Part shown: positions 1 to 60,838 of the stretch, piece by piece | Numbering within the stretch: the first letter of the stretch is position 1 | How the letters are laid out: the number at the start of each line of letters is the position of its first letter | DNA from: Candidatus Rokuibacteriota bacterium | GTDB taxonomy: Bacteria; Methylomirabilota; Methylomirabilia; Rokubacteriales; CSP1-6 | Length of the DNA stretch: 60,838 bases | Direction of reading: 5' to 3' | Assembly (NCBI GenBank): GCA_023248995.1 | Contig: JAHFDN010000017.1 | Location: 1 to 60,838, forward strand | The notes under the pieces: model-generated | Seen by the model: the letters and a program-made list of their open reading frames with translations, nothing else | Told to the model about the DNA's origin: nothing | Databases searched by the model: none | Position numbers and translations under genes: made by a program

Positions 1-1
1 G

Positions 2-163
2 GCGGCAGACCTCAACCGCGACGGCATCGTCACCCTCCAGGAGCTCTACGAGTACTTGGAGCAGCAGGTCACGCAGAAGTCCCGGGCCGTGGGCGGCAAC
101 CAGCACCCCATCATGAAGGGCGAGCTGGAAGGGGTCCTCCCTCTGGTGAAGGTGGGGCGCTGA
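2..163 (+). CDS. C-terminal end of a caspase-family (peptidase C14-like) protein, partial
   Basis: Only the last 53 codons are in the window; the frame enters at base 2 and ends at TGA 161-163. The residues include DLNRDGIVTLQEL, an EF-hand-like acidic loop, followed by an YLEQQV helix and a QHPIMKGEL segment. This combination is typical of the C-terminus of bacterial caspase-like (metacaspase) proteins, where the segment follows the peptidase fold. The catalytic His and Cys would lie upstream and cannot be seen, so the family call rests on the tail alone. The gene converges on the minus-strand dehydrogenase that ends 22 bases downstream. Confidence 0.5.
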   Translation, partial: AADLNRDGIVTLQELYEYLEQQVTQKSRAVGGNQHPIMKGELEGVLPLVKVGR

Positions 164-185
164 CGTCGAAGCCCCCGTCGGAGTC

Positions 186-1091
186 TCAGACAGGCGCCTC
201 ACGTGGAGAGGGTTTGAGGAAGGTGTAGACGGACGAGAAATCCTTCCGCCCCAGGCCGTGGCTCGAGGCCAGCCGGTAGAGCTCGAACGCGGCGGACGCC
301 ACGAAGACGGGCTGGCGCAGTTCCCGCGCGGCGTTGACCGCCAGCCCCAGGTCCTTCGCCATGAGGTCGGTCATGAAGCCCGGGGCGTAGTCACGGTTCG
401 AGGCCGCCTTCGCCACGAGCCCCGGGACCGGGTGGTTGTGCTCCATCGCCCACGTGTGGCCTGAAGATTTGGAAATCACCTCGGTCAGGATCTTCGGGTC
501 CACGCCGAATGCCTCGGCCAGGCGAAAGGCCTCGCTCACCGCCACCGTGGCGACCCCCGCGATGAGGTTATTGCAGAGCTTCGCCACCTCCCCGCTCCCC
601 ACCGGACCCACGTGGATGATGTTGGAGCCCATGGCGGCAAGCGCCGGCCGCGCCTCCTCCAGATCCCTGGAATCGCCGCCCACCATGATCGTCAGCGTCC
701 CCTCGACGGCGCGCGGCACCGCCCCCGACACGGGCGCGTCCAGGAAGCGGACCCCCTTGGCCTTCGCCCGCTCCGCGACACGGCGTGATGTCGACGGATC
801 GATCGTGGACATGTCCACGCAGAGACGGCCCGCGGGCGCGCCGGCGAGCACGCCGTCGGGTCCCAGGTAGGCCGCCTCCACGTCGGAGGAGGACGGGAGC
901 ATGGTGATCACGAGGTCGGAGTCCCGCGCCGCCTCGGCCGACGACGCGGCCACCGCCGCGCCCCGCCGGCGCGCCTCCTCCAGCGCCTCCGGCCGGGCGT
1001 CGTAGGCCAGCACGGAGAATAGGGCCTTCACGAGATTCGTGACCATGGGAATGCCCATGGTCCCTGTCCCGACGAACCCGATCCGTTTCAT
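186..1091 (-). CDS. NAD(P)-dependent 3-hydroxyisobutyrate dehydrogenase-family oxidoreductase
   Basis: A 301-aa beta-hydroxyacid dehydrogenase that should oxidise a 3-hydroxy acid (or reduce the matching semialdehyde) with NAD(P). The N-terminal Rossmann fold shows GTGTMG at residues 8-13. The substrate signature DAPVSG is at 118-123. The catalytic lysine motif EVAKLCNN is at about 168-175 (Lys171), followed by the all-alpha C-terminal domain. Length and motif order match the MmsB/GarR/glyoxylate-reductase group; the substrate cannot be read from sequence. The ATG overlaps the stop of the upstream 358-aa gene by 4 nt (ATGA), so it is the third gene of the selenoprotein operon and probably works on the same small-molecule pathway. 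Confidence 0.9.
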   Translation of the reverse strand: MKRIGFVGTGTMGIPMVTNLVKALFSVLAYDARPEALEEARRRGAAVAASSAEAARDSDLVITMLPSSSDVEAAYLGPDGVLAGAPAGRLCVDMSTIDPSTSRRVAERAKAKGVRFLDAPVSGAVPRAVEGTLTIMVGGDSRDLEEARPALAAMGSNIIHVGPVGSGEVAKLCNNLIAGVATVAVSEAFRLAEAFGVDPKILTEVISKSSGHTWAMEHNHPVPGLVAKAASNRDYAPGFMTDLMAKDLGLAVNAARELRQPVFVASAAFELYRLASSHGLGRKDFSSVYTFLKPSPREAPV

Positions 1092-2164
1092 TCTCTGTGT
1101 CCTCCGTTGAGGAGACGGGTGAGCGGGCGGTGCACTGCCCGGCTGAACGTCGAGTTCGGGACGACGGCCGAGTGTTTGCCGGCCCCGCCCGCGACGATCA
1201 CGAAGATCTCTTCCGGCGAGGCCACGATCGGCAGGAGCGTCCGGTCATCGGTGACGGCCCTCATCCATTCCGGCCAGTCCTGAATCCCCCACATGCCGCC
1301 CAGCTTCAGCGTGCCGAGCGGGAGCCGCGCGTGCTCGAAGACGAACCTCTTGACCTCGCCCTTCGACAGGCCGTCCCCCGCGATCGTGGCGGCGTGCTCG
1401 GGCCCGAGAACCAGGAGCAACTGGCTCTGGGAGAGGTACCACTTGACGTTGGAGCCGAGCGTCGCCGCCGTGTCCGACACCGTGTGGAGGATCCCCGCCG
1501 CCCCCGTAGAGACGTGGTCGTTGACGTTGTGGGGCGCCTCGCCCCCGAAGACGGTGACCACCGACTGGTCGGGGGCGTACCCGAGCTCGACGTGGAGCGG
1601 CGCCCACGGGCACGCCGCCTCGTTCTCGGCAATCGCGTAGGCGAACTTGGCCGGGCTCCCCTGGGTCGCCATGTCGTGACGCCCGGGCCAGCCCCCGCCG
1701 ACGTTCATCAGGATCAACCGGATCGCCCGGCCGATCGTCGCGTTGGCGCGGAAGCCCGGGCCGAAGCAGCCCGAGCCCCCGTGCATGCCGATGGCACGGG
1801 CGTACGGGCCGCTCAGGATCAGGAGCGGCGCCACCGGGTGGGTCGTGGCCTGGACCCCGTAAAGGTTGAAGGCGGGATCGAGCATCGCCTCGACCGCGGT
1901 CAGGACGACCGGGAAGTGAGCGGGCAGGCAGCCGGCCATCACGGCGTTGACCGCGAGCTTCTCCAGCGTCGCCTCGCGCCAGAGCGGCGGGAGCGCGCCC
2001 AGGGATTCCTGGGGATCCCCGGCCACGGCCCCGAGCATCGACTCCACCCGCTCGAGGGTCGGCGGGATGATCGGCAGGCCGTCGCACCACTCGCGCTCGC
2101 AGAAGGCCGAGAAGACGGCCTCAGGAGAGTCGGGGAGCTCGAGGATTTCCGAAAGAAGCGTCAC
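1088..2164 (-). CDS. conserved protein of unknown function, coupled to the UGSC selenoprotein
   Basis: A 358-aa protein I cannot assign to a characterised enzyme. It is probably cytoplasmic: no signal peptide or clear membrane helix is seen. Visible features are an N-terminal CEREWCDGLPIIPPT segment with a Cys pair (Cys23 and Cys27), a Gly-rich GGSGCFGPGF loop near the middle with one Cys, NVGGGWPG, and a C-terminal IVAGGAGKHSAV stretch. The Cys residues and Gly loops would suit a redox or ligand-binding role, but that is inference. The start is a GTG whose last base is shared with the TGA of the selenoprotein gene (GTGA), and its stop overlaps the dehydrogenase start. The three genes are therefore translationally coupled and probably act together. 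Confidence 0.75.
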   Translation of the reverse strand: MTLLSEILELPDSPEAVFSAFCEREWCDGLPIIPPTLERVESMLGAVAGDPQESLGALPPLWREATLEKLAVNAVMAGCLPAHFPVVLTAVEAMLDPAFNLYGVQATTHPVAPLLILSGPYARAIGMHGGSGCFGPGFRANATIGRAIRLILMNVGGGWPGRHDMATQGSPAKFAYAIAENEAACPWAPLHVELGYAPDQSVVTVFGGEAPHNVNDHVSTGAAGILHTVSDTAATLGSNVKWYLSQSQLLLVLGPEHAATIAGDGLSKGEVKRFVFEHARLPLGTLKLGGMWGIQDWPEWMRAVTDDRTLLPIVASPEEIFVIVAGGAGKHSAVVPNSTFSRAVHRPLTRLLNGGHRE

Positions 2165-2724
2165 GGTTTGACACCGATCAGCGCCACGAGCTCCCGCACC
2201 GCCTGCTGCGCCCGGCGGAGGACGCCGTCGGGTTTTTCGCCGCCCAGCGGATGGTCAATGACCAGGAGCGGCAGCCCTCCGATCCCGCGGGCCCGGAGCT
2301 CCGCCGCCGCCAGCGGCTCGAACGTCGTCGTCGCGATCAGCCCGGCCGGCGTGCCGCCCTTGGCCAGCTCCACCGCGTCGTGGAGACTCCACGACGTGCA
2401 GGAGCCTCAGTCGGCCGAGCCGGCCAGGACGAGATCGCAGGCCTTGGCCAGCGCCTCCAGGATCTCCGGCGCGGCGGGGGAAGAAGCGTTCGCCTTCCTC
2501 CGGTGGACGACGTCTTGGACGCCGAAACCTCGCCGGAGGAGCTCGCCCATGTCGGCCGCGAGACGATCGAAGTTCGCCTTGGTATTGTCGAGAAAGCCGA
2601 TGGTCTTCCCCCGGAGGTCCGAGGGGAGCGCAGGCGCCGTCAGGACGCTTGGACGCGCCTCCCCCACAGGGCTCAGCACGCGAATAGATCTGGACTCGGA
2701 CATGGAGGGCGTCTCCCGGCCCAT
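2161..2724 (-). CDS. UGSC-family selenoprotein (in-frame TGA read as selenocysteine)
   Basis: Two adjacent minus-strand reading frames (2407-2724 and 2161-2406) lie in the same phase and are separated only by TGA at 2407-2409. Read through as selenocysteine they give one 187-aa protein in which residues 106-109 are U-G-S-C, preceded by AGSAD and followed by TSWSLHDAVELAK. This is the defining Sec/Cys-G-S-C motif of the UGSC family, which is close to this length. No premature-stop interpretation is needed, because the sequence after the TGA is family-like and stays open to the natural stop. A SECIS-like hairpin follows the TGA by 10 nt. The start is ATG 2724, with a second Met at residue 8. 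The function is unknown; a thiol/selenol redox role is likely. No selA, selB, selC or selD lies in the window. Confidence 0.88.
2376..2396 (-). promoter_or_regulatory. bacterial SECIS-like hairpin for UGA recoding
   Basis: On the minus-strand mRNA an 8-bp perfect stem (CGUCGUGG / CCACGACG) encloses the 5-nt loop AGUCU. The stem begins 11 nt after the UGA, and the loop G lies about 20 nt from it. Bacterial SECIS elements sit inside the coding sequence, with a G near the start of a small apical loop some 16-37 nt after the UGA; this hairpin meets those rules. The same bases encode the conserved TSWSLHDA residues. Pairing was done by eye, without an energy calculation. Confidence 0.75.
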
Positions 2725-2947
2725 TCTACGTCCAAGGCCAGGAGGACCTCAAGCGAACGCCGCTGGAAGTCCGCGCGCCGCCCCAGCCTCTGGGCTCCCC
2801 CCGGTCCCCAGGGGGCGCACCATCCATCCCGATCCGGGGTGGCATCAGCGGTACGAGGAGGCCCCCAAGCGCCAGGGCCGCCTCTACGATGAGTTTGTAG
2901 GATTGTCCCGCTCCTGACATACTAGAGCCCGGCAGGAAGACTGACCG

Positions 2948-5467
2948 ATGCGCATCGCCTTCGGCTGCGACCACGCTGGCCACCCGTTGAAGGAGCCGAT
3001 CATCTCGGCTCTGGAGGAGGACGACCATCACGTCCTCGATCTCGGGACCTTCTCCACCGATCCGGTGGACTACCCGGATTTTGCCCGAGCCGTCGGCAAG
3101 GCGGTGCGCAACCAGTTCGTCGAGCTGGGGATCCTGGTCTGCGGCAGCGGGGTCGGCGCCGCCATCGCCGCCAACAAGATCCCGGGCGTGCGCGCGGCGC
3201 TCTGCCAGGACCTCTTCACGGCGCGCCAGAGCCGCGAAGACGACGACGCCAACGTGCTCTGCCTGGGCGCCCGCGTGCTGAACGCCGAGACCGCCATCGA
3301 ACTCGCCCGCGAATGGCTCGCGACGTCGTTTTCCGGTGAGGAGCGGCACGTTCGCCGCCTCGCCAAGATCGTCGAGCTGGAGCAGGGAGCTCTCCACCCA
3401 ACGGCCGAACGGACGGTCCGCCGCGAGTCCGCCCCCCGGCTCACCGTCCCCGCGCCCGTCAAAGAGCCCGCGACCCCTCGGGCCAGACCCGAGCCGCGGC
3501 CAGTCCCGACCCCAGAGGAAGCCCCGGCGCGGCCGATTCCCCCCCCCGCCCGGGAACGCCCGGCTCCTCCCCCCCCACGGCCCGACGAGGAGCGCGTGGA
3601 TCTCGATCCGTCACTCGCCGACGAGGTCGCCAAGGTCATCGAGGAGTTCGACCGGGAGACCGGCGTCGTGGAGCCGAGGCCGCGCCCCGCGCCAGTGCGG
3701 CCGGCCCCCAAGGCCGCACCACCCACCTCCCCGCCGCCACCGCCACCGCCTCCTCCACCGCTCCCACCGCCGACCCCGGCCGAGCGGACGGCCCAGATGG
3801 CGGAGGCCACCCTCGCGGCCCTCGAGCGGAGCGGGTTCGTCGAAAGCCTCTGGATCAAAGACGCATCCATCTGGTCGGAGGACAGCGCCCAGCAGGCGGT
3901 GATCCGAAATCGCCTCGGCTGGCTCACGTCGCCGACCTTGATGCAGGGGCACGCCGACGAGCTCAAGGAGTTCGCCGACGACATCCGCCGCTCTCACTAC
4001 ACCCACGCGCTCCTCCTCGGCATGGGAGGGTCCACCCTCTGCCCCGAGGTCCTCTCGCTCACCTTCGGTTCGAAGATGGGATTCCCGGACCTGGTGGTCC
4101 TCGACTCCACCGACCCGGCTGCCATCAAGGCCACGTTGAACCGGATCAACCTGCCTCGCACCCTGTTTGTGGTCTCCTCGAAGTCCGGCCTCACCACCGA
4201 GACGCTCGCCTTCTACTCCTTCTTCCGCGAGCAGGTGGAGCGCGGCTCGCGGGGGAAGCCCGGCCTCCAGTTCGTCGCGATCACGGACGGCGGCACGCCC
4301 CTGGAGAAGCTGGCGAAGAGCCAGGGTTTCCGCAAGATCTTCCTCAATCCGCCCACCATCGGCGGCCGCTTCTCGGGGCTCTCCTACTTCGGCCTCCTGC
4401 CTGGTGCGCTGGTCGGCATCGACGTGACCGGACTCCTGGAGCGGGCGGTCGCGGCGGTGGAAGAGGCCAGCGATTCCGTCCCCGTCCGGCAGAATCCCGG
4501 CGTCGTCCTGGGCGCCAAGCTGGCCGCCTGGGCCAAGGCGGGTCGCGATAAGGTGACCTTCGTCTTCTCCCCCGCCCTCGCCCCCTTTGGCGCCTGGGTG
4601 GAGCAGCTCCTCGCCGAAAGTCTCGGAAAGAACGGGCGCGGCCTGATCCCGGTGGACGGCGAGCCTCTCGGCCCCCCGACTGTGTACGGCTCCGACCGTC
4701 TCTTCGTGGCGATCACCTTGGCCGAAGAGGCCGTCGCGCTCGAGGCCGGCCTCGCGGCGCTCGAGGAGGCCGGCCACCCGGTGATCCGGATCCGCCTGGA
4801 GGAGATCCTGGACCTGGGCCGCGAGTTCTACCGGTGGGAGATCGCGACGGCGACTCTCGGGGCCGTCCTGGAGGTCAATCCCTTCGACGAGCCGAACGTC
4901 CAGGAGTCCAAGGACAACACGGCCAAGCTCCTGGCCACGTACCGCACCAGCCGCCGGCTGCCCGAGTGGCCCGTGGACCGCGAAGAAGACGGCATCGCGC
5001 TGCTCACCGGCGCGGGCACGAAACCCTCCACGGTCGCCGAGGGGCTCGGGGCCCACCTGGGGCTGGCGCGGCCGGGGGATTACCTGGCTTTGCAGGCGTA
5101 CCTGCCGCCACGACCGGAGATGGTCGAGGCCTTCCAAGAACTGCGCCGGGTCATGCGTGACAAGTCCAAGCTCGCCGTGACGTTGGGCCTCGGTCCGCGC
5201 TACCTGCACTCGACCGGGCAGCTCCACAAGGGAGGTCCCCCGAGCGCCCTCATCATCCAGATCACCGCCGACGATCCTCACGATCTGCCCATCCCGGGGG
5301 AGACGTTCACGTTCGCCGTCTTGAAGAACGCCCAGGCCCTAGGCGATCTGCAAGCGCTCCGAAACAAAGGCCGGCGGGTGATCAGGGTCCACCTGGGCGG
5401 AAAAGACCCGGTGGACACCCTGAAGAAGTTCACCGCGATTCTGGCCCGGGTCGTCCCCGCCCGCTAG
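2948..5467 (+). CDS. ribose-5-phosphate isomerase B fused to glucose-6-phosphate isomerase
   Basis: An 839-aa fusion of two sugar-phosphate isomerases. Residues 1-150 are RpiB: FGCDHAG at 5-11, catalytic Cys65 in CGSGVGAAIAANK, and DDANVLCLGAR near 99-109. They would interconvert ribose-5-P and ribulose-5-P. Residues of about 155-285 are a low-complexity Pro/Ala/Glu/Arg linker with a long polyproline run. Residues of about 285-839 are a PGI domain of the type found in transaldolase-PGI fusions: GMGGSTLCPEVL, VSSKSGLTTET, ITDGGTPLEK, GGRFSGLSYFG and ESKDNTAKLLATYR. They would interconvert glucose-6-P and fructose-6-P. It heads an operon with gnd, zwf and pgl, so one locus covers the oxidative pentose-phosphate branch and both of its exits. 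Both catalytic domains look intact. Confidence 0.92.
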   Translation: MRIAFGCDHAGHPLKEPIISALEEDDHHVLDLGTFSTDPVDYPDFARAVGKAVRNQFVELGILVCGSGVGAAIAANKIPGVRAALCQDLFTARQSREDDDANVLCLGARVLNAETAIELAREWLATSFSGEERHVRRLAKIVELEQGALHPTAERTVRRESAPRLTVPAPVKEPATPRARPEPRPVPTPEEAPARPIPPPARERPAPPPPRPDEERVDLDPSLADEVAKVIEEFDRETGVVEPRPRPAPVRPAPKAAPPTSPPPPPPPPPPLPPPTPAERTAQMAEATLAALERSGFVESLWIKDASIWSEDSAQQAVIRNRLGWLTSPTLMQGHADELKEFADDIRRSHYTHALLLGMGGSTLCPEVLSLTFGSKMGFPDLVVLDSTDPAAIKATLNRINLPRTLFVVSSKSGLTTETLAFYSFFREQVERGSRGKPGLQFVAITDGGTPLEKLAKSQGFRKIFLNPPTIGGRFSGLSYFGLLPGALVGIDVTGLLERAVAAVEEASDSVPVRQNPGVVLGAKLAAWAKAGRDKVTFVFSPALAPFGAWVEQLLAESLGKNGRGLIPVDGEPLGPPTVYGSDRLFVAITLAEEAVALEAGLAALEEAGHPVIRIRLEEILDLGREFYRWEIATATLGAVLEVNPFDEPNVQESKDNTAKLLATYRTSRRLPEWPVDREEDGIALLTGAGTKPSTVAEGLGAHLGLARPGDYLALQAYLPPRPEMVEAFQELRRVMRDKSKLAVTLGLGPRYLHSTGQLHKGGPPSALIIQITADDPHDLPIPGETFTFAVLKNAQALGDLQALRNKGRRVIRVHLGGKDPVDTLKKFTAILARVVPAR

Positions 5468-5482
5468 CCACCGCTCGTCGTC

Positions 5483-6394
5483 ATGGATCTCGGGTTCGTG
5501 GGCCTCGGCCGGATGGGGGCCAGCATGGTGGAGCGGCTCCTGGGCGGGGGGCACCGCGTCGTCGCCTTCGACCTGTCGGCGGAGGCGCGGCGCGCGGTGG
5601 CGGCCAAGGGCGCGATCGACGCCGCCTCCCTCGACGAGCTCGTTCGGGCTCTGACCCCGCCCCGCGCCGTCTGGATCATGGTGCCGGCCGGTCGCCCCAC
5701 CGAGGAGACCATCCGAGAGCTCGCGGGGCGTCTCGGCCGGGGCGATGTCCTCGTTGACGGCGGCAACACTCACTACAAGGACGACCTCCGCCGCGCCGCC
5801 GAGCTCACGCCGCAGGGCCTCCACTACGTGGACGCGGGAACCAGCGGCGGCGTGTGGGGACTCAAGAACGGCTACTGCCTGATGGTGGGCGGCGAGCGGG
5901 CGATCTTCGATCGCCTGGAACCCATCTTCCGAACCCTGGCGCCGCCCGACGGCTACGCTTACGTGGGCGGCCACGGGGCCGGCCACTACGTGAAGATGAT
6001 CCACAACGGCGTCGAGTACGGGCTGATGCAGGCCTACGCCGAGGGGTTCGAACTGCTCCACGCGTCGGAGTTCCGGCTGGACCTGACGGCCATCGCCCAC
6101 CTCTGGAACCAGGGGAGCGTCGTCCGCTCCTGGCTCCTGGAGCTGGCCGAGATGGCGTTGAAGGCGGACCCGAACCTCTCGGCCGTCCAGGGGTACGTGG
6201 AGGACTCGGGCGAGGGGCGGTGGACGGTCGAGGCCGCCCTGGAGAAGGACGTCCCCGCGCCCGCGATCGCGCTTTCCCTCTTTGCCCGCTTTCGCTCCCG
6301 GCAATCGAACGCCTTCGCCGACAAAATGCTGGCTGCCCTCCGCCACGCCTTCGGCGGGCACGCCGTGAAACGTAGCGGCCCGGCCGGCCGCTGA
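5483..6394 (+). CDS. gnd: 6-phosphogluconate dehydrogenase, decarboxylating (short form)
   Basis: Oxidatively decarboxylates 6-phosphogluconate to ribulose-5-phosphate. The 303-aa length is that of the short bacterial (YqeC/GndA-like) form rather than the roughly 470-aa dimeric form. The nucleotide fold has GLGRMG at residues 7-12, DGGNTHYKDD at about 92-101, and the substrate motif SGGVWGLKNGYCLMVGG at 121-137. The catalytic stretch HYVKMIHNGVEYG holds Lys171 and Asn175. It starts 15 nt after the isomerase fusion stop and is followed 6 nt later by zwf, so the three genes form one operon. GTG/GTC starts a few codons upstream have no better support; the ATG gives the expected N-terminus. Confidence 0.95.
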   Translation: MDLGFVGLGRMGASMVERLLGGGHRVVAFDLSAEARRAVAAKGAIDAASLDELVRALTPPRAVWIMVPAGRPTEETIRELAGRLGRGDVLVDGGNTHYKDDLRRAAELTPQGLHYVDAGTSGGVWGLKNGYCLMVGGERAIFDRLEPIFRTLAPPDGYAYVGGHGAGHYVKMIHNGVEYGLMQAYAEGFELLHASEFRLDLTAIAHLWNQGSVVRSWLLELAEMALKADPNLSAVQGYVEDSGEGRWTVEAALEKDVPAPAIALSLFARFRSRQSNAFADKMLAALRHAFGGHAVKRSGPAGR

Positions 6395-6400
6395 GCCCCG

Positions 6401-7891
6401 ATGCCGGACGACCCCTTTGCGCTGGTGATTTTCGGCGCCTCGGGCGACTTGACGAAGCGCAAGCTCGTCCCCGCCCTCTGGGGCCTCTTTCAGGGGCGCG
6501 TGCTCCCCGAGCCGTTCGTCATCATCGGCGTGGCCCGATCGGAGATGTCCCACGAGGTCTTCCGCGAGCGGATGCGGGAGGCGGTCGCCGAGTTCGCGCG
6601 GGTCCAGCCCCCCGCCTCTCACGTCTGGGACCGCTTCGCGTCGTCCCTTTACTACTGCGCCGGGAGCCCGGCGGATCCGCTGCTCTACGAGCGGCTCGGC
6701 GCGCTTTTGAAGGAACTGGAAAAGGACACGGACACCGGCGGCAACCGGTTGTTCTACTGCGCGACCCCTCCGAGCCTCTACCCGCAGATCGTGACGCGGC
6801 TGGGCACTTCGGGGCTCCACCGGGAGAAGGCCGGGTGGTCGCGGATCATCATCGAGAAGCCCTTCGGCCGGGACTTGGCGAGCGCGAGAGAGCTGAACCG
6901 CATCGTCTCCCTAGTCTTCAGGGAAGACCAGGTCTATCGGATCGACCACTACCTGGGGAAGGAAACGGTCCAGAACATCCTGGTCTTCCGCTTCGCCAAC
7001 GGCATCTTCGAGCCGCTCTGGAACCGCAACCACGTCAATCACGTCCAGATCACCGTGGCCGAGAGCCTCGGCGTCGAGGCGCGCGGCGCCTACTACGAGG
7101 AGGCCGGCGCCCTGCGCGACATGATCCAGAACCACATCCTCCAGCTCCTCTGCCTGGTGGCGATGGAGCCACCGGTCACCTTCGACGCCAGCCCGGTCCG
7201 CGACGAGAAGACCAAAGTGCTCCGCGCCATCCGGCCCATCCACCCTGATCAGGTGGATCAGGTGGCAGTCCGCGGCCAGTACGGCCCCGGCTTTCTCGAC
7301 GGCCAGCGCGTCCCCGGCTACAGGAGCGAACCGGCCGTGTCCCCGGATTCCCGGACCGAGACCTTCGCCGCGCTCAGGCTCCACGTGGACAACTTCCGGT
7401 GGGCCGGAGTCCCCTTCTACCTCCGCACCGGCAAGCGCCTGCCCAAGCGGGCCAGCGAGATCGCCATCCAGTTCTGGGGCACCCCGCACCTGCTCTTCCG
7501 GCGGACCAATCCCTCAGACCGCATCGAGCCGAACCTCCTGGTTCTCCGGATCCAGCCCGACGAGGGCATGGCGCTGACCTTCGGGGCCAAGCTCCCCGGG
7601 CCCGAGATCAACATCCGCTCCGTCACCATGGACTTCCGCTACGGCGCCTCTTTCGGCGGCGAGCCGCCCGAAGCCTACGAGCGCCTCCTGCTCGACGCCC
7701 TTCGCGGGGACGCGACCCTCTACGCGCGGGGCGACTGGGTGGACGTGGCGTGGGAGATGTTGACACCGGTGCTGGAGGCGTGGGGCGAGGGGCTGGCTCC
7801 GAAGTTCCCCAACTACGAGGCGGGGACCTGGGGGCCACCGGAAGCCGACGCCTTCGTCGAGCGCGAGGGCCGGCAATGGCGGCGCCTGTAG
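6401..7891 (+). CDS. zwf: glucose-6-phosphate 1-dehydrogenase
   Basis: Catalyses the NAD(P)-dependent oxidation of glucose-6-phosphate to 6-phosphogluconolactone, the entry to the oxidative pentose-phosphate pathway. The 496-aa length is normal for the family. The dinucleotide-binding loop FGASGDLTKRKL is at 11-22. EKPFGRD is at about 152-158, and the active-site signature RIDHYLGKE at 180-188 carries the substrate lysine and catalytic His. The C-terminal domain contains YLRTGKRLPKR, which binds substrate. Its 3' end overlaps the start of pgl by 16 nt, so the next pathway step is translationally coupled. Confidence 0.96.
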   Translation: MPDDPFALVIFGASGDLTKRKLVPALWGLFQGRVLPEPFVIIGVARSEMSHEVFRERMREAVAEFARVQPPASHVWDRFASSLYYCAGSPADPLLYERLGALLKELEKDTDTGGNRLFYCATPPSLYPQIVTRLGTSGLHREKAGWSRIIIEKPFGRDLASARELNRIVSLVFREDQVYRIDHYLGKETVQNILVFRFANGIFEPLWNRNHVNHVQITVAESLGVEARGAYYEEAGALRDMIQNHILQLLCLVAMEPPVTFDASPVRDEKTKVLRAIRPIHPDQVDQVAVRGQYGPGFLDGQRVPGYRSEPAVSPDSRTETFAALRLHVDNFRWAGVPFYLRTGKRLPKRASEIAIQFWGTPHLLFRRTNPSDRIEPNLLVLRIQPDEGMALTFGAKLPGPEINIRSVTMDFRYGASFGGEPPEAYERLLLDALRGDATLYARGDWVDVAWEMLTPVLEAWGEGLAPKFPNYEAGTWGPPEADAFVEREGRQWRRL

Positions 7892-8637
7892 CCGATGTGC
7901 TCGTGGTCTCCAGCGCGGCCGCGCTCGCGGAAGAGGCCGCCGAGCGCTTCGCCGGAACCGCGAGCAGAGCGCTCAACGACGCCGGTCGGTTCAGCGTCGC
8001 CCTGTCAGGCGGCGCCACGCCCCGAGGGCTCTACGCGCGGCTTGCCGCCGAACCCTTTCGCTCCCGCGTGGACTGGAGCCGCGTCCGCGTGTTCTGGGGC
8101 GACGAGCGGTGCGTCCCGCCCGACCACCCCGATTCCAACTACCGCCTCGCCCACGAGCTGCTCCTCTCGCGGGTCGCCATCCTTCCCGACAACGTCCACC
8201 GCATGCGAGGCGAAGCGGCCGACCCGGACCTGGCCGCCGCCGAGTACGCAGCCGAGCTCCAGACCGCGTTCGGCCTCAAACGGGGCGAGCGGCCCCGCTT
8301 CGACCTGATCCTCCTCGGCATGGGAGCGGACGGGCACACCGCCTCGCTCTTCCCCCATTCGCCGGCGCTTCGTGAAGTCACCCGCCTGGCGCTCGCCGCG
8401 TACGTGGACGCCGTGAGAGGCTACCGCCTGACGCTGACACTGCCGGTCCTGAACACCGCCGCCGCGGTGCTCTTCCTGGTGGCCGGGAGCGACAAGGCTC
8501 AGCGCCTCCGGGCGGTCCTCAGGGACAAGCCCTCACCCGAGACGCCGGCCTCACTCGTGAGGCCGGAGCGCGGCACGCTCTCTTGGATGGTGGACCGCGC
8601 GGCGGCCACCGGGCTCGCGGATGCGCTCGGGAAATGA
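7876..8637 (+). CDS. pgl: 6-phosphogluconolactonase
   Basis: Hydrolyses 6-phosphogluconolactone made by the preceding zwf product. The protein is 253 aa, beginning MAAPVADVLVV at ATG 7876, 16 nt inside zwf. Diagnostic DevB-type motifs are LSGGATPRGLYARLA, FWGDERCVPPDHPDSN and LGMGADGHTASLFP, the last being the catalytic/phosphate-binding loop. The order isomerases-gnd-zwf-pgl gives a contiguous oxidative pentose-phosphate operon. The reading frame extends further upstream, but those codons lie inside zwf and have no lactonase similarity, so the internal ATG is preferred. Confidence 0.94.
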   Translation: MAAPVADVLVVSSAAALAEEAAERFAGTASRALNDAGRFSVALSGGATPRGLYARLAAEPFRSRVDWSRVRVFWGDERCVPPDHPDSNYRLAHELLLSRVAILPDNVHRMRGEAADPDLAAAEYAAELQTAFGLKRGERPRFDLILLGMGADGHTASLFPHSPALREVTRLALAAYVDAVRGYRLTLTLPVLNTAAAVLFLVAGSDKAQRLRAVLRDKPSPETPASLVRPERGTLSWMVDRAAATGLADALGK

Positions 8638-8659
8638 GCGCGGAAAGGCGGGAGAAGGA

Positions 8660-9070
8660 CTAGCGCGGAGAGGGCGGCATGCCGGGAGCCGAGAGGACCC
8701 GGGTCGTGCTGACCTCCGCGACCGTCCACCAGAACCGCTCGTAGATCCACACCTGGAGGGAGTTCCCGCCCTTTTCGTAGACCTGGTTCGTGCCCTGGCC
8801 CGGCGCGGTCGTGGTGGTGATATGCCGCCAGCCGTTGGCTTCGAGCGTGGTCCGGAACGCAGTCGCGAGGCTCTGGGGCTCCACCCGCCCCGTATAGATC
8901 TGGCGGGCCGCCTTGACCGACGGGGACTCGATGATCGTCGACTCGTCCATCTTGAACTCGAGACCCTTGGGGACCGGGATGTCTTCGAACCCGCTCTGCA
9001 CCACGCGCGGCGGCACCGAGGCGCAGCCCAGGACGGCCAGCACGACGAGGGCGAGGATGGTGTACCGCAC
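8660..9070 (-). CDS. small lipoprotein of unknown function
   Basis: A 136-aa protein with a hydrophobic N-terminal segment and lipobox LAVLGC (lipidated Cys at residue 16), so it should be anchored in the envelope facing the periplasm. The mature part has SGFEDIPVPKGLEF, a TIIESPSVKAARQIYTG segment and a GWRHITTTTAP strand. It resembles small periplasmic lipoproteins with a domain of unknown function, but I cannot name a family. A GGAGGAAAC Shine-Dalgarno precedes the ATG. It converges on pgl with 22 nt between stops. Confidence 0.7.
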   Translation of the reverse strand: MRYTILALVVLAVLGCASVPPRVVQSGFEDIPVPKGLEFKMDESTIIESPSVKAARQIYTGRVEPQSLATAFRTTLEANGWRHITTTTAPGQGTNQVYEKGGNSLQVWIYERFWWTVAEVSTTRVLSAPGMPPSPR

Positions 9071-9156
9071 AGTCGTTTCCTCCTTCGCTGAGATGGACGG
9101 ATCGGACTCAGCCTAGCACGGCGGGGAGGGCGCGGCCCAAGAGAATTTGCGCCGGG

Positions 9157-9165
9157 TGGTATAAT
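9157..9165 (+). promoter_or_regulatory. extended -10 promoter close to the M48 protease start
   Basis: TGGTATAAT is a consensus extended -10 (TGn then TATAAT at 9160-9165). No good -35 is seen, as expected for this class. Only 12 nt separate the -10 from the ATG at 9178, so the transcript would have a leader of about six bases or none. Confidence 0.5.
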
Positions 9166-9177
9166 TGCCCTACGGCG

Positions 9178-10467
9178 ATGAGGCTCCGGCGTCCGTTCGC
9201 GCGTTCGGTCGCGGTCCTGCTGGTCGCGGCGCTCCTCGGCGGGTGCGCGAGCGCCAACGTGCCCCCGATCGGCGCCGAGCGGCCTTTCAAGATGGCCGCC
9301 GACGAGCGCCGGATCTGGGCCCAGGCGGAGAAGGAGGAGGAGAAGCTCGAGAAGTCGGGCAAGGTGTACGACGATCCCCTCCTCGAGGAGTACCTCGCCC
9401 GGATCGCCGACCGGCTCGTGGGCGATGAGGTGAAGGAGGCCGGCGGCCCGGGCATCCGCGCCACCGTCTTCCGCGACCCCTCCCTCAACGCGTTCGCGAT
9501 GCCCAACGGGCACGTGTACATCCACACCGGCCTCCTGGCCCGCGTGGACAACGAAGCGCAACTCGCGATGATCCTCGGGCACGAGCTGACCCACGTCACG
9601 AACCGGGACGCGCTCCGCTTCGAGCGGGACGCCACGAACAAGATGATCGCCCTCAACGTGCTCGCCATCGCGGCCAGCATCGGCGTGGCGGTGGCGGCCG
9701 GCAAGCAGGCCGAGAAGGGGAATCAGGTGGGGGCGGCGGTCCTGAGCCAGACCGCCAGCATCATTCTCGGACTGGGGCTCCAGCTGGCCGCCCTCGCCGC
9801 CATCAACGGCTACGGGCGGGACATCGAGCGCGAGGCCGACGAGAAGGGCCTGGCCCGCCTGGTCAGGGCCGGCTACGACCCCAAGCAGGCGCCCCGGGTC
9901 TTCGAGCTCCTGAAGAAGGACGGAGGCGATCCGAGCCGGCTCGAGAACTTCTTCTTCGGCAACCACCCGCGCCTGGACGAGCGCATCGAAAGCACGAACC
10001 ATTTCCTCCAGACCCGCTACGCGGGCGAGGCTCGGGAGCCGGGGCGGGTCGTAGACACCCCCGAGTTCGGACTCCGCATCCGCACGGTGGTGCGGGAGAA
10101 CGCCGCGCTCGACGTCCGCGCCGGCCGCTTCAACCTGGCCCGGGCCCAGCTGGATCGGGTCCTGGCTCTGACCCCCCGCGATCCCATCGCGCACGTGTAC
10201 TACGGAGACCTCTACCGGATCCAGTCCCAGCGCGCCCGGGCGCTCGGCGACAAAGAAACACTCGTCCGCCAGGCCATCGACCAGTACACCCAGGCTGCGG
10301 GCCTGGACCCGACGTACCCGGACCCCTTCCGCCAGCTCGGCTTCCTCTACTACCAGCAGAACGAGCGGGGCCAGGCGCGCGAGGCCTTTCAGAAGTATCT
10401 GGCGCTGAAGCCCGACGCTCCCGACGCGCGCCGCATCAAAGAGTACCTGCTCGAACTCGACCGCTGA
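9178..10467 (+). CDS. M48-family metalloprotease lipoprotein with C-terminal TPR (BepA-like)
   Basis: A 429-aa periplasmic zinc metalloprotease, probably concerned with outer-membrane protein quality control like BepA/YfgC. The signal peptide ends in a lipobox with Cys23 (LLGGC). The zinc motif HELTH is at 135-139 and the third-ligand region EREAD at 217-221. Between them lies a hydrophobic stretch at about 155-210 that could be membrane-associated. The C-terminal 130 residues contain tetratricopeptide-like repeats ending in ARRIKEYLLEL. A TATAAT box sits just upstream and no Shine-Dalgarno is evident. The catalytic residues are intact; the substrate is unknown. Confidence 0.9.
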   Translation: MRLRRPFARSVAVLLVAALLGGCASANVPPIGAERPFKMAADERRIWAQAEKEEEKLEKSGKVYDDPLLEEYLARIADRLVGDEVKEAGGPGIRATVFRDPSLNAFAMPNGHVYIHTGLLARVDNEAQLAMILGHELTHVTNRDALRFERDATNKMIALNVLAIAASIGVAVAAGKQAEKGNQVGAAVLSQTASIILGLGLQLAALAAINGYGRDIEREADEKGLARLVRAGYDPKQAPRVFELLKKDGGDPSRLENFFFGNHPRLDERIESTNHFLQTRYAGEAREPGRVVDTPEFGLRIRTVVRENAALDVRAGRFNLARAQLDRVLALTPRDPIAHVYYGDLYRIQSQRARALGDKETLVRQAIDQYTQAAGLDPTYPDPFRQLGFLYYQQNERGQAREAFQKYLALKPDAPDARRIKEYLLELDR

Positions 10468-10531
10468 CGTCGGCCCGGCGGCCGGGTCGCTCTCCCCCGC
10501 GCGGCAGACCCACTGTACCCGATTCTGGACG

Positions 10532-10561
10532 TTGACCCTTCCCTCGGAACGGCCGGACAAT
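10532..10561 (+). promoter_or_regulatory. sigma-70-type promoter of the YifB ATPase gene
   Basis: TTGACC (10532-10537) and GACAAT (10556-10561) are separated by 18 nt. The -10 ends 7 nt before the ATG, which would place transcription initiation at or next to the start codon. Confidence 0.4.
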
Positions 10562-10568
10562 CCCGCCC

Positions 10569-12089
10569 ATGCTGGCCCGGGTCCTTTCGGCGGCGGTGAC
10601 CGGGATCGACGCGTCGGTAGTCTCGGTGGAAGTGGACGTCGCGCCCGGGCTTCCCGCCTTCACCATGGTGGGCCTCCCCGACTCCACCATCCGCGAGAGC
10701 CGCGACCGCGTCAGGAGCGCGATCCGGAACGCCGGCTACATCTTCCCCATGGAGCGCATGACGGTCAGCCTGGCGCCGGCGGACCTGAGGAAAGAGGGCG
10801 CTGCCTTCGACCTGCCGATCGCCCTCGGCATCCTCGCCGCCACGGGGCTGGTGAAGAGCGAGGCCCTCCGGCGTTTTCTGCTGATCGGCGAGCTGTCATT
10901 GGACGGGGAAGTCCAGCCGGTGCGGGGCGTGCTGCCCATCGCCCTCGCCTGCCGCCGGGAAGGCCTGGCCGGTCTCCTTCTCCCCGCCGCCAACAGCCGC
11001 GAGGCGGCGGTGGTGTCAGGCCTCACGGTGCTGCCCCTCCGACGCCTGAGCGACGCGGTGGAGTGGTTGGCCGGCGAGCGGGTCATCGAGCCGATCCACA
11101 TGGCCGCGGAGGGGCCGACGGGCGCCGAGAGCGCGGACGAGGTGGACTTTTCCGAAGTCCGCGGCCAGGCCCATGCCAAACGAGCCCTCGAGATCGCGGC
11201 CGCCGGGGGCCACAACGTGCTGATGATCGGCCCGCCCGGCGCCGGGAAGACGATGCTGGCCCGGCGACTGCCGACGATCCTCCCCCCGCTGTCGCTGGAC
11301 GAGACCATCGAAGTCTCGGCGGTGTCGAGCGTGGCCGGCCTCCTGCCTCCCGACGGGGGCCTCGTGACCGTTCGGCCCTTCCGCGCGCCCCACCATACGA
11401 TCTCAGACCGCGGCCTCATCGGCGGGGGAAGCGTTCCGCACCCGGGCGAGGTGAGCCTGGCACACCTGGGAGTGCTCTTTCTGGACGAGATGCCCGAGTT
11501 CCCCCAGCATGTCCTGGAAGCCCTCCGGCAACCGCTCGAGGACGGTCACGTGGTCGTCGCGCGCGCCGCCGGCTCCTCCCGCTTCCCCGCCCGCTTCCAA
11601 CTCCTGGGCGCCGCCAACCCATGCCGCCGGGGATGCCCGAGCCTCCAGGCCTGTCTCTGCACGCCCGGGGAGCGCGAGCGCTACCTGGCCCGTCTCTCGC
11701 GCCCCCTGCTGGACCGGATCGACCTCCACCTGGAGGTGCCGGCGGTCTCCTACGTTGAGCTCTCCGCCGAGGCGGCGGGCGAATCTTCCGCGGCCATCCG
11801 CGCGCGGGTGCTGGAGGCCCGGGCGATCCAGGCGGCCCGCTTCGGCAAGTCCCCGATCCGCGTGAACGCGCGGATGAGCGCCAGCCAGGTCCGGCGCTCC
11901 TGCCCCGTCCCCGCCGACGGGCGGCGGCTCCTGGCGCTGGCCATCGACCGCCTGGGGCTCTCCGCCCGCGGCCACGATCGGATCCTGAAGGTGGCCCGCA
12001 CTATTGCGGACCTGGAGGGTCGTGAGACAATAGCCGCCGAGCACCTCTCCGAGGCGATCCAGTACCGAGGCCTGGACCGGTGGCTCTGA
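10569..12089 (+). CDS. YifB/ComM-family Mg-chelatase-like AAA+ ATPase
   Basis: A 506-aa ATPase of the YifB family, whose characterised member ComM is a DNA helicase that helps branch migration during natural transformation. The N-terminal domain carries the family opening MLARVLSAAVTGIDA and the LPAFTMVGLPD segment. The AAA+ core has Walker A GPPGAGKTML near residue 220, Walker B VLFLDEMPEF, and the GAANPCRRGCPSL segment with clustered cysteines. The C-terminal Mg-chelatase subunit domain ends in AEHLSEAIQYRGLDR, as in full-length members. Together with the complete type IV pilus genes nearby it fits a competence role, but the pilus may serve other functions. Confidence 0.93.
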   Translation: MLARVLSAAVTGIDASVVSVEVDVAPGLPAFTMVGLPDSTIRESRDRVRSAIRNAGYIFPMERMTVSLAPADLRKEGAAFDLPIALGILAATGLVKSEALRRFLLIGELSLDGEVQPVRGVLPIALACRREGLAGLLLPAANSREAAVVSGLTVLPLRRLSDAVEWLAGERVIEPIHMAAEGPTGAESADEVDFSEVRGQAHAKRALEIAAAGGHNVLMIGPPGAGKTMLARRLPTILPPLSLDETIEVSAVSSVAGLLPPDGGLVTVRPFRAPHHTISDRGLIGGGSVPHPGEVSLAHLGVLFLDEMPEFPQHVLEALRQPLEDGHVVVARAAGSSRFPARFQLLGAANPCRRGCPSLQACLCTPGERERYLARLSRPLLDRIDLHLEVPAVSYVELSAEAAGESSAAIRARVLEARAIQAARFGKSPIRVNARMSASQVRRSCPVPADGRRLLALAIDRLGLSARGHDRILKVARTIADLEGRETIAAEHLSEAIQYRGLDRWL

Positions 12090-12110
12090 TCCCGACGCCA
12101 GGAGGCGGCG

Positions 12111-12671
12111 ATGGCGCACCCGATGAGGCTCCCACGGGAAGGAAGCACCCTCGTGGTCGTGGACGTCCAGGAGCGGCTCTTCGCCGCCATGGACGCCGAG
12201 CACCGGGAAGAGGTAGTCGGGAACCTCAAGGTGCTCGCCTCCGCCGCCCGGAGGCTCGGACTTCCCATCCTGGTGACGGAGCAGTACCCCAAAGGACTCG
12301 GCCACACGCTGCCGGAACTGCGGGAAGCGCTCGGCCCGATCGAGCCGCTCGAGAAGCTGGCGTTTTCGTGCTGCGATGCCGAGGGGTTCGTCGCCCGACT
12401 GAAGGCCGCCAAGACCAAGCAGGTGATCCTGGCCGGGATCGAGGCCCACGTCTGCGTGCTGCTGACCGGGCTCGATCTCCTGGCGGCGGGATATCCTGTT
12501 CACGTGGCCGCGGACGCGGTCACTTCGCGCACGCAGGGGAGCTGGCGGATCGGCGTGAACCAGCTGCGGCAAGGCGGGGCGGTGATCACCACCACCGAGA
12601 GTGTGCTCTTCCAGCTCCTCGGCAAAGCGGACACCGACGACTTCCGCACCCTCTCCAAGCTCATCAAGTAG
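12111..12671 (+). CDS. isochorismatase-like cysteine hydrolase
   Basis: A 186-aa member of the isochorismatase/nicotinamidase-like superfamily. The catalytic triad is visible: Asp19 in VVVDVQERLF, Lys82 in EKLAFSC, and nucleophile Cys115 in GIEAHVCVLLT. The YcaC-like subgroup fits the length and the GIEAHVCV motif; the true substrate is unknown. An AGGAGGCGGCG Shine-Dalgarno precedes the ATG. It begins 21 nt after the YifB stop, and the next gene begins at the base after its own stop, so the unit is at least bicistronic. Confidence 0.88.
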   Translation: MAHPMRLPREGSTLVVVDVQERLFAAMDAEHREEVVGNLKVLASAARRLGLPILVTEQYPKGLGHTLPELREALGPIEPLEKLAFSCCDAEGFVARLKAAKTKQVILAGIEAHVCVLLTGLDLLAAGYPVHVAADAVTSRTQGSWRIGVNQLRQGGAVITTTESVLFQLLGKADTDDFRTLSKLIK

Positions 12672-13097
12672 GTGCCCCGGTACTTCGACGTCCGCTCGAC
12701 GATCCTTCTCGTGGTGGGGTACGGCATCCTGCCAGAGGAAGAGGATCGTCCGATCGCTTACGACCTGAAACACCTCATCAACACGCGGGGACGGGGAGGC
12801 GACCGCTCGGCGGTGGTTCTCACGGACATGTGGGTGATGAACCAGGAGATGGCCGAGTTCTTCCCGGTCATCTCCATCGGCGGACCCGGCGTCAACGCCT
12901 TCACCGCCCAGATCTACGAGGAGCTACCGGTGGCGTTTACGCGGGACCAGCAGATCTTTATCCAGTTGAATCCGGAGGGCGGCAAGCGGGCGGCCGTCTG
13001 GGGGATGGATCACCGGTCCACCCGGGACGCCATGGACGTCTTCGTGAAGGACGGCTTCCTGGACCGCTTCCTGGATCTGGTCTGGCACCGCGACTAG
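12672..13097 (+). CDS. small protein of unknown function
   Basis: A 141-aa protein starting at GTG 12672, directly after the hydrolase stop. I do not recognise it. It has a hydrophobic N-terminal strand (STILLVVGYGIL), then VLTDMWVMNQEMAEFFPVIS, a Gly-rich ISIGGPGVNAF loop and a C-terminal KDGFLDRFLDLVWHRD helix. The Asp/Glu-rich pattern looks like a soluble cytoplasmic protein. Zero spacing to the upstream gene suggests co-translation and possibly a shared pathway. Its end overlaps the convergent transglycosylase stop by 4 nt, so the boundary is tight and the frame is probably genuine. Confidence 0.65.
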   Translation: MPRYFDVRSTILLVVGYGILPEEEDRPIAYDLKHLINTRGRGGDRSAVVLTDMWVMNQEMAEFFPVISIGGPGVNAFTAQIYEELPVAFTRDQQIFIQLNPEGGKRAAVWGMDHRSTRDAMDVFVKDGFLDRFLDLVWHRD

Positions 13098-13792
13098 CGG
13101 GCGAGCGAGCGCGGGGAAATCGGTGGGATGTTCGTGTAGACGACGGTGCCCTGCGCGTCTTCGTACCGATAGATGACCTGAGAGGTGGCTCCCCCCGACC
13201 CGCCCCCGTAGAGGGAGAGAATCCGCCGGACGTACTGCTGGGTTTCCGGGTACGGCGGGATCGCACGATACCAATCCACCGCCTGGGCGCCGGCGTTGTA
13301 CGCGGCCAGCGCCAGCGGCAGATTGCCGCCGTAGCGGTCAATCAGGCCGCGGAGGTGCCGGACGCCACCGTCGATGTTCTGGCGGGCGTCGAAGGTGTCG
13401 CGGACCCCGAGAGAGAAGGCGGTCTGGGGCATGAGCTGCATCAACCCCTTCGCTCCCTTGCGCGAGACAGCCCACGGATTGAACGCGGACTCGACGCGAA
13501 TGACCGAGTGGACGAGGCCCGGGTCTACGGCGTAGCGGTTGGCCGCGTCGTTGATCTCCTCGGCGTAGCGGCCGTGTACACCGCTCCCCGGAAGCTGAAG
13601 CCACCCCGACGAGGTACCGGTCCACCCCGACTGGCGTTGGTACCGGGGATCGCTGGGAGCGTTGGTGAAGTGGATAACTCCCTCCCGATCCACCATGCGG
13701 AAGGAAGCGGCGGACGCCGGCCCGGCCCAGCCCAGGAGTCCCAGCGCCCCGACCGAGAGGACGAGGAGTGAACGTTGCACAGTGCTCTTCAT
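13094..13792 (-). CDS. SLT-domain lytic transglycosylase
   Basis: A 232-aa secreted murein lytic transglycosylase. The signal peptide runs to about residue 28 (GPASA-AS). It is followed by a DUF4124-like segment (MVDREGVIHFTNAP) and a goose-lysozyme-type SLT domain. The catalytic Glu101 is in VIRVESAFNPWAVS, followed by GAKGLMQLMPQTA and LALAAYNAGAQAV. A second DUF4124-like strand, YRYEDAQGTVVYTN, closes the protein, giving a repeat at both ends. It would cleave peptidoglycan in the periplasm. A TTGACA on the minus strand lies at 13815-13820, but its -10 would fall on the start codon, so the promoter is uncertain. Confidence 0.92.
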   Translation of the reverse strand: MKSTVQRSLLVLSVGALGLLGWAGPASAASFRMVDREGVIHFTNAPSDPRYQRQSGWTGTSSGWLQLPGSGVHGRYAEEINDAANRYAVDPGLVHSVIRVESAFNPWAVSRKGAKGLMQLMPQTAFSLGVRDTFDARQNIDGGVRHLRGLIDRYGGNLPLALAAYNAGAQAVDWYRAIPPYPETQQYVRRILSLYGGGSGGATSQVIYRYEDAQGTVVYTNIPPISPRSLAR

Positions 13793-13925
13793 GCTAGAAG
13801 TTGGCGCTTCAGCCTGTCAAGTTTTTGGCCCTTTTCAGAGAGAGCAAACGGCGTGCCAGAAGCAGCGGGTCGACAAGTCGAGAGGTTAGCGTCTCTCCGT
13901 GTCAAAAGGCCGGCAGACGCCTGAC

Positions 13926-13953
13926 AAAAAAGGCTGCCCCGAGAGGGGCGGCC
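13926..13953 (-). terminator. rho-independent terminator of the heat-shock operon
   Basis: On the minus strand a 9-bp GC-rich stem (arms 13945-13953 and 13932-13940, one G-T pair) encloses a 4-nt loop and is followed by six T. It lies 24 nt after the lon stop. Confidence 0.85.
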
Positions 13954-13976
13954 GTCGAGAGCGGAAGTCGGCTCGG

Positions 13977-16436
13977 CTAGTTGCGCCAGGGCGTCGCTCG
14001 GTCCGCCAGCGCGGCGACGACCTCCCTCGGGACCACCTGTTCGGACCGCCCGGACGCTTCGCCGAACGCCACGTCGATCACGTCGTGGATGCTTTCGACC
14101 AGGTGGAACGTCATGGAATCCCGCACCGGAGGCGGGACGTCCTCCACGAGATTCTTTTCGTTCCGCTTCGGCAGGATCACGGCCTTCAGCCCGGCGCGCT
14201 TGGCGGCAAGGACCTTTTCCTTGATCCCCCCGACCGGAAGAACGCGGCCCGACAGCGTGATTTCCCCCGTCATGGCCAGGTCGGCTCGAACAGGGCGGCC
14301 GCGCAGAAGCGATACCAGGGCTGTTACCATGGTGACCCCCGCGGAGGGCCCGTCCTTGGCAATGGCGCCTGCCGGCACGTGGAGGTGGATGTCGGAGGAC
14401 TCCCAGAAGTTGGCGGCGATCCCGAGCTCGGACGCGTGAGAGCGCACCCACGAGAGCGCGGCCTGGGCGGACTCCTTCATCACGTCACCGAGCTGGCCGG
14501 TGAGGGTGAGCGTCCTCCCGCCCTTCATGCGAGTCGCCTCCACGAACAGGATGTCTCCCCCGGCGGCGGTCCAGGCCAGTCCGACGGCGACCCCCGGCAC
14601 GCGCGTCCGCTCCTCCAGCTCTTCGAGCACGTGCTTGGGCGCGCCGAGACACTCGGTGACGACCTCCGGGGAGACGAGGACCTTGTCCCCTCGCCCTTCG
14701 GCCCGCCGGCGCGCGACTTTCCGGCAAAGGGTCGCGATCTCCCGCTCCAGGTTCCTGAGCCCGGCTTCGCGCGTGTAGTTGCGGATGAGCAGGCGGAGCG
14801 CGTCCTCCGTGAACTCGATCTGTTCGCCCGCGACGAGACCGTGCTCCGCCGTCTGTTTCGGGATCAGGTGCCGCCGGGCGATGGCGACCTTCTCTTCCTC
14901 GGTGTACCCGGGCAGCTCCAGCATCTCCATCCGATCCCGGAGGGCCGGTGGGACCGGGTCGAGGATGTTGGCGGTCGTGATGAAGAGCGCCTGGGAGAGG
15001 TCGAAGGGCACGTCCACGTAGTGGTCGCGGAACGAGCTGTTCTGCTCGGGGTCCAGCACTTCGAGAAGGGCCGAAGCCGGGTCCCCCCGGAAGTCCATGC
15101 CGAGCTTGTCGATCTCGTCGAGCATGAAGACGGGGTTCTTGGACTCGGCCCGGCGGAGACCCTGGATGATCTGGCCCGGAAGCGCCCCGATGTAGGTGCG
15201 CCGATGACCGCGGATCTCGGCCTCGTCCCGGATGCCGCCGAGGGAGATCCGCACGAACTTCCGGCCGAGCGCGCGCGCGATGGATTTCCCGAGCGACGTC
15301 TTCCCGACGCCGGGCGGGCCCACGAAGCAGAGGATCGGATCCTTACCACCAGGGTGGATCTTCTTGACGGCCAGATACTCCAGCACCCGGTCCTTGACCT
15401 TCACGAGCCCCAAGTGATCCTCGTCCAGGATCCGGTGGGCCATACGGATGTCGAGCTGATCCGCGGTCGCCTTCTGCCAGGGGAGCGCGATCAGCCAGTC
15501 GAGGTACGTCCTGGCCACCGTGTACTCGGCGGCGGCCGCCGGCATCTTGGCGAGCCGGTCCAGTTCGCGCAGCGCTTCCTTTTTCGCCTCATCGGTCATT
15601 CCAGCCGCTTCGATCTTCCGCCGCAGCTCGTCAATTTCCTGGGTCCGCTCGTCGGCTTCGCCCAGCTCCTTCTGGATCGCTTTCATCTGCTCCCGCAGGT
15701 AGTACTCCCGCTGGGACTTCGACATCTCTGACTGGACCTGCGACTGGATCTTGGAGCCCAGCTCCAGCACCTCGCTCTCCTTGGTGAGCGCCGAGACCAG
15801 CTTCTGAAGCCGGAGCTTGACGTCGGCCGCCTCCAGCAGCTCCTGCTTGGCGGCCGTGCCGAGGGCCGGCAGCGACGCACCGATCACGTCAGTCAGCCTG
15901 CCGGGATCCGAGATGTTGAGGGCGATGCTGGCGAGCTCGTCCGGAAGCATCGGAGAAAGGGCGATGATGTTCTGGAAGAGCGCCGCCACGCTGCGGGTCA
16001 GCGCTTCGACCTCAAGGTCTCCGGACGGCGAGCCGGGCTCCTCCACTTCCGCCACGCGGGCTCGAAGGAACGGTTCGCGTTGGATAATCTCCAGGATGTG
16101 GAAGCGGGCGATCCCCTGCACCACCAGGCGCAGCGTCCCGTCGGCCTGCTTCAGCACCTTGTGGATGACCGCGGCGGTTCCGACTCGGAAGACCTCGTCG
16201 GGGCGAGGCTCCTCCACCGCCGGTTCCCTTTGGGTCACCACCCCGATAAGGCGGGATTCCCGGACCGCTTCCTCCAGGAGACGGACCGACGGCGCACGCC
16301 CGACAGTCAGCGGGAGGACGGCCTGCGGAAAGAGCACCGTGTCCCGCAGAGGGAGGATCGAGAGGACATCGGGGAGCATGAGCTCCGAGCCAGCCTCCAG
16401 CTCCCGCGTTTCCGGATCAACGGACCGTGTAGTCAT
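13977..16436 (-). CDS. lon: ATP-dependent serine protease Lon
   Basis: An 819-aa LonA protease that degrades misfolded and regulatory proteins in the cytoplasm. The N-terminal substrate domain begins after DVLSILPLRDTVLFPQ. A long coiled-coil region contains SKSQREYYLREQMKAIQKEL. The AAA+ module has Walker A GPPGVGKTSLG and Walker B VFMLDEIDKLG. The protease domain has the Ser-Lys dyad, with Ser in GPSAGVTM and the Lys in the following helix. Length and order are canonical. It is the last gene of hsp20-dnaK-dnaJ-hspR-lon, 15 nt after hspR, and is followed by an intrinsic terminator, so heat-shock control by HspR is expected. Confidence 0.97.
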   Translation of the reverse strand: MTTRSVDPETRELEAGSELMLPDVLSILPLRDTVLFPQAVLPLTVGRAPSVRLLEEAVRESRLIGVVTQREPAVEEPRPDEVFRVGTAAVIHKVLKQADGTLRLVVQGIARFHILEIIQREPFLRARVAEVEEPGSPSGDLEVEALTRSVAALFQNIIALSPMLPDELASIALNISDPGRLTDVIGASLPALGTAAKQELLEAADVKLRLQKLVSALTKESEVLELGSKIQSQVQSEMSKSQREYYLREQMKAIQKELGEADERTQEIDELRRKIEAAGMTDEAKKEALRELDRLAKMPAAAAEYTVARTYLDWLIALPWQKATADQLDIRMAHRILDEDHLGLVKVKDRVLEYLAVKKIHPGGKDPILCFVGPPGVGKTSLGKSIARALGRKFVRISLGGIRDEAEIRGHRRTYIGALPGQIIQGLRRAESKNPVFMLDEIDKLGMDFRGDPASALLEVLDPEQNSSFRDHYVDVPFDLSQALFITTANILDPVPPALRDRMEMLELPGYTEEEKVAIARRHLIPKQTAEHGLVAGEQIEFTEDALRLLIRNYTREAGLRNLEREIATLCRKVARRRAEGRGDKVLVSPEVVTECLGAPKHVLEELEERTRVPGVAVGLAWTAAGGDILFVEATRMKGGRTLTLTGQLGDVMKESAQAALSWVRSHASELGIAANFWESSDIHLHVPAGAIAKDGPSAGVTMVTALVSLLRGRPVRADLAMTGEITLSGRVLPVGGIKEKVLAAKRAGLKAVILPKRNEKNLVEDVPPPVRDSMTFHLVESIHDVIDVAFGEASGRSEQVVPREVVAALADRATPWRN

Positions 16437-16451
16437 CGTGAACTCCCAGCG

Positions 16452-16838
16452 TCAAAAGACGTCCAGCGCCCGCAGCTGCCCGGAGGCTGCCCGCACCAGC
16501 GCCTCTCCGGCATCCCGGTCCCGATGGTCGTGGGAGCGGGAGACGCCTTCTCGGACATAGGCCAGCAAGTCTTCGATCTGCTTCTGCATCTCGAACATGC
16601 GGCGCCTCATCTTTAAGATGATCTCCACGCCGGCGAGATTCACCCCCAGGTCGCGGGTGAGCCGGACGACCCGTGCGATCTCCTCCACGTCTTCGGCCGA
16701 GTACATGCGGGTCCGGCCCACCGTGCGGCTCGGCTGAATCAGCCCCTTCTTTTCATAGAAACGGAGGGTTTGGGGGTGCAATTTGAGCATGTCGGACACC
16801 ACACCGATCATGTAGAGCGGCTTGCTCTTACTCGTCAC
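16452..16838 (-). CDS. hspR: HspR, MerR-family heat-shock repressor
   Basis: A 128-aa MerR-type regulator with an N-terminal winged helix (YMIGVVSDMLKLHPQTLRFY, then EKKGLI) and a predicted coiled coil from about residue 60 to 95. HspR represses dnaK operons by binding inverted HAIR operators, with DnaK as co-repressor. That role is known in actinobacteria and others and is supported here by its place between dnaJ and lon. The start overlaps the dnaJ stop by 4 nt. A HAIR-like site lies upstream of hsp20, the first gene of the operon. The C-terminus is longer than the minimal MerR domain. Confidence 0.9.
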   Translation of the reverse strand: MTSKSKPLYMIGVVSDMLKLHPQTLRFYEKKGLIQPSRTVGRTRMYSAEDVEEIARVVRLTRDLGVNLAGVEIILKMRRRMFEMQKQIEDLLAYVREGVSRSHDHRDRDAGEALVRAASGQLRALDVF

Positions 16839-17707
16839 GCCGCGCCTCCCTGAAATCGCCCGTAGCCCGCGCGCGGCGCCTGGGGCAGAAGACGCTCGAG
16901 GTCACGGAACATCGCCTGGGTCCTCGCGTCAAGCCCCTGCGGGATCGTCACGCGCACGGTGACGTAGAGATCCCCGGTGCCCTCACCGTGGAGCCGTCGC
17001 ATGCCCTTGCTGCGGAGGCGGAATACCTGCCCGCTCTGCGTCCCGGGCGGGAGGACCAGCGCCGTTTCCCCGTCCACCGTGGGCACGCGGATCCGCGCCC
17101 CGAGCACCGCCTCGCCGAGCGTCACCGGTACCTCGCAATGGAGGTTGTCGCCCTTGCGGGTGAAGAACGGGTGCTCCTGCACGCGCGTGATCACGATCAG
17201 GGCCCCGCGCCGCCCGCCGAAGCGGCCGGCGTGTCCCTCGCCCGGCACCCGGATCTGGGCGCCCGTGTCCACGCCCCCGGGGATCACGACCGGGAGTTCC
17301 ACGCTCTCCGATTGGAGGCCACGGTCGTGGCACGCCGCGCAGCCCGCTCCCTCGCACTCGGAGCAGGCCCGCAATCGCTCGACGTTGAGAGTGACACCGA
17401 CCCCGTGGACCGAGTTGGCGAACGAGAGCTCCATCGCGACGTACAGATCGTCACCCCGCCGTCCGGGCGATCCTTCCGCCTGCTGTCGAAACGGGCGATG
17501 GCCGAAGCGGTCGTAGAGGGACCGCGCGCTGGGATCACTCAGGATGCGATAGGCTTCCGCGATTTCCTCGAAAAGTCCCTGCGCCTCCCGTTCCCAAAAG
17601 TTGACGTCGGGCGAGTACTGCCGCGCGAGCCGCCGGTATGCCTGACGGATCTCCCGCGGGCCGGCGCCGATGCTCACCCCCAGCACCGCGTAGTAATCCC
17701 GCCGCAT
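16835..17707 (-). CDS. DnaJ/CbpA-family J-domain protein with SPD in place of HPD
   Basis: A 290-aa J-domain protein adjacent to dnaK (start codon follows the dnaK stop directly). The J domain (1-70) has the normal frame DYYAVLGV...[12 protein letters not shown], but the invariant HPD tripeptide is S32-P33-D34. HPD is the contact that stimulates DnaK ATPase. There is no Gly/Phe-rich region. The zinc-binding part is reduced to a single cluster, Cys115/118/123/126 ([12 protein letters not shown]), instead of four CxxCxGxG repeats. The substrate-binding beta domains ([19 protein letters not shown] onward) look intact. It is probably a DnaJ paralogue serving the HspR operon, with altered or absent ATPase stimulation. 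Confidence 0.9.
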
Positions 17708-19621
17708 TTACTTCTTCTCGCCCAGGTCCTCGAACTCGGCGTCCACTACGTCTCCCTCGGGACCCTTGGACTTCGCCTGCCCGGCCGCTCCGCTATCGGG
17801 GCTGGCGGCGCCAGCCTTGGCCTGGGCCTCGCGGTACATGATCTCCGCGAGCTTGTGCGAGGCCTTGGTGAGGTTCTCCTGGGCGCCCTTGATCCGGGCG
17901 AGGTCACCCCCTTTGAGGGCCTCGCGCGCCTCGTTGAGCGCCTCCTCGATGGGCTTGCGCTCGCTCTCGGGAACCTTGTCCCCGTGCTCCTGGAGCGTGC
18001 GCTCGGTCGTGTACACCAGCGAGTCCGCCTGGTTGCGGACCTCGATCTCCTGCTTGCGCTCGGCGTCCTCCGCCGCGTGCGCCTCCGCCTCCTTCATCAT
18101 GCGGTCGATCTCCTCCTTCGTGAGACCGGACGACGCGGTGATCGTGATGTTCTGCTGCTTACCGGTCGCGGTGTCCCTGGCCGAGACATTGACGATTCCG
18201 TTCGCGTCGATGTCGAACGTCACCTCGATCTGCGGCACGCCCCGCGGGGCCGGAGGGAGGCCGACCAGGTGGAACTTGCCTAGCGTCCGGTTGTCCCGCG
18301 CCATAGGCCGCTCGCCCTGGAGCACGTGCACTTCGACCGACGTCTGGCTGTCCGCGGCCGTCGTGAAGATCTCCGACTTCTTCGTAGGGATCGTGGTGTT
18401 GCGCTCGATGAGCCGCGTCATCACACCCCCCAGCGTCTCAATGCCGAGCGACAGCGGCGTGACGTCGAGGAGGAGCAGATCCTTCACCTCGCCGGTCAAC
18501 ACCGCCGCCTGCACCGCCGCGCCCACGGCGACGACCTCATCGGGGTTCACGCCTTTGTGGGGCTCTTTGTCGAAGAGCGACTTCACGACCTCCTGCACCT
18601 TGGGCATCCGGGTCTGGCCGCCGACCAGCATTACCTCGTCGATATCCTTGGCGCTGACCCCGGCGTCCTGCATAGCCTGCCGGCAGGGACCCAGCGCTCG
18701 CTCCACTAGGCCGGCGACCAGCGACTCCAGCTTGGCCCGCGTCAGCGTCAGCACCAGGTGCTTGGGCCCGCTCGCGTCCGCGGTGATGAACGGGAGGTTG
18801 ATCTCGGTCTGGAGCGTGGTCGAGAGTTCGCACTTGGCCTTCTCCGCGGCTTCCTTCAGCCGCTGGAGCGCCATCCGGTCCTTCTTGAGGTCGATGCCGT
18901 TCTCCCGCTTGAACTCTTCCGCGATCCACTCGATCACCCGCTGGTCGAAGTCGTCGCCCCCCAGGTGCGTGTCACCATTGGTGGCTTTCACCTCGAAGAC
19001 ACCCTCACCAATCTCCAGGATCGAGATGTCGAAGGTGCCGCCGCCCAGGTCATAGACCGCGATGGTCTCGTCCTTCTTCTTGTCCATCCCGTAGGCTAGG
19101 GACGCGGCCGTCGGCTCGTTGATGATCCTGAGCACTTCCAGGCCGGCGATCTGCCCCGCCTCCTTGGTGGCCTGACGCTGGCTGTCGTTGAAGTAGGCGG
19201 GGACCGTGATGACCGCCTTCGTGACCTTCTCCCCCAGGTAGGCCTCGGCGGCCTCCTTGAGCTTGCGAAGGATCATGGCGGAGATCTCGGGCGGCGAATA
19301 CACCTTGCCGCGCACCTCGACCCGTGCGTCTCCGTTGTCGGCCTTCACGACCTTGTACGGGACGAGCTTGCTCTCCTGCAGGACCTCGTCGAAGCGGCGG
19401 CCCATGAAGCGCTTGATGGAAAAGATCGTGTTCTCAGGATTGGTGATGGCCTGGCGCTTGGCCACCTGGCCGACGAGAATCTCCCCCTCCTTCGTGAACC
19501 CCACCACCGAGGGCGTGAGTCGGCTCCCTTCCTGGTTGGCGATGACGGTCGGGTCACCGCCTTCCATCACGGCCACCACGGAGTTCGTCGTCCCGAGATC
19601 GATGCCGATGACCTTCGCCAT
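17708..19621 (-). CDS. dnaK: molecular chaperone DnaK (Hsp70)
   Basis: A 637-aa Hsp70 that binds unfolded polypeptides in an ATP-dependent cycle. The start is taken at ATG 19621, which gives [18 protein letters not shown] and has an AAGGAG box 7 nt upstream; an earlier in-frame start would add seven unrelated residues. Signatures are IDLGTTNS (phosphate 1), [14 protein letters not shown], and [14 protein letters not shown]. The linker [16 protein letters not shown] is followed by the substrate-binding domain and a lid ending in acidic residues ([15 protein letters not shown]). Length is normal. No grpE separates it from dnaJ. It is the second gene of the heat-shock operon. Confidence 0.98.
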
Positions 19622-19704
19622 GTACGCTCTCCTTTCCTCCAATGAATGAGCGGCAGGGCGAGGGCGAAGCCCCCGACCCCACCGCCACGACAGCTGAACG
19701 CCAT

Positions 19705-20178
19705 TTAGAGGATGTCGATCTTGATTTCCTTGGGCTTGACCGCCTCCGCCTTCGGGAGCTTGATCTCCAACACGCCGCCCCGGTACGTCGCCTTCACCTT
19801 GTCGGTCTGGACGGGCATGGGAAGGGAGAGGCTCCGCTCAAACTTGCCGTAGCAGCGCTCCAGGCGGCGGTAGTTCTGGTCCTTGGGCTGCTGCTGCTGG
19901 GCGCGCTCCCCCCTGATCGTCGGGACATCGTTGGTGATGGAAACCCGGACTTGCTTCTCCTCAACCCCGGGCAGCTCGCACGTGACGACGAGGTCATCCT
20001 TCGTCTCGTACATGTCCATGGCTGGAGCCCAGACCCGCTCAGAAACGCCCAGGCTCGTCAAACGGCCGAAGAAGCCATCGAACAGCCGGTTCATCTCGGT
20101 CTGGATGTCGCCGAGGCCACGGAAGGGATCCCAGAGGTCAAGGGTTGACCCGAAAGGGCGCCATCGCTCAATTGCCAT
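19705..20178 (-). CDS. Hsp20/alpha-crystallin small heat-shock protein
   Basis: A 157-aa small heat-shock protein that holds unfolding proteins in a refoldable state. The N-terminal arm [19 protein letters not shown] is typical. The alpha-crystallin domain runs from about [12 protein letters not shown] to [16 protein letters not shown], with the conserved GVLEIKLPK strand. A short tail with KEIKIDIL follows. ATG 20178 is preferred; a GTG six bases upstream is possible. It is the first gene of hsp20-dnaK-dnaJ-hspR-lon, about 80 nt ahead of dnaK, behind a strong promoter with HspR-like repeats. GC content falls sharply in the upstream region. Confidence 0.95.
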
Positions 20179-20229
20179 AGACACGGCCTACTGTAGTGAA
20201 GTTGTGACTCAGCTTATGAGCCTAGTTAA

Positions 20230-20258
20230 CTTATATCTTATGAGTCTATGCTTGTCAA
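20230..20258 (-). promoter_or_regulatory. sigma-70-type promoter of the hsp20-dnaK-dnaJ-hspR-lon operon
   Basis: On the minus strand, TTGACA (20258-20253) and TATAAG (20235-20230) are separated by 17 nt, a near-perfect housekeeping promoter. The hsp20 ATG is 51 nt further on. The HspR-type inverted repeat covers the -35 and spacer, an ideal position for repression. Confidence 0.75.
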
Positions 20259-20259
20259 G
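20237..20259. promoter_or_regulatory. HAIR-like HspR operator
   Basis: On the minus strand CTTGACA-N7-ACTCATAAG resembles the HAIR consensus CTTGAGT-N7-ACTCAAG, with about five of seven bases matching in each half and the correct 7-nt spacing. It overlaps the -35 box. The match is imperfect, so the assignment depends on hspR being in the same operon. Confidence 0.5.
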
Positions 20260-20307
20260 TTATAATCTGATTATGGACCTTTAAATTCAAAATATTGTCT
20301 ATTTTTA

Positions 20308-20337
20308 TTGACCCTTATGAGGCGCCAGTGCTAGGTT
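20308..20337 (+). promoter_or_regulatory. possible promoter of the 215-aa gene
   Basis: TTGACC (20308-20313) and TAGGTT (20332-20337) with an 18-nt spacer. Only 6 nt separate the -10 from ATG 20344, so the mRNA would be leaderless. One CTTATGAG repeat lies in the spacer, so HspR could also act here. Confidence 0.35.
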
Positions 20338-20343
20338 GGCAGC

Positions 20344-20991
20344 ATGAAGTTGGGCTGTCTTGGCTTCCTCGCTTTGCTGCTCGTTCTGGCTGTCGTGTTC
20401 GTCGGGGGGGCCTCCGCGATCTTTCTAGCCGGGGGGATGTTCGAAGTCCCGACCATGCCCAGGGCCATCTCCTACACGTTGTCCGACGGCTACCGGGCCC
20501 AGGATAAGATCTTCGAGTTGATCCTGCGGGATTCAGGACGGTCCTCCCGGCACGAGCCCGTCCTCATCACGGAGCGAGAGGTGAACGCCTATGTCCAGCG
20601 GCACTTGGAGGAGAAGGAAGGCATACGCCTGTCGCCGCTCGTCGTGAAACTCTGGGACGACGAGATCCACCTGCAGGGGAAGACGGTCCTGCGCGACCTC
20701 TTCAAGGGCTTCCCTTCCTATCTCTTGCCCGACTATCTGCCGACCTCCGCGCTCGACCGCCCCGTGTGGGTGACCGTCCGGGGAACGATCCGCCTGGATC
20801 GGGAAAGGGGCATGGCGTCCCGCGAGTACACACAGCTCGAGGTGAAGACATTCAGCCTGGGCAATCAGGGTCTGGGGGCCTGGCTCCTTTCCCTCCTGCT
20901 CGGACGGGAGCGGCTTCAATGGCGGGTGCCGGCCGTCGTGGAGACGATCAAGGTTCAGGAGGGAGCCATCGTCATCAGCACGCGGAGGTGA
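20344..20991 (+). CDS. membrane-anchored protein of unknown function
   Basis: A 215-aa protein with one N-terminal membrane segment (about residues 5-30, LGFLALLLVLAVVFVGGASA) and a soluble domain probably outside the cytoplasm. Visible segments are VLITEREVNAYVQRHLEE, VKLWDDEIHLQGKTVLRDLF and RLQWRVPAVVETIKVQEGAIVI. The alternating beta-strand pattern suggests a lipid- or ligand-binding fold, but I do not recognise the family. It is divergent from the heat-shock operon and shares its AT-rich upstream region with CTTATGAG repeats, so stress regulation is possible. Confidence 0.7.
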   Translation: MKLGCLGFLALLLVLAVVFVGGASAIFLAGGMFEVPTMPRAISYTLSDGYRAQDKIFELILRDSGRSSRHEPVLITEREVNAYVQRHLEEKEGIRLSPLVVKLWDDEIHLQGKTVLRDLFKGFPSYLLPDYLPTSALDRPVWVTVRGTIRLDRERGMASREYTQLEVKTFSLGNQGLGAWLLSLLLGRERLQWRVPAVVETIKVQEGAIVISTRR

Positions 20992-21012
20992 CGTTCCCCC
21001 TGAGGGCCGTCC

Positions 21013-21435
21013 TCAGCCGCGGCGAAGAGACCGGACAAAGCGCATCTGGAGGTCGTAGAGAATCCCTTCCAGCAGTCGGCTCTCCGCCGGCGTACGATTC
21101 CCCTCGGTCTTCTCCTTGAGCAGCCTCAAGAGGTCGATTGTGAACCGGGCCTGGGGCGGGTCCACCGGTGGCGCGCCCGCCGCCGCTTCGGGTGCCTCGC
21201 CCAAGTGGAGGAGCGCCGAGTTCGCCAGGAGGACAAACAAGGCCGCCAGGTCCGCCTCGGCAGGCAGGTCGGCTGATCCGGGTGAGACAGCCCCGCGGAA
21301 CTCCGACGTTGAGGAGGGCTCTAGGGGGCTGGGGGAGGAGTCAAGGTGCGCCGGGCGAGCCAGTGCCGGGTCGTGGGCCTGCCCACGGCGGTCTCTGACC
21401 TGAAATCCCTCGTCGGGGGTGTCCCCTGGCGCCAC
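21013..21435 (-). CDS. DUF1844-family protein
   Basis: A 140-aa protein with the DUF1844 signature in its C-terminal half: LAALFVLLANSALLHLGEAP, then QARFTIDLLRLLKEKTEGN and ESRLLEGILYDLQMRFVR. It is a small helical bacterial protein of unknown function. The N-terminus DEGFQVRDRRG is also family-like. GTG 21435 is preferred because GAGG lies 6-7 nt upstream; the frame stays open far upstream, but that part is antisense to mazG and not family-like. A Pro/Ser-rich linker sits between the N-terminal tag and the helices. It converges on the 215-aa gene with 21 nt between stops, where TGAGG/CCTCA forms a weak hairpin. Confidence 0.8.
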   Translation of the reverse strand: MAPGDTPDEGFQVRDRRGQAHDPALARPAHLDSSPSPLEPSSTSEFRGAVSPGSADLPAEADLAALFVLLANSALLHLGEAPEAAAGAPPVDPPQARFTIDLLRLLKEKTEGNRTPAESRLLEGILYDLQMRFVRSLRRG

Positions 21436-21571
21436 CGGCAACCTCAGACCGACGGCCCGCACTGGCCCCTGAGGGGCACCCCTGCTGGACGAAATTCCCG
21501 CGGGGAAACCATGGCAGCGCGAGCCTAACACACCGGGCGCGAGGCGGACAAGGCACGGCTGGCGAAGGAGG

Positions 21572-21601
21572 TTGGAGGGAGGATTTCTCCTTGTGTATAA
21601 T
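21572..21601 (+). promoter_or_regulatory. promoter of mazG
   Basis: TTGGAG (21572-21577) and a consensus TATAAT (21596-21601) with an 18-nt spacer. The start of mazG follows 17 nt (GTG) or 26 nt (ATG) later. Confidence 0.5.
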
Positions 21602-21618
21602 GCAGTTGCTGTTCTTGG

Positions 21619-22452
21619 GTGCCCGACATGCCAGACTCCTCTGGGACTCTCTTCGACTCTCTCCTTGATCTGATGACCCGCCTGAGGGCTGCCGACGGCT
21701 GCCCCTGGGACCGCGAGCAGACTCGCCGTTCGCTCCAACCCTACCTGATCGAAGAGGCGTACGAGGCCCTCGAAGCCATCGACGGAGGCCAGCGCGACGC
21801 CATGCTGGAGGAGCTCGGGGATCTGCTCTTTCAGGTCGTGTTTCACGCCCAGATCGCCCGGGAACTGGGTGAGTTCACCATGACCGACCTTCTCGAGCGG
21901 CTGGTCGCCAAAATGGTGCGTCGCCACCCGCACGTCTTCGGCGAGGGCAAGCTCGCGACCCCCGCGGAAGCGCTCGCCCAGTGGGAACGCATCAAAGGCG
22001 AAGAGGCGAGCAGCGGGGGTAAACAGCGCTCCGCGTTGGACGGCGTGCCGCGGAGCCTTCCCGGACTGCTCAGAGCCCAGCGCATCCAGGAGAAAGCCGC
22101 GCGCACCGGCTTCGACTGGAAAACCGCTGCGGAAGCATGGGCGAAAGTCGGCGAAGAGGCCCAGGAGGTCGAGGAAGCCCTTGGCCGTGGTGATGAAGGG
22201 AAGATCCGGGAGGAGCTGGGGGACCTGCTGTTCGCCACGGTGAACGTTGCTCGGCTGCTCGGCGTCGACGCGGAGGGCTGCCTCCAGCAGGCCGTCGAGA
22301 AGTTTCGGCGTCGTTTCGCGTTCATCGAGGCGGACTTCGCCGCACGGGACAAGCGCCTCCCCGACTCGTCGCTCGAAGAGATAGACCGCTCCTGGGAGAA
22401 GAGCAAGGACCACGAACGGGATTCCGCCGGGCGGGAGACTGGAAGCGCATGA
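21619..22452 (+). CDS. mazG: MazG nucleoside triphosphate pyrophosphohydrolase
   Basis: A 277-aa (d)NTP pyrophosphohydrolase that hydrolyses nucleoside triphosphates, including damaged or non-canonical ones, to monophosphates. It has the double-domain layout of full-length MazG. The N-terminal copy has CPWDREQTRRSL, EEAYEALEAI and EELGDLLFQVVFHA. The C-terminal copy has FDWKTAAEAWAKVGEEAQEVEEAL and EELGDLLFATVNVARL. The metal-binding ExxE..ExxD pattern is present in both. GTG 21619 or ATG 21628 could start it. Its stop overlaps the macro-domain gene start by ATGA, coupling nucleotide clean-up to ADP-ribose metabolism. Confidence 0.95.
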   Translation: MPDMPDSSGTLFDSLLDLMTRLRAADGCPWDREQTRRSLQPYLIEEAYEALEAIDGGQRDAMLEELGDLLFQVVFHAQIARELGEFTMTDLLERLVAKMVRRHPHVFGEGKLATPAEALAQWERIKGEEASSGGKQRSALDGVPRSLPGLLRAQRIQEKAARTGFDWKTAAEAWAKVGEEAQEVEEALGRGDEGKIREELGDLLFATVNVARLLGVDAEGCLQQAVEKFRRRFAFIEADFAARDKRLPDSSLEEIDRSWEKSKDHERDSAGRETGSA

Positions 22453-22985
22453 AGGTCAAGATCGGGCAGACCGACCTCGTCATCGAGCGCGGGGACATCA
22501 CTGACCGAGAGGTGGACGCCATCGTCAACGCGGCCAACTCTCACCTCTGGATGGGAGCCGGGGTGGCCGGCGCCATCAAGAGGAAGGGAGGAGTCATCAT
22601 CGAAGAGGAGGCAGTGCGCCAGGGCCCCGTGGAGGTCGGTGAAGCCGTCATCACGACAGCCGGCAATCTGGTCGCTACACACGTGATCCACGCCGCCGCA
22701 ATGGGGCAAGACCTGAAAACGGACGGGCAGAAGATCGCCCAGGCCACCCGCTCGAGCCTGGCCCTCGCCGACAAGCACAGGCTCTCATCCATCGCCTTTC
22801 CGGCCCTGGGGACCGGGGTCGGAGGCTTTCCGCCCGCCCAGGCGGCCGATGCCATGTTGACCGCGGTCCTTTCCCATATTCGCGGCGGGAGCACCACGCT
22901 CAGGAAGGTCGTTTTCGTTCTCTATCAGGAGGAAGCGTGGAAAGCATTTACAGATACCTTGAATCGCCTTCGTGGGGTAAACTAA
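22449..22985 (+). CDS. macro-domain (ADP-ribose-binding) protein
   Basis: A 178-aa protein that is essentially one macro domain. Motifs are IERGDITDREVDAIVNAANSHL with the adenine-binding GDIT, a Gly-rich WMGAGVAGAIKRKGG loop, and the second ligand loop AFPALGTGVGGFPP. Family members bind ADP-ribose or hydrolyse O-acetyl-ADP-ribose or ADP-ribosylated proteins or nucleic acids; the specific activity cannot be read from sequence. The start overlaps the mazG stop by 4 nt. The pairing suggests a shared housekeeping role for nucleotide-derived metabolites. pilB starts 33 nt downstream. Confidence 0.92.
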   Translation: MKVKIGQTDLVIERGDITDREVDAIVNAANSHLWMGAGVAGAIKRKGGVIIEEEAVRQGPVEVGEAVITTAGNLVATHVIHAAAMGQDLKTDGQKIAQATRSSLALADKHRLSSIAFPALGTGVGGFPPAQAADAMLTAVLSHIRGGSTTLRKVVFVLYQEEAWKAFTDTLNRLRGVN

Positions 22986-23018
22986 GGGGAAGTATCCTAA
23001 ACTAGGCCATTGTGTCCC

Positions 23019-24758
23019 ATGGGAGAAGGTAAAGTCGGACAGCCAGTTAGCCGACGCTTGGGCGATCTGCTCGTCAACGAAGGGCTGATCAACCAGGAGC
23101 AGCTCCACCGGGCCCTTTCCGAGCAGAGGGGCTCTAACGAAAAGCTCGGGACGATCCTCGTCCGGCTCGCGCTCATCCAGGAAGATCAGTTGATCGGGTT
23201 CCTGTCCCGCCAGTACGGCATCCCGTCCATCACCCTTTCCCAACTCGACATTGACCCCGACGTGGTGAAGCTGGTCCCCAGCCAGATTGCCAGGAAGTAC
23301 GAGGTCCTCCCCGTGAAGCGGACGGGGAACGCACTGACCCTGGCCATGGCCGACCCGACCAACGTCTTTGCGCTGGACGACGTGGCGTTCATGACCAACC
23401 TCCAGGTCCTCCCGGTCGTGGCTTCCCAGGGCGCGATCCGACAGGCCATCGAGCGCATCTATGAGCCCCAGGCTTCCGCCCTCACGGAGGTCATCAGCGC
23501 CATGGAGGGGGAGACCCCCGACGTCGAGTTGGTCGAAGGTGGTGAGGACGTCGCCCCATCCAAGGTGGACATCTTCGAGCTCAAGGACGCGTCCGAAGAG
23601 GCCCCGGTCGTCAAGCTGGTCAACCTCATCCTCACTGACGCAATCCGCCGGGGTGCCTCCGACATCCACCTGGAGCCGTACGAGAAAGTGTTCCGGGTCC
23701 GCTACCGCATTGATGGGGTGCTCCAGGAGATGATGGCCCCGCCGAAGCGGCTGGAGGCCGCGCTCCTGTCGCGCGTGAAGATCATGGCCAACCTGGACAT
23801 CGCCGAGCGCCGGCTCCCTCAGGACGGCCGGATCAAGATTCGGTACTCGGGCCGGGAGATCGACCTCCGGGTCTCCTCGCTCCCCACCATCTTCGGCGAG
23901 AAGATCGTCATGCGGATTCTGGACAAGGAGGCGCTCACGCTGGATCTCTCCAAGCTCGGCTTCGACGACTGGAGCATGGAGAACTTCAAGAAGTCCATCC
24001 ATAGCCCGTACGGGATGATCCTGATTACGGGACCGACGGGATCCGGGAAGACGACGACACTCTACTCCGCCGTCCACACGATCAACTCCCCCGACATCAA
24101 CATCATGACCGCCGAAGACCCGGTGGAGTACAACCTGAAGGGGATCAACCAGGTCCAGATCAACGACGAGATCGGTCGCACCTTCTCGGCGGTCCTGCGA
24201 TCCTTCCTCCGCCAGGACCCGGACGTCATCCTGGTGGGCGAGACCCGCGACCTCGAGACCGCCCAGATCGCCATCCGGGCTGCGCTCACCGGCCATCTGG
24301 TATTTTCCACCCTCCATACCAATGACGCTCCCAGCACCATCGCGCGGCTCCAGGACATGGGGATTCCGCCATTCCTCGTGGCGTCCTCCGTGCTCTTGGT
24401 GCTGGCCCAGCGCCTCGCGCGACGGGTCTGCAAGGAGTGCCGAGACCCCTACGAGGCCGACGAAGAGAGCCTGACGCCGTACGGCCACGTGCCCCAGGGG
24501 CTCGGGAAGGTGACGATCTACAAGGGAAAGGGATGCCAGGCCTGCAACTTTACCGGCATGAAGGGCCGAACCGCCATCTACGAGGTGATGGCGGTCAGCC
24601 CGGAGATCCGGGAACTGATCCTTCGCGGGGCCAGCACCACCGAGCTCCGTGAGCTGGCAGTCCAACAGGGCATGAAAACTCTCCGCCAGTCCGGGCTCCT
24701 GAAGGTCCTTGAGGGACAGACCACCGCGGAGGAAATCCTCCGGGTCACAATTGGCTAG
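23019..24758 (+). CDS. pilB: type IV pilus assembly ATPase PilB
   Basis: A 579-aa cytoplasmic hexameric motor that powers pilin polymerisation. The N-terminal MshEN-type domain (LGDLLVNEGLINQEQLHRAL) can bind cyclic-di-GMP in some homologues. The core has Walker A GPTGSGKT at 338-345, Asp and His boxes, and Walker B VILVGETRDLETA. The zinc-binding cysteines are in CKECRDPYEADE and CQACNFTGMKGR. ATG 23019 is chosen over an earlier TTG. It starts the pilBTC-SR run and lies 33 nt after the macro-domain gene without an obvious terminator. Confidence 0.96.
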   Translation: MGEGKVGQPVSRRLGDLLVNEGLINQEQLHRALSEQRGSNEKLGTILVRLALIQEDQLIGFLSRQYGIPSITLSQLDIDPDVVKLVPSQIARKYEVLPVKRTGNALTLAMADPTNVFALDDVAFMTNLQVLPVVASQGAIRQAIERIYEPQASALTEVISAMEGETPDVELVEGGEDVAPSKVDIFELKDASEEAPVVKLVNLILTDAIRRGASDIHLEPYEKVFRVRYRIDGVLQEMMAPPKRLEAALLSRVKIMANLDIAERRLPQDGRIKIRYSGREIDLRVSSLPTIFGEKIVMRILDKEALTLDLSKLGFDDWSMENFKKSIHSPYGMILITGPTGSGKTTTLYSAVHTINSPDINIMTAEDPVEYNLKGINQVQINDEIGRTFSAVLRSFLRQDPDVILVGETRDLETAQIAIRAALTGHLVFSTLHTNDAPSTIARLQDMGIPPFLVASSVLLVLAQRLARRVCKECRDPYEADEESLTPYGHVPQGLGKVTIYKGKGCQACNFTGMKGRTAIYEVMAVSPEIRELILRGASTTELRELAVQQGMKTLRQSGLLKVLEGQTTAEEILRVTIG

Positions 24759-24828
24759 CGTGATCGGGGGGGCGAGGGACTCCGGTTCCCGCGCAACGCC
24801 CGACCGCCGAGCAAGGGGACGGTGAGAC

Positions 24829-25938
24829 ATGGCCGCGACGATGCACGAGTTGCTGACGATCCTGGTTGACCGTGGGGGGTCGGACCTTCACCTCACCACC
24901 GGGACGTATCCGCAGATCCGGCTGCACGGCAGACTGGCCGCGCTGACCGAGTTCGAGGTGCTGACGCCCCAGGACACGCAGCGGCTCGCGTACAGCGTGC
25001 TGAACGAAGCTCAGAAGCAAAAGTTCGAGGAGGAGAACGAACTGGACCTCTCGTTCGGCATCCAGGGGCTGGCCCGCTTCCGCTGCAACGTGTTCCGGCA
25101 GCGCGGCGCGGCGGCCGCGGCCATCCGCGTGATTCCGTTCAAGATCCGTTCCTTCGACGAGCTGGGTCTCCCCCCAGTCGTCGCGCAGCTCGCCGACCGC
25201 CCGAAAGGCCTCGTGCTCGTCACGGGCCCCACCGGGGCCGGCAAGTCCACGACGCTGGCGGCGATGATCGACAAGATCAACAGCGAGCGCTCAGAGCACA
25301 TCGTCACCATCGAGGATCCCATCGAGTTCGTCCATCAGCACAAGAAGTGCATGGTGAATCAGCGTGAGGTCAACGCCGACACCCAGTCCTTCACCCAGGC
25401 GCTGAAGTACGTCCTCCGCCAGGACCCCGACGTGGTGCTGATCGGCGAGATGCGCGACCTGGAGACGATCGCGGCCGCCCTCACCATCGCGGAGACCGGG
25501 CACCTCACACTCGCCACCCTGCACACGAACTCGTGTGCCCAGACCATGAACCGAATCATCGACGTCTTCCCGCCCCACCAGCAGCCGCAGATCCGGTCCC
25601 AGCTCTCGCTCGTCCTGGAGGGCGTGCTCTCCCAGGCCCTGATCCCCCGGACTGACGGACGGGGCCGCGTCATGGCCCTGGAGATCATGATCAACACCCC
25701 GGCGATCCGGAACCTGATCCGCGAGGAGAAGATCCACCAGATTTACTCGGCCATGCAGGCGGGGACGAAGTTCGGGATGCAGACGATAAACCAGTCGCTG
25801 GCCGGCCTGGTGCAGCGAGGTCTCATCACGCGCGACGAGGGGCTCAACCGGTCCACGCTTCCCGACGAGCTCAACCAGCTGCTCGCCACGGCGGGGGCAC
25901 GTTCTGTCGCCGAAGCGACCCCGTTCGCGAGGCGCTGA
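24829..25938 (+). CDS. pilT: type IV pilus retraction ATPase PilT
   Basis: A 369-aa motor that depolymerises the pilus, giving twitching motility or DNA uptake. Walker A GPTGAGKS is at 133-140. The Asp box (TIEDPIEFVH), Walker B (VVLIGEMRDLETI) and the His box (TLATLHTNSCAQTMNRIID) follow. The PilT-specific AIRNLIREEK motif in the C-terminal part, needed for retraction in characterised homologues, is present. GGTGAGAC precedes the ATG. It lies between pilB and pilC. Confidence 0.96.
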   Translation: MAATMHELLTILVDRGGSDLHLTTGTYPQIRLHGRLAALTEFEVLTPQDTQRLAYSVLNEAQKQKFEEENELDLSFGIQGLARFRCNVFRQRGAAAAAIRVIPFKIRSFDELGLPPVVAQLADRPKGLVLVTGPTGAGKSTTLAAMIDKINSERSEHIVTIEDPIEFVHQHKKCMVNQREVNADTQSFTQALKYVLRQDPDVVLIGEMRDLETIAAALTIAETGHLTLATLHTNSCAQTMNRIIDVFPPHQQPQIRSQLSLVLEGVLSQALIPRTDGRGRVMALEIMINTPAIRNLIREEKIHQIYSAMQAGTKFGMQTINQSLAGLVQRGLITRDEGLNRSTLPDELNQLLATAGARSVAEATPFARR

Positions 25939-25950
25939 GGAGGAGCCGCC

Positions 25951-27162
25951 ATGCCGGTTTTTGCCTACCAGGGACGGACCATGCAGGGCTCCACGGCGGG
26001 CGAGATCGAGGCGCCCGACCGCACGGCCGCTGTCGCGGAGCTGCGGCGGAAGGCCATCCTCGTCACCTCGATCAAGGAAAAGGCCGGCGGGTCGGCGCGG
26101 GCCGCCGCCACCGCGCGCTTCAGCGGGAAGGTCAAGGACAAGGAGATGGCGATCTTTACCCGCCAGTTCTCCACCATGGTTGACGCGGGCCTTCCCCTCG
26201 TGCAGTGCCTGACGATCCTCTCAGAGCAGAGCGATTCGAAAACCCTCCGCGCCGTGACCTCCAAGGTGGCCGGGAGCGTCGAGGCGGGATCCACCCTGGC
26301 CGACGCGCTGCGCCGGCATCCAAAGACGTTCGACGAGCTCTTCGTCAACCTCGTGGAGGTCGGCGAGGCCGGCGGTATCCTGGACACGGTCCTCCAGCGC
26401 CTGTCCGTGTACATCGAAAAGGCGGCCGCCCTCAAGCGCAAGGTCAAGTCGGCCATGGTCTACCCCGCGACGATCATCAGCGTGGCCTTCATCGTCGTCC
26501 TCTTCATGTTGACCTTCGTCATCCCGACGTTCGCGACGATGTTCAGCTCAATGGGGGCCGACCTCCCCCTCCCCACGGTGATCGTGATCAAGCTGTCCAA
26601 CTTCGTGTCGAGCTACTGGTGGCTCGTCATCGCGGCGGTGGCCGGCGTCGTGTTCGGGATCCGGGCCTACTACCGGACGGAGGGCGGGAAGTCGGTCATC
26701 GACGCGCTCCTCCTCAAGCTCCCGGTCTTCGGTACGCTGATCCGAAAGGTGGCGGTCGCTCGCTTTACCCGGACCCTCGGGACACTAGTCTCTTCCGGTG
26801 TCCCCATCCTCGAAGGGCTCCGCATCACCGCCCGAACGGCGGGAAACCGGGTCGTGGAAAGGGCGGTCTTGGAGACCCGCGCCTCGGTGACCGCCGGGAA
26901 GACGTTGGCGGAGCCCCTAAAGACGTCCACCGTCTTTCCACCGATGGTGGTGCAGATGATCTCGGTGGGCGAGCAGACTGGGGCCCTGGACGCGATGCTC
27001 AACAAGATCGCCGACTTCTACGACGACGAGGTGGATACCGCGGTAGGAGCCCTTACCGCTCTCCTCGAGCCACTGATGATCGTGTTCCTGGGCGTGATCA
27101 TCGGCGGGTTAGTGATCGCCATGTACCTGCCGATCTTCCGGCTGGTGACCCTGATCAAATAG
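25951..27162 (+). CDS. pilC: type IV pilus inner-membrane platform protein PilC
   Basis: A 403-aa polytopic inner-membrane protein that couples PilB and PilT to the pilus base. It opens with the typical MPVFAYQGRTMQGSTAGEI. Two GspF domains follow: the first with FTRQFSTMVDAGLPLVQCL and FDELFVNLVEVGEAGGILD, the second with FTRTLGTLVSSGVPILEGL and PPMVVQMISVGEQTGALD. Membrane segments are seen at about 170-195, 220-240 and near the C-terminus. An AGGAGGAGCC Shine-Dalgarno precedes the ATG, 12 nt after the pilT stop. Confidence 0.96.
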   Translation: MPVFAYQGRTMQGSTAGEIEAPDRTAAVAELRRKAILVTSIKEKAGGSARAAATARFSGKVKDKEMAIFTRQFSTMVDAGLPLVQCLTILSEQSDSKTLRAVTSKVAGSVEAGSTLADALRRHPKTFDELFVNLVEVGEAGGILDTVLQRLSVYIEKAAALKRKVKSAMVYPATIISVAFIVVLFMLTFVIPTFATMFSSMGADLPLPTVIVIKLSNFVSSYWWLVIAAVAGVVFGIRAYYRTEGGKSVIDALLLKLPVFGTLIRKVAVARFTRTLGTLVSSGVPILEGLRITARTAGNRVVERAVLETRASVTAGKTLAEPLKTSTVFPPMVVQMISVGEQTGALDAMLNKIADFYDDEVDTAVGALTALLEPLMIVFLGVIIGGLVIAMYLPIFRLVTLIK

Positions 27163-27171
27163 CGCGCGGCA

Positions 27172-28818
27172 GTGCTCGAGGTTCCCAGCCTCTCGGCGGC
27201 CCTGCGCGGACTCAGCCGAGCCCGGTTGCTCGCTGCCGGGCTTCTCATAGGTATCGGCGGGCTGCTGGACGCATGGGAGGCCGCGCTTTACCGCTTTCTC
27301 CCGTTCGCCCTCTGCCTCCTGGGGGCAGTGGCAGTTTCCAGCATCTTCCTGCTGGTCAAGCCGAGAATCTCCAGCCTCCGACGGTTCGCGTGGCTTCAGT
27401 TGATCCTGGACACGACGCTGGTCACGGCCATCGTCGCGCTCACCGGCGGACCACGGAGCATATTCACATTCCTTTACGTGCTCGTGGTGACGGCGGCCTG
27501 TGTGCTTCTCGCGCGCCCGGGAGGGGTCGTCATCGCCGGCCTCTCCAGCCTCCTGTACACTGGTCTCGTGCTGGGCCGCTGGGGGTTCTCCGTGAGCACG
27601 CTCCTGGAACACGCCGAGAGCTCCGGCCTCGAAGTCATGACCATCTTCCTCAACACCGGCGCCTTCCTCGTGGTCGCCATCCTTGCCGGCTCACTGGCGG
27701 AGCGGTACCACGTCATGCACCGGACGCTGGAGAATCAGAGTGAGAATCTTTCGGACCTTCAAGCCTTCAAGGATCTGATCTTCGAATCCATGGGTTCGGG
27801 CCTGGTGGGGATGGACCTCCAACGGCGGATCACCGCCCTGAACCGCGCCGCCGAGGAGATCACCGGATATGAATCCGACAAGGTGGCGGGGCACCTCTGG
27901 GAGTCGATGTTCGGTGACGGGATCCCGGCGGAAGAGATCGAGCGTTCGATGCGCGTCGAGGGGTGGCAGGTCCCGCGGCATGAAATGCAGTTCCGGCGCG
28001 CAGACGGACGCCTGGTCCCATTGGGAATTTCGTTCTGGCCCGTGCGTTCGGGCCGGGGAGAGCTGGTAGGGAGCATCGGCGTGTTCCAGGATCTCTCCAC
28101 GATCAAGGAGATGGAAGAGCGGATGCGGCAGGCGGACCGGTTGGCCGCCATCGGGCGCCTGTCCGCCAACATCGCACACGAGATCCGCAATCCGTTGGCC
28201 TCGCTTTCCGGCGCCATCGAGGTGCTCAGTCGAGAACTGCCTCCCGACAAGAACCGAGATCACCTCGTGCAGATCGTGCTGCGGGAATCCGATCGGCTGA
28301 ACGGCATCATCAAGGACTTCCTGGCGTATGCGCGCCCATCCCTTCTTCATCGCCTGCCCGTGAAAGTGGGAGAGGTGCTCGACGAGGTGCTGCTTCTCCT
28401 CGAGCACCGCCCCCTCCCGGCCAATCTCAAGATCATGCGAGACTACGGCGGGAGCATTTCGGCCAACCTCGATCCGCTGCAGTTCCGACAGGCCATCTGG
28501 AACCTGTGCCTCAATGCCGTAGAGGCCATGCCGGAGGGCGGGGAGCTCCGCATCGGTGCCGGGATCGTCAGTCGGCAGAAGACCCGCTGGCTCGAGGTCT
28601 GGGTGGCCGACAGCGCGAACGGGATCGAGCCGGAAAGCCTGCCGCACATCTTCGAACCCTTCTTCTCCACCAAGCCCGAGGGAAGCGGGATGGGCCTCGC
28701 AGTGGTCCACCGCGTCATCCAAGATCATGGCGGCGACGTCGACGTGCGGAGCGCAATGGGCAGCGGGACGACGTTTACCCTGCGTCTTCCCCTCGCCGGC
28801 CCGCCCTCACACGCCTGA
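27172..28818 (+). CDS. pilS: PilS-type sensor histidine kinase
   Basis: A 548-aa membrane sensor kinase. The first 180 residues contain about six hydrophobic segments, as in PilS, which senses pilin in the inner membrane. A PAS domain follows (FESMGSGLVGMDLQRRITALN onward). HisKA has the phospho-acceptor His336 in SANIAHEIRNPLASLSGAIE. The HATPase_c domain has an N box (NLCLNAVEAMPEGG), a G1 box (VADSANGIEPES) and GSGMGLAVV. The start is GTG 27172, 9 nt after the pilC stop. It probably phosphorylates the adjacent PilR to control the sigma-54 promoters upstream of the pilin genes. Confidence 0.92.
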   Translation: MLEVPSLSAALRGLSRARLLAAGLLIGIGGLLDAWEAALYRFLPFALCLLGAVAVSSIFLLVKPRISSLRRFAWLQLILDTTLVTAIVALTGGPRSIFTFLYVLVVTAACVLLARPGGVVIAGLSSLLYTGLVLGRWGFSVSTLLEHAESSGLEVMTIFLNTGAFLVVAILAGSLAERYHVMHRTLENQSENLSDLQAFKDLIFESMGSGLVGMDLQRRITALNRAAEEITGYESDKVAGHLWESMFGDGIPAEEIERSMRVEGWQVPRHEMQFRRADGRLVPLGISFWPVRSGRGELVGSIGVFQDLSTIKEMEERMRQADRLAAIGRLSANIAHEIRNPLASLSGAIEVLSRELPPDKNRDHLVQIVLRESDRLNGIIKDFLAYARPSLLHRLPVKVGEVLDEVLLLLEHRPLPANLKIMRDYGGSISANLDPLQFRQAIWNLCLNAVEAMPEGGELRIGAGIVSRQKTRWLEVWVADSANGIEPESLPHIFEPFFSTKPEGSGMGLAVVHRVIQDHGGDVDVRSAMGSGTTFTLRLPLAGPPSHA

Positions 28819-28829
28819 GGAACCCCCCG

Positions 28830-30221
28830 ATGCCCGACGCCCGAATCCTGGTCGTGGACGACGAACGGAGCATGCGGGAGGTCCTCTTCAGCATGCTCAA
28901 GAACGAAGGATACGATGTGAGCATCGCCGAGGGAGGCGAGGCGGCCATCGAGGCGGTACGACGCGAGAGCTTCGACGCCGTTCTCACGGATGTCCGCATG
29001 CCAAAGGTGGACGGCCTTCAGGTGCTCAAGGCCACCAAGGAGCTCTCCCCGAACACGGTGGTCATCATGATCACGGCTTTTGGCTCGTCCGAGACCGCCG
29101 TGGAAGCCATGAAGCTCGGGGCTTACGATTACATCACCAAGCCGTTCAAGTACGACGAGATCACGCTGAACATCAAGCGTGCCCTCGAGCGCAAGCGCCT
29201 CCGGGACGAGAACCTCAACCTGAAGCGGCGGCTCGAAACCCAGTACCGGTTCGAGAACATCGTCGGCAAGAGCGCCAAGATCGTGGAGGTCTTCGATACG
29301 ATCCGGAAAATCGCCGACAGCCAGTCGACGGTCATGATCACGGGCGAAAGCGGGACCGGCAAAGAGCTGGTCGCCCAGGCGATCCACGTCAACAGCCAGC
29401 AGCGAGACAAGCCGTTCATCTCGGTCAATTGCGGCGCGATCCCCGAGGGCCTGATGGAGTCGGAGCTCTTCGGCCACGTCAAGGGCGCCTTCACGGGCGC
29501 CGTGGCCAACAAGGTCGGCCTCTTCTCCGCTGCGGACGGCGGCACGCTGTTTTTGGACGAGATCACCGAAATCCCGTCCCTGCTCCAAGTCAAACTTCTC
29601 CGCGCGATCCAGGAGCGGGAAATCCGGCGGGTGGGGGATACCAAAGACATGAAGGTAGACGTGCGCCTCATCGCCGCCACCAACAAGGACCTGGAATCCG
29701 CCGTCGGGGACGGTACCCTCAGGGAAGACCTCTTCTACCGGCTGAACGTCATTCCCATTCGCCTTCCATCGCTCCGGGAACGCTCCGATGACATCCCGCT
29801 CCTCGTCGCCCACTTCCTCCAGAAATTCGGAAAGGCACTCGGCCGCGAAGTGCGGGGCGTGTCCCCGGAGGCGCTGGCCCTGCTCGAGCAGTACCACTGG
29901 CCGGGCAACATCCGCGAGCTGGAAAACGTCATCGAGCGGGCCCTCGTCCTGGGGGCGGGGGAGATGCTCGGCGTCGAGTCGCTCCCAGAGTCGGTCCGCC
30001 GGCAGCGCCAGCCGCGGGGGATGGAGCCCGACCTGCCCGAGACGGGGCTGGACTTGGAGGCGACGCTCGACCAGCTCGAGCGGCGGCTTCTCGAAAAGGC
30101 CCTCGAGCGAACGAAAGGCGTCCAGACGCGGGCTGCGGAACTCCTCCGTCTCAGCTTTCGCCAGTTCCGCTACAAACTCCAGAAGCACAAGTTGGGGCGT
30201 GATCGCGACACCCAGAAGTGA
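28830..30221 (+). CDS. pilR: PilR-type sigma-54-dependent response regulator
   Basis: A 463-aa NtrC-family activator. The receiver domain (1-120) has acidic Asp10/11 and phospho-acceptor Asp54 in LTDVRMPK, with Lys104 in ITKPF. The AAA+ domain has Walker A GESGTGKE at 172-179 and GAFTGA at 219-224, the loop that contacts sigma-54. A Fis-type helix-turn-helix occupies the last 40 residues (RAAELLRLSFRQFRYKLQKH). The start is ATG 28830, although the frame is open further upstream inside pilS. The 3' 481 bp are duplicated downstream. Sigma-54-type promoters precede the two pilA genes and the pilin-like gene, its probable targets. Confidence 0.95.
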   Translation: MPDARILVVDDERSMREVLFSMLKNEGYDVSIAEGGEAAIEAVRRESFDAVLTDVRMPKVDGLQVLKATKELSPNTVVIMITAFGSSETAVEAMKLGAYDYITKPFKYDEITLNIKRALERKRLRDENLNLKRRLETQYRFENIVGKSAKIVEVFDTIRKIADSQSTVMITGESGTGKELVAQAIHVNSQQRDKPFISVNCGAIPEGLMESELFGHVKGAFTGAVANKVGLFSAADGGTLFLDEITEIPSLLQVKLLRAIQEREIRRVGDTKDMKVDVRLIAATNKDLESAVGDGTLREDLFYRLNVIPIRLPSLRERSDDIPLLVAHFLQKFGKALGREVRGVSPEALALLEQYHWPGNIRELENVIERALVLGAGEMLGVESLPESVRRQRQPRGMEPDLPETGLDLEATLDQLERRLLEKALERTKGVQTRAAELLRLSFRQFRYKLQKHKLGRDRDTQK

Positions 30222-30339
30222 CGTTTTTGGGCGCCCGCGGCACAGATCGCGTCAGTTCCCTCGGCACACCGTACCCAGGAACCCCGGGCAAGTCCTATAG
30301 TTCTAAATCTTTCCAGATAGTTACTTCGTCCAGAACCCA

Positions 30340-30355
30340 TGGCATTGAACCTGCA
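30340..30355 (+). promoter_or_regulatory. sigma-54-type promoter of pilA copy 1
   Basis: TGGCA at 30340-30344 and TGCA at 30352-30355 place GG and GC 10 nt apart, as in the -24/-12 consensus TGGCACG-N4-TTGCW. It lies between pilR and pilA, so PilR is the likely activator. The downstream leader contains the inverted repeat GGTCTC (30378-30383) / GAGACC (30403-30408). Confidence 0.6.
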
Positions 30356-30450
30356 TAGAGTCCGGGTATGGGTAAGGGGTCTCTTAAGTCCCTTAAATTC
30401 CCGAGACCGGGCCAAGCGACCCGAGAGAGAAAAACAGGAGGATGACTCAG

Positions 30451-30981
30451 ATGATGAAGTGGTGGGGACAACGCATCAAACTCGGTAACCAGCGCGGCTT
30501 CACGCTCATCGAGCTGATGATCGTCGTGGCCATCATCGGAATCCTGGCCGCCATCGCCGTCCCGCTCTTCCAGAACATCCAGGCCAGAGCGCGGACCGCA
30601 AAGGCCCAGGCCGACACGCGGTCGATCGCCTCGGCGATGGTCCAGTACTCGGCCCACTGTGGCGGTCTGCCGGGAAACGGCGTCGCGGGAGGTGATACCT
30701 GCACCCCCGTACAAGCCACTTGGAACGCAGGCCTGGTCGCCCAGGTTACGAACGCAGGTGGCCAGGTAGCCGGTCCGTTCTTCGTCGCGATTCCCCAACC
30801 GCCGGCCGGCTGGAACGCGTACGTGGTCAACAGCCCGGCGGTCGCCCTTGCGCCTGTCCTCGGCTGCCTCCCAGCCGGTTCCGGTACGCCCGCTGGCCCG
30901 GTAGGAACGTTCGACGTCCGGACGCAGGCGACCAACGGCGACATCGCTGCGGGGACATTCGTGGTCGCCCCCGGGTGCTAG
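30451..30981 (+). CDS. pilA: type IV pilin, major pilin candidate (copy 1)
   Basis: A 176-aa prepilin. The leader ends QRG-FTLIEL, with Gly before the cleavage site and Phe1/Glu5 of the mature N-terminus. It is followed by the hydrophobic helix MIVVAIIGILAAIAVPLF and QNIQARARTAKAQADTRSI. The globular part has Cys residues in AHCGG and DTCTP and a C-terminal PGC, offering disulfide partners. ATG 30451 is chosen because AGGAGG (30436-30441) abuts the earlier ATG 30442 but is 9 nt from this one. PilD should process it. A near-identical second copy lies 1317 bp downstream. Confidence 0.95.
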   Translation: MMKWWGQRIKLGNQRGFTLIELMIVVAIIGILAAIAVPLFQNIQARARTAKAQADTRSIASAMVQYSAHCGGLPGNGVAGGDTCTPVQATWNAGLVAQVTNAGGQVAGPFFVAIPQPPAGWNAYVVNSPAVALAPVLGCLPAGSGTPAGPVGTFDVRTQATNGDIAAGTFVVAPGC

Positions 30982-31008
30982 GAACCATCAGCAGCGGATA
31001 GCTCACGA

Positions 31009-31041
31009 AGAGGGGAGGCCACCGGCCTCCCCTCTTTTTTT
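31009..31041 (+). terminator. intrinsic terminator after pilA copy 1
   Basis: A stem of at least 11 bp (GAGGGGAGGCC / GGCCTCCCCTC) with a 3-nt loop is followed by a run of seven T. Confidence 0.9.
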
Positions 31042-31057
31042 CTCCTGACGAGGAAGC

Positions 31058-31538
31058 GCTGAACGTCATTCCCATTCGCCTTCCATCGCTCCGGGAACGC
31101 TCCGATGACATCCCGCTCCTCGTCGCCCACTTCCTCCAGAAATTCGGAAAGGCACTCGGCCGCGAAGTGCGGGGCGTGTCCCCGGAGGCGCTGGCCCTGC
31201 TCGAGCAGTACCACTGGCCGGGCAACATCCGCGAGCTGGAAAACGTCATCGAGCGGGCCCTCGTCCTGGGGGCGGGGGAGATGCTCGGCGTCGAGTCGCT
31301 CCCAGAGTCGGTCCGCCGGCAGCGCCAGCCGCGGGGGATGGAGCCCGACCTGCCCGAGACGGGGCTGGACTTGGAGGCGACGCTCGACCAGCTCGAGCGG
31401 CGGCTTCTCGAAAAGGCCCTCGAGCGAACGAAAGGCGTCCAGACGCGGGCTGCGGAACTCCTCCGTCTCAGCTTTCGCCAGTTCCGCTACAAACTCCAGA
31501 AGCACAAGTTGGGGCGTGATCGCGACACCCAGAAGTGA
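31058..31538 (+). pseudogene. 3' fragment of pilR created by the duplication
   Basis: This region matches the last 160 codons of pilR without its receiver or Walker A motif. The longest canonical frame starts at GTG 31167 (RGVSPEALALLEQYHWPG onward) and would give 123 aa: the end of the AAA+ lid plus the Fis-type DNA-binding domain. It sits behind the pilA-1 terminator with no obvious promoter or ribosome-binding site. It is probably a passive fragment. If translated, it could bind PilR sites without activating. Confidence 0.85.
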
Positions 31539-31656
31539 CGTTTTTGGGCGCCCGCGGCACAGATCGCGTCAGTTCCCTCGGCACACCGTACCCAGGAACC
31601 CCGGGCAAGTCCTATAGTTCTAAATCTTTCCAGATAGTTACTTCGTCCAGAACCCA

Positions 31657-31672
31657 TGGCATTGAACCTGCA
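31657..31672 (+). promoter_or_regulatory. sigma-54-type promoter of pilA copy 2
   Basis: Exact copy of the element before pilA copy 1 (TGGCA...TGCA, GG and GC 10 nt apart), carried by the duplication, so both pilin genes should respond to the same activator. Confidence 0.6.
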
Positions 31673-31767
31673 TAGAGTCCGGGTATGGGTAAGGGGTCTC
31701 TTAAGTCCCTTAAATTCCCGAGACCGGGCCAAGCGACCCGAGAGAGAAAAACAGGAGGATGACTCAG

Positions 31768-32298
31768 ATGATGAAGTGGTGGGGACAACGCATCAAACTC
31801 GGTAACCAGCGCGGCTTCACGCTCATCGAGCTGATGATCGTCGTGGCCATCATCGGAATCCTGGCCGCCATCGCCGTCCCGCTCTTCCAGAACATCCAGG
31901 CCAGAGCGCGGACCGCAAAGGCCCAGGCCGACACGCGGTCGATCGCCTCGGCGATGGTCCAGTACTCGGCCCACTGTGGCGGTCTGCCGGGAAACGGCGT
32001 CGCGGGAGGTGATACCTGCACCCCCGTACAAGCCACTTGGAACGCAGGCCTGGTCGCCCAGGTTACGAACGCAGGTGGCCAGGTAGCCGGTCCGTTCTTC
32101 GTCGCGATTCCCCAACCGCCGGCCGGCTGGAACGCGTACGTGGTCAACAGCCCGGCGGTCGCCCTTGCGCCTGTCCTCGGCTGCCTCCCAGCTGGTTCCG
32201 GTACGCCCGCTGGCCCGGCAGGAACGTTCGACGTCCAGACGCAGGCGACCAACGGCGACATCGCTGCGGGGACATTCGTGGCCGCCCCCGGGTGCTAG
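31768..32298 (+). CDS. pilA: type IV pilin (copy 2)
   Basis: A 176-aa prepilin identical to copy 1 except for three substitutions near the C-terminus (V to A after GTPAGP, R to Q in FDVRT, V to A in TFVVAPGC) and one silent change. The processing site QRG-FTLIEL, N-terminal helix and cysteines are all conserved, so it should be functional. It carries its own copied sigma-54 promoter and terminator. The changes are confined to the last 35 codons, the part most likely to be exposed or to affect subunit packing. ATG 31768 is chosen by the same spacing argument as in copy 1. Confidence 0.94.
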   Translation: MMKWWGQRIKLGNQRGFTLIELMIVVAIIGILAAIAVPLFQNIQARARTAKAQADTRSIASAMVQYSAHCGGLPGNGVAGGDTCTPVQATWNAGLVAQVTNAGGQVAGPFFVAIPQPPAGWNAYVVNSPAVALAPVLGCLPAGSGTPAGPAGTFDVQTQATNGDIAAGTFVAAPGC

Positions 32299-32325
32299 GA
32301 ACCATCAGCAGCGGATAGCTCACGA

Positions 32326-32360
32326 AGAGGGGAGGCCACACCGGCCTCCCCTCTTTTTTT
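32326..32360 (+). terminator. intrinsic terminator after pilA copy 2
   Basis: The same GC-rich stem as after copy 1, with a loop enlarged by two bases (AC), followed by seven T. Confidence 0.88.
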
Positions 32361-32377
32361 CTCCCGACGAGGAGCGG

Positions 32378-32407
32378 CGAGGGTTTTCTATCTCTCGAGG
32401 GTTTTCT
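32378..32407 (+). repeat. tandem CGAGGGTTTTCT repeat upstream of a sigma-54 promoter
   Basis: CGAGGGTTTTCT occurs at 32378-32389 and 32396-32407, a period of 18 bp. It lies about 22-50 bp upstream of the -24 element of the third pilin-like gene, so it may be an activator binding site. Confidence 0.5.
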
Positions 32408-32428
32408 GCTATCATAATCTCCTACATT

Positions 32429-32444
32429 TGGCGTGGTTCTTGCT
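32429..32444 (+). promoter_or_regulatory. sigma-54 promoter of the third pilin-like gene
   Basis: TGGCGTG-GTTC-TTGCT matches TGGCACG-N4-TTGCW at all key positions, with GG and GC exactly 10 nt apart. The ATG at 32466 follows 21 nt after the -12 element. Confidence 0.72.
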
Positions 32445-32465
32445 GCTGCTTAGCGATGAGGTCTT

Positions 32466-32924
32466 ATGACACGATCAAGCCATCGGAAAGCAGGGCGACG
32501 GTTTCAGGCGCGGGATGAGCGCGGCTTCACGCTCATCGAGCTGCTCGTCGTGGTCGCCATCGTTGGCATCCTGGCTGCCATCGGCATCAGCCTGTACGCC
32601 AACATGACGGTGCGCGCGCGGGTCGCCAAGGCCCAGGCCGACACGCGGACTCTCGCCTCAGCGCTCACCCTCTACATGGGTCACTGTGGAGTCTACCCGC
32701 CATCCGGGGCCGAGGTTCCGGGGGGCCAGTGCAACGGGAACGGGCTCACCGCGCTCACCGTCCCCCAACTGAACATCTCGGGCGCGACGATGGGACCTTT
32801 CCTCAACAGCGTGCCCGCTTCGCCGCAGGGCTGGACGCCTTATCCCGCGGGGTACGTGGTCAACGCCAACGGCACCTTTGGCGTCACGACCAGCGGTGAC
32901 GGAGCCGTCGCGACGGCCCCATGA
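32466..32924 (+). CDS. type IV pilin-like protein (third pilin)
   Basis: A 152-aa prepilin with a long basic leader (MTRSSHRKAGRRFQARDERG) and the cleavage site ERG-FTLIELL. The N-terminal helix VVVAIVGILAAIGISLYANM is followed by VRARVAKAQADTRTLASAL, clearly related to the two pilA products. The globular part is shorter, with a Cys pair (GHCGV, GGQCN) and no C-terminal Cys. It may be an alternative or minor pilin. GAGG lies 4-5 nt before the ATG. Its 3' end overlaps pilD by 4 nt, so it is coupled to the peptidase that processes it. Confidence 0.9.
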   Translation: MTRSSHRKAGRRFQARDERGFTLIELLVVVAIVGILAAIGISLYANMTVRARVAKAQADTRTLASALTLYMGHCGVYPPSGAEVPGGQCNGNGLTALTVPQLNISGATMGPFLNSVPASPQGWTPYPAGYVVNANGTFGVTTSGDGAVATAP

Positions 32925-33685
32925 TGGCGGCCGGCATGCTTACCCTGGGCGCGGTCGTGGGAAGTTTCCTGAACGTCTGCGCCTCGCGCCTGCCCAAAGG
33001 GAAAAGCCTCTGGATGCCCGGCTCGGCCTGCCCGGCCTGCCAGAGCCCGATCCGGTGGCACGACAACATCCCGGTTTTGAGCTTCGTCCTTCTCCGAGGG
33101 CACTGCCGCGACTGCAAGGTGAGGATCGCGTGGCGGTACCCGGCCGTGGAACTGGCGACAGCCCTTTTGTTCGCCCTTGCCTATGTCCAGATCGGATGGC
33201 GATGGGAGCTCGCGCTCGCTCTCGTCTTCCTCTCCGCCCTGACCGTCATCACGGTGATCGATCTCGAGCACCAATTGATCCCTGACCGAATCACCCTTCC
33301 GGCCATCGCGGTCGGCTTTGCCGGGAGTGTCGCGGTGGGGAAGAATTCCTGGCTCGAATACGCGCTCGGCGTCCTGCTGGGCGGCGGCATCTTCTTCGTG
33401 ATCATCGAGCTGAGCCGAATCGTCCTGGGGGTGCCCGGCATGGGCGGCGGCGACATGAAGCTCGGCGCCATGATCGGAGCATTCGTCGGCTGGAAGCTCT
33501 TGCTGCCCGGCCTGTTTCTGGCTGTCTTCTTCGGGGGCGTCGTTGCCGTGGCGCTCCTGGCCGCTGGCCGGAAAGGGCGGAAGGATCCGCTCCCCTTTGG
33601 TCCGTTCCTAGCCTTGGGGGGCGCGGTCAGTCTCTTTTGGGGGGAGGGAATCGTTCAATGGTATGTCAAAGCGTTCGCCGGCTAG
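32921..33685 (+). CDS. pilD: prepilin peptidase / N-methyltransferase PilD
   Basis: A 254-aa polytopic membrane aspartic protease that cleaves prepilin leaders and methylates the new N-terminus. The N-terminal methylase part has VVGSFLNVCASRLPKG and a four-Cys zinc site (Cys37, 40, 62, 65 in CPAC and CRDC). The catalytic aspartates are Asp114 in VITVIDLEHQLIPD and Asp178 in GMGGGDMKLG. About seven membrane segments are visible. The start is ATGATG, overlapping the pilin-like gene stop. It serves all four pilin-type proteins of the locus. Confidence 0.95.
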   Translation: MMAAGMLTLGAVVGSFLNVCASRLPKGKSLWMPGSACPACQSPIRWHDNIPVLSFVLLRGHCRDCKVRIAWRYPAVELATALLFALAYVQIGWRWELALALVFLSALTVITVIDLEHQLIPDRITLPAIAVGFAGSVAVGKNSWLEYALGVLLGGGIFFVIIELSRIVLGVPGMGGGDMKLGAMIGAFVGWKLLLPGLFLAVFFGGVVAVALLAAGRKGRKDPLPFGPFLALGGAVSLFWGEGIVQWYVKAFAG

Positions 33686-34161
33686 ACCAGCGAGGCTGGA
33701 CCCTCGCCGAACTCCTCGTTGTCATCGCAGTCATCGGGATCCTCGCCGCGATGGCGATCCCGCTCATGATGACCTATGTGCGGAGCTCAACGGTGAGGGC
33801 AGGCGCCCAGGAGCTCAGAACCGGCCTGAACCGGGCCAAACAGCTTGCGATCACTCTCCGCCAGAACGTCTGCGTCCAACCGGCCGGAACCGGCTACCAG
33901 TTCCGCAACACGTGTCCAGGCGGAGCGCTTCTACCGACGGCCAACATAACTGGCGCCGACCCAACGGGGACCTTCAGGCTCCAGAATAGCGTAACGGTGA
34001 CCTCGGGTGCTCCCGTGACGTTCACTCCTCTCGGGAACGCGACCCTGGCAGGAACGTACACGGTGACCGGCCCCCCGCCGCCGCCGAATACCCTCAACGT
34101 CACGGTATCGGTGGCCGGCCGAATCCAGTGCGTCAACCCGGTGTTGCTGACACCGTGCTGA
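33658..34161 (+). CDS. FimT/GspH-family minor pseudopilin
   Basis: A 167-aa pseudopilin of the GspH/FimT type. The processing site QRG-WTLAELLVVIAVIGILAAMA has an atypical Trp at mature position 1 and Ala at 3; Glu5 is kept. The downstream segment VRAGAQELRTGLNRAKQLAITLRQ is typical of FimT. The globular domain has cysteines in NVCVQ, NTCPG, QCVN and a terminal TPC. It would prime pilus assembly or, in some bacteria, bind DNA. ATG 33658 lies 28 nt inside pilD; earlier in-frame starts would add residues without a leader-like sequence. Confidence 0.85.
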   Translation: MVCQSVRRLDQRGWTLAELLVVIAVIGILAAMAIPLMMTYVRSSTVRAGAQELRTGLNRAKQLAITLRQNVCVQPAGTGYQFRNTCPGGALLPTANITGADPTGTFRLQNSVTVTSGAPVTFTPLGNATLAGTYTVTGPPPPPNTLNVTVSVAGRIQCVNPVLLTPC

Positions 34162-34416
34162 CACCTGCTCGACGCGCAGAGAGGGCCCTTCGCTAATCGC
34201 CTATTTTCCTTGATGTTCCTCCCGCGTAGGGGGGCTGGCATAGGGGATGCACTCTCGCTCGCCTACGGACCTGCCTCAATGCCAACGACCGAATGCGCCA
34301 CGCTCGCTCCGACCTGTGGGGGAGATATGGACCTGGCAGGACCCCTAGCCCTAGCCCTTGCCCCTGCCGCGGAGGCTTCCAGCGCCGGTAGTGGTTACGG
34401 AATGTCCAGAGAAAAG
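34162..34416. other. non-coding stretch between the pseudopilin gene and the pilM promoter
   Basis: No convincing gene, RNA or terminator was found. A short frame at 34210-34461 has no recognisable protein features and runs into the promoter. A Pro/Leu-like CCCTAGCCCTAGCCCTTGCCCC stretch near 34345 is a small tandem repeat of about 6 bp. Confidence 0.5.
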
Positions 34417-34446
34417 TTGACACGAAATATTCGAACTCCCTATAAT
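34417..34446 (+). promoter_or_regulatory. consensus sigma-70 promoter of pilMNOPQ
   Basis: TTGACA (34417-34422) and TATAAT (34441-34446), both perfect matches, with an 18-nt spacer. The region is AT-rich. It drives a leader of about 110 nt before pilM, so pilMNOPQ is under different control from the sigma-54 pilin promoters. Confidence 0.85.
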
Positions 34447-34477
34447 TCCTGCATTGCATAATTTTGCTTATTTTAAG

Positions 34478-34561
34478 AGGAGTTTTGTCCGCTCCTTTTG
34501 ACGGGAACTCCTAAACGGGTTTCGCGGGAGTAAAGCGCTCCCGCCACAGCGAAGCCAGGAG
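34478..34561 (+). promoter_or_regulatory. structured 5' leader of pilM with competing Shine-Dalgarno-like arms
   Basis: Two perfect helices can be drawn. AGGAGTT (34478-34484) pairs with AACTCCT (34506-34512), and GCGGGAG (34524-34530) pairs with CTCCCGC (34538-34544) over a 7-nt loop. The pilM Shine-Dalgarno AGGAG (34557-34561) is identical to the first arm and could pair with the same CTCCT, so the first helix would free the ribosome site. It does not match the GEMM cyclic-di-nucleotide riboswitch. Function is inferred only from pairing by eye. Confidence 0.45.
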
Positions 34562-34566
34562 AAGGA

Positions 34567-35634
34567 ATGGGCTTATTTTCTCGTAAAAAGGCGGCCTTCG
34601 GTCTCGACATCGGGTCGAGTGCCGTGAAGCTGGTCCAGCTCGATCAGGGGACGCAAGGGTACGCGCTCAGCCGATTCGCCATGGTAGAACTGCCGCCCGA
34701 CGCCATCGGCGAAGGCATGATCAAGGACCCCCCTCTGGTCGTGGAAGCGATCAAAGAAGTCGTCGGCAAGGCCGGCGTTGCCTCCAAGGAGGCGGTCATC
34801 TCGGTGTCAGGCCGAGAGCTCATCATGAAAAAGATTCAGCTCCCGAAGGTCACCCCGAAGGAGCTCGAAGACGCGATCCTGCTGGAGGCCGAGCATCACA
34901 TCAACCTGCCCATCGAGGAAGTGTACCTGGACCATCAGGTGGTGGGACAGTCGGCGGGCCAGAGCGGCACGATGGACGTGATGCTGGTGGCGGTGAAGAA
35001 GACGAAGATCAACGAGTACGTGGCCGTGGTCGAGGAGGCGGGGCTCACCCCGGTGGTGGTGGACGCGGACGCCTTCGCCATCCAGAACCAGTACGAGATC
35101 AACAATCCGGAGGCGGGAGCGGAGGCGGTCGCCCTCATTGACATCGGCGCCTCGATCATGAAGACGAACGTGGTCCGCGGGGGCTTTTCCATCTTCGCCC
35201 GCGACATCACGTTCGGGGGGAACAACTACACCCGGGCCATTGCCCAGCGCCTTAACGTCCCGTTCGAGAAGGCGGAGTCGGCGAAGCGGGGAGAAAGCGT
35301 TCCGGGAGTCAACTGGGACGAGCTGGTTCCCTCTCTCGAAGCGGTCTCCCGCGAACTGTCTCTGGAGATCCAGCGGACCTTCGACTACTTCGCTTCCACG
35401 ACGGAATCGGAGCGGATCAGCCGGATCGTCCTCTCGGGCGGCTGCGCCAGGCTGCCGGGGATCGATGAGTTCCTCTCCTCCAGTTGGGGAATCCCCGTCG
35501 AGGTGGCCAAGCCGTTTCAGAACATCCGGTTCGACCCGAACCGCTTTACCGCCGACGACCTTTACGCCGCCGGGCCTGTTCTCACGGTGGCCGTGGGCCT
35601 CGGGATCCGCCGAGACGGCGACAAGCCCGCATGA
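34567..35634 (+). CDS. pilM: type IV pilus assembly protein PilM
   Basis: A 355-aa actin-like cytoplasmic ATP-binding protein that recruits PilN and links the cytoplasmic motor to the periplasmic alignment complex. The opening MGLFSRKKAAFGLDIGSSAVK is typical: a short membrane-proximal tag, then the phosphate-1 loop GLDIGSSAVKLVQL. Other family motifs are VALIDIGASIMKTNVVRGG and RIVLSGGCARLPGIDEFL. Shine-Dalgarno AGGAG lies 5 nt before the ATG. Its stop overlaps the pilN start by ATGA. It is first in pilMNOPQ. Confidence 0.96.
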   Translation: MGLFSRKKAAFGLDIGSSAVKLVQLDQGTQGYALSRFAMVELPPDAIGEGMIKDPPLVVEAIKEVVGKAGVASKEAVISVSGRELIMKKIQLPKVTPKELEDAILLEAEHHINLPIEEVYLDHQVVGQSAGQSGTMDVMLVAVKKTKINEYVAVVEEAGLTPVVVDADAFAIQNQYEINNPEAGAEAVALIDIGASIMKTNVVRGGFSIFARDITFGGNNYTRAIAQRLNVPFEKAESAKRGESVPGVNWDELVPSLEAVSRELSLEIQRTFDYFASTTESERISRIVLSGGCARLPGIDEFLSSSWGIPVEVAKPFQNIRFDPNRFTADDLYAAGPVLTVAVGLGIRRDGDKPA

Positions 35635-36182
35635 TCAAGATCAACCTCCTCCCGGAGCGCCCGCGCAGGCGGTTCGCGATCACCCTGCCGACCCTGCCGG
35701 GGCTGGGTCTGCTCTTCGGCGCGCTCTACGTCCTGGCGATCCTGGGAGTGGGCGGTTACTGGATCTTGCTCGTCCGGGAAGGTCGGGCGCTCACGGTGGA
35801 GATGGCGCAGATGGACAGGGAAATCGCCCAGTACCAGGCGGCCATCGCCGAGGGCAACCGGTACAAGAAGGAGAAGGAGGAGCTGGAGCGGCGCGTGGCG
35901 TTGATTGAACTCATCGCCCGCAACCAGAACCGGCCCGTCTACCTCCTGGATACCCTGCTTGATACCGTTCCGCCCGACGTCTGGCTCACGTCGATGGAAG
36001 AAAAGGAGCAGACGCTGAAAATCGTGGGGTCGGCGTTCTCCACCACGGCGGTGGCTGACTTCATGGCGAACCTCAAGAATTCCGGCAAATTCAGGGACGT
36101 GGACCTGGTCGTCTCGCGCCAGGACCTGGTCAAGATCCCCCGACTCGTGACCTTCGAGGTCACCTGCCGCTTCGACATCTAG
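35631..36182 (+). CDS. pilN: type IV pilus assembly protein PilN
   Basis: A 183-aa bitopic inner-membrane protein. The cytoplasmic N-terminus MIKINLLPERPRR carries the INLLP motif that binds PilM. It is followed by one membrane segment (about 25-50), a coiled coil rich in Glu and Lys (AEGNRYKKEKEELERRV), and a periplasmic ferredoxin-like fold (LTSMEEKEQTLKIVGSA). ATG 35631 overlaps the pilM stop; the frame is open further upstream, but that part lies inside pilM. Confidence 0.94.
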   Translation: MIKINLLPERPRRRFAITLPTLPGLGLLFGALYVLAILGVGGYWILLVREGRALTVEMAQMDREIAQYQAAIAEGNRYKKEKEELERRVALIELIARNQNRPVYLLDTLLDTVPPDVWLTSMEEKEQTLKIVGSAFSTTAVADFMANLKNSGKFRDVDLVVSRQDLVKIPRLVTFEVTCRFDI

Positions 36183-36186
36183 ACCC

Positions 36187-36780
36187 ATGGCATTCGAGTT
36201 CATTACCCAAGCACCGCGCCCGCAGAAGATCATCCTGGGGGTCTTCGGGCTCGTCGTCCTCGTCGCCGGGGGGTTTTTCCTTTTGCTCTCTCCCAAGTCG
36301 CTCGAGGTCGGCGCCTTGAGGGATCAGCGGGCGGTAAAACAGGCGGATCTCCTGCAGAGCAGGGCGGCGGCGGCGAGCCTGGCGCGCTTCAAAGAGGAGG
36401 CCAAAGCTCTGCGCGCCAAGCTCGAAACAGCCAAGGGGCGCCTCCCCTCCGAAAAGGAAATCCCCGGCCTCTACCGGCAAGTTTCTGATCTGGCGTTTCA
36501 GTCCGGCTTGTCGGTGAGCCTGTTCCAGCCCAAGGACCTCATCACGAAGGACATATACGAGGAGGTCCCGATCACCGTCAATGCCGAAGCCAGCTATCAT
36601 CAGCTCGGCTCTTTCTTCTATCAGCTCTCGCGACTTTCCCGGATCATCAACCTGACCGACCTCAAATTGACGGGGATCGCCAGACCGACAGGGACGGTAC
36701 GGGCCGATCTCGTTCTCACCACCTACGTCTTCCGCCCCGAGGGGGCGCCTCCGCCGGTAACCACGGGAGTCAAGCGATGA
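36187..36780 (+). CDS. pilO: type IV pilus assembly protein PilO
   Basis: A 197-aa inner-membrane protein that dimerises with PilN. It has an N-terminal membrane helix at about 15-37, a coiled-coil segment (about 50-85, SLARFKEEAKALRAKLETAK), and a periplasmic domain with PITVNAEASYHQLGSFFYQL and INLTDLKLTG, which are family signatures. It starts 4 nt after pilN and overlaps pilP by 4 nt. Confidence 0.93.
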   Translation: MAFEFITQAPRPQKIILGVFGLVVLVAGGFFLLLSPKSLEVGALRDQRAVKQADLLQSRAAAASLARFKEEAKALRAKLETAKGRLPSEKEIPGLYRQVSDLAFQSGLSVSLFQPKDLITKDIYEEVPITVNAEASYHQLGSFFYQLSRLSRIINLTDLKLTGIARPTGTVRADLVLTTYVFRPEGAPPPVTTGVKR

Positions 36781-37247
36781 GGATCCGGGGGTTGGCGGCG
36801 CTCGGGTTGGCCGGCCTCCTCGGGGGATGCGCCGGCGCTCCGCCTCCGGCCCCCGCCCCGCCCCGGACGGCGACGCCCGGGCCAGGCGCCCCCGGCAACG
36901 TGGCAGCTCCTCCGGTGGCCATGCCAAAGGAGCCGGAGCACCCTCCGCTCCTGGCCGTTGCGTACGAGCCCAAGGGGCGGCGGGACCCCTTCGCCTCGCT
37001 GGCTGCGAGCGAGGGGGCCAAGGGCTTCACGGTCGCCTCGGTGAAGCTCGTGGGCATCGTCGAGGGGCGACAGGGACGGCTCGCGCTCGTGGAGGCGCCG
37101 GACGGTCTCGGTTACATTTTGCGAAGCGGAGACCTTATCGGCGACGGCCGCGTGGTGGAGATCGGTCGCGACAACCTGACCTTCGCGGTCAGCCTTCGAC
37201 CCGGCATGCCCACGACCCGCCTGGTGTTGCGACTCAGAACGGAATAA
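36777..37247 (+). CDS. pilP: type IV pilus lipoprotein PilP
   Basis: A 156-aa lipoprotein linking the PilN/PilO platform to the PilQ secretin. The signal peptide has lipobox LLGGC with Cys18, followed by a Pro/Ala-rich unstructured linker (about 20-60). The compact C-terminal beta domain has YEPKGRRDPFASL, VASVKLVGIVEGRQGRLALVE and YILRSGDLIGDGRVVEI, all PilP family features. The start overlaps the pilO stop. Confidence 0.93.
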   Translation: MRIRGLAALGLAGLLGGCAGAPPPAPAPPRTATPGPGAPGNVAAPPVAMPKEPEHPPLLAVAYEPKGRRDPFASLAASEGAKGFTVASVKLVGIVEGRQGRLALVEAPDGLGYILRSGDLIGDGRVVEIGRDNLTFAVSLRPGMPTTRLVLRLRTE

Positions 37248-37259
37248 AGGGGGAGAGCG

Positions 37260-39662
37260 ATGAAGCGGTTTGGCTGGATGTGGGGTTTCCTTCTCGGTCT
37301 CAGCCTGGTGGGCGGGCTCGCGGCCCCCGGCGCCGGGGAGTCTCCGACCGGCGAGTCGCTCGTCCAGCTCCAGGACGTCGCCGTGGAGCCGAGGGACGGC
37401 GGCATGGTCGTCCAGATCAAGACAAGCGGCCCGGCCGCCTACGAGACATCACTGATCGACACGCCGACACGGCTGGTCATTGACCTGGAGTCCACCGGCT
37501 ACGGCTGGCGCAAGACCCCGCTGCCCGTGGGTCTGGACCCCATCCGCCAAATCCACGGCGGCCAATGGAGGAAAGGCGTGGCCCGCGTGGTCGTGGAGTT
37601 GACCCGAAAGGTGGGCTACCGAATCGAGGAAAATCCTGAAGGGCTCACCGTGATGCTGGAGCCCTCCACGACCCCGGAGGCGTCTTCCAAGGCCAAATCC
37701 GTGGAGGTGGCCAAAGTCGAGCCGTCGTTCGCAGAGGCCAAGCCGGCCGAGGCCAAGGCGGAAGACGCCGGGCAAGGCGCGGAGACTCCGCCGCCAGCGG
37801 TCGTGGCACCCCCCGCCCCAAAGCCCGAGGTGGCAAAGGCTCCTGAGCCGCCCCCTCCGCCCAAGGTCCGGACGCCGGAAGGCGAGGCGAAGAAGATGGC
37901 GGCAGTGGACCCGTCTCCGGTCCGGGTGGCTCAAACCACCCAGCCTCCGGCGCCGGCCAACGGCTCCCGGCTGATCTCGCTGGACTTCAAAGACGCCGAT
38001 GTCGTGAACCTCCTCCGAATCCTCGCCGCCGAGAGCGGCAAGAACATCGTGGTCGGAGAGGACGTGCGGGGCAAGATCTCGATCTCGCTCCGCAACGTCC
38101 CCTGGGAACTGGCGCTCGAGACGATCCTGGAGGCAAAGGGGCTGCAGAAGGTGGAAAAGGATAACGTCGTCCGGATCGTGTCCACCGAGCAGCTCACCAA
38201 GGAGCGCGAAGCCAAGGCCAAGGCGGAAGAGGCCAAGATTAAGGGCGAGGCCGAGGCCCGGACCAAGCTGGCCGAGGCTCAGCTCAAGGAGGCCGAGGCC
38301 CAGCAGAGGAAGGCCGCCACGGAAGCGGCCATCGCGGAGGCCCTGGCCCGCGGGCCGCTCCGGGAGGACACGATCCGCCTCAATTACGCCGACCCCGAGG
38401 AGGTAGCCAAGACCCTCCAGGGGATTTTGGGCATTCCGGAAGGCGGAGCGCCCGCTGCCGCCCCCCCGACTTACCAGCCAGGGGTGACCCCCAGCATCGG
38501 CATGGGTGGGGGGGCCCCTCCGATCGCCCAGCCCCCATTCTCTGCGCTCTACGGCCCCCAGGCGGGCGCGCCGACAACCCCCGCGGCAGTAGGGGCTGCT
38601 AGTGCGGAAGTGCTCGCAAAGGGGCTGACAATCCGGGCCAACAAGTCCACCAACACGCTCTTCCTCCGCCTCTACAAGAACGATCTGGAACGGGTCATAA
38701 AGCTCATCAAGGAGACGCTGGACATCGCGCTCCCCCAGGTGAGGATCGAGGCCCGGATGGAGATCCTAGATCGGCCCTCCCTCATCGACATCGGTGTCCA
38801 GTGGGGGGGCGCCGGGGCCGCCCGCGACGGGCACAACATCCTCGTCGGCCAGGGATTCACGAGGGGTTCGGACCTGACCAGGACGGTCGGCATCGCGCCC
38901 AGTCCAGGCGCGACGCCCGGGGTTCCCGGGTTGTTCGGATTTCCCGGTGTCGTGAACCCCGCGGTGACCCTCGCGAACCTGCTCCCTGTGGCCGCAGCCA
39001 CGGGATTGCCCACGGGTGGGAACCTCCTGAACCTTCCCCTCGAGAGTACAAACACTGCCGCCGGCGGCATCAACTTCGGGATCATCGGGACCCGGTTCAA
39101 CCTCAACCTGGCTCTGCAGGCCCTGGAGAGGCAGCAGAAGAGCAGGTCGCTTTCGCGCCCTGAGATCGTCACGGTGGAGAACAAACCCGCCCAGATGTCA
39201 GTCGGCGCGGAGATTCCCTATTCCACGGTGAGCTCCGCCGGCACCTCGGTCCAGTTCAAGGAGGCCGTGCTGTCGCTCACGGTCACCCCGACGGTCATCC
39301 GCGAGGGAGATATTACCAAGATCAAGATGAAGGTCATCGTGGAGAACAACTCCCGCGCTCCGGCCGCACAGGACGTCGGCGGCGTCCCGGCGATCAGCAA
39401 GCGAAGGGCTGAGACCGAGGTGGTCGTGACGGAAGGCGAAGTTCTTGTCATCGGCGGGGTGACGCAGCGCGATAGTACCGAAACCATTACCAAGGTCCCG
39501 CTGCTCGGCGACATCCCGCTCCTTGGCTGGCTCTTCAAGAAGCGAACAGAGTCGACCGACCCAGACCGGGAACTCGTCGTCTTCATCGCCCCCTCCGTCG
39601 TGAAGGGCGGGAGCCCCTATCCCACCGTCAGGCCGCTAGCGGATAAGCCCAAGGGGCCATGA
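37260..39662 (+). CDS. pilQ: type IV pilus secretin PilQ
   Basis: An 800-aa outer-membrane secretin that forms the channel for the pilus. It has a signal peptide at about 1-27, then an AMIN domain ([19 protein letters not shown] onward) that can bind peptidoglycan. A Pro/Ala/Glu-rich linker follows at about 135-230, then STN/N0 ([17 protein letters not shown]). A Lys/Ala/Glu coiled coil at about 315-365 inside the N domains is a notable insertion. The N1 domain contains [20 protein letters not shown], and the secretin domain [25 protein letters not shown] box precedes the ATG. Its stop overlaps the aroC start. Confidence 0.95.
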
Positions 39663-40831
39663 GCCTGGCCTTCCGCTTCCTCACCGCGGGCGAATCCCAC
39701 GGTGAGGCTCTGGTCGCCGTCATCGACGGCGTGCCGGCGGGCTTCCCTCTGACCGAAGACGACATCAACGTGGATCTGGCCCGCCGCCAGCGCGGCTACG
39801 GCCGCGGCGGCCGGATGAAGATCGAGCGAGACCGGGTGCACATCACCTCCGGCGTCCGCTGGGGGCAGACGCTCGGAAGCCCCCTCACGATGACCATCCC
39901 CAACCTGGACTGGGAAAACTGGAAGGCCACCATGTCGGTGGCCCCTCCCGAGCCCGGCGCCGCCGCCAAGCAGATCACCCGACCCCGGCCCGGTCACGCC
40001 GACCTCGCCGGCGCCATGAAATACGGGCACAAGGACATCAGGAACGTCCTCGAGCGCTCGAGCGCCCGCGAGACCACCGCGCGCGTGGCGGTCGCCGGGG
40101 TGGCGAAGAAGCTCCTGGGCCAGTTCGGCATCGAGATCCTGAGCCACGTCACCGAGATCGGCGGAGTGCGGATCGGAGAGCTCGACCTGCCGTGGAGCGA
40201 GATCCGGCGTCGGGCTGAAGAGTCCGAGGTGCGCTGCGCCGACCCGGAGGCGGCGGAGCGGATGATCGCCGCGATCGACGACGCCAAGGCCAAGGGCGAT
40301 ACGCTGGGAGGGGTCTTCGAGGTCGTGGCCCTCGGCTGCCCCGTGGGGCTGGGCTCCTACGTCCAGTGGGACCTCCGGCTCGACGGCAGGCTGGCCCAGG
40401 CGTTCTGCGCGATCCAGGCCATCAAGGGCGCGGAGCTCGGCCTGGGCTTCGAGACCGCGCGCCGCCCCGGTTCCCAGGTCCACGACGAGATCCTCTACGA
40501 TGCCGACCAGGGGTTCAAGCGGACCACCAACAACGCGGGCGGTCTCGAGGGAGGCGTGACCAACGGCCAGCCCGTCGTCGTCCGGGCCGCCATGAAGCCT
40601 TTGTCCACGCTCCGCACCCCGCTCCGCTCGGTGGACGTGGCAACCAAGGAGGCCGTGGAGGCCGTGGTGGAGCGGAGCGACGTCTGCGCAGTCCCGGCGG
40701 CCGGCATCGTCGGCGAGGCCATGATGGCCATCGTCCTCGCTCAGGCGTTTGTCGAAAAATTCGGCGGCGACAGCCTGGAGGAGATCCGCCGGAACTACAA
40801 CGCCTATCAGGACTCCCTGAAGAGCTGGTAG
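39659..40831 (+). CDS. aroC: chorismate synthase
   Basis: A 390-aa FMNH2-dependent enzyme converting 5-enolpyruvylshikimate-3-phosphate to chorismate, the last shikimate-pathway step. Signatures are [33 protein letters not shown], the [14 protein letters not shown] motif and [18 protein letters not shown] near 135-155. The C-terminal DAIL-type region is [18 protein letters not shown]. The ATG overlaps the pilQ stop by 4 nt, so synthesis is coupled to the pilus operon. In many proteobacteria pilMNOPQ is followed by aroK-aroB; here aroC takes the aroK place. Confidence 0.97.
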
Positions 40832-40835
40832 CGCG

Positions 40836-40900
40836 ACCCACCTGCGGTGGGTGCCCGCAAGGGACTGGGCCTCTATCTGCCTGCCGCGCCTCCGGCGCGG
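40836..40900. repeat. two perfect intergenic palindromes between aroC and aroB
   Basis: ACCCACC-TGC-GGTGGGT (40836-40852) and CCGCGCC-TCC-GGCGCGG (40884-40900) are 7-bp perfect hairpins with 3-nt loops. They look like a REP-type spacer element rather than coding DNA, and the first contains the only canonical in-frame start codon for aroB. Confidence 0.6.
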
Positions 40901-42017
40901 GTCCAGAAGAGGAGGGCCCTCTATCACCGAAATTACCGTCAACCTCGGTCCCCGATCCTACGCGATCCTCGTGGGGGCCGGAGCCCTGCGCTCGGTCGGG
41001 TCCCGGCTGTCCGCCCTGGGCTCGGGGCGGAGGACCGCCCTCGTGAGCGACCGGTCGGTCATGGCGCTTTACGGGCCAGCCGTGACCGAGAGCCTCCGCG
41101 CCGCCGGCTTCGCGGTGACGGAGGTCCTCGTCCCCGAGGGTGAAACAGCGAAGACCTTGGCGGTGGCCGAGCGGTGCTGGGACGAGTGCCTGGCAGCTGG
41201 GCTCGATCGAACCTCCACGCTCCTTGCGCTGGGGGGCGGCGCCGTGGGAGACCTGGCGGGGTTCGTCGCCGCCACGTACATGCGGGGCATCCCCTTCGTC
41301 CAGCTCCCCACCACCCTGGTCGCCCAGGTGGACGCGGCCATCGGAGGGAAGGTCGCCATCGATCACCCCCGGGCCAAGAATCTCATCGGGGCCTTCCACC
41401 AGCCGCGCGTGGTCGTCGTGGATCCGTCGGTCCTCCTGACGCTGCCGGAGGCGGAATTCAGGTCGGGGCTGGCCGAGGTGGTCAAGCACGGGATCGTGCT
41501 GGACGCGGCCTACTTCGACGACGTCGCCCTCCACGTCCCCGAGATCCTCTCGCGGGATCTCCCGACCCTGGAGCGGATCATCGCGGGCTCCTGCCGGCTG
41601 AAGGGCCGCATCGTCGAGGCCGACGAGCGCGAAGGAGGCCCCCGGGCGGCCCTGAACTACGGCCATACCGTCGGTCACGCCCTGGAAGCGGCGACCTCGT
41701 TTTCCAAGTGGCTCCACGGGGAAGCGGTGTCTCTGGGGATCGTCGCGGCCGCGCGGATCGCCGAACAACTGGGCCTGGCGGCTCCCGACACCGGCGCCCG
41801 GCAGGTCAAGCTCCTGAAGGCGATCGGGCTTCCCGTGGCGTTCTCGGCTCCGGCGCCCGAGGTCATCGTCCGGGCCATCGCCAGCGACAAGAAGGCGCGC
41901 GACGGCAAGGTCCCGTTCGTCCTGGCGCCGCGCATCGGGGAGTTCCGGCTGGTCTTCGACATCCCCGCCGATCTGATCGCTCAGGTCCTCGGAGAAATCC
42001 AACGAGCCGCCGCATGA
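40851..42017 (+). CDS. aroB: 3-dehydroquinate synthase
   Basis: Converts DAHP to 3-dehydroquinate, the second shikimate-pathway step, using NAD and a metal. The domain runs from ITVNLGPRSYAILVGAG to the end. It has LALGGGAVGDLAGFVAATYMRG for NAD binding, LPTTLVAQVDAAIGGK, and metal-ligand region GYNGHTV-like LNYGHTVGHALE followed by LHGEAVSLG. The start is uncertain. GTG 40851 is the only canonical in-frame start, but it lies in a hairpin and adds 24 residues unlike AroB (ARDWASICLPRLRRG). AGGAGG at 40909-40915 is 7 nt before ATC 40923, which would give a family-like N-terminus. Confidence 0.93.
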   Translation: MPARDWASICLPRLRRGSRRGGPSITEITVNLGPRSYAILVGAGALRSVGSRLSALGSGRRTALVSDRSVMALYGPAVTESLRAAGFAVTEVLVPEGETAKTLAVAERCWDECLAAGLDRTSTLLALGGGAVGDLAGFVAATYMRGIPFVQLPTTLVAQVDAAIGGKVAIDHPRAKNLIGAFHQPRVVVVDPSVLLTLPEAEFRSGLAEVVKHGIVLDAAYFDDVALHVPEILSRDLPTLERIIAGSCRLKGRIVEADEREGGPRAALNYGHTVGHALEAATSFSKWLHGEAVSLGIVAAARIAEQLGLAAPDTGARQVKLLKAIGLPVAFSAPAPEVIVRAIASDKKARDGKVPFVLAPRIGEFRLVFDIPADLIAQVLGEIQRAAA

Positions 42018-42028
42018 GCGAGGCTCGG

Positions 42029-42058
42029 TTGACAAGCGCGGCCGCCCCCCCGTATAAA
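42029..42058 (+). promoter_or_regulatory. strong promoter before the TPR gene
   Basis: TTGACA (42029-42034) and TATAAA (42053-42058) with an 18-nt spacer, just after the aroB stop. The -10 ends 9 nt before ATG 42068, so the transcript from here would be almost leaderless. Confidence 0.6.
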
Positions 42059-42067
42059 GGAGAGGCC

Positions 42068-42745
42068 ATGGCCGACAGCGCCTCTCGATCCGGCGGGGGA
42101 GGCATGGCGGAGAACCCGGCAGCGGCCAGCGCGGTACGTCGCTACGAGGAGCGGCTCGCCAGAGACCCCGCCTCGCTGGCCTTCGCGGCGCTGGCGGATC
42201 TCTACCGGAAGGCCGGACGGACCCGAGATGCCATCGCCCTGTGCAAGGATGGGCTCCAGCGCTACCCCCAGTACGTGACAGCCCGGCTGATCCTCGCCAA
42301 GGCGTACCTGGCGGAAGGGGAACAGGATGCCGCGCTCGCCGAGTTGAGCCGCGTCGTGGCCCAGAGCCCAGACCACGTCGAGGCCCACCGCCTGCTGGCC
42401 GATCTCCACCGGCGGCGGGGGGCCGTGGACCTCGCGGCGCGGCACCTCGACCGCGTAGTGGCCTTGGACCCCGCCGATCGGGAAGCGGTGAGGCTCCGCG
42501 ATCTCCTGAGAAGGGGCGGTGCGCTGGGGGAGGGATCGGGATTCGGGAAGATTCTCCAGGACGAGACGTTCGTCACGGTGACGTTCGCCGACATCTGCCT
42601 CGAGCAGGGGCTCCTCGACGAGGCGTCGGCGATCTTCCTGCGCATCCTGAAGCGGGATCCGGACAACTGGAGGGCACGGGAAGGTCTCGAGGAGGCGCTC
42701 GGGGGTCGGAGCCAGCGAAGACGAGGAGGCGGGGCGAGGAACTAG
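42068..42745 (+). CDS. TPR-repeat protein
   Basis: A 225-aa protein made largely of tetratricopeptide repeats, a helical scaffold for protein-protein contacts. Repeats are visible in ASLAFAALADLYRKAGRTRDA, VTARLILAKAYLAEGEQDAA, VEAHRLLADLHRRRGAVDLA and FADICLEQGLLDEASAIFLR. No signal peptide or catalytic motif is seen, so it is probably cytoplasmic. ATG 42068 has an AAAGGAGA box 4-5 nt upstream; an ATG overlapping the aroB stop (42014) is also possible. It lies 2 nt before efp. Confidence 0.8.
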   Translation: MADSASRSGGGGMAENPAAASAVRRYEERLARDPASLAFAALADLYRKAGRTRDAIALCKDGLQRYPQYVTARLILAKAYLAEGEQDAALAELSRVVAQSPDHVEAHRLLADLHRRRGAVDLAARHLDRVVALDPADREAVRLRDLLRRGGALGEGSGFGKILQDETFVTVTFADICLEQGLLDEASAIFLRILKRDPDNWRAREGLEEALGGRSQRRRGGGARN

Positions 42746-42747
42746 GG

Positions 42748-43326
42748 ATGCAGGTGTCGACCAACGATTTCAGGAAAGGGCTGAAGATCGAGCTGGACGG
42801 TGCTCCCTACGCGATCGTGGACTTCCAGCACGTCAAGCCGGGCAAGGGCGGGGCGTTCGTCCGCACCAAACTCAAACACCTCCGCCTCGGAACAGTGATC
42901 GACAAGACGTTCAGGGCAGAGGAGAAGGTCCCGCTCGTCAACTTCGAGGAGAAGCGGATGCAGTTCCTGTACCGGGACGACCGCTTCCACTTCATGGACC
43001 TGGATAGCTACGACCAGATTTCCTTGAGCGAGGAGGAAGTGGGGGAGGCGCGCCAGTTCCTGAAGGAGAACACCGAGGTCGAGACCCTGTACGTGGACGG
43101 GGCGCCCATCGGCATCGAGTTGCCCAACTTCGTCGATCTGGTCGTCGTGAAGACGGACCCGGGAGTCCGGGGCGATACTGCCTCCGGCGGCTCGAAGCCC
43201 GCGACGCTGGACACGGGGGCGGTCGTCTCCGTCCCCCTCTTCATCAACGAGGGAGATCTCCTGCGAGTCGACACCCGCACGGGAGCGTACATCTCCCGAG
43301 CGGCCGCGGCGGCGGGATCGGTGTAA
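42748..43326 (+). CDS. efp: translation elongation factor P
   Basis: A 192-aa EF-P that rescues ribosomes stalled at polyproline, fitting a genome with proline-rich linkers such as the one in the RpiB-PGI fusion. Domain I has VSTNDFRKGLKIELDG and the modification-site loop HVKPGKGGAFVRTKLK, with Lys33 at the tip. Domains II and III follow with FMDLDSYDQISL and the family signature region GDTASGGSKPATLDTGAVV. The basic tip suggests a lysine-modified (EpmA-type) or unmodified lysine form; no modification gene is in the window. It starts 2 nt after the TPR gene. Confidence 0.96.
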   Translation: MQVSTNDFRKGLKIELDGAPYAIVDFQHVKPGKGGAFVRTKLKHLRLGTVIDKTFRAEEKVPLVNFEEKRMQFLYRDDRFHFMDLDSYDQISLSEEEVGEARQFLKENTEVETLYVDGAPIGIELPNFVDLVVVKTDPGVRGDTASGGSKPATLDTGAVVSVPLFINEGDLLRVDTRTGAYISRAAAAAGSV

Positions 43327-43330
43327 CGAC

Positions 43331-43792
43331 GTGACGAAGGCCAACCAAGGCGCGAAGCTCCCCCTCGACGAGCTGCGGCAGCTCGTCGAGCTCGCCCAGG
43401 CGCACGGCCTGGCGGAGCTCGAGGTGAGCCAGGGAGAAACGCGCATCCGGATCCGCCGCGACGTCGCGCGCGCCGAGATGCCGGTGGCAGCGGCCCTGCC
43501 GACCGGAGCGCCAGCCCCGGTCGGCCAGCCCGAGCGGACAGAAGCCGGCCTCGTCACTATCGAGGCGCCGATGGTCGGCACCTTCTACCGCGCTCCATCC
43601 CCCACGGCCGAACCTTACGTGAAAGAGGGAGACACCGTCAAGGAGGGCCAGGTTCTCTGCATCATCGAAGCCATGAAGCTGATGAACGAGATCGAATCCA
43701 AAGTGTCCGGCCGGATCTCCAAGATCCTGGTCGAAAACACCCAGCCCGTCGAGTTCGGTCAGCCTCTCTTCCTGGTCGAGCCCCGGCCCTAA
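43331..43792 (+). CDS. accB: acetyl-CoA carboxylase biotin carboxyl carrier protein
   Basis: A 153-aa carrier that holds the biotin moved between biotin carboxylase and carboxyltransferase in malonyl-CoA synthesis. The N-terminal dimerisation region has LDELRQLVELAQAHGLAELEV. A Pro/Ala linker follows at about 48-72, then the biotinyl domain VTIEAPMVGTFYRAPSP with the AccB thumb, and Lys116 in EAMKLMNE, the biotinylation site. The start is GTG 43331, 4 nt after the efp stop. accC lies one gene downstream, with the zinc-protease-like gene between them. Confidence 0.96.
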   Translation: MTKANQGAKLPLDELRQLVELAQAHGLAELEVSQGETRIRIRRDVARAEMPVAAALPTGAPAPVGQPERTEAGLVTIEAPMVGTFYRAPSPTAEPYVKEGDTVKEGQVLCIIEAMKLMNEIESKVSGRISKILVENTQPVEFGQPLFLVEPRP

Positions 43793-43808
43793 GCGCGCGG
43801 ACACCCCG

Positions 43809-45257
43809 ATGGCGACCTGTCCCAATTGCGGGGCAACTTTCTCCGACGCCTTTTGTCGACGCTCCGCCTGCCGGCGGGTGGTGAAGCGCCCGGAGGGCTC
43901 CGCCGCCGAAGAGTCTCTCCTCCGGCATCGGCGCGGGTTCGCCCTCGCCAACCTGACGCTCGGAGCCGTCGCGCTCGGGTCCCTTGCCCTCTGGCTCGCC
44001 TGGACGCCGATGGCGTGGACGCATCTCCCGGGACCCGCGGACACGTCGGCGACGTCGGAGATCGAAAATTCCCGGCCCCAGGGAGCCACGCTCGTCAGGC
44101 TTCTCCCCGACCGACCCCACCTCCCCGAGGTCGCGCTCCTCACCGAAGAGGGGATTCGCTTCTACAGCGCCGCACAATATCCCGAGGCCTGCCAGCGTTT
44201 CAGCGACGCCCTCCAGAAGGAGCAGGTGAACCCGACCCTGAGGCAGAACGTCGCGCGCTGCTTCGAGGGCTGGGGCTGGCAGACCCTCAGGACCGGGAAG
44301 GCTGAGGAGGCCGGCCTCCTTTTCCGCCAGGGCCTCATTCAGGATCCTGAATCCCCACCCCTCTTGACAGGGCTCGCCCTGGCGGCCATCCATGCGGGCC
44401 ACCCCGACGTCGCGCTCGAGCCGCTCGAGCGAGCGGTCGCGGCAGCGCCAGATGCCGAAGCCACGATACTCCTGGCCCGGCTCTACGACCAGCGAGACCA
44501 GGCCGACCGGGCGGCGGCGCACCTCCGCCACCTGCTGGAGCGGAGCCCCTCTCACACCGAGGCCCGGCGCCTCCTGGACAAGCTCGAGCGGGAGCTCCGG
44601 GTGGAGGCGGGATACCGGAAGGACGAGGGCAGACACTTTACCGTGAAGTATCGCGGGCCGCGGGAACTCGAAGCCCACCGGGCGGTGATGGAGAGCCTGG
44701 ATCACGTCTACGAGGCTGTCGGTCGAGAGTTCAACTTCTTTCCTGCCGAGAAGGTCACGGTCATCCTCTACCCCGAAGAGCGCTTCCGGGAAGTGACCGG
44801 AACGAACCACTGGGCCAACGGGCTCTTCGACGGGAAGATCCGCCTGCCGGTGGGGGCGCTCCAGGGGCGCGCGCGCGAGCGGCTTCTGACCCACGAATAC
44901 GCCCACGCGGTCGTCCACCTGCTCGCCAGGGGCCGGGCGCCCCGCTGGCTCCAGGAGGGCCTCGCCCAGCACGCGGAAGGCATCCCGGACGACCCCGACC
45001 TGCACCTGCCGGGGGGGATGACGCTGGCCGGCTTAGAGGCGCTCCTGGAGGGCGGCGACCTGGCCAAGGCCCGGATGGGCTACCAGATCTCGCTCTGGGT
45101 GGTGCGGGACCTCCTCCAGCGAGGAGGAATGGAGCGGATGCGCGAGCTGCTGACTCGTCTCGGCCGTGGCGAGTCACCGGCCGTCGCCCTGCCGAGGGTC
45201 TACGGCCTCGCGCTGGCCGAGCTCGAGCAGCAATGGCAGAGCGCCTTGGGCGGATAG
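43809..45257 (+). CDS. zinc-ribbon, TPR and gluzincin-like protein inserted between accB and accC
   Basis: A 482-aa membrane protein of unusual layout. It has an N-terminal zinc ribbon (Cys4, 7, 16, 21), one membrane segment at about 43-66, and TPR-like repeats at about 110-260. The C-terminal peptidase-MA-like domain has HEYAH at 362-366 and a third-ligand candidate Glu383 in WLQEGLAQHAEG. If the topology follows the positive-inside rule, the ribbon is cytoplasmic and the protease domain outside. The substrate is unknown. It starts 17 nt after accB and ends 20 nt before accC, so it is embedded in the fatty-acid synthesis operon. Confidence 0.85.
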   Translation: MATCPNCGATFSDAFCRRSACRRVVKRPEGSAAEESLLRHRRGFALANLTLGAVALGSLALWLAWTPMAWTHLPGPADTSATSEIENSRPQGATLVRLLPDRPHLPEVALLTEEGIRFYSAAQYPEACQRFSDALQKEQVNPTLRQNVARCFEGWGWQTLRTGKAEEAGLLFRQGLIQDPESPPLLTGLALAAIHAGHPDVALEPLERAVAAAPDAEATILLARLYDQRDQADRAAAHLRHLLERSPSHTEARRLLDKLERELRVEAGYRKDEGRHFTVKYRGPRELEAHRAVMESLDHVYEAVGREFNFFPAEKVTVILYPEERFREVTGTNHWANGLFDGKIRLPVGALQGRARERLLTHEYAHAVVHLLARGRAPRWLQEGLAQHAEGIPDDPDLHLPGGMTLAGLEALLEGGDLAKARMGYQISLWVVRDLLQRGGMERMRELLTRLGRGESPAVALPRVYGLALAELEQQWQSALGG

Positions 45258-45277
45258 GCAGATGGTGAGTAGGTCGC

Positions 45278-46612
45278 GTGTTCCATAAGATTCTGATCGC
45301 CAACCGGGGTGAAATCGCCCTCCGGATCCTCCGGGCCTGCCGCGAGTTGGGGATCCGGGCGGTCGTTGCGCATTCCAAGGTGGACGCGCATTCCCTTCCC
45401 GTCCGGCTCGCCGACGAATCCATCTGCATCGGACCTGACGACGCCCGGTCCAGCTATCTGAACATCCCCAGCATCATCTCGGCGGCGGCGGTCACCGACA
45501 GCGACGCGATCCATCCCGGCTACGGCTTCCTCTCCGAGAACCCCGCCTTCGCCGACATCTGCCGGGCCTGCGGGATCGTCTTCATCGGGCCCTCCCCGGA
45601 GGCCATCCGCCTGATGGGCGACAAGGCCCAGGCGCGCGAGATAGCCCGGCAGGCCGGAGCGCCGATCATCCCCGGCAGCGAGGGATCGCTGAAGGACGGC
45701 GACCAGGTGTTGAGCCTGGCCGAGACCATCGGATTCCCCGTGATGCTGAAGGCGGCCAGCGGAGGCGGCGGGCGCGGCATGCGCATCGTCCGCGATCGGG
45801 ACGCGCTCGCGCAGGCCTTCGCGACCTGCCAGGCCGAAGCGGCGGCGGCCTTCGGGTCGTCCGAGGTCTACTTGGAGAAGTTTCTGGACCAGGCCCGGCA
45901 CATCGAGGTCCAGGTGCTCGGGGACCGGGCCGGGACCCGGATCCATCTCGGGGAGCGCGACTGCTCGATCCAGCGCCGGCACCAGAAACTCCTGGAGGAA
46001 TCCCCAGCCGCAGCGATCACGCCGGAAGCCCGCGCCGGCCTCCAGAGGGCGGCCCTGGCCCTGGCGCAGGCCGTCAACTACACGAGCGCCGGCACGGTGG
46101 AGTTTCTGGTGGACCGGGAAGGAGGCTTCTACTTCATCGAGATGAACACCCGCATCCAGGTCGAGCACCCGGTCACGGAGATGCTGACCGGGGTTGACCT
46201 GGTCCGGGAGCAGATCCGCATCGCGGCCGGGGAGCCGCTCGGCTACCGACAGGAGGCGATCCACCTCACCGGGCACGCCATCGAGTGCCGCGTCAACGCC
46301 GAGGATCCGGACACGTTCGCCCCCAGCCCCGGGCGTGTCACAGCCTGGGTCCCTCCGGGGGGACCGGGCGTCCGCGTGGACAGCCACCTCCTGGCTCCCT
46401 ACACGATCCCGGCCGTCTACGATTCTCTCGTTGCCAAGATCATCGTCCACGGACGTGACCGCGGCGAGGCGATCGACCGCATGCACCGGGCGCTTGCCGA
46501 GACCATCATCGAGGGCGTCAAGACCACGATCCCGTTCCACCTGCGGCTCCTCCAGGACCCGGTCTTCCGGGGGAGCGGCTTCGCCCTCCCGAGGCTCGAG
46601 GTCACGCTTTGA
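45278..46612 (+). CDS. accC: acetyl-CoA carboxylase biotin carboxylase subunit
   Basis: A 444-aa ATP-grasp enzyme that carboxylates the biotin on AccB. The opening MFHKILIANRGEIALRILRAC is diagnostic. The ATP-binding region has KAASGGGGRGMRIV and VYLEKFLDQARHIEVQVLGD. Catalytic residues are in GERDCSIQRRHQKLLEESP and the signature FIEMNTRIQVEHPVTEM. Length is normal. The start is GTG 45278. A palindromic intergenic repeat follows the stop. Confidence 0.96.
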   Translation: MFHKILIANRGEIALRILRACRELGIRAVVAHSKVDAHSLPVRLADESICIGPDDARSSYLNIPSIISAAAVTDSDAIHPGYGFLSENPAFADICRACGIVFIGPSPEAIRLMGDKAQAREIARQAGAPIIPGSEGSLKDGDQVLSLAETIGFPVMLKAASGGGGRGMRIVRDRDALAQAFATCQAEAAAAFGSSEVYLEKFLDQARHIEVQVLGDRAGTRIHLGERDCSIQRRHQKLLEESPAAAITPEARAGLQRAALALAQAVNYTSAGTVEFLVDREGGFYFIEMNTRIQVEHPVTEMLTGVDLVREQIRIAAGEPLGYRQEAIHLTGHAIECRVNAEDPDTFAPSPGRVTAWVPPGGPGVRVDSHLLAPYTIPAVYDSLVAKIIVHGRDRGEAIDRMHRALAETIIEGVKTTIPFHLRLLQDPVFRGSGFALPRLEVTL

Positions 46613-46613
46613 G

Positions 46614-46710
46614 TTCCCCTCACCCTCCCCTACTCAAACGCCCCTCACCTCTTCTCCTCTCCCCAGAGGGGAGAGGCAGGGTGAGGGGGGGAGAGGATTA
46701 AGGTGAGGGA
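46614..46710. repeat. nested palindromic intergenic element
   Basis: A 9-bp perfect hairpin CCTCTCCCC-AGA-GGGGAGAGG (46656-46676) is flanked by outer CCTCACC / GGTGAGG arms and by a further CTCACCC / GGGTGAG pair. This CT-rich/AG-rich palindrome resembles dispersed REP or MITE-like elements known from many GC-rich genomes. It separates accC from thiE and could act as a transcript end. Confidence 0.65.
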
Positions 46711-46734
46711 GAGGCGGGCCGAGGCGCAACCCAG

Positions 46735-47385
46735 GTGCCGCGGCTAGAGATCGACCTCTACGTGATCCTCGATCGCGCGGCCAGCCGCGGCCGCGATCTG
46801 CGCGAGATCCTCGACGGAGTGATCCGGGGAGGAGGTCGGATCGTCCAGTTCCGGGAGAAGGAATGGCCCTCCCGGCAGTGCCTCCCGCTGGTCGAGGATC
46901 TGAGGGCGCGGGCCAAGCGCGCCGGGGTCACCTTCGTGGTCAACGACCGGTTGGACCTCGCCCTCGCCGTGGAGGCGGACGGCTTCCACGTCGGCCAGGA
47001 CGACCTGCCGGCGCCGCTGGCCCGCCGATCTCTCCCCCCCTCTATGTTCCTCGGGGTCTCCACCCACAGCCTGGCAGAGGCGCGACAGGCCCAGGAGGAC
47101 GGAGCGGATTACATCGCGGTGGGTTCCATCTTTCCGACCGCCACCAAACCCGAGTCCCAGCTGGTCGGCCTCGACCTGCTCCGGGCGGCGCGGCGGGCCG
47201 TCACGGCTCCGCTTCTGGCCATCGGCGGGATCACGGTCGACAACGCCCCGGACGTGATCCGCGCCGGGGCGGATGGCGTCGCGGTCATCGGAGCCGTCTG
47301 CGCCGCTCACGACCCGGCCCAAGTCACCCGCCTCCTTCTGGAGGGCATTCGGACCTCCTTGACAGAGCGGGTTAAGCGACTATAA
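46735..47385 (+). CDS. thiE: thiamine-phosphate synthase
   Basis: A 216-aa TIM-barrel enzyme joining HMP-pyrophosphate and thiazole phosphate to make thiamine phosphate. Motifs include GGGRIVQFREKEWPSRQC, FVVNDRLDLALAVEADGFHVGQDDLPA, and LGVSTHSLAEARQAQEDGADY. The phosphate-binding region has AVGSIFPTATKPE and AIGGITVDNAPDVIRAGADG. The start is GTG 46735. No TPP riboswitch was recognised upstream. Its 3' end contains the promoter for livK. Confidence 0.93.
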   Translation: MPRLEIDLYVILDRAASRGRDLREILDGVIRGGGRIVQFREKEWPSRQCLPLVEDLRARAKRAGVTFVVNDRLDLALAVEADGFHVGQDDLPAPLARRSLPPSMFLGVSTHSLAEARQAQEDGADYIAVGSIFPTATKPESQLVGLDLLRAARRAVTAPLLAIGGITVDNAPDVIRAGADGVAVIGAVCAAHDPAQVTRLLLEGIRTSLTERVKRL

Positions 47386-47386
47386 T
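47359..47386 (+). promoter_or_regulatory. consensus promoter of the livKHMGF operon
   Basis: TTGACA (47359-47364) and TATAAT (47381-47386), both perfect, with a 16-nt spacer. It overlaps the thiE stop codon. The livK start follows about 50 nt later behind a GAGGAGGA Shine-Dalgarno. Confidence 0.85.
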
Positions 47387-47438
47387 CAAGCCCTGCCGCA
47401 TGGCCTTGTACAAAACCCACAGACTGAGGAGGAAGTCG

Positions 47439-48641
47439 ATGAAGACCCGCCACGTTCGATCCCTGCTGGTGATCGTCGCTGCCCTGGCCCTCGGGCTCCC
47501 GGGCGCAACACTCACCGACGCCCAATCCAAGGGCACGATCAAGATTGCCACTCAGACCCCCCTCTCTGGTGGCCAGGCGTCCATCGGTGAATCGATCAAG
47601 CTCGGCGTCCAGCTCGCCATCGAGCAGAAGAAGGCAGCCCTCGAGAAAATGGGCTTCAAGGTTGAGCTGGTGCCCTACGACGACCAGGCCAAGCCCGACG
47701 TGGGCGTGGCCAACGCGAAGAACATCGTGGCCGACAAGAGCATCTTCCTCGTGATCGGCCACTTCAACTCGGGCGTCGCCATTCCCTCCTCCGAGGTCTA
47801 CAAGGACGTCCAGCTCACGATGATCTCACCGGCCAACACCAACCCCGTCGTGACCGACAGGAACCTCCTGAGCGTCAACCGGGTCTGCGGGCGTGACGAC
47901 GTCCAAGGGGAAGTGGGCGCCAGGTTCGCCAAGGACACCCTCAAGGCCAAGTCGGCCTACGTCGTCCACGACAAGACCACCTACGGCCAGGGTGTGGCCG
48001 AGTTCTTCCGCGATAGCTCGAAGAAGCTCGGCATCGAGATTCTCGGCTTCGAGGGGACCGAGGAGAAGTCCAACTTCGACCCGATCGTCACCCCGATCAA
48101 GGCCAAGAACCCCGACGTGGTCTACTACGGCGGGATCTACGACACCGGGGCACCGTTCTACAAGCAGGTCAGGGAAAAGGGCGTGAAGTCCACCTTCCTC
48201 GGACCCGACGGGATGGACGCCTCGGACCTGGTGAAGATCGCCGGGAAGACGGCAGTCGGCATGTACTACACGACGGCGGCCGGCCCCGTCGCGCTCTACC
48301 CGAAGGCGAAGGACTTCTCCAAGTCCTACAAGGAGAAGTTCAAGAAGGATCCCGAGCCCTACGCCGCCGAGGCCTACGATGCCACCTCCATCGGGCTCAA
48401 GGCCATCGAGGCCGCCATCAAGGATGCCGGCGGCAAGCTGCCCTCGCGCGAGGCGATCTCGGTGAACGTCCGGAAGACCAAGTATGAAGGGATCACCGGC
48501 CATATCGAGTTCGACGGCAAGGGCGACCGCAAGAAGGCCGGCTACTTCATCATGCGGGTGGTCTCCGACGACCCGGCCAAGTGGGGCGACAACAAGCTCA
48601 TCAAGCAGCTGCAGATCGACCCCCCGGCCCTCAAGAAGTAA
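47439..48641 (+). CDS. livK: branched-chain amino-acid-type ABC transporter substrate-binding protein
   Basis: A 400-aa periplasmic binding protein of the Leu/Ile/Val type-1 family. The signal peptide runs to about residue 26 (LGLPGATLTDAQ). The mature part starts KGTIKIATQTPLSGGQASIGES and has VIGHFNSGVAIPSSEVYKDV, PANTNPVVTDRN and VVYYGGIYDTGAPFYKQ, all Peripla_BP_6 features. ATG 47439 is chosen because GAGGAGGA precedes it; earlier starts would add a non-signal-like tail. It is first in livK-livH-livM-livG-livF-OCD. The exact ligand is unknown. Confidence 0.93.
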   Translation: MKTRHVRSLLVIVAALALGLPGATLTDAQSKGTIKIATQTPLSGGQASIGESIKLGVQLAIEQKKAALEKMGFKVELVPYDDQAKPDVGVANAKNIVADKSIFLVIGHFNSGVAIPSSEVYKDVQLTMISPANTNPVVTDRNLLSVNRVCGRDDVQGEVGARFAKDTLKAKSAYVVHDKTTYGQGVAEFFRDSSKKLGIEILGFEGTEEKSNFDPIVTPIKAKNPDVVYYGGIYDTGAPFYKQVREKGVKSTFLGPDGMDASDLVKIAGKTAVGMYYTTAAGPVALYPKAKDFSKSYKEKFKKDPEPYAAEAYDATSIGLKAIEAAIKDAGGKLPSREAISVNVRKTKYEGITGHIEFDGKGDRKKAGYFIMRVVSDDPAKWGDNKLIKQLQIDPPALKK

Positions 48642-48662
48642 GCTGACCCATGCGTCCAGGGA

Positions 48663-48692
48663 GGGGAAGGGCCTGACCGGCCCTTCCCCTTT
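48663..48692 (+). terminator. hairpin between livK and livH, probable partial terminator
   Basis: An 11-bp perfect stem (GGGGAAGGGCC / GGCCCTTCCCC) with a 5-nt loop is followed by a weak T-tract (TTTCTCGTT). It probably stops part of the transcripts or stabilises the livK mRNA, giving more binding protein than permease. Confidence 0.65.
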
Positions 48693-48704
48693 CTCGTTCC
48701 ACCG

Positions 48705-49676
48705 ATGGACCTTCCCCTCCTGATCAGCATCTTCCCCCAGGTACTCACCGACGGCCTGATCCTCGGGTTCATGTACGCCCTCATCGCCCTCGGCTACACC
48801 ATGGTGTACGGCGTGCTGGAGTTCATCAACTTCGCCCACAGCGAGATCTTCGTGACGGGTGCCTTCGTGGGGGTGGAGATCCTCTTAGCGCTGAAAGCCC
48901 GGGGGACCCTCGATCTTCTCTCCCCCTTCCTCGTGCTGATCGTCCTGCTCGTGGCGGCAATGGCCGTGAGCGGCCTCCTGGCCGTCACCGTCGAACGGGT
49001 CGCCTATCGCCCGCTCCGGGGGAAGCCCCGGCTCATTCCGTTCATCTCGGCCATCGGGGTTTCTTTCTTCCTCCAGGACGCAATCCGTCTCTTCGAGAGC
49101 ATCTGGCGCAACTCCTTCAACCTCGTCTATCCCACCATGGACCTGTTCAACCAGCGGTTCACGCTGACGGAGACCATTGACATCTCGGTGAAATCCGTCG
49201 TGGTGATCGTGGCGGCGCTCCTCATGCTGTGGGCGCTCCACCTCCTCGTGAACCGAACTAAGATCGGCAAGGCGATGCGTGCCGTGGCCGAAGATCAAGC
49301 CACGGCCAGCCTCATGGGAATCAACGTCAACCGGATGATCTCGCTCACCTTCCTGATCGGAGGTGCGATGGGCGGGGCAGCCGGGGTGCTTTTCGGCATT
49401 CAATACAGCCTGATCAATCCGTACACCGGCTTCATTCCCGGTCTGAAGGCCTTCACCGCGGCCGTCCTCGGCGGCATCGGAAACATCCCGGGGGCCATGG
49501 TCGGAGGGCTCGTCCTGGGTCTCCTCGAGGCGTTCGCAGCATCCTACTTCTCCCTCCTCACCCATGGGGCTTTCGGGGCCGAGTACAAAGACATCTTCGC
49601 CTTCTCCGTGCTGATCCTGATCCTGATCTTTCGCCCGAAGGGCCTTCTCGGGGAGGTCGTCAGGGAGCGCGCCTAG
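48705..49676 (+). CDS. livH: branched-chain amino-acid ABC transporter permease LivH
   Basis: A 323-aa inner-membrane permease with about eight membrane segments. Family features include DGLILGFMYALIALGYTMVYG, LEFINFAHSEIF, and the ABC-contact loop MRAVAEDQATASLMGINVNR. The C-terminal region has GLKAFTAAVLGGIGNIPGAM, then VLILILIFRPKGLLGE. It forms the pore with LivM. The next gene start overlaps its stop by one base. Confidence 0.95.
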   Translation: MDLPLLISIFPQVLTDGLILGFMYALIALGYTMVYGVLEFINFAHSEIFVTGAFVGVEILLALKARGTLDLLSPFLVLIVLLVAAMAVSGLLAVTVERVAYRPLRGKPRLIPFISAIGVSFFLQDAIRLFESIWRNSFNLVYPTMDLFNQRFTLTETIDISVKSVVVIVAALLMLWALHLLVNRTKIGKAMRAVAEDQATASLMGINVNRMISLTFLIGGAMGGAAGVLFGIQYSLINPYTGFIPGLKAFTAAVLGGIGNIPGAMVGGLVLGLLEAFAASYFSLLTHGAFGAEYKDIFAFSVLILILIFRPKGLLGEVVRERA

Positions 49677-50962
49677 TGGGTTGGCGAAGCATCCGCGCGG
49701 CCCTCCTCGACCGGCCGGTCCCGGCAGCCGCCACGGTTATGGCGGTCATTGCCGTCTCCAGTTACGCCGTCGCGCACTTCCCCCGCTCGATCCTGGCCTT
49801 CATGCTGTTCCAGGCCTCGATCCTCCTCCTCTATTTCTCCCGGACCGCCCCCTGGCTCAAAGCGGCTCTCGCCGCCCTCACCCTGGGGCTCCTGATGCCG
49901 ATCCTGGGAACGATCAACGGCTACTATCTGGAGGTGGCCATCCAGGTCGGCATCTTCGTGGCTCTGGCACTGGGTCTGAACATCGTGGTGGGGCTGGCGG
50001 GGCTTCTGGACCTCGGCTACGTGGCCTTCTACGCCGTGGGCGCCTACACGTGGGCGGTGTTCGGCTCCATCCAGCCCACCAGGTTCATGAGCGAGGGTTG
50101 GCTGCGGTGGTTCCCGCTGGGACCGGAGTGGTTCTTCGTCTTCCTGTTCCTCGGCGTTCTCACCGGTGCCACGACGGGAATCCTCCTGGGACTCCCCGTC
50201 CTGCGCCTCCGTGGCGATTACCTGGCCGTCGTGACGCTCGGGTTCGGCGAGGTGATCAGGGTCCTCGCCAACAACCTGGACAAGCCGATCAATATCACGA
50301 ACGGGCCCAAAGGCATCACGCCGATCGAGCGTCCACCTCTCTTCTTCCGGCCGATCCTGAATGCCGTGGGCCTCGATGCGCCGCCCGCGACCCTCTACCC
50401 GCTCTACTTTTATTTCCTGGTACTTCTCATCGTGGGTGTCGTGATCCTGGTCAACCGCCGACTCGAGAACTCCCACATCGGCCGGGCCTGGGAGGCGATC
50501 CGCGAAGATGAGCTCGCGGCCCAGGCCATGGGGGTTCCGCTCGTCCGGATGAAGCTCCTGGCCTTTGCCTCCGGCGCCTCTTTCGCCGGCATCATGGGGG
50601 TGCTTTTCTCCGCCAAGCAGATCTTCATCAATCCCGAATCGTTCACCTTCCTGGAATCCATCGGCGTTCTCTCCATGATCATTCTGGGCGGGATGGGCTC
50701 CATCCCGGGGGCGATCCTGGGAGCGACGCTCGTGACGGTTCTGAACCTCCAGGTCCTCAAGGGGCTCTCGCTCTGGCTCAACGAGCTCCGGAACGCCGGC
50801 GTCACGATCCTCGGCTACAACCTGGCCGATCTCCCCACCCAGCTCGAGCCCGCGAAGTACGAGCGGATGATCTTCGGGATCATCCTGATTCTCATGGTGA
50901 TCCTCCGCCCCCAGGGGATCATTCCGAGCCGCCGGCGCACCCGGGAGCTGAGGGACAGGTAA
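49676..50962 (+). CDS. livM: branched-chain amino-acid ABC transporter permease LivM
   Basis: A 428-aa permease with about ten membrane segments. The LivM core starts at LALGLNIVVGLAGLLDLGYV and has GLPVLRLRGDYLAVVTLGFGE. The ABC-contact loop is AWEAIREDELAAQAMGV, and the C-terminal region has VLSMIILGGMGSIPGAILGA. An N-terminal extension of about 95 residues adds membrane segments. The start is GTG 49676, which shares a base with the livH stop. The livG start follows directly. Confidence 0.94.
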   Translation: MGWRSIRAALLDRPVPAAATVMAVIAVSSYAVAHFPRSILAFMLFQASILLLYFSRTAPWLKAALAALTLGLLMPILGTINGYYLEVAIQVGIFVALALGLNIVVGLAGLLDLGYVAFYAVGAYTWAVFGSIQPTRFMSEGWLRWFPLGPEWFFVFLFLGVLTGATTGILLGLPVLRLRGDYLAVVTLGFGEVIRVLANNLDKPINITNGPKGITPIERPPLFFRPILNAVGLDAPPATLYPLYFYFLVLLIVGVVILVNRRLENSHIGRAWEAIREDELAAQAMGVPLVRMKLLAFASGASFAGIMGVLFSAKQIFINPESFTFLESIGVLSMIILGGMGSIPGAILGATLVTVLNLQVLKGLSLWLNELRNAGVTILGYNLADLPTQLEPAKYERMIFGIILILMVILRPQGIIPSRRRTRELRDR

Positions 50963-51796
50963 ATGGCCGTCCTCCTGGACGCCAAGCAGGTCACCAAGCG
51001 GTTCGGCGGCCTGACAGCGCTGAACCAAGTGGACTTCGAGCTGGAGGAAGGTCGCATCGCTTCCATCATCGGCCCCAACGGGGCCGGGAAGACGACGCTG
51101 TTCAACGTCTTCACCGGGATGTACGCTCCCCAAGCAGGCTCGGTCGCTTTCCAGGGCCGGTCCCTCCTGGGATTGACACCGGATCAGATCACGGCCCTGG
51201 GGGTGTGCCGCACGTTCCAGAACATCCGGCTCTTCGCCAACATGACCGCGGTGGAGAATATCCTGGTGGGCATGCACAGCCGGGTGGCGCTCAGCCTCTG
51301 GGACGTTCTCTCCCGCGACCCCAAGTTCCACCGGGAGGAGACGCGCCTCTGGGATCATGCCACCGAGCTTCTCGACGTCGTGGGACTCAGGGCCAAAGCG
51401 AACGAGCTGGCCCGAAACCTCCCCTATGGGGACCAGCGGCGAATGGAGATCGCGCGCGCCTTGGCATCGGCCCCGACGCTCCTCCTCCTGGACGAGCCCA
51501 CGGCCGGCATGACCTCGGGCGAGGCGCGGGGGCTCATGACCCTCCTCCGGCGGCTCGTCGCCGAGCGCGGCCTGACGATCCTCCTCATCGAGCACAACAT
51601 GCGCGTAGTGATGGAGGTCTCGGACCGGGTCACGGTGCTCGACCACGGCGAGAAGATCGCCGAGGGCATGCCCGGCGACGTGCAGAAGAACCCGCGGGTC
51701 ATCGAGGCGTACCTCGGCCGGCGGGCACCCGGCGACCCGTCAAAGACGGAAGGTAGCCGGGTCGGGGAACAGGCGCGCGAGGTCGAGCGTGCTTGA
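50963..51796 (+). CDS. livG: branched-chain amino-acid ABC transporter ATP-binding protein LivG
   Basis: A 277-aa ABC ATPase. Walker A is GPNGAGKTTLFN, followed by the LivG-specific GVCRTFQNIRLFANMTAVEN. The ABC signature is the degenerate NLPYGDQRRMEIARAL, and Walker B LLLLDEPTAGM is followed by the switch His in LIEHNMRVVME. LivG proteins typically have this YG(D/E)QR variant of LSGGQ. A C-terminal tail of about 30 residues (RAPGDPSKTEG) is extra. It starts at the base after the livM stop and overlaps livF by 8 nt. Confidence 0.95.
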   Translation: MAVLLDAKQVTKRFGGLTALNQVDFELEEGRIASIIGPNGAGKTTLFNVFTGMYAPQAGSVAFQGRSLLGLTPDQITALGVCRTFQNIRLFANMTAVENILVGMHSRVALSLWDVLSRDPKFHREETRLWDHATELLDVVGLRAKANELARNLPYGDQRRMEIARALASAPTLLLLDEPTAGMTSGEARGLMTLLRRLVAERGLTILLIEHNMRVVMEVSDRVTVLDHGEKIAEGMPGDVQKNPRVIEAYLGRRAPGDPSKTEGSRVGEQAREVERA

Positions 51797-52493
51797 GGTC
51801 GAAAACCTCCACGTCTTCTACGGCGAGATCCACGCGCTCAAGGGCGTGACCCTGACCGTGGGAAAGGGCGAGATCGTCACGCTCCTGGGCAACAACGGCG
51901 CCGGCAAGACGACCGCACTCAAAACCCTCTCGGGGCTTCTCCCGGCGCGCGCCGGACAGGTGCGGCTCGAGGGCCGGACGCTCCTCAAGGTCCCTCCCCA
52001 CGAGGTGGTCATGCGGGGGATCGCCCATGTGCCCGAGGGACGCCGGATTTTCAACCGGCTGACCGTTCTCGAAAACCTCGAGATGGGCGCCTACGCGCGG
52101 GCCGATGCCGGGATCGAGCAGGACCTGGAGCGGGTTTTCACCACGTTCCCGCGCTTGAAGGAGCGCCGCGCCCAGGTCGCCGGCACGCTGTCGGGAGGCG
52201 AGCAGCAGATGCTGGCGATCGGCCGGGCGCTGATGGCCGCTCCGCGCATCCTCCTGCTCGACGAGCCATCCATGGGGCTCGCTCCGATCCTGGTGGAGCA
52301 GATCCTCGAGACGATTCAGGGGATCAACCGTCAGGGGACCACGATCCTCCTGGTGGAGCAGAACGCGGCCATGGCCCTCTCGATCGCCCATCGTGGGTAC
52401 GTTCTCGAGACCGGCACGATCGTGCTCTCCGGGAGCGCGGGGGACCTGCGGGAAAACCCCGAAGTCCGCCGCGCCTATCTCGGCGAAAGCTAG
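51789..52493 (+). CDS. livF: branched-chain amino-acid ABC transporter ATP-binding protein LivF
   Basis: A 234-aa ABC ATPase partnering LivG. Walker A is GNNGAGKTTALK, the signature LSGGEQQMLAIGRALM, Walker B LLLDEPSMGLAP, and the switch region LVEQNAAMALSIA. GIAHVPEGRRIFNRLTVLEN is the LivF-type Q-loop region. The start is GTG 51789 inside livG. The ornithine cyclodeaminase-family gene follows after 6 nt. Confidence 0.95.
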   Translation: MLEVENLHVFYGEIHALKGVTLTVGKGEIVTLLGNNGAGKTTALKTLSGLLPARAGQVRLEGRTLLKVPPHEVVMRGIAHVPEGRRIFNRLTVLENLEMGAYARADAGIEQDLERVFTTFPRLKERRAQVAGTLSGGEQQMLAIGRALMAAPRILLLDEPSMGLAPILVEQILETIQGINRQGTTILLVEQNAAMALSIAHRGYVLETGTIVLSGSAGDLRENPEVRRAYLGES

Positions 52494-52499
52494 CGGCGG

Positions 52500-53474
52500 A
52501 TGCTCGCCATCGGGAGGAGCGACCTCGAGCGTCTCCTGACTCCCCGGGCGACCATCGAGGCCATGGAGACGGCGTTCGCCCGGCATGCGCGAGGCGAGGA
52601 CCGGGTCCCGCCCCGCGTGGCACTGACCGCGGAGGGAGGCGGCCTGTTCCTCGTGATGGCCGCCTCCCTTGGTGGCGTCGCACTGGGAACGAAGATCCTC
52701 AGCGTCTATCCGACGAACCGGGAGCGCGGCCTCCCCACGATCTTCTCCACGTACATCCTCGTGGAGCCGGGGACGGGTCAACCCCTGGCGGTGCTGGAAG
52801 GACATTTTCTCACGGGGATCAGGACAGGCGCGACCTCCGCGCTCGCCGCCCGATACCTGGCCCGCCCCGACTCGAAGGTCGTCGCGTGCTTCGGCGCCGG
52901 CGCCCAGGCCGCCTTGCAGCTTCGCTGCCTGGCCGCCGTCTTCGCCATCGAGCGCGTGGTGATCGTGGGGCGGTCGCGCGAGCGCGCCCAACGCTTCACC
53001 CTGGCCATGAGTGAGGAGCTCGGCCTCCCCGTCACGCTGGCTCCGACGCCGGCGGACGCGGTCAGGCACGCGGACCTCGTGACGTGCGCCACCACCTCCT
53101 CCACGCCGGTGTTCGCGGGAGTGGACCTGAGGCCGGGAACCCACGTCGACGCGGTGGGGGCGTTCCGTCCCGACACGCGCGAGGTGGACACCGACACGGT
53201 GGCCCGGTCCCGCGTGGTCGTGGACTCCTACGCGGGCGCCTGGGATGAAGCGGGGGATCTGCTGATCCCCATCAAGGAGGGGGCGATCTCCCGGTCAGCC
53301 GTCCACGCCGAGCTGGCAGAACTGGTAACCGGCGCGAAGCCCGGCCGGCAGAGCCCCCAGGAGATCACCCTCTTCAAATCCGTCGGGTTCGCGCTGGAGG
53401 ACGCGGCCGCCGCCCACGTGGCCTACGAGTTGGCCCGGGCCGCGGGAGTGGGGGTGGAGGTGAATCTGGGGTGA
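52500..53474 (+). CDS. ornithine cyclodeaminase / mu-crystallin-family protein
   Basis: A 324-aa NAD(P)-dependent enzyme of the OCD/mu-crystallin family, whose members include ornithine cyclodeaminase, alanine dehydrogenase and ketimine reductases. The nucleotide motif is CFGAGAQAALQLRCLAAVF, and other family features are GTKILSVYPTNRERGLPT and GHFLTGIRTGATSALAARYL. A late VGAFRPDTREVD loop matches the substrate region. It lies 6 nt after livF and is probably in the livKHMGF operon, so the imported compound may be its substrate or precursor. The 3' end overlaps the convergent membrane-protein gene by 52 nt. Confidence 0.92.
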   Translation: MLAIGRSDLERLLTPRATIEAMETAFARHARGEDRVPPRVALTAEGGGLFLVMAASLGGVALGTKILSVYPTNRERGLPTIFSTYILVEPGTGQPLAVLEGHFLTGIRTGATSALAARYLARPDSKVVACFGAGAQAALQLRCLAAVFAIERVVIVGRSRERAQRFTLAMSEELGLPVTLAPTPADAVRHADLVTCATTSSTPVFAGVDLRPGTHVDAVGAFRPDTREVDTDTVARSRVVVDSYAGAWDEAGDLLIPIKEGAISRSAVHAELAELVTGAKPGRQSPQEITLFKSVGFALEDAAAAHVAYELARAAGVGVEVNLG

Positions 53475-54121
53475 GGGCGGCCGACGAGCCAGCCGAGGTA
53501 CGCCACGCCGAGCGTCGTCGCAATGAGCACGATCGTGGTGGCGATTTTCGAGACTTCGGCCAGGACTAGGAGGGTACCGCTGGAGAGACCGGCGAACGCC
53601 AGGCCGATCACGGGGAGGACCGGAGCCCCACATCCCGTCACGGTGCACGGACCCGTGGTGAGTCCGAGCGTGCTTACCAGCGCCCCCGCCACCCCTCCCC
53701 GTTGGGCCGGCTGGGCGCCCCAGCCACCCTGCGCCAGCCGATCGCGGCGGTAGCACAAGAGCGCGAAATAGGCCCCGAAGAGCGCCGACATCAGCAGGAA
53801 TCTCACAAGGTCGCTCACCGTGACCGCGAACCCCCACTCGGGGCCGTAGGGCCCGTCCGCCGTAAACCAGAAGAGGGCGAGGTTGGGGAGGAACTCGAGC
53901 TTCCGCTCCATCGTGACCTGGGTCGAGGCGAGGAACTCGGGGAGTCGCCTGAGCCAGGGGTTAAACATGAAGGAGTCCCAGGGCTTCCGGGTGACCGACA
54001 GGACGAGGAGAGGCAGAAACAGGTCCAGCGCGAAGACGGCGACGGCCACCGCCACGAACACCCCGGAGCGCGCCCGGACGGCCGCCCCGATTCCGCGGAA
54101 CACTCTTGTGATGGCACTCAC
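53423..54121 (-). CDS. polytopic membrane protein of unknown function
   Basis: A 232-aa protein with about five membrane segments: near 15-40 (VFVAVAVAVFALDLFLPLLV), about 80-125, and three in the C-terminal third. A conserved-looking TGPCTVTGCGAPVLPVIGLAF loop carries two Cys and sits at a membrane boundary. I cannot name a family. GTG 54121 is preferred: a TTGCGC-N17-TATAAT promoter lies upstream at 54159-54187, so the in-frame start at 54262 would precede the promoter. It is convergent with, and overlaps by 52 nt, the ornithine cyclodeaminase-family gene. Confidence 0.7.
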   Translation of the reverse strand: MSAITRVFRGIGAAVRARSGVFVAVAVAVFALDLFLPLLVLSVTRKPWDSFMFNPWLRRLPEFLASTQVTMERKLEFLPNLALFWFTADGPYGPEWGFAVTVSDLVRFLLMSALFGAYFALLCYRRDRLAQGGWGAQPAQRGGVAGALVSTLGLTTGPCTVTGCGAPVLPVIGLAFAGLSSGTLLVLAEVSKIATTIVLIATTLGVAYLGWLVGRPHPRFTSTPTPAARANS

Positions 54122-54158
54122 GAGCGCGGCTCGTCGGAACTTCTCAAGGTTATGAGGA

Positions 54159-54187
54159 ATTATATAGAGGTGGATAACCTTGCGCAA
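54159..54187 (-). promoter_or_regulatory. promoter of the minus-strand membrane-protein gene
   Basis: On the minus strand, TTGCGC (54187-54182) and TATAAT (54164-54159) with a 17-nt spacer. Initiation near 54152 gives a leader of about 30 nt to GTG 54121. Confidence 0.55.
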
Positions 54188-54245
54188 CCTGCGCGAAGGT
54201 CCAAAGCCCCAAGGAAGATCCCCGCCGCGCGAGCCATATTTCGTC

Positions 54246-54274
54246 TTGACACGTGCAAACACCCCGTGTATACA
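54246..54274 (+). promoter_or_regulatory. promoter of the second amino-acid transport locus
   Basis: TTGACA (54246-54251) and TATACA (54269-54274) with a 17-nt spacer. The -10 box is embedded in an 18-bp palindrome, so a bound regulator would block RNA polymerase. The gene start follows 58 nt later behind AAGGAGG. Confidence 0.75.
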
Positions 54275-54279
54275 CGGGG
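54262..54279. promoter_or_regulatory. 18-bp perfect palindrome, probable operator
   Basis: CCCCGTGTATACACGGGG is a complete inverted repeat with no spacer, centred on TATA and covering the -10 element. The GTGTATACAC core resembles operators of FadR-type GntR regulators, but no regulator gene is in the window. Confidence 0.7.
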
Positions 54280-54332
54280 ATACCAGAGATCGCCCTCAAC
54301 GATTTTCTCAATCCTACTAAGGAGGCGCAAAC

Positions 54333-55703
54333 ATGGCGGAAGTGAGCCGCAGGGATTTCCTGAACGCATTGGGAGTCACGGTGGGGGCTGCCGCGGGAGC
54401 CTCGGCGGGAATCCTTCCGGGCCCGTCAAAGGCCGAAGCCGCTGAGCCACCCAAAGGAAAAATCCCCGACACCCCGTACAAGATCGGCCACATGACGTTT
54501 TTCACCGGGCCGGCGGCGGTGCTGGGGGAACCTTCCTACAAGGGCCACATCCTCGCTGCCGAGGAGATCAACGCCCAGGGGGGGCTCTTGGGGAAGCGGA
54601 AGATCGAAACCCTCAAGGCCGACGAAGCGGCGGGCACCGACGCCAACGTCAAAGAGCTCAGGCGGATGAAGCTGTCTGAGAAGATCGACCTCTTCACCGG
54701 CGTCATCTCCAGCGGCAACACGCCGGCCCTCGGGCCCGTGGGCGAAGAGCTGAAGCTCCTGACGATCTTCGTCGACGGCTGCACGGACTTCCTGTGGGAC
54801 AAGGCGGTCCCGAATCCCCACTACATTTTCCGCATCACGAACATGCAGTCGGCCGACGGGGTGACCTGCGCGGTCGCCACCGCCATGACCTGGCCCCAGG
54901 TGAGGAAGATCGCCCACATCCACCCCGACTACTCCTACGGGCGCAACGCCCGCGATCACTTCACCGTGGCCATCGAGAAGCTGATCCCCGGCACCAAGAT
55001 CGTCTATGAGGGCTGGCCCAAGCTCGGGACGACCGACTTCACCTCCCACATCACGGCGGTGCTCGCCGCCAAGCCGGACCTCTTGGTCTCCTCGGTGTGG
55101 GGCGGCGACTACATCGCCATGTACAAGCAGGCCCTCCGGTACGACCTCTTCAAGAAGATGAAGTTCTCCAGCACCATTGCCTTCGGCGTGGCGCCCCACG
55201 CGATCGGCAAGGATCATCCCGAGGGCGTCATCGCCGGCGTCCACTCCAACTACTACTTCAACTACCCGCCGCAGGGTCGCTGGCCCGCCAACGACACCTT
55301 CGTCAAGAAGTACTACGATCGGTGGAAGGAGTACCCGAACTTCCAGTCCGAGGGCTCGTACGTGACGCTCCAGCTGCTGAAGCAGGTCATCGAAAGGGCG
55401 AACCGGCTGGTCGGCGGGTGGCCTGACGACGAGGCAATCATCGCCCTGCTCGAGGGCGCGTTGACCGTAGGCCCCGCCGGCTATCTCCAGATGCGCGCCG
55501 ACAACCACCAGGGATACAAGGACGCCGTGACGGGGTTCAGCATGAACTCGCCGGACTACCCGTTCCAGATCCTCGATCCCAAGAAGATAATCACGATCCC
55601 GATCCGGAACATCACGGCCCCTCCCGGCTGGGGCGATGCGCACGGAAAGGAACCGACAGCTACGTACACGTGGATCGAAAAGACCTGGCCGAAAGTCGCC
55701 TAA
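54333..55703 (+). CDS. Tat-exported ABC transporter substrate-binding protein
   Basis: A 456-aa periplasmic binding protein of the Leu/Ile/Val type-1 fold. The N-terminus has the twin-arginine motif SRRDFL followed by a hydrophobic stretch, so it is exported folded by Tat rather than Sec. The mature part has YKIGHMTFFTGPAAVLGEPSY, a GVISSGNTPALGPVGEELKLL segment, and the hinge region ISGVHSNYYFNYPPQGR-like GVHSNYYFNYPPQGRWP. It is shorter on classical motifs than LivK and forms a separate subgroup. AAGGAGG lies 7 nt before the ATG. A strong terminator follows. Confidence 0.9.
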   Translation: MAEVSRRDFLNALGVTVGAAAGASAGILPGPSKAEAAEPPKGKIPDTPYKIGHMTFFTGPAAVLGEPSYKGHILAAEEINAQGGLLGKRKIETLKADEAAGTDANVKELRRMKLSEKIDLFTGVISSGNTPALGPVGEELKLLTIFVDGCTDFLWDKAVPNPHYIFRITNMQSADGVTCAVATAMTWPQVRKIAHIHPDYSYGRNARDHFTVAIEKLIPGTKIVYEGWPKLGTTDFTSHITAVLAAKPDLLVSSVWGGDYIAMYKQALRYDLFKKMKFSSTIAFGVAPHAIGKDHPEGVIAGVHSNYYFNYPPQGRWPANDTFVKKYYDRWKEYPNFQSEGSYVTLQLLKQVIERANRLVGGWPDDEAIIALLEGALTVGPAGYLQMRADNHQGYKDAVTGFSMNSPDYPFQILDPKKIITIPIRNITAPPGWGDAHGKEPTATYTWIEKTWPKVA

Positions 55704-55727
55704 GCATCTCCTGATCCGGAGATCCAT

Positions 55728-55778
55728 GACCTGCCCCCCGGGACCGGGCAACCCACCCGCGGGGGCAGGTCTTTTTCT
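55728..55778 (+). terminator. intrinsic terminator after the Tat-exported binding-protein gene
   Basis: An 11-bp stem (GACCTGCCCCC 55728-55738 / GGGGGCAGGTC 55761-55771) with a structured inner loop is followed by TTTTTCT. The 3' arm holds GGCAGG, the only Shine-Dalgarno-like sequence before the next gene, whose GTG starts at 55779. Confidence 0.85.
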
Positions 55779-58094
55779 GTGACCCGCCGACTGATCATTC
55801 TGGCTGCTCTCGCCCTCTGCTGGGCCTTGACGCTCACGGACGCCCGAGCAGACCACGCGCTGGAGTTCTACCCGTCCTTTTATCCCCACGAGATCCGCAT
55901 AGAGGCGGTGATGCCGGCTTCGGCGGCGAAGCTGCTCACCAACAATTCCATCCATGCCTATATCGGGAGAGATCCATTCGCGAAGGGGGCAGTCCCCTCC
56001 CACCTGGGCCACGCCGAGTCTCTCGGCTCCTACCTCGTCGTGACGTTCAACCCCGCGTCGGGAGCGCTGGATGATCGGGACACCCGATGCGGCATCGGCG
56101 GCAAGCTGGTCGGCGCGCTGGCTCGAGAGCAAGGGGGCTACCTCTTCCACCCCTACCCGGTCACGCCCTACCACATGGACTACCTCCAGCACTTCGACCT
56201 CGCCGAATCGGCGAAGAAGCGATATGCGCCCCGATCCGATCAGAGAATCTCCCCTCTGGCCCTCAAGATACGCGCCAAAGGGACGCTCGCGGAGAAAGTG
56301 GTGCCGTCGGCGTGGCGGAGCACCGAAAAGGAATGGGACGCCGCGGTCGAGGAGATCACCACCGACGACCTTCTGGCCTCGGCCCAGACCGGCTTGAACG
56401 GGTGGCTTGGCCCGCCGTGGATGAAGGAAGGGTGGTTCCAGACCTACCTCCTCCTCGCCCGAACGCTCCGCGACGGCAAGACAAAACAGGCCGCGGCAGC
56501 GATCTACCAGCGACTGGCGACGGGCGCCTACGAGAGCGACACGGAACGGCTCAACCTGGAACGGAAGCTGGTCTCGCTCCTCCTCGGTGGCTGCGAGCGG
56601 ATGGTCGTCGGATACACGGTCAAGCGCGAATACTTCAATAACTCGGATTACAGCGAGGGCGTCGAGAACATCGCGTATGACTCCCAGGGCGGCCTCAACT
56701 CGCCGATCTTCATCAGGACCGTGAAGTTGAAAGACTTCCTATGGAACGGCTGGCTCCGGTTGGGCGTCGAGACGAAGCCCCGAGCGTCCTGGAATCCCCT
56801 GGGCGGTTTCACGGACCCGGGGGGACGACTGGTCTGGTCGGCCGTCTCAGACCCCGCCCTGTTCCCCGCCCCGTACGGGGGTAGTTGGATCCCCAGCCGG
56901 GTGAGACCGACGGTCACGTCCGGAGCTTCGGCCTCCGACCTCGTCGCGATCCCGACCGATGCGCTGCTTCCCGAGCCCGGGACAGGAGCCCTCAGGCCTG
57001 TGGGAGAGGGGAAGTTCGCCAGGGCGAGGTTCCACTACCGGGTCCTGGTGTCGAACTTCCACGACAAGACCTCGATGACCGCCGCCGACCTTCTCTACCC
57101 CTTCGCCTTCGCCTACCACTGGGGCGTGAGACAGCCCCAGCGCGGGACCGAGTATGACCCCTTCGTGGACGCCTCCACCACCCTCCTGAGGGGGTGGCTT
57201 CAGGGGGTGAAGGTGCTGGGGGTCACTCAGGAGGTGAAGGATTTCGGCGAGGCGAAGTACGCCTTCCAGGTCCAACTCGTCGACGTCTACGTGAAACACT
57301 GGCTTCCGGACCCCACCCAGGTCGCGTCGGTGGCCCCTCCGTGGAGCACGCTCCCGTGGAACCTGATCGTACTGATGGAGGAGGCCGTCAAACGGGGGTT
57401 CGCTGCGTTTTCCCAGGAGGAGGCGAACCGCCGGAGGGTTCCGTGGTTGGACCTCGCCCGGGACAAGGCGCTGAAGGAACGCCTGGCCGCACTCGTCGAA
57501 GAGTTCCGGCGCCAGGGGTACGTCCCCGTCCCCTTGAAAGACTTCGTAACCCCCGACCAGGCGAGGGCGCGATGGACGGCCCTCAAACAATTCTATGACA
57601 AGCACGGCCACTTCCTCGTCACCAACGGGCCCTACCAGCTCACCAAATGGACCCCCGACGCCGTGGTCCTCCAAGCGTTCCGAGACTTGTCGTACCCGCT
57701 GGGGCTTGGATCCTTCAACCAGTACCCGATCCCTCGCAGGGCCTACGCGTCCAAGATCGAGCTTCGGGGTGGACGGCTGGAGATCCAGGCCGAAGTCGAG
57801 AAAGTCTTCGCGTTCCAGCGGTCCTACAACATCGTGAGAGAACCGCTCCGCCCCCGGTCTTCCAAAGAAGAGACGGGGGACCGCCCCGTCTGCCGTTACG
57901 TGGCGGTCGGTCCGGATGGTGAGGTCTCGAGCGTCGGAACGGCGACGTATGACGACACCGGCGTCTTCTCCGTGGATCTCAGGGGCAAGTTGAAGCCGGG
58001 CCTCTACACGGTCCTCGTGGCACTGTACCTGGGGGAGAACTACGTCAACCCCGAGGTGAAGGCAGTCACGTACCGGCTCGAGAGCGGAGCGTAA
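55779..58094 (+). CDS. large secreted protein with distant SBP family 5 features
   Basis: A 771-aa protein with a Sec signal peptide at about 1-24 (LIILAALALCWALTLTDARA). The C-terminal half has segments like oligopeptide/nickel-type (SBP family 5) binding proteins: TSMTAADLLYPFAFAYHWG and VTNGPYQLTKWTPDAVVLQAF. The N-terminal half, with HPYPVTPYHMDYLQHFD, is not recognised, and the overall length exceeds the family's usual 500-600 aa. It may be an extra binding or sensing component of this transport locus; that is inference. GTG 55779 follows the terminator T-run immediately. The livH-like gene starts 45 nt after its stop. Confidence 0.7.
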   Translation: MTRRLIILAALALCWALTLTDARADHALEFYPSFYPHEIRIEAVMPASAAKLLTNNSIHAYIGRDPFAKGAVPSHLGHAESLGSYLVVTFNPASGALDDRDTRCGIGGKLVGALAREQGGYLFHPYPVTPYHMDYLQHFDLAESAKKRYAPRSDQRISPLALKIRAKGTLAEKVVPSAWRSTEKEWDAAVEEITTDDLLASAQTGLNGWLGPPWMKEGWFQTYLLLARTLRDGKTKQAAAAIYQRLATGAYESDTERLNLERKLVSLLLGGCERMVVGYTVKREYFNNSDYSEGVENIAYDSQGGLNSPIFIRTVKLKDFLWNGWLRLGVETKPRASWNPLGGFTDPGGRLVWSAVSDPALFPAPYGGSWIPSRVRPTVTSGASASDLVAIPTDALLPEPGTGALRPVGEGKFARARFHYRVLVSNFHDKTSMTAADLLYPFAFAYHWGVRQPQRGTEYDPFVDASTTLLRGWLQGVKVLGVTQEVKDFGEAKYAFQVQLVDVYVKHWLPDPTQVASVAPPWSTLPWNLIVLMEEAVKRGFAAFSQEEANRRRVPWLDLARDKALKERLAALVEEFRRQGYVPVPLKDFVTPDQARARWTALKQFYDKHGHFLVTNGPYQLTKWTPDAVVLQAFRDLSYPLGLGSFNQYPIPRRAYASKIELRGGRLEIQAEVEKVFAFQRSYNIVREPLRPRSSKEETGDRPVCRYVAVGPDGEVSSVGTATYDDTGVFSVDLRGKLKPGLYTVLVALYLGENYVNPEVKAVTYRLESGA

Positions 58095-58139
58095 TTCGGG
58101 GCTTGACGGGACTCGCTTTTTGAGGCACTTTATCCGCTC

Positions 58140-59015
58140 ATGGACGTCCTCATCATTCATTTCCTCAACGCGCTTCTTTACGCATCTGTCCTCTTTCTCA
58201 TTGCCGGCGGGCTAAGCCTCATCTACGGGGTCATGCGGATCGTCAACCTAGCGCACGGCAACATCTACGCAGTCGGCGCCTACACGACGGCGTGGGCGGT
58301 GGGCCGCATGCTCGGCAGCGCGCCGGCCATCACGCTCTACGCCCTCCTCCCGGTCGGCGCCGTCGCCGCCGCCGCACTCGGCGCGGTCCTGGAACCCACG
58401 CTGCTCCGGCCGCTCTACAAGCGCGCTGAGGAGTACCAGCTACTGATCACCTTCGGGCTGCTGCTGATCCTCGAGGACCTGCTGCGCCTCATCTGGGGGC
58501 CGTATCCGCTCTCGGCCAGCTCCCTCTACGAAGCCCTCGGAAGCCTCTCCATCGGCGAGTCCATCTACCCGACCTACAACCTGGCGGTGATCGTGGTGGG
58601 CGGCATCGCCGCGGCGGCCCTGTGGGGGTTCGTATACAAGACGAAGTTCGGCGTGATCCTGCGCGCGACGTCACAGAACATGAGGATGGCCTCGGCGCTC
58701 GGGGTGAACGTCAACCGGGTCTACGTCCAGGCGTTCACCCTCGGCTGCTTCATGGCCGGCCTGGGCGGCGCCATCATCGTCCCTCAGCAGGGCGCCGTCC
58801 TGGGCATGGGGGTGGACGCGCTCGTGCTGGCGTTCGTCGTGGTGGTGATCGGCGGGCTCGGGAGCCTGGAGGGCGCCCTGCTCGGCGCCCTGATGGTCGG
58901 CGTCGTCCGCGAGTTCGGCATTGCCTTTTTCCCGGAAATCGAGCTGGCCGTGCTCTACCTCATGGCGTCCATCGTCCTCCTGATCCGGCCCGCCGGCCTC
59001 CTCGGCCGCGCATGA
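58140..59015 (+). CDS. branched-chain amino-acid-type ABC transporter permease (LivH-like)
   Basis: A 291-aa permease with about eight membrane segments. It opens IIHFLNALLYASVLFLIAGG and has LIYGVMRIVNLAHGNIYAVG and the contact loop ILRATSQNMRMASALGVNVNR. VVIGGLGSLEGALLGALMVG and VLLIRPAGLLGR close the protein, as in LivH. It is clearly diverged from the first-locus livH, so the second transporter is not a recent copy. Its stop overlaps the next gene start by ATGA. A TTGACG lies at 58103, but no matching -10 was found. Confidence 0.93.
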   Translation: MDVLIIHFLNALLYASVLFLIAGGLSLIYGVMRIVNLAHGNIYAVGAYTTAWAVGRMLGSAPAITLYALLPVGAVAAAALGAVLEPTLLRPLYKRAEEYQLLITFGLLLILEDLLRLIWGPYPLSASSLYEALGSLSIGESIYPTYNLAVIVVGGIAAAALWGFVYKTKFGVILRATSQNMRMASALGVNVNRVYVQAFTLGCFMAGLGGAIIVPQQGAVLGMGVDALVLAFVVVVIGGLGSLEGALLGALMVGVVREFGIAFFPEIELAVLYLMASIVLLIRPAGLLGRA

Positions 59016-60007
59016 CTTCTATCGCCGCTCCGCCCAAGCGCCTGCTGCTCTACGCGCTCCCCATCGTCATCCTGCTGCTGGTCCTGCCCTTCGTGGTGGA
59101 GCCGTACCAGACCGTCCTCCTCTCGTACGGCCTGATCTTCGCCATCGCGGCGCTCGGCTTCAACCTGCTGCTCGGCTACACGGGGCTCCTGTCCTTCGGC
59201 CACTCCGCCTACTTCGGCATGGGGGCGTACGGCGTCGCGTTCATCGTCAAGTACCTCAAGATCACGTCCATGGAGGTCTTCCTCCTCGGCGGAATCCTCG
59301 CCTCGACGCTCGTGGCCGCGCTGTTCGGCTTCCTCTGCGTCCGCTACACCCGGATCTTCTTCGGCATCCTCACCCTGGCCCTCTCGCAGGTGCTGTGGAG
59401 CCTGGCCTTCAAGTTCTTCTGGATCACCGGGGGCACCGACGGCCTCCGGGTCCCAACGCCGAGCCTACTGGGCGGCCAGGTGACCATCGCTCTGGGAAAG
59501 GCCCAGGACAAGATGGACTTTCTCGCCCACCGCTACTACTACTACGTGCTGGTGATCTTCTGCGTATGCGTCGCCGTCATGTGGGTGATCGTCCACTCGC
59601 CCTTCGGCAAGGCGCTCCAGGCCATCCGCGATAACGAAACCCGCGCAGAGTTCATCGGGGTCCAGGTCTGGCACTACAGGTATGTGGCCTTCCTGGTCTC
59701 GGGAGCGTACACCGGGCTGGCCGGGGCGCTCTGGGTGCCGCTGAACGGGCTCACGACCCCGGACATCCTGGTCTGGACTTTCTCGGGCAAGATCGTCTTC
59801 TTCACCGTGCTCGGCGGCTTCCAGACGTTCTTTGGGCCCATCATCGGCGCGGTAGTCTTCAACTATCTGGAGACCTACGCCGTGGGACATACCGTGTACT
59901 GGCAGCTCGTGCTAGGGGTGGTCCTGGTGGTGCTGGTGCTCGCCCTGCCGGCGGGCATCGTGGGGACCGCGAACCGGCTCTTCCTCAAGGTCAGGAGGGC
60001 AACCTGA
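59012..60007 (+). CDS. branched-chain amino-acid-type ABC transporter permease (LivM-like)
   Basis: A 331-aa permease with about nine membrane segments. The core has AIAALGFNLLLGYTGLLSFGHS and the AYFGMGAYGVAFIVKY segment. The contact loop is ALQAIRDNETRAEFIGV, and GALWVPLNGLTTPDILVWTF precedes a C-terminal VLGGFQTFFGPIIGAVVF. It lacks the long N-terminal extension of the first-locus LivM. ATG 59012 overlaps the preceding stop; the frame is open further upstream inside livH. Confidence 0.93.
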   Translation: MTSIAAPPKRLLLYALPIVILLLVLPFVVEPYQTVLLSYGLIFAIAALGFNLLLGYTGLLSFGHSAYFGMGAYGVAFIVKYLKITSMEVFLLGGILASTLVAALFGFLCVRYTRIFFGILTLALSQVLWSLAFKFFWITGGTDGLRVPTPSLLGGQVTIALGKAQDKMDFLAHRYYYYVLVIFCVCVAVMWVIVHSPFGKALQAIRDNETRAEFIGVQVWHYRYVAFLVSGAYTGLAGALWVPLNGLTTPDILVWTFSGKIVFFTVLGGFQTFFGPIIGAVVFNYLETYAVGHTVYWQLVLGVVLVVLVLALPAGIVGTANRLFLKVRRAT

Positions 60008-60065
60008 GGTGAGCCTCCCTCCGTCGATGGCACCGTCATCATTCGGCTGCCCCGAGGTGGGTCGA

Positions 60066-60130
60066 GCGCGGGCTTTGCCCGCGCAAACTCCGGGGGGAGG
60101 AGTCGGAAGGGGGGGGAACCCCCCCTCCGA
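60066..60130. repeat. two intergenic hairpins before the second livG
   Basis: GCGCGGGC-TTT-GCCCGCGC (60066-60084) is an 8-bp perfect hairpin. TCGGA-A-G7/C7-TCCGA (60103-60130) is a 12-bp hairpin with a tiny loop, ending 6 nt before the livG start. Both are non-coding and look like REP-type intergenic elements. Confidence 0.65.
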
Positions 60131-60136
60131 GGGAAG

Positions 60137-60838
60137 ATGAGCCTCCTTTCGACGAAGAACCTCAAGAGGTATTTCGGGGACACCCACGCCGTGGACGGCG
60201 TAGACTTCACCGTCACCCAGGGGGAAGTGCTCGCCCTCATCGGCTCCAACGGCGCCGGAAAAACCACCCTGGTGAACCTGATCAGCGGCCTCGTGCGCCC
60301 CGACAGCGGCAGCATCCTGTTCCAGGGGATCGACGTCACCCACCAATCCATTCACGAGCGGATCGCCGAGGGCATCGCGAGGAGCTTTCAGCTCGTCAAC
60401 CTGTTCGACCAGCTGACCACGCTCGATAATGTGGCGCTCTCCGTCTTCTCCCGCGATGGAAAGACCCGCCGGCTTTTCGCCCTCGCCGATCACGATCGCG
60501 GCGTTCGGGACGAAGCCACGGAGGTGCTTCAGCAGTTCGGCCTCGAGAGCAAGGCCGGCATGCTGGCCGGCGGCCTCGCCCAAGGGGAACGCAAGCTCCT
60601 CGACGTGGCCGTCGCCTACGCCCTCAGTCCGAAGCTCCTCTTCCTGGACGAGCCGACCAGCGGGGTCAGCACGCGGGAGAAGGCGCCCATCATGGACGTC
60701 ATCACGGCCATCGTGAGGTCCGGCAAGATCACGGCCGTGATCATCGAACACGACATGGACGTCGTCTTCAAGTATTCGGCCCGAATCGTCGTGATGCATC
60801 AGGGCGCCATCCTGGCCGACGGCACGCCCGATGACATC
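60137..60838 (+). CDS. branched-chain amino-acid-type ABC transporter ATP-binding protein (LivG-like), partial
   Basis: The first 234 codons of an ABC ATPase that runs off the window. Walker A is GSNGAGKTTLVN, followed by LivG-type GIARSFQLVNLFDQLTTLDN. The signature is LAQGERKLLDVAVAYAL, and Walker B LLFLDEPTSGV is followed by IIEHDMDVVFKYS with the switch His. It would power the second Liv-type transporter. The start is ATG 60137; the upstream GTGAGCCTC at 60009 begins with similar codons but is separated by two hairpins and is not in the same frame context. Confidence 0.92.
   Translation, partial: MSLLSTKNLKRYFGDTHAVDGVDFTVTQGEVLALIGSNGAGKTTLVNLISGLVRPDSGSILFQGIDVTHQSIHERIAEGIARSFQLVNLFDQLTTLDNVALSVFSRDGKTRRLFALADHDRGVRDEATEVLQQFGLESKAGMLAGGLAQGERKLLDVAVAYALSPKLLFLDEPTSGVSTREKAPIMDVITAIVRSGKITAVIIEHDMDVVFKYSARIVVMHQGAILADGTPDDI

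Follow-up and report, generated by a model that had tools for sequence, protein, structure and literature searches.

On the minus strand of the window, which is the whole 60,838-nucleotide contig JAHFDN010000017.1 of a Candidatus Rokuibacteriota bacterium, positions 2161-2724 are, as judged from the sequence, one intact selenoprotein gene of the UGSC family and not two broken fragments. The next reading frame overlaps this gene and codes for a 358-aa partner protein. In our view the UGSC selenoprotein and its partner are best explained as a two-subunit oxidoreductase similar to the selenoprotein B of glycine reductase, GrdB (probability about 0.7). UGSC selenoproteins have been on record since 2007-2008 and the window gene is another member of this known family. 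We add to the family the partner, the predicted fold and the GrdB link, of which the first and the last also go beyond the preliminary description of this DNA; the reductive mechanism is inferred from these additions. The features are as follows.

2161..2724, minus strand: UGSC selenoprotein gene, 187 aa (PF24696, E 2.5e-44; AlphaFold2 model with pLDDT 92.3)
2407..2409, minus strand: in-frame TGA, the U of UGSC; every listed UGSC match in the order has TGA at this column, and 63 homologues have a Cys codon there; column invariant in a 65-row alignment
2376..2396, minus strand: SECIS-like hairpin with a 9-bp stem and the loop GUC; its apex carries G23-U24
1088..2164, minus strand: partner protein, 358 aa (AlphaFold2 model with pLDDT 93.8); its start overlaps the UGSC stop (GTGA)
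186..1091, minus strand: 3-hydroxyisobutyrate-dehydrogenase-family gene, third in the overlapping cluster (TIGR01692, 338 bits, cut-off 291.6)

The read-through gene and its UGA codon

Two minus-strand frames, 2724-2410 and 2406-2161, lie in one phase with the TGA at 2407-2409 as their sole interruption, and reading through this codon gives a 187-aa protein with the junction SAD-U-GSC-TSW. In a Pfam search the read-through protein reaches 151.9 bits with PF24696 (curated cut-off 25 bits) and covers nearly the whole model. Each half alone also passes the cut-off (E 5.5e-17 and 1.2e-18), thus the joined reading is not due to chance. The NCBIfam equivalog NF041046, scored with Cys replacing Sec, gives 116.4 bits (E 1.1e-33). 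This is slightly below its cut-off of 125 bits, which fits a divergent UGSC subfamily. The family motif U/C-G-S-C is present as DUGSC, and D-C/U-G-S-C is invariant across 65 aligned sequences. The more likely start is ATG 2703 (MSESRS...), which fits the relatives better than ATG 2724 (MGRETPS...). The gene truly ends at the second 'U' of the read-through, TGA 2161-2163, a stop codon that shares letters with the GTG start of the following gene.

UGSC genes were found in all 60 genomes of the order that we examined, with 1 to 12 matches per genome, and exactly one in-frame TGA is present in every match among those listed. A scan for DCGSC retrieved 63 Cys homologues from Sphingomonadales, Alcaligenaceae, Actinomycetota, haloarchaea, Methanobacteriaceae, Clostridia and others; Pseudomonadota and archaea are among the holders of the Cys form. 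The tree requires five changes between Sec and Cys. Nearest to the window gene are rows of Cys forms from Binatia and Myxococcota, a tentative placing in a quick tree with long branches.

The genome (2.34 Mb, a 97% complete draft assembly with the window as contig C48) encodes selA (593 bits), selB (380 bits), tRNA-Sec (70.9 bits) and selD (347 bits). The genes for selB, selA and tRNA-Sec, the latter with UCA anticodon, are found within about 5 kb on contig C51. The selD gene on contig C22 (L026, C22:271492-272433) has one in-frame TGA inside, and its product is probably itself a selenoprotein. A second UGSC gene with one TGA is located on contig C2 and also adjoins a partner gene. For Methylomirabilota, the same phylum, a 2026 review (PMC13188914) describes one genome in which 63 selenoprotein genes are predicted. 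In keeping with this phylum, a pMMO/AMO gene is present in all three genomes that we searched from a genus of the same class.

The preliminary description had proposed the two same-phase frames, the SAD-U-GSC-TSW product, the family assignment, Sec or Cys at the motif position and the presence of Sec machinery in the organism. The positions and the translation are confirmed. PF24696 matches both sides of the TGA, a check that had been set beforehand, the homologues carry either TGA or a Cys codon at this place, and the genes of the Sec machinery have all been located. Sec is therefore almost certainly the residue placed at TGA 2407-2409, as far as can be read from these comparisons. It is extremely improbable that this TGA is a true stop which, by a nonsense mutation, a sequencing error or a split gene, leaves two fragments: the standard code does give two ORFs and the draft assembly is in 57 contigs, but both halves are intact, Sec machinery and a conserved covarying hairpin are present, and since the identical codon is TGA in every UGSC match listed from the 60 genomes we reject this reading for practical purposes.

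The SECIS-like hairpin

A perfect 8-bp stem (CGUCGUGG/CCACGACG) with the loop AGUCU is located at 2396-2376 and begins 11 nt past the UGA, just where the preliminary description had put it. RNAfold adds an A-U pair, which extends the stem to 9 bp, and an outer stem, with a folding energy of -26.5 kcal/mol. If the U of UGA is given position 1, the stem consists of positions 14-22 paired with 26-34. The hairpin folds better than dinucleotide shuffles (z -2.4) and better than sequences with synonymous codons (z -3.4). A search of the whole window with Rfam at the gathering threshold gave no match.

The same hairpin recurs in 30 distinct Sec genes and is best formed in most of them; GU is found at positions 23-24 in 30 of 30. 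Related sequences are not independent. We therefore put weight on the covariation between two subfamilies and on the contrast between Sec and Cys genes. Among 12 distinct sequences, four of the nine pairs show changes on both sides (13 cells), and 96% of the cells pair. This covariation score was reached by none of 500 shuffles, and slid versions of the hairpin fail. The mean synonymous-codon folding z is -1.33 in the Sec genes compared with +0.19 in the Cys genes. A similar contrast is seen at the apex codon: of 29 Sec genes 28 have AGT here, whereas the Ser codons at this position of the Cys homologues are AGC (12), TCG (1) and never AGT. In six genes of the window only 1 of 132 Ser codons is AGT. 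Thus the suggestion that the hairpin is SECIS-like is borne out: it is conserved with covariation in the Sec members and not favoured in the Cys members.

The partner protein and the likeness to GrdB

The start of the 3-hydroxyisobutyrate-dehydrogenase-family gene overlaps the partner stop (ATGA), so that all three genes are linked by overlaps. With a partner profile search we found a partner homologue adjacent or fused to UGSC in 62 of 63 Cys loci: 25 are fused in one ORF, in 19 UGSC comes first and in 18 the partner. In the Sec loci the partner adjoins nearly all UGSC genes, often as tandem duplicated pairs. It is very probable that UGSC and the 358-aa protein are a functional pair. This genome has three partner genes compared with two UGSC genes. 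The third, a lone paralogue (L183 4643-5677; G000:C36:20657-21622), adjoins a TRAP transporter DctM gene, and within the stretch examined around this C36 copy there is no UGSC or GrdB domain. Lone partners like it also occur in relatives.

The Cys-type operons contain FCD/GntR and IclR regulators, AMP-binding ligases, acyl-CoA dehydrogenases, TctC/TctA and ABC transporters, as well as CoA-transferase III (7 of 96 neighbours). Together with the 3-hydroxyisobutyrate-dehydrogenase-family gene in the window, these contents suggest organic-acid catabolism. The neighbours of the Sec copies in relatives are mixed. In archaea of the Methanobacteriaceae type, a class I lysyl-tRNA synthetase gene is found near Cys-UGSC (tRNA-synt_1f in five neighbours; L132, L135, L136, L139, L142). 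Divergent from the UGSC operon, the plus strand of the window carries at 2948-5467 an 839-aa ORF in which ribose-5-phosphate isomerase B (LacAB_rpiB) and a phosphoglucose-isomerase-like domain are joined by a Pro-rich linker; gnd, zwf and pgl follow in a pentose-phosphate cluster.

A probable relationship of UGSC to GrdB emerges from profile comparisons. In one chosen hhalign comparison (65 UGSC rows, 14 GrdB/PrdB-like rows) the two families align over 93 columns with a probability of 94% and E 1.5e-7, and the U/C-G-x-C motifs coincide, Sec on Sec. A smaller set gives a probability of 83% and E 9e-6. When the HMM of each family was run against 6,020 frames, all from the loci gathered here, UGSC and GrdB came out as each other's top outside match, though each score taken singly is weak (E 0.001 to 1). 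The match to GrdB is confined to the second half of UGSC. A Pfam search of the read-through protein gives PF24696 and no match to PF07355, and neither PF07355 nor PF09338 has a match in the own genome. We found no GrdB structure on which UGSC could be superposed. Nor did we find such a link stated in passages from the open-access papers that name both 'UGSC' and 'glycine reductase'. From these comparisons we consider UGSC to be probably homologous to the Sec domain of GrdB. As a separate observation, short proteins that match only the C-terminal part of PF07355 and have an in-frame TGA (U-P-V-C or U-G-L-C) are widespread in the phylum (L088-L097 and similar loci). They are a PrdB/GrdB-like selenoprotein family.

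The partner was also compared with GrdE (PF09338), and this candidate was rejected (hhalign probability 0.1%). As the partner is unrelated to GrdE by sequence, there is no need to assume for it the pyruvoyl chemistry known from glycine reductase. Searches of Pfam, NCBIfam and PDB with the partner sequence gave no family match, and its AlphaFold2 model has no close fold in the PDB. Class I fumarate hydratase is a weak Foldseek match (E 2e-4, with TM at no more than 0.26-0.30), and cyclic amide hydrolases are still weaker ones. These matches would speak for a non-redox enzyme, i.e., a lyase, isomerase or hydrolase in which Sec or Cys serves as nucleophile or metal ligand. This is the most serious of the alternatives, but we regard it as unlikely, because the TM-scores are too low to assign a fold and both the UxxC arrangement and the GrdB likeness favour redox chemistry.

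For UGSC itself a Trx-like fold was suggested in 2008 (PMC2398784). The AlphaFold2 model has five strands alternating with helices, and Sec is located just after the third strand. Its PDB matches are generic Rossmann/flavodoxin-like proteins (TM about 0.4-0.5) and none is a thioredoxin; a search of PDB sequences with the UGSC profile gave no credible relative. UGSC is thus predicted to be Rossmann/flavodoxin-like, and the earlier fold suggestion is not supported. This bears on the proposal, following the same study, which would make UGSC a generic thiol-disulfide oxidoreductase of the thioredoxin-like kind, or an antioxidant protein, and the partner no more than its protein substrate. The UxxC motif and the published fold suggestion agree with it, as does a Bordetella operon in which Cys-type UGSC is accompanied by CoA-transferase III, TctC and then thioredoxin reductase (TIGR01292 above cut-off). 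That neighbour, however, was seen in this one operon, the operons appear catabolic, and the predicted fold is a different one. We hold this proposal to be quite improbable.

Proposed reaction and comparison with known systems

We suggest that the GrdB-like two-subunit oxidoreductase is made and acts in the following steps. SelB with Sec-tRNA would decode the UGA at 2407-2409, guided by the downstream hairpin. The UGSC protein would then act together with its partner of 358 aa, the product of the next, overlapping ORF, and both would form a thiol/selenol oxidoreductase working like GrdB. While the partner holds the substrate, Sec99 (numbered from ATG 2703) could attack it; the selenenyl intermediate could be resolved by Cys102 of U-G-S-C, and thioredoxin/thioredoxin reductase might finally re-reduce the UGSC protein. 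From the gene context a small organic acid or acyl compound is the candidate substrate. The Bordetella operon with its thioredoxin reductase, CoA-transferase III and TctC also fits such a reductive and organic-acid setting. GrdB-like reductive chemistry is a tentative assignment to which we give slightly less than an even chance. The odds are about even for the wider picture, in which UGSC and its partner are an uncharacterised two-subunit reductase, widespread in bacteria and archaea, with Sec and Cys versions, with shared ancestry of its Sec domain with GrdB, with an unrelated partner of new fold and with up to 12 UGSC copies per genome in the order.

To our knowledge no function is known for the UGSC family. 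It is among the most abundant selenoprotein families of aquatic metagenomes (PMC2398784). The near-constant partner, the predicted fold, the GrdB link and the Cys versions in culturable organisms make its function directly testable. The window gene also illustrates how such genes are lost by gene callers that stop at TGA.

Similarities to known systems exist at several levels. The hairpin resembles the SECIS of E. coli fdhF: both form within the gene, immediately 3′ of the UGA, and both present G23-U24 at their apex, as we confirmed with the fdhF sequence. In fdhF, G23-U24 has a role in SelB binding and a bulged U also has a role; the window hairpin differs in that its stem is continuous, without the bulged U. 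With the UGSC family (PF24696 / NF041046; PMC2398784, PMC13188914) the window gene shares the full-length match, the UGSC motif and the TGA-encoded Sec with its downstream hairpin; fusion to a conserved extra domain is on record for the family. It differs as a divergent SADUGSCTSW subfamily, which is about 28-42% identical to other Sec copies in relatives and 45% identical to a Binatia Cys form. Zhang & Gladyshev reported in their GOS study a fusion of UGSC with a domain 'Unknown_1' (PMC2398784). The partner resembles it as a conserved domain that occurs fused to UGSC, 25 times in our collection, and is probably this same domain. Compared with GrdB of glycine/sarcosine/betaine reductase (PF07355) and its short PrdB-like relatives, UGSC is without the long N-terminal region of GrdB and its partner is not GrdE (PF09338), but UGSC shares with them the Sec or Cys that opens the UGxC motif, the ExxGxP segment that follows and the HP-G motif near the C-terminus (UGSCTSW...HPLG in UGSC).
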